Of a stretch of 64,000 bases of DNA, positions 1-64,000 are shown in pieces. Within the stretch, counting starts at the first letter, position 1. Each line of letters begins with the position of its first letter. The DNA comes from Proteocatella sphenisci DSM 23131. Lineage in GTDB: Bacteria > Bacillota > Clostridia > Peptostreptococcales > Filifactoraceae. The notes under the pieces were generated by a model. It saw only the letters and a list, made by a program, of their open reading frames with translations, was not told where the DNA came from and made no database searches. The DNA lies in assembly GCF_000423525.1 (NCBI RefSeq), contig NZ_AUID01000003.1:62001-126000 (forward strand). Reading direction: 5' to 3'. A program made the position numbers and the translations under genes.

Positions 1-761
1 ATGGTATTTCCGCCGTTTATGTGTATGGTCCCGTTTGAGTCTATGGCATCGCCTTTTGATGCGTTTGCGTAGACTTCTCCTGCGTTTATGGTTATGTCGT
101 TTGTGGCATTGAGGCTGTCATCGCTAGAGTTTACCGTGACGCTTCCTCCGTTTATTATTATGTCATTCTTGCTCTCTATTCCTTCTTCGGAGCTCTCTAC
201 GTTTATGTTCCCTCCATTTACGGTGATATTGTCTGTGGCATGGAGGGCGTCATTCACCGCGTTTATGATTATGTCTGCTCCGTTTATGATTATGTCGTCA
301 TCTGATTCTACGCCGTGCTCGTTGTTGCCGTTTATCCTGAGCTCGCCCTTTCCTTCAAATATAAGGGTGTCATTGCTGAAGAAGGCTGCATTGATTTCGT
401 CGCTGCCTCCGTCCGAAAGCTCGTTCTTTGCGCCTTCGCTGACTGTTACGGTCACCTGTTTCGCATTGTCTACCTGGATCGCCGGTCCTTTGGAGTTGTT
501 TATGGTAACTCCGTCAAGCTGCAGGTTAACTTCCTGGTCTGTGTCTATGACAAGCTTTGCGTCGCTGAGGCTGCCACTGAGGGCGTAGGTTCCTCCTGTG
601 GTTATCTTCTGGTCGGTGCTCCCTGAAAGTACCATCTTATTTGCGTATGGATCCTGGGCTGCCGATGAGTCTGAGCCCGCTGGTGCCTGGGCGCTGCATC
701 CTGCTGAGGCTATAATTACTGATGAAGCCAGCATAAACGCTGTTATGATTTTTCTTTTCAT
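1..761 (-). CDS. Beta-helix carbohydrate-binding-type lipoprotein (Cthe_2159 / PF14262-like), C-terminus outside window
   Basis: The start ATG lies at 759-761 and the frame stays open to the window edge (253 codons seen). The N-terminus is a lipoprotein signal: basic MKRK, a hydrophobic stretch, then Cys22 in ASAGC. From about residue 40 the protein is built of short repeats with alternating hydrophobic residues and Asn-Gly turns (for example IIINGG, ITINAG), roughly 24 residues per turn, as in right-handed beta-helices. Family knowledge: PF14262 proteins of clostridia (Cthe_2159) are surface beta-helix proteins that bind acidic polysaccharides. The DUF4956 and VTC-domain genes upstream in the same direction are the usual partners of this family. 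It is probably exported and anchored on the outer face of the membrane. Its binding target is not readable from the sequence. Confidence 0.75.
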   Translation of the reverse strand, partial: MKRKIITAFMLASSVIIASAGCSAQAPAGSDSSAAQDPYANKMVLSGSTDQKITTGGTYALSGSLSDAKLVIDTDQEVNLQLDGVTINNSKGPAIQVDNAKQVTVTVSEGAKNELSDGGSDEINAAFFSNDTLIFEGKGELRINGNNEHGVESDDDIIINGADIIINAVNDALHATDNITVNGGNINVESSEEGIESKNDIIINGGSVTVNSSDDSLNATNDITINAGEVYANASKGDAIDSNGTIHINGGNT

Positions 762-765
762 TATT

Positions 766-1449
766 TTACCAACTTTCTGTATGTTTGAGACTTAGGGTAA
801 TATTGAGGTTGCCATTCCTGGCCCTGAGGCTGTCTATGAATTCTTTCTGATCTGTGTCATCAGGCACCATAACTGCATAATGGAGCTCAAAAAGCGCCCC
901 AAAATCTGCGGTCTTTATTCGCTCTAGCCTGAAACTGCTCGTATAGCTGCTGAATATGTCATCAAAGAGGTGCTGAAAATCCGTATCTTCTGGAATCATT
1001 ATCTTAAGCTGCATACTGCCCGATTTTTTCTGCGCATATCCGGTCTGGGTGAGTATTACCATCGCCGCGCACAGTATTGCTGCAAATATTGCTCCGTAGA
1101 GGATATACCCCATTCCGCAGGCCAGTCCGACTCCGAGGGTGAAGAATATATATCCTATGTCCTTGGGATCTCCGGGGGCGCTCCGAAACCTTATGATGCT
1201 GAAGGCTCCAGCAAGGCTGAGGGCTCTGGCTGCGTTGTTTCCTACCAGAAGTATTATCATGGCTATTATGGATGGCAGCATTATGAGAGTTACTGCAAAT
1301 GAGGCTGAGGCTCCCCTTTCTCTTTCTGTGAATCTGTAGATCAGGCTGATGAAGAGCCCAAGTGCCAGAGATGATAGTATTATGGTTATCGTCCCGCTCA
1401 GGGTGATGGTATCTGCTGCTGATGATGTTGAAAGCAGTGAGTCTAACAT
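766..1449 (-). CDS. DUF4956 domain membrane protein
   Basis: This 227-residue protein has about four hydrophobic segments in its first 130 residues (around 17-38, 50-70, 75-90 and 100-130), followed by a soluble C-terminal domain of about 90 residues. The organisation matches DUF4956 proteins, which are of unknown biochemical function and are commonly encoded next to VTC-domain polyphosphate polymerases and CotH or beta-helix proteins. A GGAAGGAAAG ribosome site precedes the ATG. The start overlaps the 3' end of the VTC gene by 7 nt and the stop lies 4 nt before the lipoprotein start, so the three genes are likely co-transcribed and translationally coupled. A role as membrane partner of the VTC-domain protein is inference from context. 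Confidence 0.8.
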   Translation of the reverse strand: MLDSLLSTSSAADTITLSGTITIILSSLALGLFISLIYRFTERERGASASFAVTLIMLPSIIAMIILLVGNNAARALSLAGAFSIIRFRSAPGDPKDIGYIFFTLGVGLACGMGYILYGAIFAAILCAAMVILTQTGYAQKKSGSMQLKIMIPEDTDFQHLFDDIFSSYTSSFRLERIKTADFGALFELHYAVMVPDDTDQKEFIDSLRARNGNLNITLSLKHTESW

Positions 1450-2183
1450 ATTATCTTTCCTTCTTTCCTTTTGTATAGTTCTTTCCTTTTATATTCGGTT
1501 CCGTATTTTGAAAAGCTCTGCGACCTTATGCCAAGCCGTGAGAATTCTGCTGTAAGCCAAAGCGGCAGCGCGCCTGAGGTTTTTACTTCCATAAGATAGG
1601 TACCTTCCTTTAAAAGTAGCTGGCCTGATGCTCCACTGGTGAGCTGAGGGCTGGTCCGCCTTGTCCTTATACTGCTGTCGAAGGTTATCCTGAAGCTGCT
1701 GTCTTCTCTGTCAAAGTAGGCGTTTCTCCTGTATCCTATGAATACCTTGGGGGATACCCGGTGATTCTTTAGAAAAAACTCTATCTCGCCCGTGACCTGG
1801 CGGCTGATGTAGTCCTGATACTGGGGCCGGATGCCTTTTTCGACAAAGGCTTCGGCCTCGCTGCAGGTCATTGCTACCCGCCTCTTGCTGACTATCCCTC
1901 CGATTTTCTTCTTGAGCTCGAGGTATACTTTGTCATCTCCACTTTTGGGGATTTCGTAGCTCCTCATCCTCAGCTTTTCCTTGTAGTACGGCTTTGAGAG
2001 CGATTTCTGTATGATCTCGTCGTTATCGGTATCGTAATAGACATTGTATATGGTGTACATCGCTCCGTCCCTGCAGTTGGCATCGCATACCATGTGCTCT
2101 GACAGTGCCTTCGCGAGTTCTTCATATTGAGCTCCGTTCAATATATATTTTTTTTCGTATCGCTTGAATGTGCTTATTGACAT
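1443..2183 (-). CDS. VTC domain-containing (polyphosphate polymerase-type) protein
   Basis: The start at 2183 is chosen because GGAGGC lies about 8 nt upstream and the sequence MSISTFKRYEKKY matches the family N-terminus; the frame is open 32 codons further upstream but without a ribosome site. The protein is 246 residues. Visible VTC/TTM tunnel-fold features are the N-terminal RYEKKY, basic LRMRSYE, the acidic-basic strand YLELKKK, KRR, and a late LMEVK. In yeast Vtc4 the corresponding Arg/Lys/Glu residues line a tunnel that makes polyphosphate from ATP. Bacterial versions without SPX domains are annotated as polyphosphate polymerase domain proteins, but their activity is mostly unproven. 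It is the first gene of the VTC-DUF4956-lipoprotein cluster. Confidence 0.8.
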   Translation of the reverse strand: MSISTFKRYEKKYILNGAQYEELAKALSEHMVCDANCRDGAMYTIYNVYYDTDNDEIIQKSLSKPYYKEKLRMRSYEIPKSGDDKVYLELKKKIGGIVSKRRVAMTCSEAEAFVEKGIRPQYQDYISRQVTGEIEFFLKNHRVSPKVFIGYRRNAYFDREDSSFRITFDSSIRTRRTSPQLTSGASGQLLLKEGTYLMEVKTSGALPLWLTAEFSRLGIRSQSFSKYGTEYKRKELYKRKEGKIIC

Positions 2184-2272
2184 GTTTACCGCCTCCTTCA
2201 TGATTACATGATACAGTGGATTTCTGACTGTTTTATGGCGGGAATGTGAACAGTGGGTGAAAGTTTTGGGTT

Positions 2273-2319
2273 TTGACATCTATGCTCATATACATTAGCG
2301 TAGTGAGTATAAATGTCAA
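2273..2319. promoter_or_regulatory. Large imperfect palindrome upstream of the VTC gene
   Basis: Arms 2273-2288 and 2304-2319 match at 14 of 16 positions around a 15-nt centre. The arm nearer the far side carries TTGACA on the minus strand (2314-2319), which could be a -35 element for the VTC cluster, about 130 nt before its start codon; a clear -10 was not found. It looks like an operator, but no regulator can be named. Confidence 0.4.
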
Positions 2320-2340
2320 CACATGAATCTGATCTAAATT

Positions 2341-2380
2341 ACAAAAACACTTATATCATGTGCGATATAAGTGTTTTTGT
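2341..2380. terminator. Strong hairpin terminator
   Basis: A 17-bp perfect inverted repeat (2341-2357 and 2364-2380) with a 6-nt loop and T-rich arms on either strand. It follows the end of the decayed VOC gene on the minus strand and separates it from the VTC cluster. Confidence 0.7.
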
Positions 2381-2401
2381 AAAAAGCAGTATATATTATT
2401 T

Positions 2402-2662
2402 TTAATCAAACACAAGCATTCCCGTTTCATCGAATTTAAAGTTTGGTCCCCAGGCTACTTCCCAGTAGTATCCGTCAAAGTCGGCAAAGTATGCGTTATC
2501 CCCGAAAAACCACTGGAAGTCTGAGGTGGATCTTCTTCGCTTATATCTTTGGCTAACAGTTCTAAAGGTTAGAGCTCAAATTTTGTCCCTGGCGTATTGA
2601 AGAATATCACATCAGGATTATTGCTTTTTTCCTCCGATTTCTGTAAAAGGGTGTATACTTAC
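2402..2662 (-). pseudogene. Remnant of a VOC-family (glyoxalase/bleomycin-resistance fold) protein
   Basis: Translating the minus strand gives two recognisable VOC blocks in different frames. The upstream block reads NNPDVIFFNTPGTKFEL, then a TAA stop, then PLELLAKDISEEDPPQ. The downstream block, after a frame change, reads AYFADFDGYYWEVAWGPNF and ends in the family-like C-terminus DETGMLVFD followed by TAA at 2402-2404. Intact VOC proteins have about 30 residues between these blocks, and the N-terminal half is absent, so the gene carries at least a stop, a frameshift and deletions. Upstream, 2663-2765 holds only another short open stretch (EYINWAYKDNVPKNKE) with stops on both sides. Confidence 0.7.
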
Positions 2663-2765
2663 CATTTATTATCTCATTATTTAAAGGTAATTTTTACACC
2701 TGGAACCTCCTTATTTTTGGGCACGTTATCTTTATATGCCCAATTTATATATTCTTATTATATTC

Positions 2766-4544
2766 TTAAGTTCTCTTAATTTTCCTATAAAGGGTTGCCC
2801 TGCTTATTCCAAGCATGTTGCACATCTCTTCAAATGTCAGGCCATGATTTTCTTTGTAACGCATGGCTTTTTCTATTTCTCTTGTTTCGAGTTCTTCGAG
2901 GTTCATTATATTGTCTGAAGGTTGCGAGGCTGCCGATGGATGTTTTCCTGCAGTCTGAAGCTTTGGCGGAAGATCCAGGAGCGATATGAGGCTGTTTTCT
3001 GACATGTTGACTGCATATTCTATAGCGTTTTCAAGCTCTCTTATATTTCCCTTCCAGTCATATGCTTTTATTGTCGCAAGTGCTCTGTCATCTATTCCGG
3101 TTACCGCTTTACCCAGCTTTTGAGAGAATTTTTCTACGAAGGATCTGGTTATTATTTCTATGTCACCTGTCCGTTCTCTAAGAGGGGGTATGTGCAGCGG
3201 GATAACATTGAGTCTGTAATAGAGGTCTTCTCTAAATTCTCTATTTTTTACTTTTTCCTCTAGATTTACGTTGGTGGAGGCGATTATTCTTACGTCTACC
3301 TCAATCTGGCGACTTCCTCCGACTCTTGTAACTTTGCCGTCTTGAAGCACTCTGAGCAGCTTTGGCTGAAGGTGAAGTGGCATTTCTGCTATTTCATCGA
3401 GCAGGAGGGTTCCTCTGTCTGCAAGTTCGAATTTGCCGGGGTGTCCTCCTCTTGAGGCCCCTGTAAATGCTCCTTCACTATATCCAAAAAGCTCGCTCTC
3501 AAAGAGGTTTTCAGGTATGGCGCTGCAGTTTATGGCTATGAAGGGTTCCTTTTTTCTGTCGCTGGCGTAGTGGACTGCTCTTGCAAAAAGCTCTTTTCCG
3601 GTTCCGCTTTCTCCTGTTATGAGAAGGGTAGACTTGCTCTGAGAAGCTTTTTTGGCGAGCCTTATGGTGTCTTCCATAACTTTGCTCTTGTATATAATGT
3701 TGTCAAAAGGTGTGGCTATGTTGGCGGATATTATGTTTCTTGCGGATTTTATGAGGCCTTGTATCTCTTGTATTATAAAGACTACAGACTCTACTCCGTC
3801 TTTACTCTGGAGTATTTTGCTGCTTATTATAGCCCCCGTAACGGCTCCCGATGGATGAGTGTACTCAAATTCTCTGTTTTTAAGTTTTCCCCCAAGCGTA
3901 AAGCCTTTTATACTGGTATGATTGATGATTTCTTGAATGTTTCTGAATCTCTGTTCTGAAATCCCCAGTATATTGTCTGCTATGCTATTTGTGTACTTTA
4001 TGTCACCGATGCTGTCTACAGTAACTACGCCCTTGTCCATTATGTCCATTACTGTCTGGAGCTGGTTTGCCAGTATATTGATTTCGGCTGTCTTTTCTTT
4101 TTCAGTGAGGGTAGAGGCTATCATCTGTGACATATTCTGGAGGAAGGTCAGTATGCTGGATTCGTTTTTTAGGAGTTTTTTCTTTTGGTCTGGATCAAAG
4201 GCTATGAGTCCGATTACACCTTCTGCCGATGAATTTATAGTTATGGGCGTGACCATCTCTGCACATTCCAGGCAGGTGTCTTTCATTTTGCAGTCACTGC
4301 ACACCGCTGCTTCTCTGGGGTTTTCGACTATATATGGCCGATTGTCTCTGAGACAGCTCGCAAAAACCCCACTTTGGGATATCTGCTCTCCGATCTGGGA
4401 CTTGTATTTGCCTGTTCCCGCTATCCTTATAAGATTTTTATCGGTAACCGTAACATCTATCTCTATAACGCTCGATATGGCTTCTGCTATCTGTTGAACG
4501 CTCGCTTGTATATCCTTCAGCTCCAAAATTTCCCTCCTGTCCAT
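2766..4544 (-). CDS. cdsR: Sigma-54-dependent activator of cysteine desulfidase (CdsR-like)
   Basis: This 592-residue protein has an N-terminal GAF-like sensor (about 10-155), a PAS-like segment (about 160-260), an AAA+ domain (about 280-510) with Walker A GESGTGKE and the sigma-54 contact loop GAFTGA, and a C-terminal Fis-type helix-turn-helix. The sensor contains Cys82, Cys85, Cys91 and Cys94 spaced C-x2-C-x5-C-x2-C, a possible metal or Fe-S site. It lies 34 nt downstream of the cysteine desulfidase gene on the same strand. In Clostridioides difficile the sigma-54 regulator CdsR activates cdsB in response to cysteine, and the arrangement here is the same. Activation of the -24/-12 promoter at 5911-5926 through the palindromes at 5979-6067 is inference. 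Assignment as a sigma-54 activator is secure; the specific ligand is not. Confidence 0.85.
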   Translation of the reverse strand: MDRREILELKDIQASVQQIAEAISSVIEIDVTVTDKNLIRIAGTGKYKSQIGEQISQSGVFASCLRDNRPYIVENPREAAVCSDCKMKDTCLECAEMVTPITINSSAEGVIGLIAFDPDQKKKLLKNESSILTFLQNMSQMIASTLTEKEKTAEINILANQLQTVMDIMDKGVVTVDSIGDIKYTNSIADNILGISEQRFRNIQEIINHTSIKGFTLGGKLKNREFEYTHPSGAVTGAIISSKILQSKDGVESVVFIIQEIQGLIKSARNIISANIATPFDNIIYKSKVMEDTIRLAKKASQSKSTLLITGESGTGKELFARAVHYASDRKKEPFIAINCSAIPENLFESELFGYSEGAFTGASRGGHPGKFELADRGTLLLDEIAEMPLHLQPKLLRVLQDGKVTRVGGSRQIEVDVRIIASTNVNLEEKVKNREFREDLYYRLNVIPLHIPPLRERTGDIEIITRSFVEKFSQKLGKAVTGIDDRALATIKAYDWKGNIRELENAIEYAVNMSENSLISLLDLPPKLQTAGKHPSAASQPSDNIMNLEELETREIEKAMRYKENHGLTFEEMCNMLGISRATLYRKIKRT

Positions 4545-4578
4545 TGCGGCCTCTGACCCTGCGTAAGCCGTTTCGCTA

Positions 4579-5838
4579 CTATTCGCTTATCATAAGGGTC
4601 AGTATTTCTACATCCGTTTCTTTCATTCCTACTTTAGCCATGAGCCCTATGTTTTTTATTGTTTTTTCTATGTCAGTCCCTACCAGGCCTTCTCCTGGAA
4701 GATACCTGTTTCCTTCAAGGGCCATATGATAGCCCATGAAGGCTGCATCTACTGAAGATGATATCTTTGCCGCGCAAGATGGTTTTGCTCCATCACATAC
4801 TATGCCTGAAACGTTAAGAAGTGAATTTGTTATGGTATCTTCTATAACTGAAAGCGGCTGATCATCAAGGTATGCTATTGCAGCCCCCGCCGCACATCCT
4901 GCACTCACTGCTCCACAGTATGCGCTCAGTTTTCCTATCCCTGATTTTTGGTGTATTCCAAGCAGATTGCTCAGGGCAAGGGCTCTGTAAAGTTTTTCCT
5001 CAGATGCTCCTATGTGCTGCGCATAAAGTATTACTGGGATTGAAACTGTCATTCCCTGGTTTCCACTGCCTGAATTTATTACTACAGGAAGCACGCATCC
5101 GCTCATTCTTGCGTCTGAACCTGCTGCCGTATATGCTTTTGCTTTTGTTTTTATCTCATCACAGTCATATTTAAGCAGTGTTCTTCCTACCGCAGTCCCG
5201 TATTTGTTTTGAATTCCTTCGTTTGCTATTTCCATATTGCATTTTATCTGTCTGCCCAGAACTGGTTTTACAGCTTCTATGTCTACTGTATTCGCAAATT
5301 CGTATATGTTTTTTACGCTTAAATTGGATCTGTCCTGTTTTTTCTGATTTGAAGAGGCTTTGCTGTCTTTTTCAAAAATCGTATTGCCGTCTTTTTTTAT
5401 GTTTATAATATTGGTATGGCTGTCTGATATAGTTACGGATGCACTTTTGTCACCTTTTACAGCTGTTATTTCTATAAAGAGGTTTTCTACGCCCTTTGCA
5501 AGACTTACCTGGCATATTTTTTGCGCAAGCAGTTCTCTTGTCTTTGCAACATGGTCTGGTCTTACTGAGGTAAGTACTTCCAGCTCTTTTGAAGCATCTC
5601 CAGCCAGGGCTCCAAGTATGGCACTGGTCTCGATGCCTTTCATGTTCCCTGTTGAAGGAACCGTAACTCCCTTTACATTCTTTATTATATTCCCACTGCA
5701 ATGAACTATCATGGAGTCTGGCATCTCTCCAAGGACCTCTTTGGCCTTTGCAGCCGCGTAAGCTATTGCTATGGGTTCTGTACAGCCAAGTGCTGGTACA
5801 AGTTCTTCTTTAAGTATATCTATAAAATTCTCAAACAT
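4579..5838 (-). CDS. cdsB: L-cysteine desulfidase / L-serine dehydratase-alpha family protein (CdsB/CyuA-like, UPF0597)
   Basis: The 419 residues match the UPF0597/CyuA family over full length: N-terminal ALGCTEPIAIAYA, central ARMSGCVLPVVINSGSGNQG, and C-terminal VCDGAKPSC. The conserved cysteines (in LGCTEP, SGCVLP and the last motif) are expected to hold an oxygen-labile [4Fe-4S] cluster. The predicted reaction is L-cysteine to pyruvate, sulfide and ammonia in the cytoplasm, detoxifying or fermenting cysteine. GAGGAGG lies just before the ATG at 5838. It is transcribed from a sigma-54-type promoter about 70-90 nt upstream, with the regulator gene downstream. Activity on serine instead of cysteine cannot be excluded from sequence, but the paired regulator favours cysteine. 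Confidence 0.88.
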   Translation of the reverse strand: MFENFIDILKEELVPALGCTEPIAIAYAAAKAKEVLGEMPDSMIVHCSGNIIKNVKGVTVPSTGNMKGIETSAILGALAGDASKELEVLTSVRPDHVAKTRELLAQKICQVSLAKGVENLFIEITAVKGDKSASVTISDSHTNIINIKKDGNTIFEKDSKASSNQKKQDRSNLSVKNIYEFANTVDIEAVKPVLGRQIKCNMEIANEGIQNKYGTAVGRTLLKYDCDEIKTKAKAYTAAGSDARMSGCVLPVVINSGSGNQGMTVSIPVILYAQHIGASEEKLYRALALSNLLGIHQKSGIGKLSAYCGAVSAGCAAGAAIAYLDDQPLSVIEDTITNSLLNVSGIVCDGAKPSCAAKISSSVDAAFMGYHMALEGNRYLPGEGLVGTDIEKTIKNIGLMAKVGMKETDVEILTLMISE

Positions 5839-5910
5839 AATTAATTCCTCCTCTTATAATATCTATGCATTTAATAATTAACGTGTATTAATTATATATA
5901 TATATATAAT

Positions 5911-5926
5911 TGCAAGTATCGTGCCA
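5911..5926 (-). promoter_or_regulatory. Sigma-54 (-24/-12) promoter of cdsB
   Basis: On the minus strand the sequence reads TGGCACGATACTTGCA, an exact match to the TGGCACG-N4-TTGCA consensus. It lies about 75 nt before the cdsB start, with an AT-rich leader, and points into cdsB. Confidence 0.92.
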
Positions 5927-5947
5927 AAGGAATAAAACCTTATACTT

Positions 5948-5963
5948 CAAGGCTTTGAGCAAT
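5948..5963. repeat. 16-bp direct repeat, copy 1 (CAAGGCTTTGAGCAAT)
   Basis: Identical to 6850-6865 in the same orientation. Together with the 20-bp exact repeat 6051-6070 / 6923-6942 it shows that about 100 bp of the cdsB upstream region exists twice, on either side of the toxin-antitoxin cassette. Confidence 0.85.
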
Positions 5964-5978
5964 GATGCAAAAGGCTTT

Positions 5979-6067
5979 TGTTTCATTATGAGACACCAAT
6001 TAGAATGGTCTGCAAGTCCACTGTGTCATAATGAGATTTTATATAGTTATTGTATCATAATGAGACA
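5979..6067. promoter_or_regulatory. Three 17-bp palindromes, candidate upstream activator sites for CdsR
   Basis: Copies at 5979-5995, 6022-6038 and 6051-6067 follow the pattern TGTNTCATWATGAKACA, each an imperfect palindrome. They lie about 55-140 nt upstream of the -24 element of cdsB, the usual distance for enhancer sites of sigma-54 activators. The same motif recurs at 6881-6897 and 6923-6939. Binding by CdsR is inference. Ends of a lost mobile element are the main alternative. Confidence 0.6.
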
Positions 6068-6099
6068 TAAGAAAGCAACCTTGTTATAAGTAGAAAGTA

Positions 6100-6137
6100 T
6101 TGACAAAAACCTAATTTTGTAATACAATGTAATACAA
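6100..6137 (+). promoter_or_regulatory. Promoter and probable operator of the relBE-type cassette
   Basis: TTGACA (6100-6105), a 17-bp spacer and TACAAT (6123-6128). A perfect tandem 10-bp repeat, TGTAATACAA, at 6118-6127 and 6128-6137 covers the -10 and start region, a good place for antitoxin autorepression. GGGAGG follows at 6138-6143. Confidence 0.7.
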
Positions 6138-6153
6138 GGGAGGTGCTTTTATT

Positions 6154-6375
6154 ATGACAATATCACTAAGATTAAATCCGCAAGATGAAAAGCTAATTAA
6201 AACATACGCATCATTGAAGCATCAAAGCGTATCCGAAGTCATCAGAAGAGCTATAATAGAACAAATTGAAGATGAGTTTGATATTAAAGAATATTTTGAA
6301 GCCAGGGAAGAGTTCGATAAAGACCCTGTAACATACAGCTTGGAAGAAGTCGAAAAGGAACTGGGGTTTAAATAA
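6154..6375 (+). CDS. RelB/DUF6290-type antitoxin
   Basis: This 73-residue protein begins with a ribbon-helix-helix pattern (MTISLRLNPQDEKLIKTYA, then SVSEVIRRAI), followed by an acidic C-terminal tail (EEFDKDPVTYSLEEVEKEL) of the kind that wraps its cognate RelE/ParE toxin. It would bind DNA through the N-terminus as a dimer, repress its own promoter (tandem repeats at 6118-6137), and neutralise the toxin. The ribosome site GGGAGG lies 10 nt upstream of the ATG. The toxin ATG follows the antitoxin stop with no gap, giving tight coupling. The cassette sits between two copies of the cdsB activator-site region, so it may be a late insertion. Confidence 0.85.
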   Translation: MTISLRLNPQDEKLIKTYASLKHQSVSEVIRRAIIEQIEDEFDIKEYFEAREEFDKDPVTYSLEEVEKELGFK

Positions 6376-6642
6376 ATGTACAAAGTAGAATTTTCGAAAA
6401 AATCCCTAAAGGAACTAAAAAAAACAGATAAAACAGAGAGTCTCCTTATTCTAGCATGGATACGAAAAAACCTCGAAGGCTGCGACAACCCAAGGCTTAA
6501 CGCTAAAGCTTTAAAGGGTAATATGGCTAATCTTTGGAGGTACCGTATTGGAAACTACAGGTTAACAGCTGAAATAAATGACGAAAAAGTCATTATACTG
6601 ATTATTAACATTGGACACAGAAAAGATATTTATACGAATTAA
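6376..6642 (+). CDS. RelE/ParE-superfamily toxin (mRNA interferase-type)
   Basis: The 88 residues show the compact RelE fold pattern: YKVEFSKKSLKELKK at the N-terminus, a helical middle, LWRYRIGNYRLTAEI and a final IINIGHRKDIY. The conserved Arg residues in YRIGNYR and the HRK/Y C-terminus are those used by RelE toxins for ribosome-dependent mRNA cleavage. ParE gyrase toxins have the same fold, so the target is not certain, although the C-terminal HRKDIY resembles RelE/YafQ/YoeB types. The start codon directly abuts the antitoxin stop and the gene ends before a strong terminator at 6654-6691. Confidence 0.85.
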   Translation: MYKVEFSKKSLKELKKTDKTESLLILAWIRKNLEGCDNPRLNAKALKGNMANLWRYRIGNYRLTAEINDEKVIILIINIGHRKDIYTN

Positions 6643-6653
6643 CTCGTTGGATA

Positions 6654-6691
6654 AAAAAAGCAATCTCCCATAAATTGGAGATTGCTTTTTT
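6654..6691 (+). terminator. Rho-independent terminator of the toxin-antitoxin cassette
   Basis: Perfect stem AAAAAAGCAATCTCC / GGAGATTGCTTTTTT (6654-6668 and 6677-6691) with an 8-nt loop and a T run. It is symmetric and may work in both directions. From here to 6849 I see no gene or other structure. Confidence 0.85.
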
Positions 6692-6849
6692 GGTTTATGA
6701 TTTCTTAAATTTCGCAAGAATACTGGGATATTTTCCTGATACATCCAGCTTTTTATGTTACCGAATTACCGGAGATTATTATCTGTCTTCTAACGTTTCA
6801 GATAATCAAATAGATAATTGGCTACTTGGGTGCAACAAATAAGATATTG

Positions 6850-6865
6850 CAAGGCTTTGAGCAAT
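6850..6865. repeat. 16-bp direct repeat, copy 2 (CAAGGCTTTGAGCAAT)
   Basis: Exact copy of 5948-5963, 902 bp away in the same orientation, next to the second palindrome cluster. The two copies bracket the toxin-antitoxin cassette. Confidence 0.85.
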
Positions 6866-6880
6866 TACAAAGATATATCT

Positions 6881-6939
6881 AGTATCATTTTGATACACAT
6901 TTGAAGCATATATGTATTTTTATGTATCATAATGAGACA
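6881..6939. promoter_or_regulatory. Second cluster of the 17-bp palindrome (two copies)
   Basis: 6881-6897 contains the perfect arms GTATCA/TGATAC around TTT; 6923-6939 is identical to the copy at 6051-6067. They stand in the same order relative to the 16-bp repeat as in the cdsB upstream region. They could be remote activator sites or leftovers of a duplication. Confidence 0.5.
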
Positions 6940-6995
6940 TAAATGAAAACATGAAATATCCCGTGAGAAATTTCATGTTTTCATTTTTGTCTTTT

Positions 6996-8387
6996 TTACT
7001 TATACATTATTTTTTTGATAATACCCACTCGTTTTTTGCTAAGAGGAGGGTATTTGAGTTTCAAATCAAACCAAGTTGGACTATGACTAATTGATTTTTC
7101 ATGGGTAAAGGCATCAAAACTGGATTTTCCGTGGTAATTACCCAGGCCACTGGTTCCTCTGCCTCCAAAGGGAAGGTTTTCATTGGTCAGGTGCATAATC
7201 GTATCATTAATGCATCCCCCACCAAAATGAATGCGTCTCAATACTTCCTTTTGAAACTTTTTATCATCTGAAAAAACATAAAGTGCTAAAGGATCAGGAT
7301 TGCACTCGACAATTTCAATAATATCCTCAATGGATCGAAAGGTTATAACTGGCAAGATGGGTCCAAAAATTTCTTCTTTCATGACGGAACAATCTAAAGA
7401 CCTTATTTCTAACAACGTTAGATCAATATGATGAGACGCTTCAGTGAATCCACCACCATACACAATTTTTCCATCGTTTAAGTAAGACCTCACACGATTA
7501 AAATTTCTGTCATTGATTATCTTGCCAAAATCCATTTGATTCTGTTTTGTACTCCCGTAAAAAAGACTTGCTACCCTTTTAAATTCATCATAAAACTCTT
7601 GTTTAATCGATTCATGTACAATCACATAATCTGGTGCAACACAAGTTTGCCCCGCATTTATACCCTTACCAAATACAATTCGCTTAACTGCAAGTTTTAA
7701 ATTGACATTTTTATCTATAATACAAGGGCTCTTTCCCCCTAATTCCAAAATCACAGGTGTTAGAAATTTGGCGGCGCTCTGCATCACAATGCTCCCAACC
7801 TGGGTGCTGCCTGTGAAAAATATCTTGTCAAATCGATGATTCAACAGTTCAGTAGTTTCTTTTATACCTCCTTGTACAACTGCAATATAATTTGGATTAA
7901 AGGTCTTGAAAATCATCTCTTCAACCACTTTTGCGGTGTACATTGAAAGTTCAGATGGTTTGATTACTGCCGTGTTGCCACCAGCAATTGCACCAATTAA
8001 AGGGGCAATTGCCAATTGAAAGGGATAGTTCCATGGGCCAATAATCAAGGTTGTGCCAAAGGGTTCACGCATGGTATAGGATTTTGCCCCAAAATTGATA
8101 AGGGTAGATTTGACTCTTTTTTCTTTATCCCACTTTGACAGATTTTTAAGCATAAAATTGATTTCAGTCAAAGTAATTCCAATTTCTGTCGTAATGACCT
8201 CTTGTTCCGATTTTCTTAAATCTTGATAAAGCGCTTTTGTAATTTGAGGTTCAAAATCAAGAATCGCTTGCTTTAAGCGCGTAAGCATAACTTTACGAAA
8301 AGCAATTGTTCTTGTTTTGCTTGATTTATAAAAATGCTTTTGACTTTCAATGAGATGGGTAATCGCATGAGCGTTTAATTCTTCCAT
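6996..8387 (-). CDS. Class 3-type NAD(P)-dependent aldehyde dehydrogenase
   Basis: Start 8387 is preferred (AAAGGA 8 nt upstream); an alternative ATG at 8402 overlaps the mscL stop as ATGA but lacks a ribosome site. From 8387 the protein is 463 residues, the short length of class 3 ALDHs. Visible motifs are GPWNYPFQL, the cofactor region VIKPSELS, the general-base Glu in LELGGKSP, the nucleophile Cys in GQTCVAPDYV, and EEIFGPILPV. It oxidises aliphatic or aromatic aldehydes to acids in the cytoplasm; the substrate is unknown. Codon choice differs from the neighbours: isoleucine is mostly ATT here and mostly ATA in mscL, glg and spm genes, and CAA and CGC/CGT are common. This suggests horizontal acquisition. 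Confidence 0.88.
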   Translation of the reverse strand: MEELNAHAITHLIESQKHFYKSSKTRTIAFRKVMLTRLKQAILDFEPQITKALYQDLRKSEQEVITTEIGITLTEINFMLKNLSKWDKEKRVKSTLINFGAKSYTMREPFGTTLIIGPWNYPFQLAIAPLIGAIAGGNTAVIKPSELSMYTAKVVEEMIFKTFNPNYIAVVQGGIKETTELLNHRFDKIFFTGSTQVGSIVMQSAAKFLTPVILELGGKSPCIIDKNVNLKLAVKRIVFGKGINAGQTCVAPDYVIVHESIKQEFYDEFKRVASLFYGSTKQNQMDFGKIINDRNFNRVRSYLNDGKIVYGGGFTEASHHIDLTLLEIRSLDCSVMKEEIFGPILPVITFRSIEDIIEIVECNPDPLALYVFSDDKKFQKEVLRRIHFGGGCINDTIMHLTNENLPFGGRGTSGLGNYHGKSSFDAFTHEKSISHSPTWFDLKLKYPPLSKKRVGIIKKIMYK

Positions 8388-8398
8388 TGATTTTCCTT

Positions 8399-8821
8399 TC
8401 ATTTGTTGTTTTTAAGAAGGTCTCTGATTTCTTCAAGAAGTTTGATGTCTTGTGGAACTGGTTCTGGCTCTGGTGCTTTTTCCGGTTCTTGGACCTTTTT
8501 CTTTTTGGCTTTGTTTATAAATTTTATAGCAAGAAATATTGAGAATGCTATTATAATAAAATCCACTATGTTTTTTATAAAACTTCCATAAAGAATGGCT
8601 GCTTCGGGAGTCACTATAGTTTCCCCATCCATGACTGCCTGAGACAATACATATTTTAAGGTACTAAAGTCTGTCCCTGCTGTAAAAAAACCTACTACTG
8701 GCATTATTATGTCATTTACGAGGGATGTCACTATCTTTCCAAATGCTCCCCCCATTACTACTGCTACTGCAAGGTCAAGCACGTTGCCCTTGAATGCAAA
8801 GTCTTTAAATTCTTTCCACAT
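8399..8821 (-). CDS. mscL: Large-conductance mechanosensitive channel MscL
   Basis: The 140 residues match MscL end to end: amphipathic N-terminus MWKEFKDFAFKGNVLDLAVAV, TM1 with the gate sequence VVMGGAFGKIVTSLVNDIIMP, a periplasmic-side loop, TM2 near 83-105 (FIKNIVDFIIIAFSIFLAI), and a charged cytoplasmic helix ending LLEEIRDLLKNNK after a Pro/Glu-rich linker (EPEKAPEPEPVP). It forms a homopentamer that releases solutes on hypo-osmotic shock. AGGAGAT precedes the ATG. Its stop overlaps the first possible ALDH start; the two may be co-transcribed, but no functional link is apparent. Confidence 0.97.
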   Translation of the reverse strand: MWKEFKDFAFKGNVLDLAVAVVMGGAFGKIVTSLVNDIIMPVVGFFTAGTDFSTLKYVLSQAVMDGETIVTPEAAILYGSFIKNIVDFIIIAFSIFLAIKFINKAKKKKVQEPEKAPEPEPVPQDIKLLEEIRDLLKNNK

Positions 8822-8852
8822 ATTTATCTCCTTTTTATATAATACAATATAA

Positions 8853-10700
8853 TTATATAGTATTACCTGTTACCACTATCCCTGCATATTTTCCAAGTTT
8901 TATGGTGTGAGAGTCGATTACTTCCACCTTGCCCATCCTGAAAAATGTAAGAATTTTTGTAAATGGGAGTTTTATTATTTTTTCTTCTCCAAGATTTACT
9001 CCTGCAAATATTCTATCTGTCTCTCTTTTGTCAGAACCTGGCTCAGGAGCTTTTTCTCTGATGAATATAAATGCTCCCCCGGTGTCCATTACGGTCTTGT
9101 ATCCATAGGTCCCTATATCTGCTATACGTTTTCTAATGCTCAGCACGTCTTTGTGGTGGTAATATATTCTGTCGTTTTTCTTATCTATATCGAAACATCC
9201 TCTGTTGAGGGGGTCTTTGGCCCCGCTCATCCCAATTTCGTCTCCGTAATATATACATGGTATGCCAGGAAGAAATGCCCAAAGTATGACTGAGAGGCAG
9301 AGTTTTCGCTTGGCTGTGCGATGTTCATTTTCTGTAAATACGGTCAAAATCCTTGGTGTATCGTGGGTTCCAAGTATATTCATAAGGGAATTAAAGACCT
9401 GAGGCGGGTAGTTCTCCTGGAGGGTTTCTACAGCCTGTGACAGGATTGATGCCTCACCTGTTTCCATATAGGCAATTATTGCTTTTTTTAGGGGATAATT
9501 CATGACACTGTCCAGCTGATCGCCATGAAAGTATTTTCTTCTTTGTCCGTAGCTTAATTTGTTTGAGGCGTCTTCCCATACTTCTCCCAGTATAACGTTT
9601 TCGGGATTTTTTTCCTTTACATGTTTTCTTAGTTCTTCGAGGAATACGTCTGGAACCTCGTCTGCCACATCGAGTCTGAAGCCTGATGCTCCAAGATCCA
9701 GCCAGTGATTTATGACTGAATCCGGATTTCTTATCATGAAGTCAATATAGTTATCGTCATCGTCTTTTACTTTTGGAAGGGTATCGATTCCCCACCATGA
9801 CTCATATTTGTCCGGATAGGTGGTAAAGTTATACCACTTATAGTATTTTGAATCCTTGCTGTTGAAGGCTCCCATTTCTCCTTTTCCATCAGAATTGTCA
9901 TATCTTCTTTTCTTGTTAAAGTAAATACTGTCGTCTCCTGTGTGATTGAACACTCCATCGAGTATTATCTTTATACCTTTTTGCGATGCCTCCCTGCAAA
10001 GATTTTTAAAATCCTCATTTGTTCCAAGCATGGGATCTACATTTTTATAGTCTGAGGTATCATATCTGTGGTTTGAGTAGGCCTCTGTTATGGGGTTAAG
10101 GTATATAACGCTAACTCCCAGGTCTGCGAGGTAGTTGAGTTTTTCCTGTATACCTGCAAGATTTCCCCCAAAAAAGTCGTTGTTTTTTACAAAACCGTTT
10201 TCATCTTTTTGGTTTGGAATGCCTCCCCAGTCGCTTCTGATTATATAGTCTTTATCTATGGGGGGTGCAATATAGGTGTCACTCTTTGCAAATCTATCAG
10301 GAAATATCTGATACATCATCCCCTCGCTCAACCACTTTGGGACTTTAAAGTCTTTTCTGTATACGGTATGCTGAAATTCTCCGCTGTGGTGATTGCACTG
10401 GAGCATTCCGCTCATACCGCTGGTAGTAAGCGCCCTTATGTGATAAAAATACAGTCCGGTCTTTTTGGGCATCCACCTGAATTCGTAATAATCCGTACCG
10501 TCTTTCATGGAAATCCAGTTTCCTGGAATTTCATCGGTTGCTTTAGTCTCATCATTTATGACGACCAGTGTTGCCTGACACTGGCCAAGAGCTCTTGATA
10601 TACCTGCTCGAAATGTTATTTCTACCTCTTCTGGGGTAGCTCCAAATGGTGATTTATAAAATTCATCTCTGGAGTTGTACTCTATCGTTTTATTTTCCAT
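8853..10700 (-). CDS. GH13 alpha-glucan hydrolase, neopullulanase/cyclomaltodextrinase type
   Basis: A 615-residue protein with an N-terminal CBM34-like beta domain (about 1-120) and a GH13 barrel. Catalytic residues by motif: nucleophile Asp344 (GFRLDVADE), acid/base Glu373 (LGEVWED) and Asp447 (GTHDTPR); region I is DGVFNHTG. There is no signal peptide, so it acts in the cytoplasm on glycogen or maltodextrin, cleaving alpha-1,4 (and possibly alpha-1,6) bonds. It is the last gene of the glycogen operon, and its start overlaps the glgP stop by 11 nt, which argues for co-translation. Exact specificity (neopullulanase, cyclomaltodextrinase or maltogenic amylase) cannot be decided from motifs alone. 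Confidence 0.88.
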   Translation of the reverse strand: MENKTIEYNSRDEFYKSPFGATPEEVEITFRAGISRALGQCQATLVVINDETKATDEIPGNWISMKDGTDYYEFRWMPKKTGLYFYHIRALTTSGMSGMLQCNHHSGEFQHTVYRKDFKVPKWLSEGMMYQIFPDRFAKSDTYIAPPIDKDYIIRSDWGGIPNQKDENGFVKNNDFFGGNLAGIQEKLNYLADLGVSVIYLNPITEAYSNHRYDTSDYKNVDPMLGTNEDFKNLCREASQKGIKIILDGVFNHTGDDSIYFNKKRRYDNSDGKGEMGAFNSKDSKYYKWYNFTTYPDKYESWWGIDTLPKVKDDDDNYIDFMIRNPDSVINHWLDLGASGFRLDVADEVPDVFLEELRKHVKEKNPENVILGEVWEDASNKLSYGQRRKYFHGDQLDSVMNYPLKKAIIAYMETGEASILSQAVETLQENYPPQVFNSLMNILGTHDTPRILTVFTENEHRTAKRKLCLSVILWAFLPGIPCIYYGDEIGMSGAKDPLNRGCFDIDKKNDRIYYHHKDVLSIRKRIADIGTYGYKTVMDTGGAFIFIREKAPEPGSDKRETDRIFAGVNLGEEKIIKLPFTKILTFFRMGKVEVIDSHTIKLGKYAGIVVTGNTI

Positions 10701-13125
10701 TTATCGATTCTATCCCCCATATCCGCTGTGCATATTCGCCTACGCTTCTGTCGGCTGAGAATATTCCTGATTTAGCAATATTTGTCAGAGACATCTGGGT
10801 CCATCTTTTGCGATCTTTCCATGTTTCCTGAACGCGTTTTTGGGCTTCCATGTAGGACTTGAAATCTGCCAGCACAAAATACTGGTCAGCGGGTCCTCCG
10901 CTGCCGTTGGTTATAAGGTTTGCAATAGCATTGAAGCACTGGCCGTCTATCTCACATGAGAGCTGTTTCATTATCCTGTATATATGCTTGTCATTGACCA
11001 TGTGGTCATAGGGGCTGTAGCTGTGTGAGTCTCTTAGCTTTTGTACTTCATCTTCTCTCATGCCAAAGAGGAACATGTTCTCGTCGCCAACCTGCTGATT
11101 TATCTCTATGTTGGCTCCGTCATAGGTGCCTATGGTAAGGGCCCCGTTGATCATAAGTTTCATATTTCCTGTCCCTGAGGCTTCTTTTCCTGCCAGAGAT
11201 ATCTGCTCCGAAATATCTGCTGCGGGCATTATGAGCTCTGCAAGGGACACTGAGTAGTTCTCAAGAAACACTATTTTTATCCTGTCTCTTGCTTCTGGGT
11301 CTGAGTTTATCTTGTTGGCCAGATGGCATGCAAACCTTATTATCTCTTTTGCGGCCTGGTAGCCTGCTGCCGCTTTTCCTGCAAATATAAAGGTTCTTGG
11401 CTCAATGTCAAAGTCAGGCTCGGTCTTTATTCTGTCATAGATGTATATTATGTGGAAAAGATTTAGAAGTTGTCTCTTGTACTCATGGATACGCTTTACC
11501 TGGACGTCAAATATGGAATCTGGATCTACCTTTATAGCATTGGTCTGCCATATCTTGTCTGCCAGTTTTATCTTGTTATCTCTTTTTATCTGATGAAGCT
11601 GAGTCAGGACGTTTTCGTCTTCTTTGAATTTCATAAGTTTTTCAAGATTTGTGGCGTCTTTTTTGAATTCAGGTCCTATAAGGTCTTCTATTAGCTCGCT
11701 AAGTCTCGGATTGGCCTGACAGAGCCAGCGTCTGTAGGCTATGCCGTTTGTAACATTTGTGAATTTTGAAGGTGTCTCCTTGTTGAATCCATCAAATATA
11801 TCTTTTTTTATTATCTCACTGTGAAGAGCTGAAACCCCGTTTACCGTATGGGCTGCTGCTGCACAAAGGTTGGCCATCCTCACCTGTCCGTCATATATTA
11901 TGGCATTTTTTCTTATCATATCTTGATCATATGGATATTTTATGGTCAGTTCCAGAGTCAGCCTTCTGTTTATCTCTGCTATTATGGAATAAATTCTTGG
12001 CTGTATCTCTCTTATAATGCTCTCTGCCCATTTTTCGAGGGCTTCGGGCATTACTGTATGGTTGGTGTATGATACAGTCCTTGTAACTATGTCCCAGGCA
12101 TCTTCCCATTCCAGGCGGTGGTCGTCTATGAGTATTCTCATAAGTTCTGGTATTGCAAGAGCTGGATGGGTGTCATTTATGTGTATGGCTACCTTGTCTG
12201 GGAAGGTTTTAAGGTCTTTGAAGGTGCGCATATGTCTTTTTACTATGGTCTGTATGCCTGCTGATGTAAAAAAGTACTGCTGGGTAAGCCTAAGCATTTT
12301 CCCTTCCTGATGGGCGTCTTCTGGGTAGAGTATCTTGGATATTATCTCTGCCATATGCTTTTCTTCCATGGCTTTGAGATATTTTCCCTGGGCAAAGAGC
12401 TCCATATCTATGCTTACAGGCGACGTTGCTCTGTAAAGCCTGAGGGTGTTTACTACCTTGCTGTCGTAGCCTGTAATGTAATAGTCGTTTGGAATTGCAA
12501 TTACTGTATGATAGTTTTTATGGTTGATTCTCAGCTTCCCATTTTCCCAGTACTCCTCGAGAGATCCTCCAAATTGCACATTCTCTGACTCGTCTTCTTT
12601 TTCAAGCAGCCAGGCCTCGCCAAGGTCTTGCCAGTCATCTGCTTTTTCTACCTGATTACAATTTTCTATGGCTTGCTTGAAAATCCCGTATTCGTAGCAT
12701 ATGGACATTCCGTGTCCGGCCATGCCCTGGGATGCTATGGAGTCAAGGTAACAAGATGCAAGTCTTCCCAGACCCCCATTTCCAAGTCCCGCATCGGGGT
12801 CTATGGCGTAGAGGTCTTCGAGTTTTTTCCCAAAGTTTGCCAAGGATCTGGACATTACGTCTTCGAGGTGAAGATTGAAAAGGTTGTTTCTTAGTGATGT
12901 TCCTGGAAGAAATTCCATGGAAAGGTAGTATACCTGTTTTTCCTGATGAGAATTTACTATGTCGTGATTTTCCAGCCAAAGCTCTGACATAATGTCTCTT
13001 ATAACACTGCAGGTCGCCTTGTAGTATTGGTGCATGGTTGCATTATGGGGCTCACGGGCAAAGTATCGCATGAGCTTTCCTTCTATCAAATCTGAAATCT
13101 GTCTGGATGTATAATTAAGTCTCAT
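10690..13125 (-). CDS. glgP: Glycogen/alpha-glucan phosphorylase
   Basis: The 811 residues have the full GT35 phosphorylase layout. The PLP-binding region EASGTGNMKLMINGA carries the Schiff-base lysine (the K in NMK), and GNGGLGRLAACYLDS-type and KRIHEYKRQLLN motifs are present. It releases glucose-1-phosphate from non-reducing ends of glycogen. GGAG lies 6 nt before the ATG. It follows glgA by 3 nt in the glg operon, which fits a storage-glycogen role; the paralogue at 35655-38051 sits with the maltodextrin genes. Confidence 0.95.
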   Translation of the reverse strand: MRLNYTSRQISDLIEGKLMRYFAREPHNATMHQYYKATCSVIRDIMSELWLENHDIVNSHQEKQVYYLSMEFLPGTSLRNNLFNLHLEDVMSRSLANFGKKLEDLYAIDPDAGLGNGGLGRLASCYLDSIASQGMAGHGMSICYEYGIFKQAIENCNQVEKADDWQDLGEAWLLEKEDESENVQFGGSLEEYWENGKLRINHKNYHTVIAIPNDYYITGYDSKVVNTLRLYRATSPVSIDMELFAQGKYLKAMEEKHMAEIISKILYPEDAHQEGKMLRLTQQYFFTSAGIQTIVKRHMRTFKDLKTFPDKVAIHINDTHPALAIPELMRILIDDHRLEWEDAWDIVTRTVSYTNHTVMPEALEKWAESIIREIQPRIYSIIAEINRRLTLELTIKYPYDQDMIRKNAIIYDGQVRMANLCAAAAHTVNGVSALHSEIIKKDIFDGFNKETPSKFTNVTNGIAYRRWLCQANPRLSELIEDLIGPEFKKDATNLEKLMKFKEDENVLTQLHQIKRDNKIKLADKIWQTNAIKVDPDSIFDVQVKRIHEYKRQLLNLFHIIYIYDRIKTEPDFDIEPRTFIFAGKAAAGYQAAKEIIRFACHLANKINSDPEARDRIKIVFLENYSVSLAELIMPAADISEQISLAGKEASGTGNMKLMINGALTIGTYDGANIEINQQVGDENMFLFGMREDEVQKLRDSHSYSPYDHMVNDKHIYRIMKQLSCEIDGQCFNAIANLITNGSGGPADQYFVLADFKSYMEAQKRVQETWKDRKRWTQMSLTNIAKSGIFSADRSVGEYAQRIWGIESINGK

Positions 13126-13128
13126 TTA

Positions 13129-14556
13129 CTACTCCTGTTCTAATTCTTTGTAAAGATTTATATATTCTGCTACCGGACTCTTCCAGGAAAAATCTTTTTT
13201 CATGGCGTTTTTTGTCAGGGTCTTCCACATTTGAGGGTCTGAATATATGTCCATTGCACGCCTTATTGCGTCCAGCATATCGTATGCATCAAAACTCATG
13301 AAGGTTATTCCATTTCCTGTTCCTGTGACTGGATTAAATGGAGCTATACTGTCTTTTAATCCTCCTGCTTCTCTTACTATTGGCACTGTCCCATACCTTG
13401 ATGCTATCATCTGCGAAAGCCCGCAAGGTTCGCTCTTTGATGGCATAAGAAACAAGTCTGAAGATGCATATATCTTGTGCGCCATCTCAGCTGAAAAAAA
13501 GTTAAGCATGGCTGATCTGCCTCTGTAATCTCCTGCCTTGGAGGCGAAGAAATGCTCGTAGCTTGAGTCTCCTGTGCCTAGTATAACCAGTTGGACTCCA
13601 AGAGCCATTATTTCATCATAGACTCTTTGCACAAGATCTACTCCTTTGTGAGAAACTAGTCTTGTCACCATGGAAATCAGGGGTATAGCCGCGTTTACTT
13701 CAAATCCCAGCTCTTTTTGAAGGGCTTCTTTATTTTTATATTTTCCTTGCATCTTGTCAAGGCTGAACCTGAATGGAAGATATTTATCTTTTTCGGGATC
13801 GTATTCAGATGTATCTATACCATTTATTATGCCCCTTAGTTTGAAAGAGTATTCTGCGACTGTCCTGTGAAGGCCTGATGCAAAAAACGGATCTTTCAGC
13901 TCCATTGCGTAGCTGGTACTTACGGTTGTAATCCTGTCGCTGGTTTTTATGGCTCCCTTCATCAGGTTTACAGAGTCTCCGTCTTTGATCAGTTGTTCTT
14001 CTTCATATGAAAGTCCCAATATATCGCCTGTTATATAGGGATTAAATTTTCCCTGATATTCTATGTTGTGTATGCTAAATACTGTTTTTACAGCGGCAAG
14101 TGCTTTGTCTTGAGCGTATAGGGTCTTTAGATATATGGGAATAAGGGCTGTCTGCCAGTCACTGCAGTGTATTATGTCTGTTCTTTTTTCTATATGTTTT
14201 ACTGATTCTATTGCTGCCTTGGAAAAAAATGCAAATCTCTCTCCATCATCATAATGACCATAATATCCTTCTCTGAAAAAGTAATATTCATTGTCTATGA
14301 AGTAATAATCAATATTGTTTTCTTTTATGGTAAATAGGCCGCAGTACTGATTTCTCCATGAAAGCTGGACCTTAAATTCATCTACAAGTTTTAATCTGGA
14401 GGCGTATTTTTCCTTTATGGACTTGTAGAGTGGTATCATGATACTGACATTTATTCCCCTCTTTTTAAGCTCTGAAGGAAGTGTACCTATTACGTCTCCC
14501 AGGCCTCCACTCTTTGCAAAGGGATTTGCTTCGGAACTTACAAACATTATATTCAT
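13129..14556 (-). CDS. glgA: Glycogen synthase (ADP-glucose type)
   Basis: The 475-residue GT5 enzyme begins MNIMFVSSEANPFAKSGGLGD; Lys15 of the KSGGLGD motif binds ADP-glucose. Later motifs are HNIEYQG, GIDTSEYDPEKD and the C-terminal lobe motif SEPCGLSQMIASRYGT containing the catalytic-site Glu. It extends alpha-1,4 chains of glycogen using ADP-glucose from GlgC/GlgD. GGTGGAG precedes the start. It lies 13 nt downstream of glgD and 3 nt upstream of glgP. Confidence 0.96.
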   Translation of the reverse strand: MNIMFVSSEANPFAKSGGLGDVIGTLPSELKKRGINVSIMIPLYKSIKEKYASRLKLVDEFKVQLSWRNQYCGLFTIKENNIDYYFIDNEYYFFREGYYGHYDDGERFAFFSKAAIESVKHIEKRTDIIHCSDWQTALIPIYLKTLYAQDKALAAVKTVFSIHNIEYQGKFNPYITGDILGLSYEEEQLIKDGDSVNLMKGAIKTSDRITTVSTSYAMELKDPFFASGLHRTVAEYSFKLRGIINGIDTSEYDPEKDKYLPFRFSLDKMQGKYKNKEALQKELGFEVNAAIPLISMVTRLVSHKGVDLVQRVYDEIMALGVQLVILGTGDSSYEHFFASKAGDYRGRSAMLNFFSAEMAHKIYASSDLFLMPSKSEPCGLSQMIASRYGTVPIVREAGGLKDSIAPFNPVTGTGNGITFMSFDAYDMLDAIRRAMDIYSDPQMWKTLTKNAMKKDFSWKSPVAEYINLYKELEQE

Positions 14557-14569
14557 ATTATCTCCACCT

Positions 14570-15688
14570 TTAAATTATGCTTCCTTTTTTGATTACCACA
14601 GGAAATGTTATATGACCTGATATCTGGCTTGAGTTTCTGACTATGACGTCCTTGTCTATTATAACATAGTCAAGTTCTGCATTCTCAAGTATCGAGGTGT
14701 ACTCCATTACTATACTGTCCTTTATGACTGAGCCTTTGCCTATACGTACTCCTCTTGATATTATGCAGTTTTCTACTGTGCCTTCTATTACGCATCCATC
14801 TGCTATTATAGAATTTTTGACGCTTGCATGAGGGCCATATTCTACGGGCACGCTGTCTTTGACTTTTGTGTATATTGTATTTTTAAATACCTGCTCTCTT
14901 ATCTCAGGATTGAGCAGACTGATGTTGGCCTGCATATAGTTGGTCACTGAATTAAGAAGCATGAGGCGGCCTGTGTATTCATAGCCCATTATTTTGAGGG
15001 TGTTTATCTGTTTTCTCAAAAGACCGGTGTAGATGTCGTATCTTCCATAAGACATGGCATCTGCAACGAGCGCTTCGAGAAGGGATTTTTTCATCATAAA
15101 TACGCCTATCCCCAGATTTACGGGATTTACGCAGGATTCGTCTTTGTTAAGATATATATCTGTCAGCCTGTTTTCATGATCAAATGTGCAAAGTGGCGAT
15201 CCAAGAGGTATGTTCTCACAACTTTGTGCGTCCCTGTTGTAGGCCATTGTTATGTCGGCTCCTGTAGATTTGTGATAGGCCATCATAGCCTTGTAATCTA
15301 TGCTGTAGATCAGGCTGCTTGATGCTATTATAACGTATTCTGCTATTGCACTTTTTATACTCTTCATATGGCATGAAAGGGCGTCTACCTTGCCTCTGTA
15401 TATACCGCTTGAGCCTGCGCTTCCAAAGGGAGTCAACATGGTGATTCCCCCTCGCTTTCTGTCAAGGTCCCACTCTGTGCCTATGCCTATGTGGTCTATA
15501 AGTGAGTTATAGCTGTCTTTGGTTATAAGTGATATATTAAATATCCCTGAATTTACGAAATTTGACATAGCAAAGTCTACGAGTCTATATCTTCCGCCAA
15601 ATGAAACAGAAGCCATGGTTCTTTCGTCGCTTATTTCTCTAAGATTTGCAAATTCTGAGTATGTGAATATAATTCCAAGTGTATTCAT
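14570..15688 (-). CDS. glgD: ADP-glucose pyrophosphorylase regulatory-type subunit GlgD
   Basis: This 372-residue protein is homologous to GlgC but lacks the pyrophosphorylase signature GGxGxRL at its N-terminus: it starts MNTLGIIFTYSEFANLREI where GlgC has an AGGQGSRLG loop. The FGGRYRLVDFAMSN block and the C-terminal left-handed beta-helix (hexapeptide-like repeats from about 250) are kept. In Firmicutes GlgD is the poorly active partner that raises GlgC activity in a heterotetramer. GGAGG precedes the ATG, and the gene follows glgC by 1 nt. Confidence 0.94.
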   Translation of the reverse strand: MNTLGIIFTYSEFANLREISDERTMASVSFGGRYRLVDFAMSNFVNSGIFNISLITKDSYNSLIDHIGIGTEWDLDRKRGGITMLTPFGSAGSSGIYRGKVDALSCHMKSIKSAIAEYVIIASSSLIYSIDYKAMMAYHKSTGADITMAYNRDAQSCENIPLGSPLCTFDHENRLTDIYLNKDESCVNPVNLGIGVFMMKKSLLEALVADAMSYGRYDIYTGLLRKQINTLKIMGYEYTGRLMLLNSVTNYMQANISLLNPEIREQVFKNTIYTKVKDSVPVEYGPHASVKNSIIADGCVIEGTVENCIISRGVRIGKGSVIKDSIVMEYTSILENAELDYVIIDKDVIVRNSSQISGHITFPVVIKKGSII

Positions 15689-15689
15689 C

Positions 15690-16925
15690 TTATACCTCCA
15701 CTTTTTCTGTATCTTTGTCGGTATCTTTGTCTACCATGAATCCCGCGGATATACGAACCCCTTGACCTATCTTGATTTCTTGTCCTATTACTGTTATCAA
15801 GGGTGTTTTTTCCGGGTTTTCAATATCTCTACAATCACCTATTTTAGCATTTTTGCCTATTATAGATTCTTCCCCTATTATTGCATATTCTACTACTGCT
15901 CCATCTTGTATATCTGCACCGGGCATTATTATAGAGTTATATATTATCGCTCCTTTTCCCACTTTTACAGATTGAGAAATTATGCTTTTTATGACCTGTC
16001 CTTCTATGACGCAACCTTCTGTTATGAAAGAGGTCTTTATGTCAGCTTCTTTCCCTATATACTGAGGGGGCTTTACTGGGTTTTTTGAGTATATTTTCCA
16101 TGGTGGATCGTAAAGACTTATGGACATGTCTGGATCCAAAAGATCCATGTTGGCCTCCCAGAGCGACTCTATAGTTCCCACGTCTTTCCAGTACCCGCTA
16201 AATTTGTAGGCGTAGAGGTTTTCTCCGCCTTTTATCATGGCTGGAATTATGTTCTTTCCAAAGTCATTTTCTGATTCTGGATTTCCCTCGTCTTTTATAA
16301 GGTAATCTCTCAGTTTATCCCATGTAAATATATAGACTCCCATGGATGCAAGATTGCTCTTTGGATGTTCTGGTTTTTCTTCAAACTCATATATCTTTTC
16401 ATTTTCATCACAGCTCATTACTCCAAATCTGCTGGCTTCTTCATAGGGCACTTGTATAACTGATATGGTGCAGTCCGCTCCCTTGGCCTTGTGATGACTG
16501 AGCATGAGATCATAGTTCATCTTGTATACGTGGTCTCCTGAAAGAATAAGTACATAATCCGGATGCGAAGCTTCTATGAAGTGCATGTTCTGATATATGG
16601 CGTTGGCTGTACCAGTGTACCACTCTCCTCGCTTTCCTTTTACATATGGCTGCAGTATACTGACTCCTCCGTTTTGGCGGTCAAGGTCCCAGGGCTGGCC
16701 ATTTCCTATATATGCATTGAGTTCAAGCGGCATATACTGGGTCAGCACTCCCACCGTGTCTATTTCTGAGTTGGTACAGTTTGAGAGAGTAAAGTCTATT
16801 ATCCGGTATTTACCTCCAAATGGCACGGCGGGTTTTGCTATTTTCTGGGTAAGTACTCCCAGTCTGCTTCCCTGGCCCCCTGCAAGTATCATTGCTATCA
16901 TGGTCTTTTTTCTTGTTTCCAGCAT
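15690..16925 (-). CDS. glgC: Glucose-1-phosphate adenylyltransferase, catalytic subunit
   Basis: The 411 residues carry the intact nucleotidyltransferase loop [19 protein letters not shown], the substrate block [14 protein letters not shown], the [10 protein letters not shown] region, and a C-terminal beta-helix. It makes ADP-glucose from glucose-1-phosphate and ATP, the committed step of bacterial glycogen synthesis. GGGGGAC precedes the ATG. It is 18 nt downstream of glgB. The pairing with GlgD is typical of Firmicutes. Confidence 0.96.
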
Positions 16926-16943
16926 TTTGTCGTCCCCCTTATT

Positions 16944-18812
16944 TTATGATATTTTTAAAAATACGGTTGAAAGAGGCGGAATATCAACACTTATGAATAT
17001 TCCGTTTTCATCTTTTACTGCCTGGGTATGAGGAATATGGTTTCCTTCTCCTCCATAGCTGATGTCATCACTGCTCATCATTTCTTTATATATTCCCATT
17101 TTAGGAACCATTATGCTATAATTTGTTCTTTTTACTGGTGCAAAATTACAAATCACTATTATTTCTTCTAATTTCGTGTTTATTCTGGAAAATATTATTA
17201 TATTTTGCTCATAGTCGTTAGCGTTTATCCATCTGAATCCGTCCCAGCTCTCTTCAACTTCCCATAGCTCTGAATTTTTGAGATAAAAGTGGTTGAGATC
17301 TGCAACGTATTTTTGCATATTGGCGTGGGCGGGGTATTCAAGCACGTTCCAGTCCAGTTCCCCGGCATAATCCCACTCGGAAAACTGGGCAAATTCTCCT
17401 CCCATAAAGAGGAGTTTTTTCCCCGGGTGAGCTGTCATATATCCGTAACAGGCTCTGAGATTTGCAAATTTGTTATTGTAAGTGCCTGGCATCTTGTTTA
17501 TCATAGAACCCTTCATGTGCACTACTTCATCATGTGAAAGAGGTAGCACAAAGTTTTCGGAGTATATATAGGTCATGGAAAATGTCAGAGCATTGTGTCT
17601 GTATTTTCTGTACATAGGATCGTATTTCATGTATTCCAAGGTGTCATTCATCCAGCCCATGTTCCATTTAAAGTTGAATCCCAGCCCCCCTAAATAAGGC
17701 GGTTTGGTTACCATGGGCCATGAGGTTGATTCTTCTGCTATCATAAGCGCTCCGGGATAGTTTGTCAGCACAGACCTGTTCAGGTCTTTGAAAAATTCAA
17801 CTGCTTCGAGATTTTCTCTTCCCCCGTGAATATTTGGAGTCCACTGGCCTTTTTCTCTTCCATAGTCCAGATATAGCATGGATGCCACCGCATCTACCCT
17901 TAGTCCGTCTATGTGGTATTTTTCAAACCAGTACATGGCGTTTGATATAAGAAAGCTCTTTACTTCATTCCTGCCCCAGTCAAATACCATGGTCCCCCAT
18001 TCTTTTTGTTCGTTTTTGAAGGGGTCGCTGTATTCGTAACAGGGAGATCCGTCAAAATTGATCAGCCCAAAAGCGTCTTTGGGGAAATGTCCAGGAACCC
18101 AGTCCAGTATTACTCCTATCCCATTTTGGTGACACATATCTACCAGTTTCATAAAATCCTTTGGAGTTCCAAATCTGGATGTGGGTGCATAATAGCCTGT
18201 GACCTGGTATCCCCACGATCCGTCAAAAGGGTGTTCTGCAATAGCCATGAGTTCTATATGTGTGTAGCCCATAGTCTTTACATAGGGTATGAGCTCCTGG
18301 GCAAGCTTTATATAGTCAAAGGTATTCTTATCTTCGTATCTCCTCCATGAGCCTGGGTGAACTTCGTATATGTTCATAGGTTCCTTGTATGGATTTAAAT
18401 TTTTTCTGTAGGTCATCCAATTTTTATCAGACCACTGGTAGCCTGAAATATCGTAGGTTCTAGATGAGCTGGCGGGCGGAGTTTCCGCATGAAATTCATA
18501 GGGATCGCTTTTTTCGTGAAGCTTTCCGCTGGCATCTTCGAGAATATATCTGTACATATCAAGGTCTTTTACGTCTTCTATAAAGAGCTCCCATATTCCC
18601 TGACCACTGATTTTTTTCATGGAATTGACTCTGGCTTTCCATTTACAGAATTCGCCTGTGACGTATACGTTTACAGCATTTGGTGCCCATGTCCTGAATA
18701 TGTATCCCCTTTTTTTCCCTTTTATATGCGGATGCGCACCAAGAAGCTCGTAGGCCTGCTCTGATGTCCCCTGATGAAAGAGGTATATGGGAAGTTCTAG
18801 TGTGTTTTTCAT
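16944..18812 (-). CDS. glgB: 1,4-alpha-glucan branching enzyme
   Basis: The 622-residue GH13 enzyme has an N-terminal CBM48 (about 20-110) and a catalytic barrel with GLRVDAVASMLYLDYGR (nucleophile Asp), MIAEEST (acid/base Glu) and LPLSHDEVVHMKG. It transfers alpha-1,4 segments to make alpha-1,6 branches. It is the first gene of the glg operon, with GGGAGGATGAC before the ATG. The leader 18820-18880 contains near-repeats of TTTTTGATTT and no convincing regulatory hairpin; the promoter was not identified with confidence. Confidence 0.96.
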   Translation of the reverse strand: MKNTLELPIYLFHQGTSEQAYELLGAHPHIKGKKRGYIFRTWAPNAVNVYVTGEFCKWKARVNSMKKISGQGIWELFIEDVKDLDMYRYILEDASGKLHEKSDPYEFHAETPPASSSRTYDISGYQWSDKNWMTYRKNLNPYKEPMNIYEVHPGSWRRYEDKNTFDYIKLAQELIPYVKTMGYTHIELMAIAEHPFDGSWGYQVTGYYAPTSRFGTPKDFMKLVDMCHQNGIGVILDWVPGHFPKDAFGLINFDGSPCYEYSDPFKNEQKEWGTMVFDWGRNEVKSFLISNAMYWFEKYHIDGLRVDAVASMLYLDYGREKGQWTPNIHGGRENLEAVEFFKDLNRSVLTNYPGALMIAEESTSWPMVTKPPYLGGLGFNFKWNMGWMNDTLEYMKYDPMYRKYRHNALTFSMTYIYSENFVLPLSHDEVVHMKGSMINKMPGTYNNKFANLRACYGYMTAHPGKKLLFMGGEFAQFSEWDYAGELDWNVLEYPAHANMQKYVADLNHFYLKNSELWEVEESWDGFRWINANDYEQNIIIFSRINTKLEEIIVICNFAPVKRTNYSIMVPKMGIYKEMMSSDDISYGGEGNHIPHTQAVKDENGIFISVDIPPLSTVFLKIS

Positions 18813-18967
18813 GTCATCCTCCCTGTTTGTGGATTTTTGATTTTTGGGTTTTTGATTTTTTGAATTTTCAATCTTTTATTTAATATTATATTACAATTGA
18901 TGGTTTTTTACTACCTTATTAATATCAATATCTTATGATACTTCGCTTCTGTACTTTGTATTTTTGT

Positions 18968-19009
18968 GCAAACTGTCACTTTTGCAGATAACAGTTTGCT
19001 GATATAATT
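18968..19009 (+). promoter_or_regulatory. Promoter of the pyridoxamine kinase gene with overlapping inverted repeat
   Basis: TATAAT at 19004-19009 with TTTGCA at 18981-18986, 17 bp apart. A perfect 9-bp inverted repeat GCAAACTGT / ACAGTTTGC (18968-18976 and 18991-18999) surrounds the -35, as a repressor site would. Confidence 0.55.
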
Positions 19010-19036
19010 GAAGTATGTAAAGAATTGGAGGCAATA

Positions 19037-19888
19037 ATGAAAATACAAAAAAGAATCGCAGCAGTACATGATATATCGTGTGTTGGAAGATGTTCTCTCA
19101 CGGTAGCTCTGCCTGTACTTTCTGCTGCGGGTTTTGATACAAGTATTCTTCCCACTGCGGTGCTTTCTACCCACACGGGAGGTTTTGATGGTTTTACCTA
19201 TCGCGATCTGACCTTGGATATAGAGCCTATAGCCAATCATTGGAAGTCTCTGGGCCTAAAGTTTGATGCTTTTTACAGCGGATTTTTGGGTTCTTATGAC
19301 CAGATCGAAATTGTGAGCAATCTTTTTGAATCTTTTAGAGATTCAGATACTATTATACTTGTCGATCCTGTTATGGCTGACCAGGGAGAGATGTATAGCG
19401 TCTATTCAAAGAGTATGGCAACTGGCATGAAAAAACTGTGCGAAAAGGCGGATATAATAGTCCCAAACCTGACTGAAGCTGCTTTTTTGCTCGAGGAAGA
19501 ATATATAGGAAATAACTATGACAAAAAATATATAGAAGATATGCTTGTGAGATTGTCCAATCTGGGTCCTGATAAGGTTGTACTCACAGGGATTTCTTAT
19601 GATGATAAAAGCCTTGGAGCTGTATGCTATGACAAGACTACAGGAAGCATAGATTATGCCTTCAACGAAAAAAATCCCGCAATATTTCACGGGACTGGGG
19701 ATATATTTGCAAGCAGCCTCCTGGCTGGCATTATGCACAACTTTTCTCTAGCTGAAGCTGCTCAGATAGCTGTGGATTACACTTACGAATGTATCAAGCT
19801 GACAGAGAGCATGAATCAGGAAAGAAGATACGGTGTATGTTTTGAAATGGCTATACCTTATCTTATAAAAAGGCTGGGGCTTATCTAA
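19037..19888 (+). CDS. pdxY: Pyridoxamine/pyridoxal kinase (ribokinase fold)
   Basis: ATG at 19037 is chosen because GGAGG lies 6 nt upstream; a TTG at 19025 is in frame but precedes the ribosome site. The 283-residue protein starts KRIAAVHDISCVGRCSLTVAL, typical of Firmicute pyridoxamine kinases, and has the C-terminal anion-hole/catalytic motif GTGDIFASSLLAG with its Asp. It phosphorylates pyridoxal or pyridoxamine on the way to PLP. PLP enzymes are frequent nearby (LysA, alanine racemase, aminotransferase, phosphorylases). Its stop overlaps the convergent lysA stop by 8 bp. Confidence 0.88.
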   Translation: MKIQKRIAAVHDISCVGRCSLTVALPVLSAAGFDTSILPTAVLSTHTGGFDGFTYRDLTLDIEPIANHWKSLGLKFDAFYSGFLGSYDQIEIVSNLFESFRDSDTIILVDPVMADQGEMYSVYSKSMATGMKKLCEKADIIVPNLTEAAFLLEEEYIGNNYDKKYIEDMLVRLSNLGPDKVVLTGISYDDKSLGAVCYDKTTGSIDYAFNEKNPAIFHGTGDIFASSLLAGIMHNFSLAEAAQIAVDYTYECIKLTESMNQERRYGVCFEMAIPYLIKRLGLI

Positions 19889-21176
19889 GTGATTCTGGGA
19901 TTATCTCATTCTGTATCATATCATCAAAGCTCTGCCTTTTTACTATAAGCTCGCTTCTTCCTTCTTTTACTAGTACTACGGCAGGAATTGGATTCTTGTT
20001 GTAGTTGGAAGCCATGGAGTAACCGTATGCTCCCGTTGAAAATACTGCGAAGATATCTCCTGCTTGTGGATTTGCAATGTCTATATCTCTTATGAGTATA
20101 TCTCCGGACTCGCAGCATTTTCCGCATATTGTTACTTTTTCTGTCTTCTCTTGATCAGCCTTATTTGCAATCACGCCATCATAGACTGCCTGGTAGAGGG
20201 CTGGTCTTATATTGTCTGTCATGCCTCCATCTACCGATACATACTTTCTTATGTCCTTTATTTCTTTTATGCTTCCTATAGTATATAGGCTTATTCCAGC
20301 TTCTGCTACTATACTCCTACCCGGCTCTATTACTATCTCCGGCCTTTTAATTCCCAGTTTTTTGAAGTATGATTCTATCATTTCCATTGCTGGGTCGAGG
20401 AAGTATGAGAATGACTTCCTGTCCTCGTTTGTATATTTAACGCCAAATCCGCCTCCTATATTGAGCTCCTTTATGTCATAGTCAAATCTTCGCTTTACTT
20501 CGCCCGTATGCTCAAGGATAGTCTCCACAGCCTGAAGATGCGAAGAGTTGTCATGGAGCTGTGATCCCACATGGAAATGAAATCCCAGGAAGTTTATATA
20601 TTCTGACTCTATGGCTTTTTTGATCTGAGGGTAAAGCACATCTTCGTCAAGAGGTATCCCAAATTTGGAGTCTTTTTTGCCTGTAACTATATAGTCATGG
20701 GAATCCGATTTTACTCCAGGCGTTATCCTGAAGAGTATGCTGGCCGTCTTTCCTTTTTCCTTGCATATAGCTTCTATGAGGTCCGTCTCACATAGACCGT
20801 CTACTATAAATCTCCCTATCCCATAGCCCAGAGCCATCTCTATCTCATATGGCAGTTTGTTGTTGCCGTTGAATTCTATCATCTCAGGTGGAAAGCCTGC
20901 TTTTATTGCTGTATAGAGCTCTCCTGCTGAAACTACGTCAATACATATGCCTTCTCTTTGACAGAGCCTGAACATGGCCATTGTGCCAAATGCCTTTGCC
21001 GCATATGCGACTCTGGTATTTTCATATTTCTGTGTAAACCCTTCCCTCAGCTCTCTAAATCTGCTTACTATATCTGTCTCAGAAAGTACATAAAGAGGCG
21101 TTCCATACTTCTTTGCAAGCTCAACCGTACTGCATCCGTCGAAATACAGCTCTGAGTTTTTTATCTGTCTGATCAT
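19881..21176 (-). CDS. lysA: Diaminopimelate decarboxylase
   Basis: Start 21176 follows GGAGAAAAAATA; an upstream in-frame ATG at 21221 lies inside ldcA and lacks a ribosome site. The 431 residues show the PLP lysine in AYAAKAFGTMAM, the HFHVGSQ and GGGFGVKY phosphate-binding motifs, EPGRSIV, and CGKCCESGDIL with the active-site Cys from the partner subunit. It converts meso-DAP to L-lysine. It is the last gene of an apparent spmA-spmB-ldcA-lysA unit, linking it to wall-peptide chemistry. No lysine riboswitch is seen upstream. Confidence 0.96.
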   Translation of the reverse strand: MIRQIKNSELYFDGCSTVELAKKYGTPLYVLSETDIVSRFRELREGFTQKYENTRVAYAAKAFGTMAMFRLCQREGICIDVVSAGELYTAIKAGFPPEMIEFNGNNKLPYEIEMALGYGIGRFIVDGLCETDLIEAICKEKGKTASILFRITPGVKSDSHDYIVTGKKDSKFGIPLDEDVLYPQIKKAIESEYINFLGFHFHVGSQLHDNSSHLQAVETILEHTGEVKRRFDYDIKELNIGGGFGVKYTNEDRKSFSYFLDPAMEMIESYFKKLGIKRPEIVIEPGRSIVAEAGISLYTIGSIKEIKDIRKYVSVDGGMTDNIRPALYQAVYDGVIANKADQEKTEKVTICGKCCESGDILIRDIDIANPQAGDIFAVFSTGAYGYSMASNYNKNPIPAVVLVKEGRSELIVKRQSFDDMIQNEIIPESLR

Positions 21177-21201
21177 TATTTTTTCTCCAATCTTGTACAA
21201 T

Positions 21202-22125
21202 TTATCTTTCTGGGGCTTCAAATACTAATGTCTTTTTGAAGGTATCCATTGTGCAGACCCCTCCAAGCGGAAGTGTCATCATTGGATGGTCGTGCCCTGA
21301 TTGAATGTTGTACATTACTGGCACGTCTATGCCTCTCATTGCGTCTGCAAAGCATTCAATTTCTGTATATTCGGGAACTTCATCATTTGAACATTCTGTA
21401 AACTGTCCAAGAATTATACCTGCGCAATCTTTTAATTTTCCAGAATTTAGAAGCTGATACGCCATACGGTCTATTCTGCTGATAGTTTCGCCCACATCTT
21501 CTATAAATAATATCTTACCTTTTGTGTTTATTTCATACTCGGTTCCCATAGAAGAACACAGGATTGCAAGATTTCCACCTGTAATTTCTCCTGTTGCTTT
21601 TCCTTCTTTGAGAACTTTTATATCTTGCCCTTGGGGATTTTTAAATTCGTATTTTTCTTCTGCATTGAGAGTTTTGAAAAAACTTTCTTTTGTCAGATTA
21701 TCAAATTCGTCTACCATGTTTGAAGATACCATTGGTCCATGAAATGTAACAAAATTGCAGCTTTGGTTTATCGCCAGGTGCATGCTGGTAACATCGCTGT
21801 AACCCACGAATATCTTAGGATTGTTTTTTATAGTTTCCAAATCCAGATACTCCATGGCTCGGTTTCCCGCGTAGCCTCCTCTTATGCAAAATATTGCATC
21901 TACCTCAGGGTCTGCAAACATAGAGTTTATCCACTTTGCTCTGACTTCTCCATCGCCTGCCATAAATCCTGCATAGTTTTGAGTGAGATTGTCTGCTGTC
22001 CTTACTTTATAGCCCTGACTCTCCACGGCACTTATGCATTTTTCCATTCTTTCAGATGAAATTGGTGAACTTGGGGCTATAAGGCCAACGGTTGCTCCCA
22101 CTTCAAGTTTTTTTGGATATCTCAT
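21202..22125 (-). CDS. ldcA: LD-carboxypeptidase, peptidase family S66
   Basis: The 307 residues match S66 peptidases: N-terminal VGLIAPSSPIS, the CIRGGYAGNRAM segment, GYSDVTSMH with the probable nucleophile Ser, FIEDVGETISRIDRM with the catalytic Glu, and SGHDHPMMTLPLG with the catalytic His. No signal peptide is present, so it is a cytoplasmic enzyme that removes the terminal D-Ala from L,D-linked tetrapeptides during wall recycling; a MccF-like microcin-immunity role is the alternative. GAAGGAG precedes the ATG. It lies between spmB and lysA. Confidence 0.88.
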   Translation of the reverse strand: MRYPKKLEVGATVGLIAPSSPISSERMEKCISAVESQGYKVRTADNLTQNYAGFMAGDGEVRAKWINSMFADPEVDAIFCIRGGYAGNRAMEYLDLETIKNNPKIFVGYSDVTSMHLAINQSCNFVTFHGPMVSSNMVDEFDNLTKESFFKTLNAEEKYEFKNPQGQDIKVLKEGKATGEITGGNLAILCSSMGTEYEINTKGKILFIEDVGETISRIDRMAYQLLNSGKLKDCAGIILGQFTECSNDEVPEYTEIECFADAMRGIDVPVMYNIQSGHDHPMMTLPLGGVCTMDTFKKTLVFEAPER

Positions 22126-22157
22126 TTTTGCTCCTTCTTTTTCTTTCTGTTATCCTT

Positions 22158-22691
22158 TTAGAACCACATTATGTTAACTATAAGCGTCGCTGCAATAAGA
22201 GATGCTACGTCACCGATAAGTCCTGCAGCCACTGAGTGTCTTACATTTGTTATGCCTACGCATCCAAAATATACCGCAATTATGTAGAATGTAGTCTCTG
22301 TTGAACCCATTGCTACAGATGCTATTCTTCCTATCTGAGTCTGTGTTCCATAGGCAGTAAGAAGGTCTCCTGTCATTCCTACGGCTCCTCCACCTGAGAA
22401 TGATCTCATTATTCCCATAGGAAGCACTTCTCCCGGCATTCCTATAAGACTTGTAAGTGGATTGATTATGCTAACCAGCCAGTCCATAGCTCCTGAAGCC
22501 CTAAACATTCCAATAGCGCAAAGCATTGCTACAAGATAAGGAATTATCATTACCGCTGTAGAAAGACCATCTTTAGCTCCTTCTGTAAATACTGAATATA
22601 CCTTTACTCCCTTGATGATTGCATAAAGTGGAATAAAAAGAAGTACCAGTGGTATTGCATATGTTGAAATTGTATTTAATACTGCTGTCAT
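22158..22691 (-). CDS. spmB: Spore maturation protein SpmB
   Basis: The 177-residue membrane protein has about five hydrophobic segments and the Gate/nucleoside-recognition fold pattern, with MRSFSGGGAVGMTGDLL and SVAMGSTETTFYIIAVYFG as recognisable blocks. SpmA and SpmB are needed for proper spore-core dehydration in Bacillus and Clostridium. GAGGAGGAC lies before the ATG; spmA ends 21 nt upstream. Its presence supports a spore-forming ancestry. Confidence 0.93.
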   Translation of the reverse strand: MTAVLNTISTYAIPLVLLFIPLYAIIKGVKVYSVFTEGAKDGLSTAVMIIPYLVAMLCAIGMFRASGAMDWLVSIINPLTSLIGMPGEVLPMGIMRSFSGGGAVGMTGDLLTAYGTQTQIGRIASVAMGSTETTFYIIAVYFGCVGITNVRHSVAAGLIGDVASLIAATLIVNIMWF

Positions 22692-22712
22692 TTGCTTGTC
22701 CTCCTCTTTCTC

Positions 22713-23381
22713 CTATAAGTTAATGGCATCTTTGCCAACATAAGCTTCATTTATTTCCAGTGTTCCAGCAAGCTTTTCTTTTTCTATTACGTTTTCCAGC
22801 TTGAATCTCTTTGTCTTACTAAGCAATATACTTGAAACAATCCCAACTATAGTTGAAATTGTAGTTGCAAGTATTATAGGCCCTACGACTTCTGTCGCTC
22901 CTTCTACCTGTACCGATGAACGAAGTGCAAGCAGTGTAACTGGAAGAAGTGTTATTGATGTAGTACTTATAGCAAGAAGCATACACTGTGCATCTGTTGC
23001 TATGTGTTTTGTCTTGTTAAGTGTCTGCAAATCCGCCATAGCCTTGAGTCCAAATGGTGTAGCCGCATTTCCAATCCCCAGTATGTTGGCTGCAAAGTAA
23101 AGTGCCATTGAACTCATCGCCGGATGCTCCGGTGGTACGTCAGGGAAAAGAACCTTCATAACTGGTCCTATAAGTTTTCCAAGTTTTTCGCAAAGACCCG
23201 CTTTTTCCATTACTGACATGAGTCCTGTGAAAAATACCATTACTCCCACAAGACCAAATACAATTTCAACCGCCGTGTCTGCAAAACTGAACAGCGCTTC
23301 CTGTACAGCTGCAATATTTCCCGTAAAAATCCCTGCAATTACTGCGATAACTACAAGGCCAACCCAAATAAAATTCATCAT
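22713..23381 (-). CDS. spmA: Spore maturation protein SpmA
   Basis: The 222-residue membrane protein carries the Gate-domain blocks (MVFFTGLMSVMEKAGLCEKL, AANILGIGNAATPFGLKAM) and SITLLPVTLLALRS. It is the first gene of the spmA-spmB-ldcA-lysA unit. GGAGGAATTAAGCC precedes two consecutive ATGs; the first is 23379-23381. The 290-bp region to the next gene (23382-23670) holds AT-rich DNA and the divergent promoter of the following gene, and no other gene that I can support. Confidence 0.93.
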   Translation of the reverse strand: MMNFIWVGLVVIAVIAGIFTGNIAAVQEALFSFADTAVEIVFGLVGVMVFFTGLMSVMEKAGLCEKLGKLIGPVMKVLFPDVPPEHPAMSSMALYFAANILGIGNAATPFGLKAMADLQTLNKTKHIATDAQCMLLAISTTSITLLPVTLLALRSSVQVEGATEVVGPIILATTISTIVGIVSSILLSKTKRFKLENVIEKEKLAGTLEINEAYVGKDAINL

Positions 23382-23616
23382 GGCTTAATTCCTCCTAAGT
23401 ACAATTTCTTTGTGTGATCAAAATCTGATCCACTATGTTTAAAAAAACTGTTTTGCCGGCGCTTTTAATTTATGCAATTATCGTGCCATTTTTTGTTTGT
23501 TTTGGAAACAACAGACTTTTCTGTATATTTGGTTTTTTATCCATGTTTTTTGTCCATATTTATGTACGGTTTTTCCATATTTCTGGACAATTCTGCAAAT
23601 TTAGTTTGCCTGAATA

Positions 23617-23645
23617 TTTACATATGCATTAACTCTATGTATAAT
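23617..23645 (+). promoter_or_regulatory. Sigma-A-type promoter of the 23671 gene
   Basis: TTTACA (23617-23622), 17-bp spacer, TATAAT (23640-23645), about 26 nt before the start codon. Confidence 0.75.
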
Positions 23646-23670
23646 TAAATATAATTCGAGGAGGTAAATC

Positions 23671-24261
23671 ATGAAAAAAATAAGGTATTATTATTCTTCC
23701 ATGTCCAAGCAGGTATTCCTTATACTGCTTACACTGCTAGTATCAGTCAGGTTTTTTATATTTCATATTATTGTCACGTTAGACATTTTGAGTTCGGCAT
23801 CGCTCTATAACGTGCCCGCTACGGTAGCTATGAACATATCCTATCTTATCTTATGTTCCCTGCTGATATTTGGATTCAAGCTTTTTTACACTGAGTTTGA
23901 TGAGGTTCAGGTAATCTATCATAATCTCCTTCTCAGAAAAAAAGTGCAGCTTAGCCTTGATATAGTAGATAAGGCAGTGCTTACAAAACGCGGAATCTAT
24001 CTCTACATAAATGGTTGCCAAACACACGCAATGCGCATACCTTTTTTCAGGCTTGGACTTATATCGCCTGTAGGTGTAGATGAATTCTACAAGCTGCTCA
24101 AGTCAAAAGATATAACTATTGAAAAACAGTTCGTTACTCTTCCTGGATACGGAAAATCAAAAAAAATCGTACCCACTGTCTACTCAGCGCTTGCCTTGCT
24201 CACTCTCGCCTCGCTGACCCAGGCGGTAGCCCTTGCCAGCGCAATACTAAAAAAAAGCTGA
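23671..24261 (+). CDS. Membrane protein of unknown function
   Basis: A 196-residue protein with two N-terminal transmembrane segments (about 15-37 and 50-70), a beta-rich middle (EVQVIYHNLLLRKKVQLSLDIV, AVLTKRGIYLYING) like a small PH-type domain, and a hydrophobic C-terminal segment (about 170-190). I do not recognise a named family; bacterial PH-domain membrane proteins are the nearest guess. GAGGAGG lies 8 nt before the ATG, and promoter and terminator are both present, so it is a single-gene transcript. Its stop codon sits inside the terminator stem. Confidence 0.75.
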   Translation: MKKIRYYYSSMSKQVFLILLTLLVSVRFFIFHIIVTLDILSSASLYNVPATVAMNISYLILCSLLIFGFKLFYTEFDEVQVIYHNLLLRKKVQLSLDIVDKAVLTKRGIYLYINGCQTHAMRIPFFRLGLISPVGVDEFYKLLKSKDITIEKQFVTLPGYGKSKKIVPTVYSALALLTLASLTQAVALASAILKKS

Positions 24262-24287
24262 AGTCACTTGGACTTCAGCTTTTTTTT
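24249..24287. terminator. Bidirectional terminator between convergent genes
   Basis: Perfect 17-bp stem (24249-24265 and 24271-24287) with a 5-nt loop, A run and T run. It serves the plus-strand membrane protein gene, whose last codons form the left arm, and the M19 dipeptidase gene on the minus strand. Confidence 0.9.
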
Positions 24288-24318
24288 AGTATTCTTGCTC
24301 TTTTATTCTTAAATACCT

Positions 24319-25263
24319 TTACATCGTTTCTCTTATTACTCTCATCATGTTTTTGCTGCATATTTTTTCTATATCTGTCTGGCTGAAATGCTTTTCCAGT
24401 GCATTCACCACAAGTGGATATCCCGCGTAGTCTTTCATCTCGAGTCCATTTTCTATGCCATCAAAGTCAGACCCCATTCCTACAGACTCTATCCCAGCCT
24501 TGTCTGCCATGTATACTGTATGCCTTACTATGTCATCAATTGTCGCATACTCAGAGCCTTCTCTCAGAAATGCTGAGCAAAAATTGACTCCGACAAAGCC
24601 GCCTTTTTCTCCTAGTGTCCTCAGCTGATTATCTGTAAGGTTTCTCCTGTGATCACACAGCTTTCTGGCGCATGAGTGAGATGCTATAAATGGTTTTTTT
24701 GAATATCTTGCGACGTCATTGAATCCACCTTCTGAAAGGTGGGATACGTCTACAATTATTCCCAGATTATTCATCTTTTCAACGGCCTCTATTCCAAATG
24801 GCTTGAGTCCTCTCATGTGTTGCTGCATGTTGTTACTGCATGGATATCCTATGCTGTTTTCATAATTCCAGGTGAGCGTAATGAGTCTTACTCCTTTTTC
24901 AAACACCTCATCCAGCCTCTCCATGCTGTCTGCTATCACTACGCCGTCTTCGATTGCAAGTATTGAGGATATCTTTCCTGATGCTGCATTTTGGATTATA
25001 TCCTTTTCGCAGAACGCCTTGGCTATTGAGCCCGAGTTTTCCGAGATTTCCCTCTCATATATCTTGTGCATCTCGTTGAATTTGTCATAATGACCCATGT
25101 CTGGAAATTCATCTCTGTCTATGTATATGGCAAAGAACTGTGCCAGAGCTCCTCCTTGCTGCATCTTGGCGATACTTATGTGGCCTTCATTATCTGACAG
25201 CTTCCAGTTTTTGTCTAGAAAACATCTGAGAAGCGTATCACAGTGTGTATCAATTATCTTCAT
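24319..25263 (-). CDS. Membrane dipeptidase, peptidase family M19
   Basis: The 314 residues show the binuclear zinc motifs of renal-type dipeptidases: HCD in IDTHCDTLL, Glu in AIEDGVVI, His in DVSHLSEGG, SHSCARKLCDHRRN, and GMGSDFDG. These enzymes cleave dipeptides, often with a D-residue at the C-terminus (L-D dipeptides), which suits the nearby D-Ala genes. No signal peptide is present, so it is probably cytoplasmic. The ribosome site is weak: AGGAGG is about 30 nt upstream of the ATG, and no in-frame start closer to it exists. It is divergent from the vanX-like operon. Confidence 0.9.
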   Translation of the reverse strand: MKIIDTHCDTLLRCFLDKNWKLSDNEGHISIAKMQQGGALAQFFAIYIDRDEFPDMGHYDKFNEMHKIYEREISENSGSIAKAFCEKDIIQNAASGKISSILAIEDGVVIADSMERLDEVFEKGVRLITLTWNYENSIGYPCSNNMQQHMRGLKPFGIEAVEKMNNLGIIVDVSHLSEGGFNDVARYSKKPFIASHSCARKLCDHRRNLTDNQLRTLGEKGGFVGVNFCSAFLREGSEYATIDDIVRHTVYMADKAGIESVGMGSDFDGIENGLEMKDYAGYPLVVNALEKHFSQTDIEKICSKNMMRVIRETM

Positions 25264-25330
25264 ATTATTATTTTCGCCGTCTTGGGCTACTTCCTCCTAT
25301 AATTTTGCCTTCTTGCTATATTTTTGTTTT

Positions 25331-25346
25331 TGGCACATTTATTGCA
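25331..25346 (+). promoter_or_regulatory. Sigma-54 (-24/-12) promoter of the D-Ala peptide operon
   Basis: TGGCACATTTATTGCA, matching TGGCAC-N5-TTGCA exactly, lies 68 nt before the start of the VanX-like gene and points into it. It is the natural target of the sigma-54 activator encoded at 28415-30265. No clear activator palindrome was found upstream. Confidence 0.88.
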
Positions 25347-25413
25347 TATTTTTATTATATATGAATTTTCACATTTTTGAAATATAATTAACTTAGATAC
25401 TTTGGAGGTTATA

Positions 25414-25980
25414 ATGAATACTATGGGTAATCTGGTCAAGCTGCTTGATATGGACGATGATTTTATAATAGATCTTAAGTATGCAGGCAGTGATAATTTT
25501 ACAGGTGAAAAAATTTATATATCTTGTGAATGCTACATAGATAGAAATACAGCGTTGCTCCTAATAGCGGCAAAAAACATATTCAGAGATGCTGGCTACA
25601 GAGTAAAGCTCTGGGATGCTTATCGACCTATAAGCGCACAGAAGCGTTTTTTTGAGATTCTGCCTGATAATAATTTTGTCGCAATGCCGCCTGACATGTC
25701 TGTCCTGAAAAGCTTTCGAACTTCGCACATGAACGGTATGTGCGTTGATATAACGCTGACCGACATGGAAGGAACTGAAGTTCCCATGCCCTGCGGATTT
25801 GATGAGTTCGTGCCAGCGGCTTCTCTTAGCTGTGAAGATACCCCAGAAAAGCTCAGGGGCAATGCAAATTATATGAGATCTGTCATGATTGGGTGTGGGT
25901 TTAGGCCTTATGACGGAGAGTGGTGGCATTTTTACGATGATACCAATGAACCAGTTCCATATTCTGATTTCAGGATTTAG
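25414..25980 (+). CDS. D-Ala-D-Ala dipeptidase, VanX/DdpX family (M15D)
   Basis: ATG 25414 follows GGAGGTTATA; the in-frame TTG at 25402 precedes the ribosome site. The 188 residues show DLKYAGSDNFTG, the Arg motif WDAYRP, zinc ligands in SHMNGMCVD and the catalytic EWWH. The expected reaction is hydrolysis of D-Ala-D-Ala to two D-Ala in the cytoplasm. In this setting, with alanine racemase two genes downstream and no vanHA, it is a catabolic enzyme rather than a vancomycin-resistance gene. It is the first gene of the sigma-54 operon. Confidence 0.9.
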   Translation: MNTMGNLVKLLDMDDDFIIDLKYAGSDNFTGEKIYISCECYIDRNTALLLIAAKNIFRDAGYRVKLWDAYRPISAQKRFFEILPDNNFVAMPPDMSVLKSFRTSHMNGMCVDITLTDMEGTEVPMPCGFDEFVPAASLSCEDTPEKLRGNANYMRSVMIGCGFRPYDGEWWHFYDDTNEPVPYSDFRI

Positions 25981-26034
25981 AAAGTATCGAGCCTGAGTCT
26001 AAGGGATAGTCAAAAAATACATTTAGGAGGTTTT

Positions 26035-27237
26035 ATGGATATAAAAAAAAGGATAGATGAGATTTATGATGAAATAGTTGAAATAAGAAGGGATCTGCAC
26101 ATGCATCCTGAACTTTCGCAAAATGAGGTGCGCACAGCTAAAAAAATAAGCTCATATCTGCAAGGATTGGATATAGATTACAGGTCCAATGTTGCGGGCA
26201 ATGGAATCGTGGCCTGGATTGAGGGAAAAAAGAAATGTGAAATCAAAAAGCAGTTTCGCGGTGTGGGAATAAGGGCTGACATAGATGCTCTTCCTGTAAA
26301 GGAGATGTGCGATATAGACTTTAAATCTATGAACAAAGGGGTAATGCATGCCTGCGGTCACGATGTCCATACCGCTGTAATGCTTGGATCTGCAAAGATA
26401 CTTAAGGCTCTGGAAAATGAGTTTTGCGGAGCGGTAAAATTCTTTTTTCAGCCCGCAGAGGAAACCGTGGGGGGCGCTGAAAGAATGATAAAAGAAGGCT
26501 GCCTGCGAAATCCCGATGTAGATGCCGTAATAGGGCTCCACGTTGCGCCACTTGTGAGCTCAGGAGATATAGAGTTTTGCAAGGGAAAGATGAATGCTGC
26601 CTCTACTGAGTTTGAAATACTTGTACACGGCCAATCGTGCCACGGTGCTCATCCTGATGACGGGGTGGATCCTATAGTCGTTGCTTCACATATAGTGACT
26701 GGACTTCAGAGCATAATAAGCAGAAATCTGTCTCCTGCAAATCCAGGAGTAATAACGGTTGGAAAATTCCACTCAGGAACTGCCAACAATATAATTCCTG
26801 AAACTGCAGTTCTCTCAGGCATAATAAGGGCGCTTGACAATAATACCCAGCAATATATAAAAGACTGTGTGTTGAAATTTTCAACTTCTACTGCAGAGGC
26901 ATTTGGGGCGAGAGCTGCAGTTTCTTTTGAAGACAGTTATCCCGCCCTTGTTAATGATGATTTTTTGCTTGATGCAGTCCACGATATAGCAGTGGAAAAT
27001 CTTGGTACTGAGCGTATACATTTTATGCCTGAGCCCAGCCTTGGCTCTGATGATTTTTCATATTTTACCAATTCTGTTAAGTCCCTTTATTTTAACCTGG
27101 GAACAAAAAAAGAGGGAAGCATATCTTCTGATGTTCTTCACAGCGGATATTACTGCCCCGATGAAGAGAGCATGAAATCAGGGATGCTGATTGAAATAAT
27201 GAGTGTCCTGAAATTGCTTGAGATAAAGGCTGACTGA
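26035..27237 (+). CDS. M20-family amidohydrolase (N-acyl amino acid deacylase type)
   Basis: The 400 residues have RRDLHMHPELS, ADIDALPVKE, the metal ligands in HACGHDVHTAVMLG, the catalytic pair in FQPAEETVGGA, the dimerisation-domain motif SCHGAHPDDGVDP, and a C-terminal GSDDFSYF. It belongs to the hippurate hydrolase / N-acetyl-diaminopimelate deacetylase group, which removes acyl groups from amino acids or opens small peptides. AGGAGGTTTT precedes the ATG, and it lies 54 nt downstream of the vanX-like gene. The substrate is unknown; an N-acylated wall-peptide fragment would fit. Confidence 0.88.
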   Translation: MDIKKRIDEIYDEIVEIRRDLHMHPELSQNEVRTAKKISSYLQGLDIDYRSNVAGNGIVAWIEGKKKCEIKKQFRGVGIRADIDALPVKEMCDIDFKSMNKGVMHACGHDVHTAVMLGSAKILKALENEFCGAVKFFFQPAEETVGGAERMIKEGCLRNPDVDAVIGLHVAPLVSSGDIEFCKGKMNAASTEFEILVHGQSCHGAHPDDGVDPIVVASHIVTGLQSIISRNLSPANPGVITVGKFHSGTANNIIPETAVLSGIIRALDNNTQQYIKDCVLKFSTSTAEAFGARAAVSFEDSYPALVNDDFLLDAVHDIAVENLGTERIHFMPEPSLGSDDFSYFTNSVKSLYFNLGTKKEGSISSDVLHSGYYCPDEESMKSGMLIEIMSVLKLLEIKAD

Positions 27238-27241
27238 AAAA

Positions 27242-28390
27242 ATGAAAGGAAGTAATCCATTGGAATCAAATAAATATACAAATGGCTGTAATCGCATCGT
27301 CAGGGATACCTGCGTAAAGATAGATCTTTCTGCAATGGCAGGCAACATAAAAAATATAAAGGAAATGGCAGGCGAAAGTGTTGATGTAATGGCGGTAATC
27401 AAGGCTGATGGCTATGGCCACGGAAGCTGCTCCATTGCACCTGCATTGATGGAGCACGGAGCTTCATATCTTGGTGTAGCGACACTTTCTGAAGCGCTCG
27501 AGCTTAGAAATACCTACAGTGATTATCCCATTTTTATACTGGGACATACTCCTGACCGCCTGCTTGATCTTGTAGTTGAAAAAAACATAACTCAGACCGT
27601 ATTCTCACTGGCTCAGGCGGAAAAGCTCAGTGAAATTGCAAAAAAATCCGGCAGATCTGCCAAGATTCACATAAAGGTGGATACTGGGTTTCACAGACTA
27701 GGCACTGAGAGCGTGGATGAAATTGTAAATATATGTTCTCTGCCAAATCTAGATGTAGAGGGGATATTTTCTCATTTGGCACTTGCTGGAGACAGGGAAA
27801 ACCAGCTTCAGTATGAAAAATTCACCAAGATAATATCTCAGGCTGAATCTCGCGGATGTTCTTTCAGATATAAGCACATTGCTGACAGCATAGCCTGCGT
27901 GGACTATCCACAGTATCACATGAACATGGTAAGGCCTGGAGCGCTCTTGTATGGCCTTAAAGGTTATCACAAGGGAAGCATAGATGTAAGGCAGGCACTT
28001 TCTTTTGTGAGCCGCATATCTCAGATTCATGATATCCCTGAGGGCGAGGGAGCTGGATATGACTTTATCTGGAAAGCACCTCAGGACACGAGGATTGCAA
28101 CCATTCCTTTTGGTTATGCTGATGGATATCCCAGAAATATGAACAAGGGCGGATATGTTACAATAAGAGGTGTAAAATGCCCTGTCATAGGAATAATCTG
28201 CATGGATCAGTGCATGGTAGATCTTACAGGCCTACCTGACGCTGAAGAAGGCGATCTGGTTATTATCTATGGTGACGGCTCAAACAACACCATGAGCATT
28301 GATGAAGCAGCAAAGATTGCACAGACAAACAAAAACGAGATAGTCTCACGTATTTCGGCAAGACCACCTCGCGTTTATATAAATATTTAA
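27242..28390 (+). CDS. alr: Alanine racemase
   Basis: The 382 residues contain the PLP lysine in AVIKADGYGHGS, HIKVDTGFHRLG, NMVRPGALLYG, the catalytic Tyr in GAGYDFIWKAP and ICMDQCMVDLT. It interconverts L- and D-alanine. The start is uncertain: the ATG at 27242 has a poor ribosome site, whereas a TTG at 27260 has AAAGGAAG about 8 nt upstream; homology begins only near VRDTCVKIDLSAM. As third gene of the sigma-54 operon it would turn D-Ala released by the dipeptidase into L-Ala, so it is probably the catabolic rather than the biosynthetic racemase. Confidence 0.93.
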   Translation: MKGSNPLESNKYTNGCNRIVRDTCVKIDLSAMAGNIKNIKEMAGESVDVMAVIKADGYGHGSCSIAPALMEHGASYLGVATLSEALELRNTYSDYPIFILGHTPDRLLDLVVEKNITQTVFSLAQAEKLSEIAKKSGRSAKIHIKVDTGFHRLGTESVDEIVNICSLPNLDVEGIFSHLALAGDRENQLQYEKFTKIISQAESRGCSFRYKHIADSIACVDYPQYHMNMVRPGALLYGLKGYHKGSIDVRQALSFVSRISQIHDIPEGEGAGYDFIWKAPQDTRIATIPFGYADGYPRNMNKGGYVTIRGVKCPVIGIICMDQCMVDLTGLPDAEEGDLVIIYGDGSNNTMSIDEAAKIAQTNKNEIVSRISARPPRVYINI

Positions 28391-28414
28391 TTTTTTTGCA
28401 TATTTTTGTAAGCA

Positions 28415-30265
28415 TTAAACCGGTATATCATATTTTTTACATTTTTCATAGAAGGAGGATCTGGATATGTCCAGTTCCTCTATTACTTTTTTCTTGTCAG
28501 AATTGTTCCTTACAAGTGCCTCTTCGATTATCCTGACCTCTTCATGAGCAAGCAGATCTTTCATGGTTACCGCAATCTTTTTTTCGGATATATTTATATG
28601 CTCCGGATAGATAAGCGGTGTCTCACAAAGGGTTATGGCTCTTTCTATGACGTTCTCAAGCTCCCTTACATTTCCCGGCCAGCTGTATGAAAGCATCTTG
28701 CGAAGGGCTTCCCCCGAAAACTGCTTTACTGATATGTCATACTGCTCACAGATTCTTTTCATTATCTGATTTATAAGAAGATAAAGATCTGTCTTTCTAT
28801 CTCGAAGCGGAGGGATGTCAATTGGAAACACGTTTATTCTGTAAAACAGATCTCGCCTGAATGTTCCTGCGAGGACTTCTTCCTCAAGGTTTCTGTTTGT
28901 GGCTGCAACAACTCTTACATCTACATTTATCGGCTTTGATGAGCCCACCCTGTAGATGGTCTTGTTCTGAAGCACATGAAGGAGTTTCACCTGTATTTCG
29001 AGCGGAATCTCTCCTATCTCATCGAGAAATATCGTGCCGCCGTCTGCTGCCTCAAAATATCCCTCTTTTCCTGATGTGGACGCACCTGTAAAAGCACCTC
29101 CTACGTATCCAAACAGTTCACTTTCAAACAGAGTTGGTGCAATGGCGTTGCAGTTTACTTCTACAAAAGGTGCTTTAGGGTTCCCGATGTTATGTATCTC
29201 TCTTGCGAGCTGAGATTTTCCAGTTCCGCTTTCGCCCGTTATTATAACGTTGAATTTGGTCTGAGAGGCTTTGTAGGCAAGATATTTGATATCTTGTATG
29301 AGTGGACCGCTGCCGACAATTTTTTTGAATGCGTCTTTTGGAAAGGACTTTTTGTATGAACGGTGGACCTTGTGCTGCTTTTCTATTTCTTCGATTATGC
29401 GATTTCTGTCATCGAGCAGTGCCTCTAGCTCAGTTGCGTCCTGAAGCATCATAAACACGCCTCTGGTCTGGTTTTCTTCTACATTTTTGAGTGGAAAAAT
29501 AGAACATATAAAAGGCCTTCGATTTATTTCGTAGAGCGCGTCCTTTATCTGGTCTTCGTCTCCTTTAAGAAGCTCAAACACCTTCCTGGTAAGCTCACTC
29601 TCATCAAACACCTCGAGCAGCTTTTTACCTATAACCTGGAATTCTTCTTCGTTACTGCTTCTTTTTGCGAGAAATCGCGCTCCCTTTATAAGAGTTCCGG
29701 CTGCCTCTTTACGTACACTGTAGCCTGGCATCTGGAAGAACTTTATCTGTCCGTTAACCCCGTCTATTACTACAATATGGCCAATCGCATTAAAAAAGTT
29801 CATTGCAAAGGTCTTTCCGTTTACGCTTATGATTATATTTTTTTTCGATGAATCTATCTTTACATTTATATGAAAGCCCAGATATCTGGTGTCCATCTCA
29901 AAGGGAGTATTTAGCTGATGTCCTCTTATATACTTGTATACCGGTTCTATTTTTCGGTTTTTGTAGACTCCAGCCCCTATTATCATATCTCCGGTCCTGA
30001 TTTTTCTGTCTCTTATGTTTATCAGTTCCAGATCTTCGACTGTGAGGTCTCCGTCATCGTCTCCAAGTGCGTTGTCTGCTATCACGACAATATCACCTGG
30101 CATTATCTCCCCGCTTTCGTGAGTATTGGTACGGTCAAAATCTATGCCTGTTATCTCTCTGGCTTTCTGATTGCATATGGAAATGCGCTTTTCGCTGTCC
30201 ACAAACACGAGCCCTCTTGAGAGATTGTTCATGAGATTTTCAATGATCTGTGTAGTTTCTATCAT
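28415..30265 (-). CDS. Sigma-54-dependent transcriptional activator with novel-looking sensor region
   Basis: Start 30265 is chosen because it lies just past the upstream gene's stop; an ATG at 30289 overlaps that gene. Counting from 30289: a PAS-like segment (about 15-60), a region of about 160 residues with no obvious family ([11 protein letters not shown] to FLAKRSS), a second PAS-like segment (about 225-295), AAA+ (about 320-555) with GESGTGKS and a GAFTGA loop, and a Fis-type helix-turn-helix ending [12 protein letters not shown]. It converges on the vanX-like/amidohydrolase/alr operon, whose promoter is sigma-54 type, and is the likely activator. The effector is unknown; D-Ala or a wall peptide is a guess from context. 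Confidence 0.88.
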
Positions 30266-30270
30266 ATCAG

Positions 30271-31038
30271 CTAAGCATCCAAATTGCATTTTTCAAAAAG
30301 CTGAAGTGCAGTATTTCTCATGAAATTGTTTACGTCTGATACCTTTGTGTCATTTGAAAAAAACGAAAATATGAATGGCTGTTTTGCATATATTATTCCG
30401 ACGTCGTTTGATATGTAGTCGTCTTCTCCTGTTTTGTGAGCCGCTCTGGTACCCGGTGGCAGCATCTCTTTTATCTTGTGGTTTATCTGCTGACGGTGCA
30501 GAATTTCTTTTATATCTTCTGACACTTTTTCATTTATGAATCTGTTGAAATGAAGTTCTTCAAGCAGGTATGCCATCTCTTTGGGTGTGGCGCTGTTTTG
30601 GATTCCTTTTTTTGAAGCTTCCATGTCAAAAAGCTTTCTGTTGACGCGTGTATCCGCAAGCCCCATATCAGTGAATACTTCATTCAGTTTTTCAGTTCCA
30701 AAATGTGAAATAAGAACGTTTGTGGCTGTGTTGTCGCTTATCGTTATCATCAGATTGCAAAGTGTGCGTATGTCAACTTCTGGTTCTCCTGTGAAGGAAT
30801 TTAGAGCTCCACAGCTTGGCATCTTTTCTTCCTGCTTTATTTTTATGTACTCAGTAAGATCAGCGGCTCTGCTTTCTGCCAGATTGAATATAGCCATAAG
30901 CACAGGAAGCTTTATCACGCTCGCAGGTATGAATTTTTCGTTTTCATTCCACGCAATTGTCTCTCCGGTTTCGAGGTTTTTGTAGAAAAATCCTGTCTTG
31001 CCTGGAAGCGCTTTTAGTTTTTGGGTTATGCTTTCCAT
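30271..31038 (-). CDS. Class A beta-lactamase-related serine hydrolase, cytoplasmic
   Basis: The 255 residues show the penicilloyl-serine motifs Ser40-x-x-Lys43 (SVIK), Ser101-Asp-Asn103 (ISDN) and Lys202-Thr-Gly204 (HKTG). Where class A beta-lactamases have ExxLN (Glu166), this protein has RKLFDMEASKKG, as in a large group of clostridial serine hydrolases that are not proven beta-lactamases. There is no signal peptide. A D-amino-acid peptidase or amidase acting on internal substrates suits the neighbours better than antibiotic resistance. It lies 6 nt upstream of the sigma-54 activator gene and 53 nt downstream of the aminotransferase. Confidence 0.85.
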   Translation of the reverse strand: MESITQKLKALPGKTGFFYKNLETGETIAWNENEKFIPASVIKLPVLMAIFNLAESRAADLTEYIKIKQEEKMPSCGALNSFTGEPEVDIRTLCNLMITISDNTATNVLISHFGTEKLNEVFTDMGLADTRVNRKLFDMEASKKGIQNSATPKEMAYLLEELHFNRFINEKVSEDIKEILHRQQINHKIKEMLPPGTRAAHKTGEDDYISNDVGIIYAKQPFIFSFFSNDTKVSDVNNFMRNTALQLFEKCNLDA

Positions 31039-31091
31039 AATTTAATATCCTTTCATTATAAGATTGGTATAAGCTTATGATTTATTATAGT

Positions 31092-32237
31092 TTATATGAA
31101 AGACAGTGTCAAAAAAATCGCATAAAAACTTTCCTTTAAATTGCACGAAAGCTCAAATCCTAGTTCTTTAAGTGCGCCCTGAAGTGCATCCATTACAAGT
31201 TTCATGTCTTCTACATTGGCATTTTCTCCCATGTGGCCTATGCGTATAACTTTTCCGCTAAGGCATCCAAAGCAGCCTGCAATCATGACTCCATATTTTT
31301 CTTTCATAATTCTCAGTATATCGGAATCCGTCAAACCCTGAGGCACTTTGATCGCCGTAATAGTATCCGCAAATCCTGATTTGAGATAAAACTCCAGTCC
31401 AGCTTGTGTTAGGGCTTTTCTGGCAGCCTGAGCTATATCCTTGTGCCTTTGGACAAATCCTTCTTCTTCTATTACATTATCTATTGCCTGAGCTACCCCA
31501 TATATGTCGCTGATTGGCATGGAGTATGGGAACCACTTGTTGATGTAGTAATCCTTGTAGTTGAGAAGGTTGGCATAAAACGAACTTATTGGAGATTTTC
31601 TGGCTTCCATGGATGCAAAAGCCCTGTCGCTGACGCAAACAAGTGTTATCCCAACCGGTGCAGACAGCGCCTTTTGTGAACCTCCGCATATTATGTCTAT
31701 ATGACTCGTGTCTACGCATATATCTTGTCCAAACATGCTTGAAACCGAATCTACTACCGATAATATCCCGTGCGAATCAAACAGAGTACAGATTTTTTCT
31801 ATATCATTAAGTACCCCGCTCGGCGTGTCGCAGTGAACAACAGTCGCATATTTGAAATCAGAATCTTTTTCAAGAAATGCAGCCAGCCTGCTTATGTCAA
31901 CTGGTCTGTCGTATTCACTTTCAAAAAGTACGACCTCTCCGCCATACATCTTTACGAAATCCTCAAAGCCTCTTCCAAAGATTCCGTTGTCTATAACAAG
32001 CACTCTGTCTCCAGGCTCCGTCAAAGAAGCACATGCCGCTTCGAGACCAAGTATAGCCTCTCCACTGAGTATATATGAAGAGTTTTCTGTTTTTAAAATC
32101 CTGCTTAGTTTGTCACAGGTATCCTTGTAGAAATCATAAAATTCCAGATCCAGATCGGGATTTGTAACCTCGATACTCCTTTTCATCCTTACGTTCTCTC
32201 TTACCTGTGTAGGTCCAGGCGTCATTATCTTGAGCAT
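31092..32237 (-). CDS. Class V aminotransferase (alanine/serine-glyoxylate type)
   Basis: The 381 residues match the small-molecule class V family: N-terminal MTPGPTQVRENV, LSGEAILGLEAA, VDSVSSMFG, and the PLP lysine in CGGSQKALSAPVGI. These enzymes transfer amino groups from alanine, serine or phosphoserine-like donors to glyoxylate or pyruvate. Beside the D-Ala genes it could convert alanine to pyruvate. GGGAGGATTCTA precedes the ATG, which overlaps the ECF-component stop by 1 nt. The C-terminal 20 residues (CNLKESFYAIFLTLSFI) look unusually hydrophobic for the family and may be extra. Confidence 0.88.
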   Translation of the reverse strand: MLKIMTPGPTQVRENVRMKRSIEVTNPDLDLEFYDFYKDTCDKLSRILKTENSSYILSGEAILGLEAACASLTEPGDRVLVIDNGIFGRGFEDFVKMYGGEVVLFESEYDRPVDISRLAAFLEKDSDFKYATVVHCDTPSGVLNDIEKICTLFDSHGILSVVDSVSSMFGQDICVDTSHIDIICGGSQKALSAPVGITLVCVSDRAFASMEARKSPISSFYANLLNYKDYYINKWFPYSMPISDIYGVAQAIDNVIEEEGFVQRHKDIAQAARKALTQAGLEFYLKSGFADTITAIKVPQGLTDSDILRIMKEKYGVMIAGCFGCLSGKVIRIGHMGENANVEDMKLVMDALQGALKELGFELSCNLKESFYAIFLTLSFI

Positions 32238-32776
32238 TAGAATCCTCCCTTAAGTGCTATTTTCTTAAGCTTGTCTACAACTGGAATCACTATTATTCCG
32301 GCAACAAGTATCTGCATTACATTACCTGGAACTGAACCTATTGGTGCTATAGGGTTTCCATACAGCAACACTTCTGCAATATAATATCCCGCCACTTTTA
32401 TGATACATGCTGCAAATATAGCAATGCTATTGGTTATGTATGCATTTCCTCTTGATTTTTCACAAATAACCCCTACAACATATCCGATAGCACCACATAT
32501 TATAAATGTAAAAGGTGCCCACGCAGTCCATCCTGAAATTATATCAAACATTGCCATTCCAAATGCTCCGGCTATAGCTCCTGTTTTTCTGCCATAAACA
32601 ATCGCTGCTATGAACAGCGGTACGTTTCCAAGATGTATAAGTCCCCCGTTTCCCATAAATGGCAGCCTTACATTTATTGACATTGTAGCCAAAAGTGTAA
32701 GCCCGATAAACAATCCATTGATAATCATAGTTCTTGTAGCAGTCCTGCTGCCGATGTACTTTTGATTTGTCTGCAT
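32237..32776 (-). CDS. ECF transporter S component
   Basis: The 179-residue integral membrane protein has about five to six hydrophobic segments and an early Ala/Leu-rich MSINVRLPFMGNGGLIHLGN block typical of ECF substrate-binding (S) subunits. It works with shared EcfA/A'/T subunits, which are not in this window, to import a vitamin or small substrate. The substrate is unknown; co-transcription with the aminotransferase hints at a related metabolite or a PLP precursor. No riboswitch fold was recognised in the 130 bp upstream. Confidence 0.8.
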   Translation of the reverse strand: MQTNQKYIGSRTATRTMIINGLFIGLTLLATMSINVRLPFMGNGGLIHLGNVPLFIAAIVYGRKTGAIAGAFGMAMFDIISGWTAWAPFTFIICGAIGYVVGVICEKSRGNAYITNSIAIFAACIIKVAGYYIAEVLLYGNPIAPIGSVPGNVMQILVAGIIVIPVVDKLKKIALKGGF

Positions 32777-32909
32777 TTCAATGTTCTCCTCTGATATTAT
32801 ATTGTTTTTTGTTTACTCAATATGATACCTTTATTCTGTTCTTTTGAAAATGGTCAGATTGTTTATATTTTGAAGGTACAGATTTTTATGTGTAACTTTT
32901 TTGCAAAAA

Positions 32910-32938
32910 AAGAACCAGGATGTTATACCTGATTCTTC
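32910..32938 (-). terminator. Terminator of the cytochrome-like operon
   Basis: On the minus strand AAGAATCAGG / CCTGGTTCTT form a stem (one G-T pair) followed by seven T. It lies 22 nt past the small membrane protein gene. Confidence 0.75.
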
Positions 32939-32960
32939 CGATTTATTATTTTTATATATT

Positions 32961-33353
32961 TCACCTCAAAAAATAATTAAGCGCTGACGGGAATATGAGA
33001 TGCAAGGCCAGCAGCATTATAACGAGCGCTGCAAAATATCTGTGAAGCTGAAGAAAAATTTTCTTCTTTTTTAGATAAAACAATAGCCCCATAGTACCTG
33101 TAAGCAGCAGGGATAAATAAAGAAGTGTCCCTGTGTGAAGCCTTAACCCCCCAAGCGCAAGGTAACCATGGACAATTCCAGTCACAACAAGAACAAATCC
33201 CATCTGTTTGTGAATTTTTCGCAGCATTCTTGTAAGGCTCTGGATATTCTTGTTTTTGCCCTTGAAAATCATCTTGTTTGCACGTATCAAGGCGAAGGGC
33301 ATAACCATAAGTGTAAGCAGAACCGCGTTAAGCCAACCAAGTATTGAGTACAT
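32961..33353 (-). CDS. Small four-helix membrane protein, probable b-type cytochrome
   Basis: The 130 residues form about four hydrophobic helices (2-22, 48-68, 78-95, 107-127). Histidines lie at helix ends: RKIHKQMG, GIVHGYLA, LRLHTG, LQLHRYF, LALHLIF, arranged like haem-ligating pairs of cytochrome b561 / ferric reductase-like proteins. It is encoded 9 nt after a cytochrome b5-like lipoprotein, which supports a membrane electron-transfer role. Haem binding is inference. Confidence 0.65.
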   Translation of the reverse strand: MYSILGWLNAVLLTLMVMPFALIRANKMIFKGKNKNIQSLTRMLRKIHKQMGFVLVVTGIVHGYLALGGLRLHTGTLLYLSLLLTGTMGLLFYLKKKKIFLQLHRYFAALVIMLLALHLIFPSALNYFLR

Positions 33354-33362
33354 AATTCCCCC

Positions 33363-33740
33363 TTACCCAAGCTTTCCTACTACCGTAATTCCTTCCAGTT
33401 TTGATACACCATGCGGGGATACATTTTTAATTTCTTCTGTTAAATCTTTTCCCGCCTCATAGCCGTTATGTTCTCCACCAGACCATGGTTTTACATCGGT
33501 TACATCATATACCACTCCATCTACAGCAATGTATGCTTTTGCCCCGTCTTTTCCGTCATATTCTTCAAGCTCGTCCAGAGTAAATGTCTTTTCTTCAGCC
33601 TGCTCCGGTGCAGCAGGTTCTTCAGTTGTTACATTGCCGTCATCATTTTCAGGTATGGTATCATCTGTGGAGCTGCAGCCGAAAAGCGCCAGAGACAAGA
33701 CAAGCATTATCATACTTAATATCAAAGTTGTTTTTTTCAT
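33363..33740 (-). CDS. Cytochrome b5-like haem-binding lipoprotein
   Basis: Start 33740 (ATG AAA AAA) has GGAAAGGAG upstream; an in-frame start at 33758 precedes that site. The 125 residues contain a lipoprotein signal with Cys22 in LALFGCSS, an acidic Pro/Glu linker, and a cytochrome b5-type domain (FTLDELEEYDGKDG, AYIAVDGVVYDVTDV, GGEHNGYEAGKDLT, VSPHG). The two histidines in EHNG and SPHG are the expected axial haem ligands. It would sit outside the membrane and pass electrons to or from the membrane protein encoded next. Such small b5-like proteins occur in anaerobic Firmicutes but their partners are mostly undefined. Confidence 0.82.
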   Translation of the reverse strand: MKKTTLILSMIMLVLSLALFGCSSTDDTIPENDDGNVTTEEPAAPEQAEEKTFTLDELEEYDGKDGAKAYIAVDGVVYDVTDVKPWSGGEHNGYEAGKDLTEEIKNVSPHGVSKLEGITVVGKLG

Positions 33741-33803
33741 GGTAAAACTCCTTTCCAATTCTTATGGACATTATAATTGTACTCTTACATGTTTACCCAT
33801 TTT

Positions 33804-34553
33804 TTAAGATAAATATATCTTTATGAATATATCTATTATATCTTCTTTTGTACTGCTTTTTATTCCCATAGCTTTCAAATCCACCGGTTCGTCTTTAATA
33901 AGATCTACAAATCTTATCATATCATTCAAAATACTTCCATTCAGAGATACTGTTTTGTTTTTAGATATTAACACCGATAGTCTGAAAATGTCGTTTTTGT
34001 GTTTATTTATGTCCTTGGAGTCTATATTATTTCCTAATTCCTTTCTTAAACTTAAATCAAGCCACGCCTTTGCTTTAAATGGAATCAAATGTAATTCATT
34101 CAAAACAGGTATCCCTTTTACAAACACCCTTCCCTCTATTAAGAAATTATAATAATCTTCATCAAGCAGTATAGCTGAAAGACTCGATATATTATCACTT
34201 ATGTGGATTGGTACTATATTTTCAGATTTCAATATTTCTTTTGATGTTTTCGAAAACAACTCAATCATAACTGGATATCCCTTAACCCTAGGCTTAGAAA
34301 ATCTGTACAGTTCTGGTTTCCCATTACTTTTCTCTCTGATTTCATACTCTCCACTCGTTATAAATTCCCAAAATCTCACTCCAAATGTTTCCGTTAGCGC
34401 TTCTACTATCAATACTATATCTAAATCTTTTGTAGCTCTAAAATCAAGTCCTGCCTCGTCCATAAGTAAATCACAAGCCGTCCCACCAATGAGAATATAT
34501 TCCTGCGAAAAATCTCGGAAGAAATTTTCAAAAATTTCTATTCCCTTAACCAT
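33804..34553 (-). CDS. Nucleotidyltransferase, AbiEii/AbiGii toxin-type
   Basis: The 249-residue protein has a minimal nucleotidyltransferase core near its N-terminus: LIGGTACDLLMDEAGLDFRATKDLDIVL, that is GG...D-x-D. The remainder is helical and unlike housekeeping nucleotidyltransferases. Family knowledge: AbiEii toxins of type IV abortive-infection/toxin-antitoxin systems have this fold and modify tRNA or other targets. Its ATG overlaps the stop of the winged-helix partner gene by 1 nt, so the two form one operon. Toxicity here is not shown; the pair may be a defence or stability module. Confidence 0.75.
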   Translation of the reverse strand: MVKGIEIFENFFRDFSQEYILIGGTACDLLMDEAGLDFRATKDLDIVLIVEALTETFGVRFWEFITSGEYEIREKSNGKPELYRFSKPRVKGYPVMIELFSKTSKEILKSENIVPIHISDNISSLSAILLDEDYYNFLIEGRVFVKGIPVLNELHLIPFKAKAWLDLSLRKELGNNIDSKDINKHKNDIFRLSVLISKNKTVSLNGSILNDMIRFVDLIKDEPVDLKAMGIKSSTKEDIIDIFIKIYLS

Positions 34554-35515
34554 TATATTTCCTCCCCTATCAATTTTTCAATTTCAATCTGTATACGATC
34601 ATCGTTTATATCTTTCACCGATGCAATCAATGAAACAACATCAACCATGCCATTTTTTCGAAAAATTGATGGATCATAATCCCATAGCTCCAACTCAAAA
34701 AAATCAGGTTCAGAAATATATTCTTTACCATATTTCTTTATTTCTTTAATTCTGCCATCATCTTTTTTTAAGGCTCTTATCTCATAGGAAGGAGGATTAA
34801 TCATTGATATATCTGACAATGCCTGCAGACCTGCAATCGGTGCATTTTCTAAGATTTCCTTATTGTCTGTATATATTATTTCTGAAACTGGATTCTTTAA
34901 ATTTTCTAGTGATTTTATTACAAGTTGGCTCCGGTTTAATGAATGGGCATACATTTTTTTATTTCCTGCTTTTTTATATGAAACCAATCCCAATACTTCC
35001 ATGTCATTAAATGCTCTTGTCATTGTCATTCTTGTAAATCCAAGTATTTTTGCGGCATCAGTCGGGTTTATCTCCTTGAAATTTTCATCATAAATCAAGT
35101 GCAGGAACAAAATCTGAGAAGCGGTTGAAAATACTCCTATATCGTGTTTCTTAATTTCTTTACTGACTTTATCAGTGAGATTTATTCCAAGATAAGCAAG
35201 AAAAATCTGTTTCTCAGGCACTATAAATGATAATTTTGATTCAATCAATTTTTTTCTTTGATAAGATGTTATTTTATGAATCTCAAATATACATTCCGTT
35301 GAAAATATATTAAATATAGTTTTTCTGTGCTTTTTAATTGAGTTTATTGTTATCTCTGAATCCAAAAGTCTGGCATAAATATAATTTCTGCCAATTATCT
35401 CAACCCAGCAAATATCATACAACTCCCAAAGATAAATTGGCAACTTATCTTTGTCTTCATTCCTCATTATTTTAAATACAAAATCTATTCCTAAAATATC
35501 ATTTACTTTATCCAT
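34553..35515 (-). CDS. Winged-helix (MarR-like) regulator paired with the AbiEii-type nucleotidyltransferase
   Basis: The 320 residues contain a central winged-helix segment (about 125-200: FSTASQILFLHLIYDE, then TDAAKILGFTRMTMTRAFNDM and LGLVSYKKAGNKKMY), and a C-terminal domain ending in VDVVSLIASVKDINDDRIQIE, typical of proteins encoded beside AbiEii-like nucleotidyltransferases. It is the probable antitoxin and autoregulator, by analogy with AbiEi. AAAAGGGGAGT precedes the start. The 95 bp upstream hold four TGTAACA half-sites arranged as nested palindromes (35550-35609). Confidence 0.72.
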   Translation of the reverse strand: MDKVNDILGIDFVFKIMRNEDKDKLPIYLWELYDICWVEIIGRNYIYARLLDSEITINSIKKHRKTIFNIFSTECIFEIHKITSYQRKKLIESKLSFIVPEKQIFLAYLGINLTDKVSKEIKKHDIGVFSTASQILFLHLIYDENFKEINPTDAAKILGFTRMTMTRAFNDMEVLGLVSYKKAGNKKMYAHSLNRSQLVIKSLENLKNPVSEIIYTDNKEILENAPIAGLQALSDISMINPPSYEIRALKKDDGRIKEIKKYGKEYISEPDFFELELWDYDPSIFRKNGMVDVVSLIASVKDINDDRIQIEIEKLIGEEI

Positions 35516-35549
35516 TATAACTCCCCTTTTTAACGTATTCTGTTTTATT

Positions 35550-35609
35550 GTAACATATTATATTTCACTGTAACACATTTGATGTTACAAATCAATTTTA
35601 ATGTTACAA
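35550..35609. promoter_or_regulatory. Nested palindromic operator of the AbiE-like pair
   Basis: Half-sites TGTAACA at 35550-35556 and 35570-35576, and the reverse TGTTACA at 35584-35590 and 35603-35609. The inner pair forms TGTAACA-N7-TGTTACA and the outer pair surrounds it with nearly the same centre (about 35580). A minus-strand TATAAT (35558-35563) lies inside, with no good -35, so binding here should control the pair. Confidence 0.75.
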
Positions 35610-35613
35610 TAGT

Positions 35614-35648
35614 AAAAAAACGATACCTACATTCCTATGCAGGTACCG
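35614..35648 (-). terminator. Terminator of the maltodextrin operon
   Basis: On the minus strand CGGTACCTGCAT / ATGTAGGTATCG (35637-35648 and 35621-35632, with G-T pairs) is followed by a run of T (35614-35620). It lies directly after the malP stop. Confidence 0.85.
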
Positions 35649-35654
35649 CAAAAA

Positions 35655-38051
35655 TTATTTTTGTTGTTTGTTTTTCTTTACAGCTTCTATCTTCCATATA
35701 TTTTGTGCATAGTCCATTATAGTTCTGTCTGAACTGAATTTGCCTGCGTTACACATATTTATATAGCATTTTTTTCTAAAATCCGCTTTATCTTTATAGG
35801 CATCATTCACTTTTATCTTTGCTTCTACGGCTGACATAAAGTCATTGACTATAAAGTACTGGTCTGGTCTATGCCATGAGGCTCCTTTTAATATTGAGTC
35901 ATGAAGTTCTTTAAAGCCTCCTGTTTTTCCATCGTCTAAACTGCCGTCTATGAGCATGTCTAAAATTGCTTTTATCTTTGGATTTGAGTTGTATATTTTT
36001 TTAGGATCGTAGGTCTTTTCTATTTTCTTTATCTCTTCTACTGTTGCTCCAAATATAAAGTTGTTCTCGAGTCCTGCTTCTTCTACTATCTCAACGTTTG
36101 CTCCGTCCATGGTACCCAGGGTAACTGCTCCGTTTAGCATGAATTTCATATTGCCTGTGCCACTTGCTTCTGTGCCTGCTGTGGAGATCTGCTCTGAAAC
36201 GTCTGCTGCGGCAACGAGTTTTTCGGCGTATGAAACGTTGTAGTTGGAAACGAATACGACTTTGATTATATCTCTTACTTCTGGATCGCTGCCGATTAGC
36301 TCTGCTACTTCGTTTATAAGCTTTATTATGGTCTTTGCCCGCTTGTATCCGGGAGCCGATTTTCCACCAAATATGAATGTAGTTTTATGGAAATCTGTAA
36401 GTTCTCCTGATTTTATCTCTTTGTATAGATAAAGGATAGTGAGTATGTTAAGCAGCTGCCGTTTGTATTCATGGAGCCTTTTGATCTGTATATCAAATAT
36501 ACTTTCTGGGTCTATCTTTATCCCATCTTTGTGCATTACGTACCGTGCAAGCTGTTTTTTCTTGATCTCTTTTATCTGACTGAATTTCTCTATTGTTTTT
36601 TCGTCTTCGGCAAATATTTCGAGAATCTTAAGCTGTGTAAGGTCTGTTATCCAGTCTTTTCCTGACAATTTTTGGGTTATCATCTCTGAAAGCTCTTTGT
36701 TGCAAAGCGCAAGCCATCTTCTTTGCGTTATTCCATTGGTCTTGTTTTGAAACTTTTCTGGATAGAGTTTATACCAGTCTTTGAGGGTGTCGCTTTTTAT
36801 TATCTCTGTATGGATTGCTGCGACCCCGTTTACATAGCTTCCTGCGTATATGGCAAGGTGGGCCATATGAACTGTCCTGTTTTTTATTATCTTTGTCCTG
36901 TGTGAGAGGGCCTTGGATATGAGCTCGTCTTCTATCAGCTCAATTTTTTCTTGCTCAAATGCGCTGTGTATCATCTCTATTATTTCATATACTCTTGGCA
37001 CCAGTGATTTAACAAGTTTTGCGTCCCATTTTTCGAGGGCTTCGGGCATTATTGTATGGTTGGTATATGCAAAGGTCTTTTTGCTTATTTCAAGCGCTTC
37101 TTCAAATTCTAGGCCTTCTTCGTCTGTCAGTATTCTTATGAGCTCTGGGATAGATACCACGGGATGGGTATCGTTTAGCTGAACTGCGTTGTAATCTGCA
37201 AACTGCGAAAGATCTTCTCCGTGCTCACTTTTGTATCTTCTTATCAGGTCTTTCAGGGCTGCGCTGCTGAAAAAATACTGCTGACGGAATCTCAGTTTTT
37301 TTCCTTCTGCATTATCATCATTTGGATAAAGGACTCTGGAGATATCTTCGGCGCGGTTTTTTTGTGCTACTGCAAGATCATATTTCTGGTCGTTAAATTT
37401 TGCAAAGTCAAATTCTTCAAGAGGCTCTGACTGCCACAGTCTAAGGGTTGAGATGTTACTTCCTTCATAGCCTATTATGGGCATGTCGTATGGCACCGCA
37501 AGTACGCTATAGTCTGCAAAGTCTATCTGAAGCGCGTCTTCGTATCTTCTCACTGACCAGGGGTCTCCATATTTTTCCCAGTTGTCTGCTTCTTCTACCT
37601 GAAATCCATCTTCTATCTTCTGCTTAAAGAGTCCGTATCTGTATCTTATACCGTATCCATCAAGGGGAAGGCCCATGGTGGCTCCGCTTTCCATAAAGCA
37701 GGCTGCCAGTCTTCCTAGTCCCCCGTTTCCAAGGGCTGCATCTTCAACTTCTTCCAGTATATTAAAATCCGCTCCTTTTTTTGCGAGCTCTTTTTCTATT
37801 TTAGCTGATATGCCCAGATTGAGAAGATTGTTTTGCACGGCTCTTCCTACAAGAAATTCGGCTGATAGATATGCTGCTTTTCTGCCTTTATTTTTTTCTT
37901 TGTTCATATCCATCCAAGAAGGCCCTACAGCTTCCATTGCTGCAAGGGAAAGTGCCTCATGAAGCTGCCACGGCAGAGCCTTTGAAAGGTCTTTTCCGTA
38001 GTTTGTTCTAGATTTTTTTTGTGCTGATTTTATTATTTTTTCTGCTTCCAT
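35655..38051 (-). CDS. malP: Maltodextrin/alpha-glucan phosphorylase (second paralogue)
   Basis: The 798-residue GT35 enzyme has the PLP-lysine motif EASGTGNMKFMLNGAVTLGTMDGANVEI and KRLHEYKRQLLN. It degrades linear maltodextrins to glucose-1-phosphate. It is clearly distinct from the glgP product at 10690-13125 (differences throughout, for example at the N-terminus MEAEKIIKSAQKKSRTNYGK). It is the last gene of the malE-F-G-R-Q-K-P operon, 3 nt after the ATPase gene, and is closed by a strong terminator. The MalP label rests on this context rather than on residues that set specificity. Confidence 0.92.
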   Translation of the reverse strand: MEAEKIIKSAQKKSRTNYGKDLSKALPWQLHEALSLAAMEAVGPSWMDMNKEKNKGRKAAYLSAEFLVGRAVQNNLLNLGISAKIEKELAKKGADFNILEEVEDAALGNGGLGRLAACFMESGATMGLPLDGYGIRYRYGLFKQKIEDGFQVEEADNWEKYGDPWSVRRYEDALQIDFADYSVLAVPYDMPIIGYEGSNISTLRLWQSEPLEEFDFAKFNDQKYDLAVAQKNRAEDISRVLYPNDDNAEGKKLRFRQQYFFSSAALKDLIRRYKSEHGEDLSQFADYNAVQLNDTHPVVSIPELIRILTDEEGLEFEEALEISKKTFAYTNHTIMPEALEKWDAKLVKSLVPRVYEIIEMIHSAFEQEKIELIEDELISKALSHRTKIIKNRTVHMAHLAIYAGSYVNGVAAIHTEIIKSDTLKDWYKLYPEKFQNKTNGITQRRWLALCNKELSEMITQKLSGKDWITDLTQLKILEIFAEDEKTIEKFSQIKEIKKKQLARYVMHKDGIKIDPESIFDIQIKRLHEYKRQLLNILTILYLYKEIKSGELTDFHKTTFIFGGKSAPGYKRAKTIIKLINEVAELIGSDPEVRDIIKVVFVSNYNVSYAEKLVAAADVSEQISTAGTEASGTGNMKFMLNGAVTLGTMDGANVEIVEEAGLENNFIFGATVEEIKKIEKTYDPKKIYNSNPKIKAILDMLIDGSLDDGKTGGFKELHDSILKGASWHRPDQYFIVNDFMSAVEAKIKVNDAYKDKADFRKKCYINMCNAGKFSSDRTIMDYAQNIWKIEAVKKNKQQK

Positions 38052-38054
38052 TTT

Positions 38055-39170
38055 CTACCTCACCGCTATCGCTTTTTCTGTTTCGATATCAAAAAGATGG
38101 ATCTGATTTGTATTTATTCCAAGTTTTATTGTGTCCCCAACTCTTACACTGGTCCTTGGAGGTATCTTTGCAATATTTTTTTCTCCCTCTATTGTTACAT
38201 AAAGATATATTTCTGAGCCCATTGGCTCTGAAAGCTCGACATATGCATCTACGTAGCTCAGATTTTTTGGATCTTCTGTGCTTTGTTCGTCATGAAGTTC
38301 TTCTGGTCTTATACCCAGCATTACTTCTTTTCCTTCATATGCGCTCAGGTTTTGTGCTTTTTTGTAGTCCCAGTTTATTTTTATGTCATGTTTTCCTATT
38401 TTTGCCATGTATCCCTCAGAGTCTCTCACAATTTTCGCTTTCATAAAATTCATCTGAGGCGAGCCAATAAATCCTGCTACAAACTTATTTACCGGATGAT
38501 CATAAAGGTTTTGAGGGGTATCTACCTGATGGACAAAACCGTCTTTCATTACTACTATTCGGTCTCCCATAGTCATGGCTTCGGTCTGGTCATGGGTTAC
38601 GTATACAAAAGTGGTTCCAAGTCTTTGATGCAGCTTGCTTATCTCGCTTCTCATAGCTGTTCGCAGTTTTGCATCCAGATTTGAAAGAGGCTCATCTAAA
38701 AGGAAGACCTTGGGATTTCTTACCATGGCTCTTCCAAGTGCTACTCTTTGTCTCTGACCTCCTGAAAGGGCTTTGGGTTTTCTATCAAGATATTTTTCTA
38801 TGTCCAGTATGTTTGCCGCTTCTTTTACTCTTTTATCTATTTCTGCTTTGTCCATTTTTTTCAATTTTAAAGAAAATGCCAGATTTTTGTATACTGACAT
38901 GTGCGGATAAAGGGCATAACTTTGGAAAACCATTGCTATATCGCGGTCTTTTGGGGGCACGTCATTTACCAGCCTGTCTCCTATGTGAATTTTGCCCTTT
39001 GTTATAAGCTCAAGACCTGCTATCATCCTTAGCACAGTAGACTTTCCACATCCTGAAGGTCCTACAAGCACAATGAATTCTTTATCGTCTATCTCAAGGT
39101 TGAAGTCGCTTACTGCGGTTACATTTCCTGGATAAACTTTATATATGTTCTTTAGACTTATTTTTGCCAT
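38055..39170 (-). CDS. malK: Sugar ABC transporter ATPase, MalK/MsmX/UgpC type
   Basis: ATG 39170 (second of two close ATGs) has the better spacing from GGAG. The 371 residues show Walker A GPSGCGKST, the signature LSGGQRQRVALGRA, Walker B VFLLDEPLSNLDAKLR, the switch VTHDQTEAMTMGDR, and a C-terminal OB/TOBE domain (about 235-371). It energises the MalEFG importer. Placement after the permeases, MalR and MalQ makes it the dedicated ATPase, although MsmX-type ATPases can serve several importers. Confidence 0.93.
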   Translation of the reverse strand: MAKISLKNIYKVYPGNVTAVSDFNLEIDDKEFIVLVGPSGCGKSTVLRMIAGLELITKGKIHIGDRLVNDVPPKDRDIAMVFQSYALYPHMSVYKNLAFSLKLKKMDKAEIDKRVKEAANILDIEKYLDRKPKALSGGQRQRVALGRAMVRNPKVFLLDEPLSNLDAKLRTAMRSEISKLHQRLGTTFVYVTHDQTEAMTMGDRIVVMKDGFVHQVDTPQNLYDHPVNKFVAGFIGSPQMNFMKAKIVRDSEGYMAKIGKHDIKINWDYKKAQNLSAYEGKEVMLGIRPEELHDEQSTEDPKNLSYVDAYVELSEPMGSEIYLYVTIEGEKNIAKIPPRTSVRVGDTIKLGINTNQIHLFDIETEKAIAVR

Positions 39171-39180
39171 AGTCATGCTC

Positions 39181-40722
39181 CTATCTTTTGTATTTTTCTG
39201 CCAGTTTTGCTATTCTTTGTCCAAGCTCTGAAGATGCCTGACCTGGGACAAGTCTCCAACTCCAGTTCCCTCCGATTGTAGACGGTATGTTGGTCCTGGC
39301 TCTGTTATCAAGTTCTAGATAATCCTGTATCTGAAATATTACTGTACTTGCCCTGGATTTGAAGGCTGTTTCTATCAGGAGCCATACCAGATCTCTGTTT
39401 CTTTTTGTCCTCAATATTTTACGCGCGTTTGCCCTTGTCTTGTCACTGGCATTTTCAAAGTATCCTCTGAGCGTCTCGTTGTCGTGGGTTCCTGGGTAAA
39501 CTACGGAGTTTGCATCAAAATACTTTGGCAAATTACTGTTCCTTGGATTTCCATCGAATCCAAACTGCATGAGCCTCATCCCTGGATATCCTGAGAGTTT
39601 GAGGACTCTTATGACTTCTTTTGTTACAACTCCAAGGTCTTCAGCTATTATAAGGGTGTCTCCTGTGGCCTCGTTTATGGCGCTGAGCAAATCCTCTCCT
39701 GGCCCTTTTTTCCACTCTCCACCCATTGCTGTCTTTGAGCCATATTCTATAGCGTAATAATTTATTATTCCTATAAAGTGGTCAATCCTTATTATGTCAA
39801 AGAGTGAAGCAGAATATTTCATTCGCTTTCTCCACCAGTCAAAGTTGTTTTTTTTCATATAGTCCCAGTCGTAGATTGGGTTACCCCAAAGCTGGCCTGT
39901 CTCTGAGAACATATCTGGAGGTACTCCGGCAACAATGACTGGCCTGTGATCTTCGTCCATCTGAAACTGATCTGTATTTACCCAGGCATCGGCACTGTCA
40001 AGCGCCACATATATGGGAATATCTCCTATTATTTCTATTTTATTGTTTTTTGCATACTTTTTTAGATCCTGAAACTGCCTTGTAAATTTGTACTGTATGA
40101 AGTTCCAAAACTGGGATTCTTCTTCGAATTTCTTGCTGTAGCTTTCTACTGCTTGCGGTTTTCTAAGCCTTATATCATCTGGCCACTTTAGCCACTCTAT
40201 CCCTCCAAAGTGTTCTTTTATTCCCATATAAAGGCTATAGTCATTTAGCCAGAAACTGTTTTCTTTGCAGAAATCAAGATAGTCCTGGTCCTCTTTGTGG
40301 TCGCTGTTCGCAAAAGCTTTTCTCAAAATATCAAATCTATTTTCATATATTTTGAGATAATCTACTGTATCTTGAGTGTCTCCCCAGTTTACAGCTTCTG
40401 CGTCTTCTCTTTCTATGAGCCCTTCTTCCATAAGTATCTCTAGATCTATGAAGTAGGGATTTCCTGCAAATGCTGAAAAGCTCTGGTAGGGGCTGTCTCC
40501 ATAACCAGTTGGCCCAAGTGGAAGCACCTGCCAGTATTTCTGCTTTGAATTCTTTAAAAAGTCTATAAAGTCATATGCGGATTTTCCAAATGTACCTATA
40601 CCATATTTTGAAGGCAGACTTGCTACTGGCAAAAGGGTTCCGGATCCCCGTTTTAACGGCTCCTGCTTTTTTAGCGGCTCCTGTTTTTTTAATATTATTC
40701 CTTTATCTATTCTTTCTGTCAT
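39181..40722 (-). CDS. malQ: 4-alpha-glucanotransferase (amylomaltase)
   Basis: The 513-residue GH77 enzyme contains SLPSKYGIGTFG, LPLGPTGYGDSPYQSFSAFAGNP, the nucleophile Asp in IRIDHFIG, IAEDLGVV with the acid/base Glu, and the third Asp in PGTHDNETLRG. It disproportionates maltodextrins so that MalP can act. It starts within the malR stop (ATGA overlap). The N-terminus has about 24 extra residues before the family core, including a tandem 6-residue repeat KKQEPL-KKQEPL (18-nt repeat, about 40660-40695) with long A runs, a slippage-prone stretch. Confidence 0.95.
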   Translation of the reverse strand: MTERIDKGIILKKQEPLKKQEPLKRGSGTLLPVASLPSKYGIGTFGKSAYDFIDFLKNSKQKYWQVLPLGPTGYGDSPYQSFSAFAGNPYFIDLEILMEEGLIEREDAEAVNWGDTQDTVDYLKIYENRFDILRKAFANSDHKEDQDYLDFCKENSFWLNDYSLYMGIKEHFGGIEWLKWPDDIRLRKPQAVESYSKKFEEESQFWNFIQYKFTRQFQDLKKYAKNNKIEIIGDIPIYVALDSADAWVNTDQFQMDEDHRPVIVAGVPPDMFSETGQLWGNPIYDWDYMKKNNFDWWRKRMKYSASLFDIIRIDHFIGIINYYAIEYGSKTAMGGEWKKGPGEDLLSAINEATGDTLIIAEDLGVVTKEVIRVLKLSGYPGMRLMQFGFDGNPRNSNLPKYFDANSVVYPGTHDNETLRGYFENASDKTRANARKILRTKRNRDLVWLLIETAFKSRASTVIFQIQDYLELDNRARTNIPSTIGGNWSWRLVPGQASSELGQRIAKLAEKYKR

Positions 40723-41750
40723 TTTGTTACCACCTTGCCTGCATATTTTACGCTTTCTCCCTCAAGCAGTTCGTATGATAGAACTTTGTGAAGTGGAGGT
40801 GCGTTTTTTTCTATTTGTTTATTCAATATGTCCACTGCATTTTTTGCAAGTTCATCTTGGAGCTGCCTTATGGTCGTAAGCTTGGGATTGTAATAGTTAA
40901 CCAGGTCTATTCCATCGTATCCTGCTATGGAAATGTCTTGGGGTATTTTGAGTCCTTTGTCTGTCATGGCTCTCATAGTCCCTATTGCCATTACATCACT
41001 CATGGCAAATATGGCGCTTATGTCCTTATTTTTTTCAAGGAGCCTGCAGGCTGCCTGGTATGAGCTTTCAAAAGAATATCTGGCTTCTTCAAACTGAAGG
41101 TCTGGATCAAAGTCTATACCGTGATTTGAGAGTACCGATAGCACCCCTTTCATCCTTGTATTACTTATATTTGAGCTCTCACGCATTCCCCCGATTACTC
41201 CTATATTTGTATGGCCCATAGAGACAAGATGCTCTATAAGGCACTTGGCCGCTTCTTGATCATCTGTGGTTACACTTGAAAGATTTTCAAATCCCAGAGC
41301 CTGAGCCGTATTTGTTACAAGCACTGCTGGAATTTTTATTTTTGAAAACCCTGATTTAAAATTATCCAGATTTCCTCCAAGAAACATTATCCCAATGGGT
41401 TTTTTCTCGTTGCAAAATATCCTGGCCTGGTCGACTTCATTTGCATATTCATCTAGATAGTTTACTACAGCTATATAGCCCTTGGCTTTTATGAGGCGCT
41501 GTATTTTTTCAAGTATTGAAAAGAACAAAAAGTTGAAGGTACCTTTTACAAAGATTCCTATTACCATAGTGCTTTGCTGTTTAAGATGTTTTGCATTGCT
41601 GTTTGGTACGAAATTCCTCTTTTTTACTACTTCATTTACCTTATGTTTTGTGGCTTCGCTTACATCTGGGTGGTTGTTGAGTACTCTTGACACTGTACTT
41701 ACTGCCACGCCTGCTTCTTTTGCTATATCTTTTATAGTTACCGTTGGCAT
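40719..41750 (-). CDS. malR: LacI-family regulator of the maltodextrin operon
   Basis: Start 41750 (MPTVTIKDIAKEAG) has AGGGAG 7 nt upstream; an in-frame ATG at 41786 lies inside malG. The 343 residues show the LacI helix-turn-helix with hinge (VAVSTVSRVLNNHPDVSEATKHKV, NSNAKHL) and a periplasmic-binding-protein-like effector domain. It probably represses the operon by binding the GGAAACGTTTCC palindrome and relatives at 44931-44990, and releases on binding maltose or a derivative. The effector is inference. Confidence 0.9.
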   Translation of the reverse strand: MPTVTIKDIAKEAGVAVSTVSRVLNNHPDVSEATKHKVNEVVKKRNFVPNSNAKHLKQQSTMVIGIFVKGTFNFLFFSILEKIQRLIKAKGYIAVVNYLDEYANEVDQARIFCNEKKPIGIMFLGGNLDNFKSGFSKIKIPAVLVTNTAQALGFENLSSVTTDDQEAAKCLIEHLVSMGHTNIGVIGGMRESSNISNTRMKGVLSVLSNHGIDFDPDLQFEEARYSFESSYQAACRLLEKNKDISAIFAMSDVMAIGTMRAMTDKGLKIPQDISIAGYDGIDLVNYYNPKLTTIRQLQDELAKNAVDILNKQIEKNAPPLHKVLSYELLEGESVKYAGKVVTK

Positions 41751-41785
41751 ATATTGTCTCCCTGCTAATTTTAACCTTTTACTCA

Positions 41786-42622
41786 TTATCCTTTTACTGC
41801 TCCTGAAACTACACCCTTGATGATGTATTTCTGCGCGGAAAGATAAAACACGACTATTGGTATTATAGCCAAAACGAGCATAGCCATTAGGGCCCCCATG
41901 TCTTTGGAGCCATAGCCTCCTTGGAGATACTGAACTGCTATTGGTATGGTCCTGTATTTATTTCCTATTACAAGATACGGGAGCAGATAATCGTTCCATA
42001 TCCACATGGTGTTGAGTATGGAAACTGTTATTGCCGTAGGTTTGAGTATTGGAAATACTATAAGAAAAAAGGTCTGGATTGGATTGCATCCGTCTATCAT
42101 GGCGGCTTCTTCTATCTCAAGGGGTATGCTCTTTACAAATCCTGAGAACATAAATACCGAAAGCCCCGCCCCAAATCCAAGATATATGAGTATTATTCCA
42201 ACTGGATTATCGAGTCCAAGAACGTTTGCGGTCTTTGACATAGTAAACATTACCATCTGAAAGGGCACTATCATGCTGAATGTAAAGAGGTAGTAAAGCC
42301 CCGTAGTGAATTTGTTTTTTACTCTGACTATAAACCACGCTGTCATAGAGGTGCAAAGAGTTATGGCTGCAACTGAAAATACTGTTATAAACATGGAGTA
42401 GCCAAACGCTGAAAAGAATCCAGTTTTTTCTACTCCATTTATATAATTTTTCCCTCCTGCATAAGTCTGCGCTGTAGGAAATACGAATGGAGCATCTGAT
42501 ATAAAAAACTGTCCTTTGAATGAGTTCATTAAAACTATAAATATAGGTGCCAAAAATACTATAGAGAGTATAATCATAGAAAAAAATATGACCCTGTTTG
42601 TTGCCCTGCTTCTGTGCTCCAT
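41786..42622 (-). CDS. malG: Maltodextrin ABC transporter permease MalG
   Basis: The 278-residue protein has six predicted membrane helices and the EAA loop that docks the ATPase (EIEEAAMIDGCNPIQTFFLIVFPILKP). The N-terminus (RATNRVIFFSMIILSIVFLAPIFIVLMNSFK) and a periplasmic loop are typical of MalG/CUT1 permeases. Its start overlaps the malF stop by 1 nt. It forms a heterodimer with MalF. Confidence 0.92.
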   Translation of the reverse strand: MEHRSRATNRVIFFSMIILSIVFLAPIFIVLMNSFKGQFFISDAPFVFPTAQTYAGGKNYINGVEKTGFFSAFGYSMFITVFSVAAITLCTSMTAWFIVRVKNKFTTGLYYLFTFSMIVPFQMVMFTMSKTANVLGLDNPVGIILIYLGFGAGLSVFMFSGFVKSIPLEIEEAAMIDGCNPIQTFFLIVFPILKPTAITVSILNTMWIWNDYLLPYLVIGNKYRTIPIAVQYLQGGYGSKDMGALMAMLVLAIIPIVVFYLSAQKYIIKGVVSGAVKG

Positions 42623-43464
42623 TAGCTTTCCACTTCCTTTCTTCTTGTAATGTAGAGCTGTATGAATGCTATTACAGCTACCATTATAAAGAATATCACG
42701 GCCTTGGCCTGTCCTACGCCTTCGTATCCCATTCTTCCATAGAAGGTGTTATATATATCAAGGGCAAGCATGGCTGTCTGTTTTGCCGGAGCTCCTCCTG
42801 TAAGTGCAAAGTTTTGGTCAAAAAGCTTGAAGGAATTTGTAAGGGTAAGGAAGGTACATATAGTCACTGAAGGCATTACCATAGGTATAGTTATGTGTCT
42901 CAGCAGCTGAAAAGGCGTTGCCCCGTCTATCTCCGCGGCTTCTTTGAGGTCTCCTGGAATATTTTGAAGTCCTGCTATATAGATTATCATCATATATCCG
43001 GCCATCTGCCAGTTCATAAGTACTACCAGTCCCCAGAATCCGTATTTTGCACTGAAGGTTATATCTACTCCAAATTTTATAAGCACTCCGTTTATTATTA
43101 TCTGCCAGATGTATCCAAGCACGATACCGCCTATAAGGTTTGGCATGAAAAATACTGTCCTGAAAAGATTTGTTCCTTTTATCTCTCTTGTCAGAAGAAG
43201 TGCCAGTGTAAATGCTATTACATTTATTGAAAGTACTGATACTATTGTAAATTTTACGGTGAACCATAGTGCCTTTATAAAGTCCGGACTACCAAGCAAA
43301 GCCTTGTAATTTTTGAGTCCCACCCATGACGTGTTGGTCACTGTTGTGAATTCTGTAAATGAGAGATATATTCCCATAACAAAGGGTATCATAAATGAAA
43401 TCGCAAAGGCTATAAGGGTAGGAAGCGCAAATACTACAAAATACTTTTTTAGTGATCTTTCCAT
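42622..43464 (-). CDS. malF: Maltodextrin ABC transporter permease MalF
   Basis: The 280-residue CUT1 permease has six membrane helices and the EAA loop GDLKEAAEIDGATPFQLLRHITIPM. It is shorter than enterobacterial MalF (no large P2 loop), as usual in Firmicutes. AAAGGAGGAG precedes the ATG. It lies 98 nt downstream of malE, from which it is separated by a GC-rich hairpin (43488-43515). Confidence 0.92.
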   Translation of the reverse strand: MERSLKKYFVVFALPTLIAFAISFMIPFVMGIYLSFTEFTTVTNTSWVGLKNYKALLGSPDFIKALWFTVKFTIVSVLSINVIAFTLALLLTREIKGTNLFRTVFFMPNLIGGIVLGYIWQIIINGVLIKFGVDITFSAKYGFWGLVVLMNWQMAGYMMIIYIAGLQNIPGDLKEAAEIDGATPFQLLRHITIPMVMPSVTICTFLTLTNSFKLFDQNFALTGGAPAKQTAMLALDIYNTFYGRMGYEGVGQAKAVIFFIMVAVIAFIQLYITRRKEVES

Positions 43465-43487
43465 AAACTCCTCCTTTCAATAATAAT

Positions 43488-43515
43488 GCCCCTGCCCGTT
43501 TTTCCAGGCAGGGGC
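43488..43515 (-). promoter_or_regulatory. GC-rich hairpin between malE and malF
   Basis: Perfect 9-bp stem GCCCCTGCC / GGCAGGGGC with a 10-nt loop and no T run. It probably stabilises the malE 3' end or attenuates readthrough so that the binding protein is made in excess over the permeases. Confidence 0.7.
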
Positions 43516-43562
43516 TATTAATGCATTATCAATTAAATTTTCAACCTGTTTGTTAATCCGTA

Positions 43563-44900
43563 TTACATTGCGCTTTCAGTTTTCCAGCCATCTACTACTG
43601 TAGTAACTACATTTTCCCAAGGCATTGTTCCTTGAGCATATTGAAGAAGTGCTGATCCAAAGTTATCTTTGAATGCCTGGCTTGGGAACACTGTAAAGTT
43701 CCATGCTACTGAAGTTGTTCCTTCTTTTTCCATCCATCTTATAACTTCTTTTGCAAGTGGATCTGAAGGTCTTTCTTCTTCTGTAAATGTATCAAATGGT
43801 GCTATAAAGTTTAGCTTGTCTATAACAAACTGTTTTCCTGTATCACTTGAATATAACCAGTAAATGAAATCTGCAGCAAGTTTTTGATCTGCTTCTGAAG
43901 CTTGTGAGTTTATAGCAAAAAAGTTTTCAGTTCCTGTGCAAAGTCCCTGTGTCTCTTCGCCCTCAATGCCTGTGTATATAGGCATAAACTTGATATCTTC
44001 TTCGGCTACCACGTTTCCATCTACTTCATTTATCTGTGACCATGCCCAGTTACCGTTTTGAACAAATGCACACTGTCCCAGAGCAAATTCTGCCATTGAG
44101 TCTGCTACCTGCTTGGTTCCAAGAAGCTTGGAATCTGTTGTTGAGTTGTTAATATAAAGGTCGAATATATTCTTGTAGTTATCTGCATACTCAAATGTTA
44201 TTTCTTTTGTTGCATCACTTGCAAGGTCTATATTGTTGTTCTTGAATTCATAGTATACCGGAATGTTTGCAAGATGTGTCTGCCATCTCCAGTCTTCACC
44301 TGGTTTTAGTGAAGTACTTGCAAATGCGCCATTGATTTCAAGCTCAGCTTTTTTAGCTGTCATGTCTTCTATAACTGCTTTAAATATTTCAAAGTTGTTT
44401 ATTTGATCCATTGATGTAGCTTTTGGGTCTGCTGTTGCAAAATATTTTTGCATTATAGCATCGTTGTAGATAAGTCCGTATCCCTCAACTACATATGGTA
44501 TTCCATATACGCCTTCTCCGTCAGTCACTGCAAGGCTCTTGTCAGTAAGGTGACTGTAAAGCTCTGTAGAACTTAGATCAGCTGTATAATCTTTCCAGCT
44601 TGCGTATCCCTTAGGTCCGTTTATCTGGAAAAGTGTAGGTGCATCTTTTTTTGCTATCTCTGATTTAAGAGTCTGCTCATATGTTCCAGATGCTGCTGTC
44701 ACAACGTTAAGTTTTACGCCTGTCTCTTCTTCGTATGCCAGTGCTATTTCGTCATAAACCTCAGCTATCTCTGGTTTAAAGTTTAAGTAATAAATCTCCC
44801 CTGATCCTGCAGGAGCCTCCCCTGAATCTGTTGTTCCACCACATGCTACGAGTGAAAGTGCCATCACCCCTGTAACTAAAAGTGCCAATAATTTTTTCAT
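43563..44900 (-). CDS. malE: Extracellular sugar (maltodextrin)-binding lipoprotein
   Basis: Start 44900 has GGGAGGGTT upstream; an ATG at 44927 would precede that site. The 445 residues begin with a lipoprotein signal (MKKLLALLVTGVMALSLVACGG, Cys at 20) and continue as a CUT1 solute-binding protein: ETGVKLNVVTAASGTYEQTL, FQINGPKGYASWKDY, YVVEGYGLIYNDA and FVQNGNWAWSQI. It delivers maltodextrins to MalFG. It is the first gene of the operon, behind LacI-type operators. The operon (MalQ, MalP) is the reason for the maltodextrin assignment. Confidence 0.92.
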   Translation of the reverse strand: MKKLLALLVTGVMALSLVACGGTTDSGEAPAGSGEIYYLNFKPEIAEVYDEIALAYEEETGVKLNVVTAASGTYEQTLKSEIAKKDAPTLFQINGPKGYASWKDYTADLSSTELYSHLTDKSLAVTDGEGVYGIPYVVEGYGLIYNDAIMQKYFATADPKATSMDQINNFEIFKAVIEDMTAKKAELEINGAFASTSLKPGEDWRWQTHLANIPVYYEFKNNNIDLASDATKEITFEYADNYKNIFDLYINNSTTDSKLLGTKQVADSMAEFALGQCAFVQNGNWAWSQINEVDGNVVAEEDIKFMPIYTGIEGEETQGLCTGTENFFAINSQASEADQKLAADFIYWLYSSDTGKQFVIDKLNFIAPFDTFTEEERPSDPLAKEVIRWMEKEGTTSVAWNFTVFPSQAFKDNFGSALLQYAQGTMPWENVVTTVVDGWKTESAM

Positions 44901-44930
44901 TTTTAACCCTCCCATTGAATTATCCAAATT

Positions 44931-45002
44931 CAGGAACCGTTACTGGAAACGTTTCCTGTTATCTATAAGTATATTATACAATCGTTTTCCTAGTAAAGTC
45001 AA
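44931..45002 (-). promoter_or_regulatory. Promoter and LacI-type operators of the mal operon
   Basis: Minus-strand -35 TTGACT (44997-45002), 18-bp spacer and -10 TATAAT (44973-44978). The perfect palindrome GGAAACGTTTCC lies at 44945-44956 just downstream of the start point; a related GGAAAACGATTG (44979-44990) lies in the spacer, and a weaker GGAACCGTTACTGG at 44932-44946. These suit binding by MalR, possibly also CcpA. Confidence 0.8.
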
Positions 45003-45016
45003 TATCCATTTTTATC

Positions 45017-46792
45017 TTATTTTAAGATTTGATACCCTGATTTTCCGTTTTTCTTTACTTTGTATAAGGCTTCATCGGCTTTTGCCATAAGCGTCTTTAC
45101 GGTTTCTCCATCTCTTGGGAAAAACGATGCACCTATGCTGCAACCTACATCAAAACTTAAAAAATTTTCACTTGCATTGTCTTCTATCCTGTAATTCCCC
45201 GTTATCTTACTGTAAATCCGGTCTATGAAGTGAGCGGCATTTTTTTCGTTTTTAATATCGTGAAGATAAATGACAAATTCGTCTCCCCCTGTCCTTATGA
45301 TAAGGTCTTCTTCTCTTAGTTCCTTCTTGATTCTCGCAGCAAGATATTTGAGTACATCATCTCCTGCCTTATGACCATAGGTATCGTTTATATATTTGAA
45401 ATTATCTACATCTAAAACCGAAATGCAAGAGGTAAGATGTCTGTCTTTTGACTCATTCAGCCGTTCAAGCATAACACTGTCTAATGCATACCTGTTATAT
45501 GCTCTGGTCAAGGAGTCTCTGCTTGCTTTTTCTTTTAATTCATTTTCATTTTTCTTTTTGTCCGTAATATCATCAACGATTATGTTTGCACCTGTAATTA
45601 AATCATTTTCTTTGCTCGGCGTAAAATGTACACTCACCCAGATTTGTTTTCCCCAGGTGCTCTTATAGGGCATCTCAAATGAGATTAATCTGTCTTTTTC
45701 CATGCACTCTGCGAGATTTTGTGAAAATCCGATTTCCCTGAGTTTTGAAAATTCGAGTAGATTGACTTTTTTTGTTGCTTCATAAGAGGGGGAATCCATT
45801 ATTTCAAGCAGTTTCCTGTTTGCATAGGTTACTTCACCACTCAAATCACATGAAATAAAACCAATCGGAGCATATTCTGCAAGAGTGTAGAACCGTCTCT
45901 GGCTTGCCTTTAGCGACTTTTCCAGCCTGGTTTGTTCTAAGAATTGTCCTATCTGTGACAGATAGAGTAAAAATAAATCACGGTTCTTTAATTTGCTTTC
46001 TTTTTTAAAAACAAGTACAAAATCCCCCACTATTTTCTCTTCACTTCTGATCTTTGCTAAGACTGAATTTCCGAGATTAAAGTTTTTTTCAAGATTCTGC
46101 ATGGTTTCGTTTGCTATTACATCGCCTGAAAAATCAGATATTTTATCAAAACAGGTTATGTCACTGCCTTTTAATTTTTTGTCTCTTTGAGGATCATAAT
46201 CCCAGTTTTTCCCGATTAAATCAATGCCCAGTTTATCAAGTTCTTTTTTTATATTGCTGTTCAGACCATAAATCGAAACCGTCTTAAGGCTATTATCATT
46301 TTCTTTGAATAAATTTAAGGCTGCATACTCTGCTCCTGATAGATCGCAGGCAAATTTGGTTATTTCCTCGTAGTCTATATCATTAGATCTGTTGGTCCTG
46401 AAGTATTTGGATAACTCACTCATCTTTTTTTCAAATGTCTTATCGGTAAAGAGTGTCACAAAATGAGTTTTTCCAACGCGATAGGCCTTTATATGGTAAT
46501 TCCTCCTGGACACTAGAGAGTATTCTTCAAACTCAATAATTTCATTTTTAGCAATCACTTGTCCATATATCTCTACCCACTTTTGTGCGTCTTTTTTATT
46601 GTCATAAATGTCTCTTACAAGCCGCTTGTTTATTACATCTTGTTTTTTCATGCCTGTAAACTCTTCAAAAGCCTCATTTACGTCAATAAATATATAATCT
46701 GTCATCTTATTATTTTTATCAAACACAGCTTCATGATAAGCAAATGCACATGATGCATTTTTCATGGCTTCCTTATATATATTTCCGTTCAC
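45017..46792 (-). CDS. PAS-GAF-PAS-GGDEF diguanylate cyclase
   Basis: The 591-residue protein starts at GTG (46790-46792) with GGAG 8 nt upstream. It has an N-terminal PAS (about 10-120), a GAF-like segment (about 140-290), a second PAS (about 300-415), and a GGDEF domain (about 425-591) with the intact active site RTGGDEF. RxxD (REED) stands five residues upstream, the inhibitory site for product feedback. It makes cyclic di-GMP in the cytoplasm in response to an unknown signal. There are no transmembrane segments. It has its own promoter and is followed by the mal operon without a visible terminator. Confidence 0.93.
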   Translation of the reverse strand: MNGNIYKEAMKNASCAFAYHEAVFDKNNKMTDYIFIDVNEAFEEFTGMKKQDVINKRLVRDIYDNKKDAQKWVEIYGQVIAKNEIIEFEEYSLVSRRNYHIKAYRVGKTHFVTLFTDKTFEKKMSELSKYFRTNRSNDIDYEEITKFACDLSGAEYAALNLFKENDNSLKTVSIYGLNSNIKKELDKLGIDLIGKNWDYDPQRDKKLKGSDITCFDKISDFSGDVIANETMQNLEKNFNLGNSVLAKIRSEEKIVGDFVLVFKKESKLKNRDLFLLYLSQIGQFLEQTRLEKSLKASQRRFYTLAEYAPIGFISCDLSGEVTYANRKLLEIMDSPSYEATKKVNLLEFSKLREIGFSQNLAECMEKDRLISFEMPYKSTWGKQIWVSVHFTPSKENDLITGANIIVDDITDKKKNENELKEKASRDSLTRAYNRYALDSVMLERLNESKDRHLTSCISVLDVDNFKYINDTYGHKAGDDVLKYLAARIKKELREEDLIIRTGGDEFVIYLHDIKNEKNAAHFIDRIYSKITGNYRIEDNASENFLSFDVGCSIGASFFPRDGETVKTLMAKADEALYKVKKNGKSGYQILK

Positions 46793-46850
46793 TTAGTATC
46801 TCCTTAGTTATTATTTATTGGCCATCCAATTATAATCTCGATTACTAAGT

Positions 46851-46879
46851 ATTATACTTTAATATATTTTATTTTACAA
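46851..46879 (-). promoter_or_regulatory. Promoter of the diguanylate cyclase gene
   Basis: Minus-strand TTGTAA (46874-46879), 17-bp spacer, TATAAT (46851-46856), about 60 nt before the GTG start. Confidence 0.65.
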
Positions 46880-46906
46880 TCGATTAGTTTCTCTCATTAA
46901 AGCAGA

Positions 46907-47947
46907 TTATATTATTCCCATACCCCATTCCACGGTAATGGCTACAATAACAACCAGCACAGAGACTATAAAGCCATGCAGCATAGGCGCAAAGCCTGCC
47001 TTTTTCATTTCCTTAAAGCTTGTATTAAGGCCTATGGCAGACAGGGCCGCTACCATGAGGAATTTGCTTAATTCCTTGGCTGAAGTTGAGACATCGGGCG
47101 GAATGAAACCAAGGCTGTTTATTATGGAAAGAGCAAGGAAACCCAGTATGAACCAGGGAAACAAAGACATGAAATTTACTTTTTCGGCTAAACTTTCCTT
47201 GCCTTTTTCACCGCCTGGTGATTCTGTTTTTTTCTTGAGCCTTATATTTATAAGTGCAAATACAATCACAGTAGGAATGATTGACAATGTCCTTGTCAGC
47301 TTTACCATAGTGGCAAAATCCCCTGCTACTTCACTGAATGCATAGCCGGCGGCAACCACGCTCGATGTGTCATTTACAGCCGTCCCAGCCCAGAGTCCGT
47401 AAGCCATGTCGCTCAGGCCCAACCAGCGCCCCATGATCGGAAACAGCACTATCATGGCCATATCGAATAAAAATGTGGCTGACATGGCATATGCAATTTC
47501 TCGGTCCTGCGCATCAATTACTGGCGCAATTGCAGCAATGGCAGAACCTCCACATATGCCTGTTCCGGCTGAGATAAGGTTAGACAGCTCCCAGTTGAGT
47601 CCCAGGGCTTTTCCTATGAAATATCCACCCCCAAAACAGGTCAAAAGGGTAAATACCATAACTGAAAGAGATATCTTTCCCACTGTAAGTATTGTATTTA
47701 CGCTAAGTGAGGCTCCAAGTAGAATAATTGCTAATTTGAGGATTTTCTTGGATGTAAATTTTAATCCAGGATTCAAAATTGAAGGTTTCCAGAAGGAATT
47801 GACTGTCATTCCTATAAAAAGTGCTATCACTGAAGCTCCGACCAGATGGATAGGGAGAAGACCTTCAATAAATCTGGCGCAGGCAGCTATCAATATTGAT
47901 ACAAAAAAACCTGGAATGATTTTTGATTTCGATTTTATAAATTCCAC
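46907..47947 (-). CDS. YeiH-family putative sulfate exporter
   Basis: The 346-residue membrane protein has about ten hydrophobic helices and the family motifs GASLSVNTILTVGKIS, GTGICGGSAIAAIAPVI and AGTAVNDTSSVVAAG. It starts at GTG with AGGAGAG upstream. UPF0324/YeiH proteins are annotated as sulfate exporters, with limited direct proof. Divergence from a LysR-family gene mirrors the yeiH-yeiE pair of enterobacteria. Export of a sulfur oxyanion or related anion is inference. Confidence 0.88.
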   Translation of the reverse strand: MEFIKSKSKIIPGFFVSILIAACARFIEGLLPIHLVGASVIALFIGMTVNSFWKPSILNPGLKFTSKKILKLAIILLGASLSVNTILTVGKISLSVMVFTLLTCFGGGYFIGKALGLNWELSNLISAGTGICGGSAIAAIAPVIDAQDREIAYAMSATFLFDMAMIVLFPIMGRWLGLSDMAYGLWAGTAVNDTSSVVAAGYAFSEVAGDFATMVKLTRTLSIIPTVIVFALINIRLKKKTESPGGEKGKESLAEKVNFMSLFPWFILGFLALSIINSLGFIPPDVSTSAKELSKFLMVAALSAIGLNTSFKEMKKAGFAPMLHGFIVSVLVVIVAITVEWGMGII

Positions 47948-47985
47948 AGCTATACTCTCCTTTTACATAATTATATTTTATGTAT

Positions 47986-48015
47986 TTATTTTATCCCAGA
48001 TTGATGATAAAATAA
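47986..48015. promoter_or_regulatory. Inverted repeat between the divergent yeiH-like and lysR-type genes
   Basis: Perfect 10-bp arms TTATTTTATC / GATAAAATAA with a 10-bp centre, halfway between the two start codons: a good candidate site for the LysR-type protein. Confidence 0.55.
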
Positions 48016-48075
48016 AATAATCATTTGTAATATACTAATAAATTTTTGTTATCAAGGAGAGGAGCTCTAAGTTAT

Positions 48076-48918
48076 ATGGTGGACAACAGGGTACATACGT
48101 TTTTGAAACTATGCGAGATGATGAATTATCGAAAGACTGCCGAAGAACTAAATATGTCCCAGCCTGCTGTTACCCAGCAGATTCATTTTCTGGAAAGAGA
48201 GTATGGATGCAAGCTTTTTGAGTATAGTGGAAGAGTCCTCTCAAAAACTCAAAAGTGCAAGGAACTGGAAATATATGCCAGATCAGTAGTTTATAACGAT
48301 AATCTTATACGAAGAAATATAGAAAAACCTTTTATAAGAAAAATATCTATAGGCGCCACGAAGACCATAGGGGATTATATAATTGAGGATAAAGTTATAG
48401 ACCTCTTAAAGCTTGATAATATAGAACTGGAAATTATCATAGATAATACAGAATATCTTTTGAAAAAATTGAATGCGCTTGAACTGGACATACTTCTGAT
48501 TGAGGGATCATTTGACAAGGACAGCTATGGATTTGAGCTGATAAAGCAGGAAGAATTGATAGGTATTTGTTCACTAGAACATTGCTTTGCACAAGGCACC
48601 GTAAGCCTTGCAGATTTACTTAAAGAGCATATTATAATAAGGGAATCAGGGTCTGGGACAAGGGGAGTTTTTGAGAATTTTCTTAAGCAGAACAGCTATT
48701 CTTTTAATAGTTTTGCCAGAAAATCTGTAATCAGCAGCTTTAAGCTTACAGAAAAAGCTGTGAGTGAAAATTGCGGAGTATCTTTTGTCTATGAGTCTAT
48801 TGCCAGAAATAACAAAAATCTCAGCACTTTCAAAATTGAAAATACTGAGATTCTTCATGAATATAATTATGTTTTTCTTAAAAGTACATGTGTAGATGAT
48901 CTGCTTAATCTGTTCTGA
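48076..48918 (+). CDS. LysR-family transcriptional regulator
   Basis: ATG 48076 is preferred; AAGGAGAGGAG lies upstream, and the in-frame TTG at 48046 comes before it. The 280 residues have an N-terminal LysR helix-turn-helix (FLKLCEMMNYRKTAEELNMSQPAVTQQIHFLE) and a two-lobed substrate-binding domain (RKISIGATKTIGDYI onward). It is divergent from the YeiH-family exporter and likely controls it. The inducer is unknown. Confidence 0.9.
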   Translation: MVDNRVHTFLKLCEMMNYRKTAEELNMSQPAVTQQIHFLEREYGCKLFEYSGRVLSKTQKCKELEIYARSVVYNDNLIRRNIEKPFIRKISIGATKTIGDYIIEDKVIDLLKLDNIELEIIIDNTEYLLKKLNALELDILLIEGSFDKDSYGFELIKQEELIGICSLEHCFAQGTVSLADLLKEHIIIRESGSGTRGVFENFLKQNSYSFNSFARKSVISSFKLTEKAVSENCGVSFVYESIARNNKNLSTFKIENTEILHEYNYVFLKSTCVDDLLNLF

Positions 48919-48920
48919 TA

Positions 48921-49709
48921 TTATTTGTTTTTCATATGGCTATATTTATCTTTGCTCATTTTTTTGCTTTTTGCACTTCCCGGATTGGTCGGAGTAATGC
49001 TTTTGCCACTGTTTGCACTAAGGGTTCTGTTCTTTTTTTCTGTGCCTTTTTTTGATGATGGTTTGCCTGAGCCTTTTGATTCCATAGGCTTTCCGCTTCT
49101 TCCTATAGCTGATTTTTTGTTTGTGCTGTCACTGTTGTTTCTGATGTTTCCTCTTTTTTTATTTACTGAGAATCCAAATTTTCCAAGATTTCTTCCCAGC
49201 TCAAAATACTCTCCATGCAGATATGATACAAGTTCTGCCTTATCAAGCATTATTTTTCCATTACGGTTCACTATTGAGTCGTCTACATTTATTGCAAGTA
49301 TTTCTGCAAGGAACATGTCATGACTTCCCAGTTTTATTACCTGTTTTATCTTACACTCTATAGATACTGGACTTTCTTTTATAGATGGCGCTGATACGTG
49401 AGTACTTTTTTCATATGTTAGTCCTGCTTTTTCCGCTTTGTCGTTTTTTGATCCGCTTATTACTCCACACAGGTCAGCTGCATAGACAAGGTCCTTTGTA
49501 GTAAGGTTTATGACGAAATCTCCACCTTTTTTTATCATGTCATGTGAATGTCTCTCCGGCTTTACCGAAATATATGTCGTTGGGGGCTTGGTGTTAACTA
49601 TTCCTGTCCATCCTATAGTTATTATGTTTGGATTTTTCATGTCACCACATGATACCATTACTGGTGGTACGGCTCCAAATATCGTACCTGCCTTGAATTC
49701 TTTTTTCAT
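48921..49709 (-). CDS. Flavin reductase-like FMN-binding protein with low-complexity basic tail
   Basis: The first about 185 residues match the flavin reductase (FMN-binding split-barrel) family: FGAVPPVMVSCGD, ITIGWTGIVNTKPPTTYISVKPERHS, GDFVINLTTKDL, and a final GEYFELGRNLGKFGFSV. The remaining about 75 residues are Ser/Lys/Gly/Asn-rich with no hydrophobic core, an unusual addition that might bind nucleic acid or membrane phosphates, or simply be disordered. AGGAGAAAAG precedes the ATG. The gene stops 3 nt from the convergent lysR-type stop. Confidence 0.85.
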   Translation of the reverse strand: MKKEFKAGTIFGAVPPVMVSCGDMKNPNIITIGWTGIVNTKPPTTYISVKPERHSHDMIKKGGDFVINLTTKDLVYAADLCGVISGSKNDKAEKAGLTYEKSTHVSAPSIKESPVSIECKIKQVIKLGSHDMFLAEILAINVDDSIVNRNGKIMLDKAELVSYLHGEYFELGRNLGKFGFSVNKKRGNIRNNSDSTNKKSAIGRSGKPMESKGSGKPSSKKGTEKKNRTLSANSGKSITPTNPGSAKSKKMSKDKYSHMKNK

Positions 49710-49828
49710 CTTTTCTCCTGATTCTCTGTTTATAAATCTATTTTACAATTTGTTTTTCTATAGAAAAAAGCGGTATGAATTCTTTTCAGAAAGCTACCAC
49801 ATATTTAACATTAGTCATGTTTGATTTA

Positions 49829-49918
49829 TGGCGGAGAGAGGGGGATTCGAACCCCCGATACAGTTGCCCGTATACACGCTTTCCAGGCGTGCTCCTTAAG
49901 CCACTCGGACACCTCTCC
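49829..49918 (-). tRNA. tRNA-Ser (anticodon GGA)
   Basis: On the minus strand a 90-nt class II tRNA: acceptor GGAGAGG pairing with TCTCTCC, D-arm GTCCGAGTGGCTTAAGGAG, anticodon loop CTGGAAA (anticodon GGA), a long variable arm (GTATACGGGCAACTGTATC), T-arm GGGGGTTCGAATCCCCC, discriminator G and encoded CCA. The 49710-49828 region between it and the flavin reductase gene shows no other feature. Confidence 0.97.
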
Positions 49919-50000
49919 AGATATTTGATGACATTGTCACCAAATTATTCTACCATAAAACACAAGTTTTATCAAGCGATATTTATTTGTAAATTTCCTC

Positions 50001-50888
50001 CTATTTATCTGGAAATTTTCCCTGACACTCGCTCAGGGTCTTGGCGTTCTTTGGAGATGCTTTTTTCATTGACTCAAAGAACTGAATTACTCTTCCGGCA
50101 TAAGGCACATCTGCTCCAATGTAGGACTTTGCGATATTTTCTATATCTAAACCAACCTGGCAGGAGCTGTCATGCACCTGGCAACGCCTGCATCTTGCTA
50201 TGGCTTTTTCCAGTTTTGCACCGTAATATTCATCCCTGTTTTTCATGTTAAGCCCGTAAATCAGATATACCGCTCCTGCAAGTACTGCTGCGAAAGCAAT
50301 CACCGGAACGGCTGTAAGATACTCTTTTGGAAGAGATTCTACGAGCCCTGCGATTCCAAATCCAAGGAACACTATGGCTGCGATGAATTTCATGGTGACT
50401 TCCGGAATCTTTTTGCCTATGAGCTTTCCTGCTATTATTCCGACAAGGCTGACTGCTGCCATTCCGGTCGTAGTTCCCAGAAGTGTTATAAAGGGGCTTG
50501 CTGAATCGAGGCCCAGGACCATTGCGCTCATCTGAGTCTTGTCTCCAAGCTCTCCCACAAAAAATGCAAGTGCTACGGTCAGCACCGGTCCAAATTTCAG
50601 TTTCTGGTCTTCTTCGTCTTCGTCCTCAAAGTCCAGTTTCATAGACCAGAGCCCAAAAAATATGAAGAGTACTGAAGCTAGTGTTTTTATAATGCTCTCA
50701 GATGCAAATCCTGATACCACGGATGCAAGTGCTATGGCTATCCCGTGGTTGAGGAATGATCCTGCCACGACGCCTGCCATGACCTGTCTCATCTTAAATT
50801 TTGTCGAGAATGCAAGCGCCAGAAGCTGGGTCTTGTCTCCCATCTCAGCAAGGAATATCAGTGTAAATGCGGTAAAAAATGTCGTCAT
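50001..50888 (-). CDS. GDT1/TMEM165-family (UPF0016) cation transporter with Cys-containing C-terminal extension
   Basis: The 295-residue protein has six membrane helices in two repeats, each with the family signature: EMGDKTQLLA (near residue 15) and ELGDKTQMSAM (near 112). UPF0016 proteins move Mn2+ or Ca2+; bacterial MneA/Mnx members export manganese. After the last helix there are about 80 soluble residues with Cys-x2-Cys-x6-Cys (ARCRRCQVHDSSCQ), not present in the common short members, perhaps a metal-sensing tail. GGAGAATAAACT precedes the start. No yybP-ykoY riboswitch is possible directly upstream, because the helicase gene ends there. Confidence 0.88.
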   Translation of the reverse strand: MTTFFTAFTLIFLAEMGDKTQLLALAFSTKFKMRQVMAGVVAGSFLNHGIAIALASVVSGFASESIIKTLASVLFIFFGLWSMKLDFEDEDEEDQKLKFGPVLTVALAFFVGELGDKTQMSAMVLGLDSASPFITLLGTTTGMAAVSLVGIIAGKLIGKKIPEVTMKFIAAIVFLGFGIAGLVESLPKEYLTAVPVIAFAAVLAGAVYLIYGLNMKNRDEYYGAKLEKAIARCRRCQVHDSSCQVGLDIENIAKSYIGADVPYAGRVIQFFESMKKASPKNAKTLSECQGKFPDK

Positions 50889-50891
50889 AGT

Positions 50892-53300
50892 TTATTCTCC
50901 TGTGTTTGAATTCCAGAATTCTGAAAGCTCTGTTTCTATACTGTCCAGGCTTACTTTTCTGCATGGATAATAATCTGACGGCAGCAGTCTCTGATACTGG
51001 GGCTCCATATATCTCTCGTCTATGAGAAGTATGACGCCTTTGTCCTGAGCGGTTCTTATAAGCCTTCCCGCTGACTGAAGTACCTTGTTTATGCCGGGGT
51101 ACAAATACGCATATTCAAAGCCCTGGTTTTTATGTTCTTTAAAATATCTGCTTATTATTTCTCTTTCGAGGCAGACCTGGGGCAGACCTACTCCTACTAT
51201 AACTACTCCTATAAGCCTTTCTCCCTTGAGATCTATACCTTCTGAAAAAACTCCGCCCATTACGCAAAACCCTATATGGGTCTTTTGGGGAGAATCTTGA
51301 AATCTTTCAAGAAATTCATCTCTCTCCTGGTCTTTCATATTTGCGGTCTGCTCAAATACTATTATCTCTTCTTGGCTAAGGTCTGTGTATTTGCGCACAA
51401 AAACTTCAAAAACGGTATTCATATATTTATATGATGGAAAGAAAATCATGTAATTCCCGGTCTTTGAGCTTGTCATTTTTTGTATATAATCTGCTATTTT
51501 TTCGTAGCTGTAATCTCTGTTTTTGTATTTTGTAGATACGTCTGGTGCTATGAGTATCTTCCTGTTTTGGGGGTCGAATGGACTTTTAAATTCTGCAAGT
51601 ACATCTTCTTCTTCATATGCAAGCAGGCTCCTAAAGTATTGTCCGGGTACAAGCGTGGCTGAAAAAAATACGGCAGATTTTCCCTGATTTATTGCGGTTC
51701 TTATTCTGATTGAGGGGTCCAGGCAGTAAAGTTTCATCCTTAAATATTTTTGTCCTTGTGCATACATAAGGTAGGTCTCATCATACATCTCTAATACTTT
51801 CATAAACCTGAGGGCTTCAAAATAGAAGCTGGTCAGTTTTTCGGTTTTTTCGTCCTGATTGTTTTCAAGCAGGTAATCTTCTATTTTGTTATTGAATTTG
51901 CGAAGATCTTCTCCCAGTTTTTCGGGTGCTTCTTTTTCCACCGTATTCAAGAGGGGCTCTCCATGAGAGTCTGTAAGATAGTTTTTCTTTTGCCTGGTGA
52001 GCGCTCTTGAAAGCTTGCTGAGTGCGTCTTCTACATTTTCTTCAAGCTCGCTTTTGCTGTTTTTAAAAAGGCTTTGCAGATCTTTTACATCTGCCTGGTC
52101 TATTACAGAGGAATACATCTCCCTTGCTCTTTCTGGAAGATTGTGTGCCTCATCTATAAGGAAGCTATAATCCTGAACCTGCTGATCTAATCCAAATAGC
52201 CTCTTGAGTGCTACGTTTGGATCAAATAGATAGTTGTAATCACAGATAATTATATCTGCTTCCATAGATAGGTCCAGCTGGAATTCGAAAGGACATATGG
52301 TGTGGTCTCTTGCATATTTTTCTACATTTTCTCGGTTTATGCAGTCCTGGTTTTGAAGCATGTCTTCTACGGCTGCTCTCATCTTGTTAAAATACCCTTT
52401 TGCGTATGGACAGTATTCTGGTATACACCTGGTCTTTTCCATAAAACATATTTTATCTTTGGCCGTTATTGTAAGGTATTTTATCCTGGCTCCATCTTTA
52501 TTTATAAAATGCAGAGTATCTTCTGCAACTTTTCTTATGGTAGTCCTGGCTGTAAGGTAAAAGATTTTTTCACTGTCTTTTTCTCCCATGTTTTTGAGGG
52601 CTGGAAAAATCGTGGAAATAGTCTTTCCTATACCTGTGGGCGCCTGCAGGTATATATTTTTTTCATCTTTAAGTGCCTTGTATACTGCTACTGCCATTTC
52701 TCTTTGGTTTTTTCGATACTTTGGAAATGGAAATGCCAGTTCCTTGAGGCTTTTGTTTCTCTTTTCTGTCCACGATTTTTTCTCTCTCAGCTTTTTTTCA
52801 AATGCGGTGGTAAGCGTTTTAAAAAACTGACTGAGTTCTTGGAAGGTAAAGCTGTTTTCAAATATTTTTATTTGTTCTGTTATAACATGGCAGTAGGTAA
52901 GCCTTATATTTACAATGTCCAGACCATTTTGGAGGGCATAAATCCAGCCGTAGCATTTTGCCTGGGCTGTATGAATTTCTTTTTCCTCTATCATTTCAAG
53001 GGGTCTTTTGGTGGTTTTTATTTCATCTATGGTTACTTTTATAATCGAGTCTGCTTCTTCTCTTATTATCCCGTCTGCTCTGCCTTGGACTAATAGGTCA
53101 AAGTCTTCATATTCCTCTATATGCTTGAGGCTTACTTCGCTCTCATAATTGCTCGGGGCTTTTTCCTGTATTTTTTTGTGCAGCCTTATACCATCAAGTG
53201 CGCTTGCATTTGTCGTAAATCTGCTGTCTATATCCCCTGAGAGCAGGCTATAATTTACCAGTTCTTTTACGGAAATACTGTATCTTGTTTTCTTATTCAT
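50892..53300 (-). CDS. Nuclease-helicase fusion: PD-(D/E)XK domain with Rad3/DinG-type DNA helicase
   Basis: Start 53300 follows GGAGAAAAA. The 802-residue protein has an N-terminal RecB/Cas4-like nuclease (about 1-180) with QGRADGII and the catalytic IDEIKTT. An SF2 helicase follows, with Walker A QAPTGIGKT, box II DEAH in LIDEAHNLPER, and C-terminal QSAGRLIR. Four cysteines between motifs I and II (CFMEKTRCIPEYC ... HTICPFE) are placed as in the XPD/DinG [4Fe-4S] cluster. It probably acts in DNA repair or R-loop removal. Similar fused proteins occur in Firmicutes. A terminator precedes it, so it has its own transcription or relies on readthrough. Confidence 0.9.
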   Translation of the reverse strand: MNKKTRYSISVKELVNYSLLSGDIDSRFTTNASALDGIRLHKKIQEKAPSNYESEVSLKHIEEYEDFDLLVQGRADGIIREEADSIIKVTIDEIKTTKRPLEMIEEKEIHTAQAKCYGWIYALQNGLDIVNIRLTYCHVITEQIKIFENSFTFQELSQFFKTLTTAFEKKLREKKSWTEKRNKSLKELAFPFPKYRKNQREMAVAVYKALKDEKNIYLQAPTGIGKTISTIFPALKNMGEKDSEKIFYLTARTTIRKVAEDTLHFINKDGARIKYLTITAKDKICFMEKTRCIPEYCPYAKGYFNKMRAAVEDMLQNQDCINRENVEKYARDHTICPFEFQLDLSMEADIIICDYNYLFDPNVALKRLFGLDQQVQDYSFLIDEAHNLPERAREMYSSVIDQADVKDLQSLFKNSKSELEENVEDALSKLSRALTRQKKNYLTDSHGEPLLNTVEKEAPEKLGEDLRKFNNKIEDYLLENNQDEKTEKLTSFYFEALRFMKVLEMYDETYLMYAQGQKYLRMKLYCLDPSIRIRTAINQGKSAVFFSATLVPGQYFRSLLAYEEEDVLAEFKSPFDPQNRKILIAPDVSTKYKNRDYSYEKIADYIQKMTSSKTGNYMIFFPSYKYMNTVFEVFVRKYTDLSQEEIIVFEQTANMKDQERDEFLERFQDSPQKTHIGFCVMGGVFSEGIDLKGERLIGVVIVGVGLPQVCLEREIISRYFKEHKNQGFEYAYLYPGINKVLQSAGRLIRTAQDKGVILLIDERYMEPQYQRLLPSDYYPCRKVSLDSIETELSEFWNSNTGE

Positions 53301-53320
53301 TTTTTCTCCAAATATAAAAC

Positions 53321-53346
53321 AGCGGAGCATTGTCTTATGCCCCGCT
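53321..53346 (-). terminator. Terminator after the BlaI-type gene
   Basis: Minus-strand stem AGCGGGGCAT / ATGCTCCGCT (one G-T) with a 6-nt loop, followed by GTTTTAT. It lies in the helicase leader, between the two genes. Confidence 0.65.
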
Positions 53347-53365
53347 TAATCAAAATCTAAGATTG

Positions 53366-53728
53366 TCAGCAGATTTTCTTTTCTTCTAGTATTTCTTTGA
53401 GTGATTCTATTTCTTCATCTTTAAAGTCTGCATGCCTCAGGTAAGTTTCAAAGAACTTTTTGAGCGATCCGCCATACATTTTTTCAATATGATCTTCTGA
53501 TTCTGTAAATCTGACTTGATTCTTTGAAAGTTTTGAGGTCAGTATTGTCCTTTGCTTGTTAAGTACTCCTCTTTCTACCAGGCGCCTTATGACTGTATAT
53601 GTAGTCGATTTGTTCCAGTTAATCTGCTCTGCGCACTTTTTTGCAAGTTCTCCTGTAGATATTGGTTCATTTTCCCACAAGATTTTCATCATTTTCAGTT
53701 CTGCATCAAATATTCGTATTTTCACCAT
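53366..53728 (-). CDS. BlaI/MecI/CopY-family transcriptional repressor
   Basis: Start 53728 (MVKIRIFDAELKMMKILWENEP) has AAAGGAAAAGAG upstream; the longer open frame to 53809 adds residues unlike the family. The 120 residues have the winged helix (STGELAKKCAEQINWNKSTTYTVIRRLVERG) and a C-terminal dimerisation helix ending in FETYLRHADFKDEEIESLKEILEEK. Members repress beta-lactamase, copper or other genes and are released by a BlaR/MecR protease or a metal. No such sensor gene is in the window, so the target is unknown. Confidence 0.9.
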   Translation of the reverse strand: MVKIRIFDAELKMMKILWENEPISTGELAKKCAEQINWNKSTTYTVIRRLVERGVLNKQRTILTSKLSKNQVRFTESEDHIEKMYGGSLKKFFETYLRHADFKDEEIESLKEILEEKKIC

Positions 53729-53812
53729 ATCTCTTTTCCTTTGACATTTTTTTAGTTGCACGTTCACTCTATCAGAATTTTTTGAAGTGGTCAATGCTTT
53801 AACGAACATATG

Positions 53813-53868
53813 CCATAAAAAGAATCCATAATAAACCGGTTCAGGGCATACTAGGGATTCTTTTATGG
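53813..53868. terminator. Long inverted repeat between rubrerythrin and BlaI-type genes
   Basis: CCATAAAAAGAATCC (53813-53827) pairs with GGATTCTTTTATGG (53855-53868) with one bulge and a 27-nt loop. It lies just past the rubrerythrin stop and may end that transcript or regulate the next gene. Confidence 0.5.
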
Positions 53869-53888
53869 TTATTTAATTATTTTTTGTC

Positions 53889-54437
53889 TTACCAGTTTAC
53901 AGATCTTATCTGGAAATGCGCTTGTGAATGATCACATACTGGACATTTTGGAGGTGCCTGAAGGCTCTCTACTATATAGCCACAGTTGTCACAATGCCAA
54001 AGCACTTTTTCTTCTCTTTTAAATACTTTTCCACTTTGAATATTTTGAAGAAGATCATTGTATCTGTCTTCGTGCTCTTTTTCTATTTCAGCAACTTTGG
54101 TAAAAAGGAATGATATATGGTCAAACCCTTCTTCTTTTGCTTCTTTTGCAAATGTTGGGTACATTTCATTCCACTCATAGTTCTCGCCTTCTGCTGCCTG
54201 CATAAGGTTGTCCACAGTATCAGCACTTATTCCTTCAAGAAGCTTGAACCACATTTTTGCGTGCTCTTTCTCGTTGTTTGCTGTTTCTTCGAATATGTTA
54301 GCAATCTGCACATATCCCTGCTTTTTTGCAACACTTGAAAAATAAGTATATTTGTTTCTCGCCATCGATTCTCCTGCAAATGCATCTAACAGGTTTTTCT
54401 CAGTTTTTGTACCTTTTAAGCTTTTTACTTCTGCCAT
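53889..54437 (-). CDS. rbr: Rubrerythrin
   Basis: The 182 residues have the diiron four-helix domain (EKNLLDAFAGESMARNKY, EETANNEKEHAKMW, FTKVAEIEKEHEDRY) and a C-terminal rubredoxin-like FeS4 domain (WHCDNCGYIVES and CPVCDHSQAHF). It reduces hydrogen peroxide to water using electrons from a rubredoxin or flavoprotein, an oxidative-stress defence of anaerobes. GGAGAACATTAAA precedes the ATG. It is 38 nt downstream of the perR-type gene and very likely in one transcript with it. Confidence 0.96.
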   Translation of the reverse strand: MAEVKSLKGTKTEKNLLDAFAGESMARNKYTYFSSVAKKQGYVQIANIFEETANNEKEHAKMWFKLLEGISADTVDNLMQAAEGENYEWNEMYPTFAKEAKEEGFDHISFLFTKVAEIEKEHEDRYNDLLQNIQSGKVFKREEKVLWHCDNCGYIVESLQAPPKCPVCDHSQAHFQIRSVNW

Positions 54438-54475
54438 TTTAATGTTCTCCTTTTTAGATTATATATTTTAGTTTA

Positions 54476-54892
54476 TTACTGACATTTTTTTATGCAGTTC
54501 GGGCATATTCCTGTGAATATTATCTTATATCCGCTTACTGTAAATCCAGATTTTCTCAAAAATTCAGTATCCTGACTTGTTATTTTTTCTTCCAGATCTC
54601 CAGCTTCTGAGGAAATATCGTATACTTTACCGCAGTTTTCGCATTTTACGTGGTTATGGTTTGTAATTGTGTGGTCAAATCTGTCGGCCCCATCTACAAC
54701 CATGACTTTTTTTATGACATCTTCTGCTACAAGCATATTGAGGTTCCTGTAGACGGTTCCCTTGCTTATGTTTTTGTAGGTCATTAATATATATCTGTAT
54801 ACTTCTTCTGCAGTAGGATGGTTTTTAAGGCTCTGCACTGCATCGAGTACAAGTTTTTTCTGTATTGTATTTCTTCTTTTTGGTGTATTCAT
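54476..54892 (-). CDS. perR: Fur-family peroxide regulator (PerR-like)
   Basis: The 138-residue protein (ATG 54892; another ATG at 54904 is only 3 nt from the AGGAGG) has the Fur winged helix (HPTAEEVYRYILMTYKNISKGTVYRNLNML), a regulatory metal site with Asp and His residues in DRFDHTITNHNHVKC, and two structural CxxC pairs (CENCG and CPNCIKKC). The RFD...H.HVKC.NCG pattern and rubrerythrin downstream point to PerR, which is inactivated by peroxide-driven histidine oxidation. Fur or Zur cannot be fully excluded. Confidence 0.88.
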   Translation of the reverse strand: MNTPKRRNTIQKKLVLDAVQSLKNHPTAEEVYRYILMTYKNISKGTVYRNLNMLVAEDVIKKVMVVDGADRFDHTITNHNHVKCENCGKVYDISSEAGDLEEKITSQDTEFLRKSGFTVSGYKIIFTGICPNCIKKCQ

Positions 54893-54924
54893 TATTCCAT
54901 CCACCTCCTTACTGAGAATAGTTC

Positions 54925-54962
54925 CTACTTAGTAGTATATTCATTTTTACTTGCTGTGTCAA
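54925..54962 (-). promoter_or_regulatory. Promoter of perR-rbr with an overlapping palindrome
   Basis: Minus-strand TTGACA (54957-54962), 17-bp spacer, TATACT (54934-54939). A perfect 11-bp palindrome CTACTTAGTAG (54925-54935) touches the -10 and start site. It does not match the classical PerR box well. Confidence 0.75.
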
Positions 54963-55047
54963 GTCCATTTCTAAAATACTGATTTCTTTTTCTGTTTTTT
55001 GTGGTAAAATTAATTTGTATATTTGTATTAAAAACAAGGAGGCTTTT

Positions 55048-55749
55048 ATGAGTATAATACTTATTATAGAAGATGAAAAACCAATTTCAGATATCATAAA
55101 ATTTAATCTTCAAAAAGAGGGATTTGACATCCTTACCGCATATGATGGAAAGGAAGGCCTTGAATTGGCGCTTTCTGCTAATCCTGATCTTATCATACTT
55201 GATATAATGCTGCCTGGGATGAACGGTTTTGACGTATGTAAAAAACTCAGAGAAACTTCGAATGTTCCTATAATAATGGCCACGGCAAAAGAAGAGGAAG
55301 TCGACAAGATACTTGGTCTGGAATTTGGTGCAGATGACTATATTACAAAGCCTTTCAGCGTGAGAGAATTAACTGCCAGGGTTAAAGCAAATCTCAGACG
55401 TACTGCAATGCCCATAGTATCACCAGAAAGTGCAGAAAATGCAAAAGAACATATAAGAAGTGGCTCTCTTTCTATAAATGTTTCTAAATATGAGGTTACC
55501 AAATTTGGTGAGGCTCTGCCTCTTACTGTTAGAGAATTTGAACTGCTTAAGTTTCTTGCTACTCAGCAAGAGCAGGTGTTTTCACGTGAGCAGCTTCTAG
55601 AAAAGGTATGGGGCTATGAATACTACGGAGATATAAGAACTGTAGATGTAACCGTAAGAAGACTGCGTGAAAAGATAGAAGACGACTCTGCAAAACCAGT
55701 TTATGTAATGACAAGAAGAGGAGTCGGTTATTATTTCAAAGGTGAATAA
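55048..55749 (+). CDS. walR: Essential response regulator WalR (YycF)
   Basis: ATG 55048 follows AAGGAGGCTTTT; the open frame upstream lacks a site. The 233 residues have a receiver domain with acidic pocket EDEKP, phospho-acceptor Asp in LIILDIMLPGMNG and Lys in DDYITKPFS, then an OmpR-type winged helix (LTVREFELLKFLATQQEQVFSREQLLEKVWGYEYYGDIRTVDVTVRRLREKIE). Together with WalK, YycH and YycI it identifies the wall-homeostasis system that controls peptidoglycan hydrolases. A TGTAAC-N5-TGTAAC WalR box occurs inside the operon at 57613-57629. Confidence 0.95.
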   Translation: MSIILIIEDEKPISDIIKFNLQKEGFDILTAYDGKEGLELALSANPDLIILDIMLPGMNGFDVCKKLRETSNVPIIMATAKEEEVDKILGLEFGADDYITKPFSVRELTARVKANLRRTAMPIVSPESAENAKEHIRSGSLSINVSKYEVTKFGEALPLTVREFELLKFLATQQEQVFSREQLLEKVWGYEYYGDIRTVDVTVRRLREKIEDDSAKPVYVMTRRGVGYYFKGE

Positions 55750-55771
55750 AAGAATTAAGGGAGAATAAAGA

Positions 55772-57595
55772 GTGTTTAAAAGTATCCGCTGGAAACTAAG
55801 TATACTGTATTTTGTGCTTGTCTTTATTGCAATGGCTATAGTTGGAATATTCATAACCGACCGCCTGGAAGATTATAATCTGGACATTGTGCGTCAAAAT
55901 CTGGTGTCTATATCCAATAACACGATTCGGAGCATTATCCCGGACTCCAGTCTTCCTGATGCAAAAGATTCTATACAAGACAGCATTGACATGATCACAC
56001 TTCCCATAGGCTATAGCATATCCATAGTGGATTCACTCGACTATTCTATTATTGCGTCCTCAAACGACAGCTTTACGGGAAAAAACAGCCTTGATGTCCT
56101 GGACAGAAAGGTCATAATGAGCAGTCTCACCCAGAAGTCATATGAACTTGATATAGTTGATCCATCTCCAGGAAGCTCTATGGTTAAAATAATGGCTTTT
56201 TCATTTATAAACGATGCCAATGGGGGAGGTTATATAATATACTCAAGCGCAAGCCTTGAGGGAGTATATGCTTCGCTTAATACTGTAACTGATGTTTTTC
56301 TTACGGCCACGCTCATTGCCCTCTTTGTTTCGCTGCTGGTGGGTTTTCTTATATCTGGTTCCATAACCACCCCTATTAACGAACTCAATGCAAAGGCAAG
56401 TCTTATAGCCAAGGGAGATTTTTCACAAAGAGTCACCAATCATTCAAACGATGAAATTGGAATGCTGGGAAATACCTTTAACTATCTTACCAAGCGACTG
56501 GACAATACTTTGGTAGAGATTTCATCAGAAAAAAGTAAACTCGATGCAATTATAAACAATATGGCTGACGGCCTCATGGCTCTTGATGAACACGGTTTTA
56601 TAGTGCTCTACAACAAGGCTCTTCTCAAGCTGCTTAAGGCTCGCGATATAGATATTTATGGTAGTTCTGTTCATGATATGTCCCTTCAGACAGGTGTTGG
56701 AATCTCATTTTCTGCCATTAAGAAATGTATCTTTGATGATAATTCAAACCAACTTATTATAAATGCCGGTGATGAAAAAATACTCAGAGTATCGCCTGCC
56801 TACTACAGTGACGATGCTAAAAAACAAACCGGTTTTATTCTGGTATTTCAAGACATTACCGATGCGCAAAGACTTGAAAATATGAGAAAAGACTTTGTTG
56901 CAAATGTATCTCATGAGCTAAAAACTCCTATAACTACTATAAAATCTTATGCTGAAACGCTTTCAAGTGGCATAGTTACAGAGCCTGAGACAGTAAGTGA
57001 ATTTTTAATGGTAATCGAAAATGAGGCCGACAGAATGACTTCTATAGTAAGAGACCTGCTTCAATTATCTCATTTCGATTTCAAGAAAGCTCAGTGGAAT
57101 TTTGAACACAATTCCATCAATGATATAATAAGGGAATGCATAGAGCATCTGAAAATATATTACATTGAAAAAAATCAGACTGTTAATTTTACCACCACAA
57201 ATAATCCGAATATTCTCGTTGATAAGGCAAAAATAAAACAGGTAATACTAAACATTTTGTCAAATGCTATCAAATACACACCCGAGTTTGGAAATGTGGA
57301 TATCTCGGTAGATACTGTGGATAATTTTGTAGATATCTATATCCGAGATGACGGTCTGGGTATACCCGAAGAGGACCTTGAGCAGATATTTGAACGCTTC
57401 TACAGAGTAGATAAGGGAAGGTCCAGACAGCAGGGTGGGACAGGCCTTGGGCTTTCTATAGCTCGAGATATTGTAATCGCTCACGGCGGAAAATTGAAGG
57501 CTTCTTCAGAAATTAACAAGGGCAGCATCTTCAAAATCAGCCTTCCTGTGGATAAGTCTGTGGCAAACCCGAATAAAGATGGTCTAAATGTGTAA
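55772..57595 (+). CDS. walK: Sensor histidine kinase WalK (YycG)
   Basis: Starts at GTG with GGGAGAATAAA upstream. The 607 residues have two membrane helices (about 8-28 and 172-192) around an extracytoplasmic sensor domain, a HAMP linker (about 193-245), a PAS domain (about 255-365), HisKA with the phospho-acceptor in VANVSHELKTPITTIKSYAE, and an HATPase_c domain with N-box, DDGLGIPEEDLEQIFERFYRVDKGR and GGTGLGLSI. It phosphorylates WalR in response to wall-synthesis status (lipid II in Gram-positives). It is 22 nt downstream of walR. Confidence 0.95.
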   Translation: MFKSIRWKLSILYFVLVFIAMAIVGIFITDRLEDYNLDIVRQNLVSISNNTIRSIIPDSSLPDAKDSIQDSIDMITLPIGYSISIVDSLDYSIIASSNDSFTGKNSLDVLDRKVIMSSLTQKSYELDIVDPSPGSSMVKIMAFSFINDANGGGYIIYSSASLEGVYASLNTVTDVFLTATLIALFVSLLVGFLISGSITTPINELNAKASLIAKGDFSQRVTNHSNDEIGMLGNTFNYLTKRLDNTLVEISSEKSKLDAIINNMADGLMALDEHGFIVLYNKALLKLLKARDIDIYGSSVHDMSLQTGVGISFSAIKKCIFDDNSNQLIINAGDEKILRVSPAYYSDDAKKQTGFILVFQDITDAQRLENMRKDFVANVSHELKTPITTIKSYAETLSSGIVTEPETVSEFLMVIENEADRMTSIVRDLLQLSHFDFKKAQWNFEHNSINDIIRECIEHLKIYYIEKNQTVNFTTTNNPNILVDKAKIKQVILNILSNAIKYTPEFGNVDISVDTVDNFVDIYIRDDGLGIPEEDLEQIFERFYRVDKGRSRQQGGTGLGLSIARDIVIAHGGKLKASSEINKGSIFKISLPVDKSVANPNKDGLNV

Positions 57596-57612
57596 ATCAT
57601 TTTTAACTGCAA

Positions 57613-57645
57613 TGTAACTTGTTTGTAACATGACCATAGTATAAT
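57613..57645 (+). promoter_or_regulatory. WalR box and -10 element upstream of the exported-protein gene
   Basis: TGTAAC at 57613-57618, five bases, TGTAAC at 57624-57629: an exact match to the published WalR/YycF consensus TGTWAH-N5-TGTWAH. TATAAT follows at 57640-57645, so the box covers the -35 position, as for OmpR-family activated promoters. Confidence 0.8.
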
Positions 57646-57691
57646 AAAATATGATGTAAGTATATATTAATGGAGAAAGGAGGTTAACTGA

Positions 57692-58228
57692 ATGAAAAAA
57701 GTAATCAGATTATCTATAATGACAATGTTTATTTTTATTGCTTTTACTGCAATGTCTTTTGCAGCTCCAGCAGACAGCATATCTGCTGATACTGTTGAAA
57801 AACTTTCGGAATCATTTAATTCAGATCGCAGCGTAATAAATAAACCCAAAGACTTTGTTCTTGCTACCATAGATGACAACGTAATTATATCAGGAATGGG
57901 AAAAGAAGGAGACAAAATCTCTATCTCCCTTTATACAAGAGTTGATGATGAATACGTTCCTATCAAAGATTCTATTGAGGTTAAACTTGGAAGAATAGGT
58001 GATTTTATGGAGAAAATCTCCTTAAAGTATCAGACTTCCAGAATGCCTGTAGAATCCAAAATATCCAAAGATACCCTTGTAGTCCTTACTCTTAAGAGGG
58101 GTGATTCCTTTTTAAGAGATTATCGAGTAATCAAGGCTTCAGATGAAAAGGATCTTCAGAAATCTCTTAGTACCTTAAGAACTACAGGTTTTAGCACATT
58201 TTCAGCAAGCTCTGCTGTGAAACCTTAA
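57692..58228 (+). CDS. Exported protein of unknown function in the walRK operon
   Basis: The 178 residues begin with a signal peptide (MKKVIRLSIMTMFIFIAFTAMSFAA, cleavage likely after AFA or AA) and continue as a soluble domain with beta-rich segments (DFVLATIDDNVIISGMGKEGDKISISLYTRV, EVKLGRIGDFMEKISL, SKDTLVVLTLKRGDSFLRDYRVI). I recognise no family. AAAGGAGG precedes the ATG. It sits between walK and yycH behind a WalR box, so it is probably an extracytoplasmic WalR-regulated factor, perhaps a modulator of WalK. Confidence 0.8.
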   Translation: MKKVIRLSIMTMFIFIAFTAMSFAAPADSISADTVEKLSESFNSDRSVINKPKDFVLATIDDNVIISGMGKEGDKISISLYTRVDDEYVPIKDSIEVKLGRIGDFMEKISLKYQTSRMPVESKISKDTLVVLTLKRGDSFLRDYRVIKASDEKDLQKSLSTLRTTGFSTFSASSAVKP

Positions 58229-58248
58229 TTTTACTGAAGGACGACCAT

Positions 58249-59589
58249 ATGAATAAAAACCAGCTTAGAAATACATCTATTATATTTTTATTGATATCGT
58301 CAATGGTTCTTCTGTCTATAAGGTTTGAATTGTTTGTCTCACCCTCTTCAACAGCTTCAACAACATTTGACGCCATCGGAGTGGAAGGAATTTTAAAATC
58401 TTCTGTCAGACCCACATCTATAATCATAAGGTACACTACCAACAATGTAACTAAATTAGTAGATAAGGACGGATTTTATTATCAGGAGGCGCGCATTGTT
58501 CTAAGAGACTCTTTGAGTGATATAAGCGAAACTTCAGAAATTTCGGAAGTGGACTATCATGAAGCAAAGATTTCCAAGAGTATTGAGCTCGATTTTGAAC
58601 CTGCTGTAAATCAAAGACTCCTCTATGGGAGTCTTTTTTTAGAAGACGGAAGCCTTGGCGATTTTGAAAACATCAGAGAAATTCTTATCCCTCTGGTTAA
58701 TGACACCTCTGTATATATAATGACTGAAGATGCAAAATTCTTCAGACTTGCAAATAAAACAATAAACTACATGCCCTATGTCGATAATCTGAGCAAACTG
58801 AAATATTCAAAATACTACTCTCTTGGAGAGCTTTTTGATTCTTCGAGTGATGTTCTTATTTCTGACAGCGGAATAAATATTCCAAGCTATGAAACCACGT
58901 CGGCATTTAACGAAGAAAATTCGAGTTCCATACCAAAGTCTGTATTTTCATCAAGATATGACTTTGCCAACCGTATACAAGAGCTCGATGGCACTTTAAT
59001 AACCTCCAACGACTATGGAAGAGAACTTTTAAAGATGTCTCCGGACGGAAGAGTTGCTTATAAAAACACTGATGTTCTGAGCAATCCTGTGAAAAATTCG
59101 ATGACCAGCAGTCTTGTAATAGCCTATCTGTTCATAGACAAGTTTAATGTTAATAATGATGTTTATGTGGTTGAGGATGTTGTCGATTTTAGTGAAAATG
59201 GGACAAATGGATATACCTTTGTTTTTGCACCCCGTATAGATGGTCTTAGGGCTTGTCTTGAAAATAACGAAGTAAATACTGAAGTAAGTGTAGCAAACGG
59301 TAAGGTTTACAGCTTCAAAGGAATTTTCAGATCTTATGAAAACAATGAAGATAAGCCAGCCGATGATTCAGATGACTATATTTTCAATGCACTGGATGTG
59401 CTTAACCTGAATTATGACTATATAAAGTCCACGGTAAAATTCAAGGATAATCTTGAACTTTTTAACAAAATTTCCCTCATAGACCTTGTATATGTATATG
59501 GCCAGGACCTTAGTTATACTCCTGCCTACAAGATGATTATAGCTGGAAAGATATTCTACTTTTCAACCCTGAATGGGGAGGTAATTTAA
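58249..59589 (+). CDS. yycH: YycH-like regulator of WalK
   Basis: The 446 residues have one N-terminal membrane helix (about 8-27) and a large extracytoplasmic part beginning TFDAIGVEGILKSSVRPTSIIIRY. The position after walK, the length and the topology fit YycH, which with YycI binds WalK in the membrane and tunes its activity. Sequence similarity is diffuse, so the call rests partly on synteny. GAAGGACGACC lies before the ATG. Its stop overlaps the yycI start by 1 nt (TAATG). Confidence 0.8.
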   Translation: MNKNQLRNTSIIFLLISSMVLLSIRFELFVSPSSTASTTFDAIGVEGILKSSVRPTSIIIRYTTNNVTKLVDKDGFYYQEARIVLRDSLSDISETSEISEVDYHEAKISKSIELDFEPAVNQRLLYGSLFLEDGSLGDFENIREILIPLVNDTSVYIMTEDAKFFRLANKTINYMPYVDNLSKLKYSKYYSLGELFDSSSDVLISDSGINIPSYETTSAFNEENSSSIPKSVFSSRYDFANRIQELDGTLITSNDYGRELLKMSPDGRVAYKNTDVLSNPVKNSMTSSLVIAYLFIDKFNVNNDVYVVEDVVDFSENGTNGYTFVFAPRIDGLRACLENNEVNTEVSVANGKVYSFKGIFRSYENNEDKPADDSDDYIFNALDVLNLNYDYIKSTVKFKDNLELFNKISLIDLVYVYGQDLSYTPAYKMIIAGKIFYFSTLNGEVI

Positions 59590-60368
59590 TGAACTGGAAC
59601 AAAGCAAAAAACTACCTGATCATAGCCCTTGCTATTCTTAATATATTCCTTGTTATAAGCATCTTTAACCATAACAACAACGTATCTATAGACAACATAT
59701 ATTTTTCAAAAAAATCAATGGCTGATTTTCAAACTATGCTTGACCGTAAAAATGTAAAGATTACTACGCAAATCCCTACAGATGTATACAATACGGGAAC
59801 GGTAAACGTAGAATACCAGACTATTAATGCCTATGCCTACCCCCTTCTTTTTGAAGAGTACGATGGCAAAATCAACGTGAATTCTCTCAAAAAATTAGTA
59901 ATAAACAACAGCGACATTCTTATTGAAGATACGGTAAACGCAGAAAATTTTGCTAATAGATTTATTTCCAGATATCTGAGTGACTACACATACGAACTAC
60001 GAAACTATACTAAGGAAAATGGGATTATTACCTTTTTTTACAACCCTATATATGACGGTTTTGCCTATGAGGAAAGTGAACTTAGGTTTGTATTCTCTCC
60101 CGAAGGCATGAAAATAGTTATGATAGTAATGAGGCCGCTCGATGTGTCTGCTACAAGTACAAATGTCATAACCAGCGTAGAAGCCATACTCAAAGCCTTT
60201 CCTTCAATGAAGGAAAACACCGTTATAAGCAAAATAGATTTTATATACTATTTTGATACAGTTTTGGCAGAAGATCTTTATAAGGTCAAGAATGCACGCG
60301 CATTCCCCTGCTGGAGGCTTATAACCTCAGACAATGAGTTGTTTTATGTACCTGCACTTGAAAATTAG
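59589..60368 (+). CDS. yycI: YycI-like regulator of WalK
   Basis: The 259-residue protein has a single N-terminal membrane helix (MNWNKAKNYLIIALAILNIFLVISIF), an opening almost diagnostic for YycI, followed by an extracytoplasmic domain. YycI forms a complex with YycH and WalK. GGGGAGGTAATTTA precedes the start; the gene is translationally coupled to yycH. It ends the walRK operon at the terminator 60405-60455. Confidence 0.85.
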   Translation: MNWNKAKNYLIIALAILNIFLVISIFNHNNNVSIDNIYFSKKSMADFQTMLDRKNVKITTQIPTDVYNTGTVNVEYQTINAYAYPLLFEEYDGKINVNSLKKLVINNSDILIEDTVNAENFANRFISRYLSDYTYELRNYTKENGIITFFYNPIYDGFAYEESELRFVFSPEGMKIVMIVMRPLDVSATSTNVITSVEAILKAFPSMKENTVISKIDFIYYFDTVLAEDLYKVKNARAFPCWRLITSDNELFYVPALEN

Positions 60369-60404
60369 TGCAATTAATAATGCTAAATTGGATTTAATAT
60401 AATA

Positions 60405-60455
60405 AAAAAGCTCAGCCCAAAGGACATGTGTTTTCCTTCTCCGGGCTGAGTTTTT
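60405..60455. terminator. Bidirectional terminator between the wal operon and bioB remnant
   Basis: CTCAGCCC / GGGCTGAG (60411-60418 and 60443-60450) flanked by A and T runs, with a 24-nt loop that itself has short complementarity. It serves both convergent units. Confidence 0.85.
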
Positions 60456-60460
60456 GTTTT

Positions 60461-61334
60461 CTAAATTTTATAACCAAGGCTTTTTACAAGCTCTCTATCA
60501 CTCGCCGTTCCAAGACCTGCGGTAGTAAGCATATCGCCTATAATAGCTGCATTTGCACCTGAGCAAAAGCTTCGCTCACCTCTGTCTCTCAGGAGGCTAC
60601 GTCCACCCGCAAGCCTTATCGCAGCGCCCGGAAGAATAAAGCGAAATATCGCTATAGTCCGTAGAATTTCTTCTTCGCTTAGGGGTAAATTATCTTCAAA
60701 TGGAGTCCCCTTTATAGGATTAAGTATATTTACAGGTACAGATTTTATGTTCAGATTTCTAAGATCAAGCGCCATATCTATCCTGTCTTTTATATCTTCT
60801 CCAAGCCCGATTATTCCTCCGCTGCACACTTCAAGTCCCACGCGCACCGCATCCTTTATGGTATTTATTTTATCATCGTAAGTATGCGTAGTGCATATCT
60901 GAGGAAAGAATCTTCTGCTTGTTTCCAGGTTGTTGTGATACCGTTTTACTCCTGCGTTCTTTAGACTTATAAAATCTTCGTATTCAAGCAATCCATGAGA
61001 GCTGCACAGATACAAGTCTGAATTTTCGCTAAGATTCTTATATATTTTACAAACTGCATCCAGATCCGAAGCACTTAATTTTCGGCCAGAAGTTACAAGA
61101 GAATACCTTCTTATACCCTGTGATTCATTATGCTTTGCATCCTTTAATATATCCTCTTTTGACATCAGAGGATATGAATCTGAGGAAGTCTCAAAATGCG
61201 AAGACTGAGAGCAGGTCTTCGAGCGGTCCATTGTAAAGCAAAAGCGCTTCTTGCATATTTATGAGGTGGCCACTGATTACCTTATCTTTAAGTGTATTTG
61301 CAAAGGTTTTGTTTCCTTGTCCGTTTATTTCCAT
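60461..61334 (-). pseudogene. bioB: Biotin synthase gene inactivated by an internal deletion
   Basis: The N-terminal part starts at ATG 61334 (AAGGAAGGAAAGG upstream) and reads MEINGQGNKTF ... INMQEALLLYNGPLEDLL, the normal BioB opening, then runs into a stop at 61191-61193. The rest continues in another frame from about 61220: TCSQSSHFETSSDSYPLMS through SGGIIGLGED, VPVNILNPIKGTPF and RLAGGR to SLGYKI at 60461. About 35 residues are missing at the junction, including the first two cysteines of the CxxxCxxC motif that binds the radical-SAM [4Fe-4S] cluster. The bases TGCTC are shared by both sides of the join, which suggests a microhomology-driven deletion. The product cannot be an active biotin synthase. 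Confidence 0.88.
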
Positions 61335-61909
61335 GAACGCCTTTCCTTCCTTATTATCGGAACAAGTCTCGTTCCAAGGAACCCGCATATAATGCACGTA
61401 GTTATATCTCCAGGAAGAAAGACTACAAGCCCGTATGTGAGGACTGCTTTGGCTCCCATGGGGTTGTCCATAATGAAGTTGCTTATCATGTATAAATAAG
61501 GTACCCCTGCAAGATATACTGCGCAAAGCCCCGCAAGGCTGGCCCCCACGATTTGAACAAATCCCGGTTTTTCATATCTTTCGATTATTTTCCCTGTAAT
61601 ATAGGCCCCTGCTATAAATCCTAAAAGGTAGCCAAACGAAGGCTGAAATATATATCCTATCCCTCCGCCCTTTGTAAATACAGGCAGTCCTATGAGTCCA
61701 ATAGCAACATATAAACCTGCCGATACAGCTCCCAGTCTGGACCCCAGAAGTATCCCTGCCAAAGTGGTAAACATCAGCTGCATTGTAAAGGGTACGTATG
61801 GCACCGGAACTTTTATGAATGCTCCTATTGCAATAAGTGCTGCAAATAGCGAACACAGTATCATTTCTTTTGTACTTATCCTGCTTTTTAGTCTTGCTGC
61901 CTTCTCCAA
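61325..61909 (-). CDS. bioY: Biotin transporter BioY
   Basis: The 194 residues start at TTG 61909, with AGGAGG 6 nt upstream and MEKAARLKSRISTKEM as N-terminus. Six membrane helices and the family blocks VPFTMQLMFTTLAGILLGSRLGA and GGGIGYIFQPSFGYLLGFIAGAYITGKI identify BioY, the S component of biotin ECF transport. It overlaps the bioB start by 10 nt. The upstream promoter carries a BirA-type operator, so biotin uptake is probably shut off by biotin-loaded BirA. With bioB broken, import would be the route to biotin. Confidence 0.95.
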   Translation of the reverse strand: MEKAARLKSRISTKEMILCSLFAALIAIGAFIKVPVPYVPFTMQLMFTTLAGILLGSRLGAVSAGLYVAIGLIGLPVFTKGGGIGYIFQPSFGYLLGFIAGAYITGKIIERYEKPGFVQIVGASLAGLCAVYLAGVPYLYMISNFIMDNPMGAKAVLTYGLVVFLPGDITTCIICGFLGTRLVPIIRKERRSWK

Positions 61910-61964
61910 AATAAACCTCCTGAATTGTCATGTTTCTAAATGTTTTTCCTGATCATTTTTTCTC

Positions 61965-61993
61965 ATTATATAACTAAAGAAAACTCATGTCAA
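61965..61993 (-). promoter_or_regulatory. Consensus promoter of bioY-bioB
   Basis: Minus-strand TTGACA (61988-61993), 17-bp spacer, TATAAT (61965-61970): a perfect sigma-A-type promoter about 55 nt before the TTG start. Confidence 0.9.
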
Positions 61994-62023
61994 CTAAAAA
62001 TATATTTTAGTTGACATGAGTTT
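61981..62023. promoter_or_regulatory. BirA-type biotin operator, perfect 19-bp inverted repeat
   Basis: Arms 61981-61999 and 62005-62023 are exact complements around ATATA. The core ATGTCAAC-N15-GTTGACAT fits the TGTWAAC-N14-16-GTTWACA pattern of Firmicute BirA sites, and one arm covers the -35 of bioY. It could also act as a terminator for the preceding HAD gene. Confidence 0.8.
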
Positions 62024-62059
62024 ATTATAGTGAAATCTCTTTGAAAAATATTTTGCATT

Positions 62060-62746
62060 CTATTTTTTTACAATATTAAAAATCTCATTGAGTGATTTTA
62101 TTTCGTAGTTTGGAACTATTTCTGAGGCTTCTTCTCCAAATCGGTTTAGCCAGCACGTGTCTATTCCCACGTTAATACCCCCAAGGATATCGGCACCTAG
62201 AGAGTCTCCTACTATAAGCGTCTTTTTCGGATCATACTCAGGAATCTCAGCTGTAACTGTTTCAAAGAATTCTCTCATGGGTTTTTGATATCCTATGTCA
62301 TCTGAAACGAATATCTTGTCAAAATACCTGTTCATATTTGCATCCGAAAGCCTCTTGTACTGAGTACTTGAAACTCCATTTGTAACGACGTACAGGAGGC
62401 ATTTTGAGTGCAGATAGTCCAAGACTTCGCAAGCCCCGTCTACCTGCTCATGCTGCATATCAAGGTAACTGCGGTACTTTTGCTCCATCTGAACACCATC
62501 CACCTCAATTCCATATTTTTTGAACAGCATGGTAAACCTGTTGGTGAATATATAGTCCCTATCCGTATCTCCCTTTTCAAAATCACGCCAGAGCATTTTA
62601 TTTATTTTCCTGTATTCACTTATTATGTGACTGTTTTGCGGTGCTCCAATTTCGCCAAGAAGGCTCTTTAGGGCTACTTCTTCTCCTCTTTTAAAATCAA
62701 GGATAGTATCATCTACATCAAACATTATCGTGTTATATTTTATCAT
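62060..62746 (-). CDS. YjjG-type noncanonical pyrimidine nucleotidase (HAD family)
   Basis: The 228 residues contain HAD motif I FDVDDTILDF, motif II VVTNGVSSTQ, the motif III Lys region (DDIGYQKPMREFF) and motif IV VGDSLGADILGG, with a helical C1 cap, as in YjjG/YfnB. It removes phosphate from (d)UMP-like or modified nucleotides in the cytoplasm. AGGTTAATAAT precedes the ATG, and uppP ends 4 nt upstream, so both are co-transcribed. Other HAD phosphatases are possible. Confidence 0.85.
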   Translation of the reverse strand: MIKYNTIMFDVDDTILDFKRGEEVALKSLLGEIGAPQNSHIISEYRKINKMLWRDFEKGDTDRDYIFTNRFTMLFKKYGIEVDGVQMEQKYRSYLDMQHEQVDGACEVLDYLHSKCLLYVVTNGVSSTQYKRLSDANMNRYFDKIFVSDDIGYQKPMREFFETVTAEIPEYDPKKTLIVGDSLGADILGGINVGIDTCWLNRFGEEASEIVPNYEIKSLNEIFNIVKK

Positions 62747-62750
62747 ATTA

Positions 62751-63593
62751 TTAACCTGCTATCATAAAGTATGCTATAACTGCTATACCTAAAACTATCC
62801 TGTAATACCCAAAAACCTTAAAATCATGTTTCTTTATATATCCCATGAGGAATTTTATGGCCAGTACTGAAACTGCAAAAGCTGTCACCATTCCTGTAGC
62901 AAGTATTATTGTTTCTGATTGCGTAAATACCAGTCCAAATTTAAGTAGCTTGAGCAGGCTGGCCCCAAGCATTACGGGTATGGCAAGAAAGAACGTAAAT
63001 TCTGCTGCTACGGTCCTTGAAACACCTATGAGTATGGCCCCTACGATAGTCGCTCCAGAACGTGAGGTTCCTGGTATTAGTGCCAGCACCTGAAAAATAC
63101 CTATTATGACCGCTACTTCATATGTTATCTGAGCAATTGAATTTATCCTTGGCTGTTTTCCTTTGTTTTTTGTCTCAATTACAATAAAGAGCACTCCATA
63201 AATAATCAGTGTTACTGCTACGGTCTGGTAATTATAAAACATTGCATCTATCTTATCATCAAATGGAATTCCTATAAGCGCTGCCGGGAGAACTGCGATT
63301 ATTACTTTGAACCACATTATCATGGTATCTTTGTCAAGGACAATCCTGGCCTTGGAGTCTGCGATTTTTTCTTTTTTAAATGGAAAAAGTTTATTCCAGT
63401 ATAGGACTATGACTGCGAATATGGCTCCAAGCTGTATTACTACAAAAAACATCTCTTTGAAGGCATCTGAAACATTTAGCCTTACAAATTCATCCACAAG
63501 TATCATATGGCCTGTACTGCTTATTGGTAGCCATTCGGTCAGACCTTCTACTACCCCCAAAAGTATTACCTTAAGTATTTCAATAAAATCCAT
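62751..63593 (-). CDS. uppP: Undecaprenyl-diphosphate phosphatase
   Basis: The 280-residue membrane protein has about eight hydrophobic helices and both catalytic motifs: [18 protein letters not shown] near residue 15 and [20 protein letters not shown] near 170. It regenerates undecaprenyl phosphate, the lipid carrier of wall synthesis, and can give low-level bacitracin resistance. GAAGGAGATAAAAG precedes the start and a good promoter lies 60 nt upstream. Confidence 0.96.
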
Positions 63594-63632
63594 CTTTTAT
63601 CTCCTTCATCCAATGTATATTCCAAACAAATA

Positions 63633-63661
63633 ATTATAGCATATACACTGTTTTTTGTGAA
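63633..63661 (-). promoter_or_regulatory. Promoter of uppP
   Basis: Minus-strand TTCACA (63656-63661), 17-bp spacer, TATAAT (63633-63638). Confidence 0.75.
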
Positions 63662-63791
63662 CCATTATAGACTAAATCTATTGATAGTATGGGATTTTTC
63701 TATTAGACACTTTTAAATGCGTACGATAAAATAAAATTTGGTACAGATATTTATTCATGCTAAACTATATATATTAAGGAGATTATAAATC

Positions 63792-64000
63792 ATGAAAAAG
63801 AAATTAATATTTAAAGCTCTAATCACTATTCTTTTGTTAATGCTTGTATTTACAGGTTGTACATCTAATGATAGCGGGGAAGTTTCTCCCGAAGGTGAAA
63901 CAGATACTGTTTCTGATGTTTTTGTAGGAGATAAAATTGTAGATATTGAGTATGTAAAAGCAAATATGAACAATGATAATTTTATGGCTATTGATGCCAG
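63792..64000 (+). CDS. Lipoprotein with probable rhodanese-like domain, truncated by window end
   Basis: ATG 63792 follows AAGGAGATTATAAATC. The 69 visible residues contain a lipoprotein signal (MKKKLIFKALITILLLMLVFTGC, Cys23), an acidic linker, and then IVDIEYVKANMNNDNFMAIDA. The pattern of a helix followed by FMAIDA(R) resembles the start of a rhodanese domain (sulfurtransferase fold, DVR motif). The catalytic Cys would lie beyond the window, so activity cannot be judged. Confidence 0.6.
   Translation, partial: MKKKLIFKALITILLLMLVFTGCTSNDSGEVSPEGETDTVSDVFVGDKIVDIEYVKANMNNDNFMAIDA

Follow-up and report, generated by a model that had tools for sequence, protein, structure and literature searches.

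A putative WalR-dependent promoter inside the wal operon of Proteocatella sphenisci and its relatives

The wal genes and the half-site array

The window, i.e. the whole 64,000-nt stretch of Proteocatella sphenisci DSM 23131 DNA that we analysed here, carries walR-walK next to yycH-yycI and thus belongs with the walRK operons. An additional gene for an exported protein lies directly before yycH, and it is preceded by four half-sites in an 11-bp step that together span 57591-57629. The features are as follows.

55048..55749, + strand: walR, OmpR-family response regulator, 233 aa (best NCBIfam model NF040534, YycF)
55772..57595, + strand: walK, sensor kinase, 607 aa, GTG start (HK_WalK model; Pfam domains)
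57591..57596, + strand: half-site 4, TGTAAA, overlapping the walK stop codon (57593-57595); core TGTAA conserved
57602..57607, + strand: half-site 3, TTTAAC; core TTAA conserved
57613..57629, + strand: WalR box, half-sites 2 and 1, TGTAAC-TTGTT-TGTAAC, TGTAACTTGTTTGTAAC (exact TGTWAH-N5-TGTWAH)
57640..57645, + strand: -10 element TATAAT
57676..57683, + strand: ribosome-binding site AAAGGAGG (by eye)
57692..58228, + strand: exported protein, 178 aa, gene directly before yycH (signal peptide by eye; structure model)
58249..59589, + strand: yycH (walH), 446 aa (PF07435 via homologues)
59589..60368, + strand: yycI (walI), 259 aa (PF09648 via homologues)

The name WalR is given on the best family match together with the gene order, not on a cut-off: NF040534 scored 337.8 bits, below its curated threshold of 340, and ranked first among 105 families, with a lead of 83 bits. 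For WalK, the best of 99 families was HK_WalK (NF033092) with 493.8 bits, its curated cut-off of 725 not being reached; HAMP, PAS, HisKA and HATPase all scored above their Pfam cut-offs, and the Pfam search returned no family for the region before HAMP. The names yycH and yycI, already used in the initial annotation, are supported through homologues. PF07435 matched 18 of the 28 members of the YycH family alignment (E <=0.01) and PF09648 25 of the 28 members of the YycI family alignment. The window proteins themselves matched neither, nor any other Pfam family convincingly, so that both names are based on the matches of the homologues and on gene order. Searched against PDB sequences, the YycH and YycI profiles matched nothing up to an E of 1.

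The product of the gene at 57692 had been described as belonging to an unknown family; indeed, Pfam and NCBIfam searches gave it no family of its own. Glucodextran_B (PF09136) matched 7 of 51 homologues at E <=0.01 and did not match the window protein. The predicted structure is a beta-sandwich with strands between residues 55 and 148, a block with pLDDT values of 62-86; the signal peptide and the C-terminus lie below 50, and the mean is 63. The best structural matches were Ig-like DUF3244 chains with Z of 7.7 and 7.4, which may reflect only a common arrangement, and the best Foldseek match (E 7e-4) was to a larger enzyme. Because a mean pLDDT of 63 and matches of this strength name no family, we describe the protein only as probably an Ig-like beta-sandwich.

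At 57613-57629 (+) lies the exact TGTAAC-N5-TGTAAC that the initial annotation had reported. It is the sole exact TGTWAH-N5-TGTWAH in the window and agrees in full with the B. subtilis WalR consensus as quoted in PMC9210968. This box is the downstream half of the array; the two further half-sites, at 57591 and 57602, go beyond the earlier description, and their cores are likewise conserved. The gap from the box to TATAAT is exactly 10 nt, and transcription would be expected to start near 57652, upstream of the ATG at 57692. Relative to such a start, the box would cover about -39 to -23 and its proximal half-site about -28 to -23, and to this extent the earlier remark that the box sits at -35 spacing is right. 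No good -35 hexamer precedes TATAAT, the best match to TTGACA at spacings of 16-18 being 1/6. A consensus scan returned an alternative promoter, TTGTAA-16-TAAAAT at 57623-57650 (9 of 12 matches), which would put a -35 inside the box and whose -10 is not the conserved one.

Is the box more than a chance occurrence? On the window sequence alone it is unremarkable: one exact TGTWAH-N5-TGTWAH was seen with 0.53 expected, and 41 of 100 shuffles hold at least one. Counts over the strain's own genome were considered as proof and dropped, as they show no clear excess over the control: 31 sites versus 25 for the reversed motif and, with one mismatch allowed, 59 versus 50 for TGTAAY-N5-TGTAAY and 8 versus 7 for the box followed by a 10-nt gap and TANNAT. 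The site described here is the only one of these eight promoter-like matches that is free of mismatch.

We inspected the neighbours of 15 of the 31 own-genome sites, chosen by eye. Two of these sites precede an SLT transglycosylase gene, two an NlpC/P60-G5 gene, two a gene whose exported product carries a copper-amine-oxidase-N domain, and one an NAGPA (phosphodiester glycosidase) gene; one precedes an Amidase_3 gene in inverted orientation. The other sites inspected lie within genes (two), before pstS (three) and before an HxlR-type regulator gene (one). The cell-wall hydrolase genes fit the company expected of WalR; since only 15 of 31 sites were inspected and these were picked by eye, we claim no enrichment. 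In the same genome, two WalR-type boxes about 40 bp apart lie upstream of a lytic transglycosylase gene (L032:253-311, contig C33), and three TTTACA repeats in 11-bp phase, likely a PHO array, stand before a pstS-like gene (L035:5643-5681, own genome C19:34642-34680).

Conservation of the promoter in related genomes

What raises the box above chance is the conservation of the exact 33-bp promoter, TGTAAY-N5-TGTAAY-N10-TATAAT, before the same gene. A profile built from alignment A1 of the exported protein matched 70 of the 393 genomes of the order at E <=0.001, the weakest matches covering little beyond the signal peptide. We took the strongest matches (E <=9.3e-7), chosen by the protein only, as a set of 51 loci from 29 genera by their table labels, and used weaker matches only where a promoter match lay directly upstream (nine cases). 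Eleven of 17 earlier matches entered this set; L011, L012, L014, L015, L016 and L017 were left out, and L015 and L016 (= L028, L029) do not adjoin yycH. Five named records with the exported protein are derived from metagenomes and carry the labels Clostridia bacterium, Peptostreptococcaceae bacterium and Filifactor alocis.

The exact promoter precedes the exported-protein gene in 44 of the 51 loci and the exact box in 46. In the readable regions, both are absent upstream of walR (0/43), walK (0/47), yycH (0/51) and yycI (0/48), and shuffled upstream regions yielded the promoter in 0 and the box in 11 of 2040 cases. The gene order is similarly constant, with walK upstream of the exported-protein gene in 48 of 51 loci and yycH following it in all 51. 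In 28 of the 29 genera, array, gap and -10 are all kept at this position. Among the seven loci without the exact promoter, two have one mismatch in the box, two have an altered -10 and three belong to genus g3 (L026, L027, L104), where no box was found at up to one mismatch in 3/3 genomes; one genome of this genus (G007) keeps the order walK, exported gene, yycHI with the box gone.

The outer half-sites can be judged separately, since their cores were outside the search pattern, which did select for the inner half-sites, the gap and TATAAT. In an alignment of 115 promoters, which include relatives and are thus not independent, the outer TGTAA core 22 bp upstream of the box is conserved at 88-100% per position and the TTAA core of YTTAAW, which lies 11 bp before the box, at 93-100%. 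The A right after the box is kept in 99%, and most spacer positions are variable.

Rearranged loci show how these genes move. In G002, walRK lies on one contig and is followed by other genes, with no box or promoter after walK; the exported gene, yycH and yycI lie on a separate contig after a glycerol kinase-like gene (by eye) and keep the full promoter, a split that could be an assembly fault. Within genus g3, G003 has the exported gene and yycHI apart from walRK, as does G010, where walK is followed by other genes; in both the box is lost. In all three genomes the exported gene travels with yycHI and not with walRK. Gene order and this joint movement lead us to take the 57692 product as a putative partner of YycH and YycI, most likely the third extracytoplasmic member of a set of WalK modulators.

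A constitutive promoter or a chance match, with the genes expressed only via read-through from walR, would be in keeping with the 41 of 100 shuffles that hold a box and with the lack of a terminator-like site between walK and the next gene. The promoter in 44 of 51 loci versus none in 2040 shuffles and none upstream of the other four genes, together with its retention in G002 where the genes sit apart from walRK, makes this reading extremely improbable.

Conservation is stronger for the promoter than for the protein encoded behind it. Family f2 has a longer exported protein, barely recognised by the profile, with promoter and position unchanged, and L173 has no open reading frame above 90 aa between promoter and yycH. 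L226 and L227, two loci from genomes of other classes, have this promoter immediately upstream of walR-walK-yycH-yycI; L228 and L229 have one gene between promoter and walR, L228 continuing with walK, yycH and yycI and L229 ending in walK.

Is the promoter tied to the wal genes when it is searched for by itself? Scanned with the promoter alone, the 393 genomes of the order gave 108 matches in 99 genomes (reversed control, 2). Of these matches, 89 lie before the exported gene and/or yycH, 14 lie elsewhere and five (three of G384, two of G343) fall outside the examined loci. The 89 comprise the 44 of the protein-found set, the nine before profile matches, and 26 of 30 and 10 of 20 further loci in which the promoter stands between walK and the exported-protein gene and/or before yycH. 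Several of the 14 others precede genes of other exported proteins (by eye), and three precede another two-component system. The class gave 87 matches in 84 of 391 genomes (control, 1), and 28 of the 30 loci examined among these 87 have the promoter before a homologue of the exported protein and/or yycH. A phylum sample gave 36 matches in 29 of 299 genomes (control, 1), with the promoter at the position between walK and the exported gene in 8 of 30 examined loci, the window's own included. The order, class and phylum samples overlap in part.

The three matches before another two-component system are L179, L180 and L181 (box near 1947-2000); the WalR-like regulator of that system has 215 aa, and the outer half-sites are missing there. 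In L196, L197 and L198 (G891, G944 and G920, from other classes), the exact 33-bp pattern, with its box at 1501, lies about 165-235 bp before an open reading frame that by eye resembles a biotin protein ligase.

Probable regulator and mode of action

We consider it quite probable that 57591-57645 is a WalR-dependent promoter for the exported protein, YycH and YycI, with feedback on WalK; WalR binding, activation, interaction with WalK and the sign of the feedback are inferred from sequence, spacing, conservation and gene order. The initial annotation had proposed a WalR-driven promoter inside the wal operon and hence a feedback. This proposal gains support from the 28 of 29 genera, from the retention in G002 and from the position before walR in L226 and L227. 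Against it weigh the lack of a clear motif excess in the strain's own genome, the sites there that lie within genes or before pstS and an HxlR-type gene, the alternative promoter overlapping the box, the loss of the box in genus g3, the scores of WalR and WalK below their curated cut-offs, and the native C. difficile operon, which walR overexpression is reported not to induce. Phosphorylated WalR would bind the four 11-bp-spaced half-sites as two head-to-tail dimers, and the proximal pair would replace the missing -35 and recruit RNA polymerase to TATAAT in a PhoB-type manner.

In PHO-box promoters, the repeats stand in place of the -35, 10 nt from the -10. Such boxes, too, consist of direct repeats of 11 nt, which domains of the related regulator PhoB occupy in tandem, head to tail (PMC4415409), and the arrangement found here resembles them, with the difference that the half-site is TGTAAY and not the PHO sequence and that the targets are modulators of a cell-wall sensor. 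Could another OmpR-family regulator of the PhoP/PhoB type therefore use the array? The shared repeat length, the many OmpR-family models that match WalR and the promoters of L179-L181 before a different two-component system would speak for it. However, the likely PHO array before the pstS-like gene of the same genome is made up of repeats that read TTTACA in the direction of transcription, reverse-complementary to the present array, and the promoter is found mostly at wal operons (89 of 108 in the order, 28 of 30 examined in the class) and, in two other genomes, immediately upstream of walR. We hold another regulator to be very unlikely; the identity of the array as a PHO box, considered for the shared 11-bp repeats, was rejected because the pstS array points the opposite way.

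Would WalR activate or repress from this array? In S. aureus, WalR is reported to bind as a dimer, with sites upstream of the -35 going with activation and sites between or downstream of the -35 and -10 going with repression (PMC10746227). As the sites at the present promoter stand where a -35 would be, WalR would quite likely activate rather than repress. Counting against activation, the proximal half-site alone would fall into the S. aureus repressing zone. WalR might thus bind and repress the accessory genes by blocking polymerase, in which case YycHI and the exported protein would fall when WalR is active; the overlap of the proximal half-site with the expected polymerase footprint, and of the box with the weak promoter TTGTAA-16-TAAAAT, would be consistent with this. 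On the other hand, there is no good -35 for WalR to block upstream of the conserved TATAAT (best TTGACA match of three spacings <=3/6 in 43 of the 44 protein-found promoters, and 1/6 here), and a 10-nt gap fixed in 44 of 51 loci fits a polymerase contact better than occlusion. Repression is therefore, in our view, unlikely.

Possible feedback on WalK and known Wal systems

If WalR activates here, the promoter would drive a second transcript for the exported protein, YycH and YycI, added to the read-through from walRK, and WalR output would set the amount of WalK's own modulators, of which YycH and YycI are the ones already known, both acting at the membrane. The walRK genes, which have no exact WalR box upstream here, would stay under another promoter. 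The sign of the loop would depend on the modulators: it would be negative, i.e. a homeostat, should YycHI inhibit WalK as they do in B. subtilis (PMC7299342), and positive should they activate it as in S. aureus (PMC5013275, PMC7355866). Deletions of yycHI in S. aureus are reported to have no major effect on strongly WalKR-dependent genes (PMC4801191).

The wal operons walRKHI(J) of B. subtilis and S. aureus resemble the present one in the same order of walR, walK, yycH and yycI, in the consensus TGTWAH-N5-TGTWAH (B. subtilis) and in a cell-wall hydrolase regulon; the window differs from them by the internal WalR-type promoter and the extra exported gene. Loops in which a response regulator switches on an extracytoplasmic modulator of the cognate kinase are familiar from CpxR-cpxP and similar systems. 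CpxR-cpxP, however, is Gram-negative with an unrelated protein and no YycHI, and the exported protein here is a candidate for such tuning of WalK. The clostridial walA-walR-walK-truA2 operon of C. difficile shares with the window WalRK and an extra extracytoplasmic gene. There, a predicted beta-propeller lipoprotein stands at the head of a four-gene operon described without yycHI (PMC9210968), whereas here a signal-peptide protein follows walK and precedes yycHI.

Most accounts hold that wal operons are not autoregulated (PMC9210968, PMC4801191 and the text of PMC8774646). For S. aureus, two promoters that lie upstream of walR and lack WalR sites are reported to transcribe walRKHI, which is called 'not autoregulated' (PMC4801191), and a review states the same in its text and marks walRKHI 'auto' in its table (PMC8774646). 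The B. subtilis operon is described as 'not under auto-regulatory control', and tuning of the WalRK set point via the levels of WalK, WalH and WalI was argued to be unlikely on this ground (PMC7299342). In C. difficile, walR overexpression is reported not to have induced the native wal operon (PMC9210968). A search of the literature, mostly outside subscription journals, returned no description of a WalR-dependent promoter inside a wal operon. Thus, the system is a known one, and its new part is the WalR-type promoter for the modulators inside the operon.

Given how deeply the WalR-type promoter before yycHI is conserved, many Clostridia may tune the WalRK set point via modulator levels. We lean, with some reserve, towards the view that the Wal system of much of the class works as a built-in homeostat, in which WalR output would set the level of YycH, YycI and a third, previously unrecognised Ig-like exported subunit. 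On this view the promoter, more conserved than the protein, would have moved in evolution between positions within wal operons and at their head. By way of this promoter, a simple genetic test could ask if the set point of an essential regulator of the cell wall follows the level of its modulators, and the exported protein adds a new extracytoplasmic candidate component of the Wal system in dozens of genera.

Two further features of the window may be mentioned. Next to walR, on the - strand at 53889-54904, are a Fur-family regulator gene and a rubrerythrin-like gene (by eye). At 61981-62023, a 19-bp inverted repeat overlaps a perfect TTGACA-17-TATAAT promoter on the - strand, which precedes a bioY-like gene (by eye) and then a bioB-like gene and looks like a biotin-gene repressor site.
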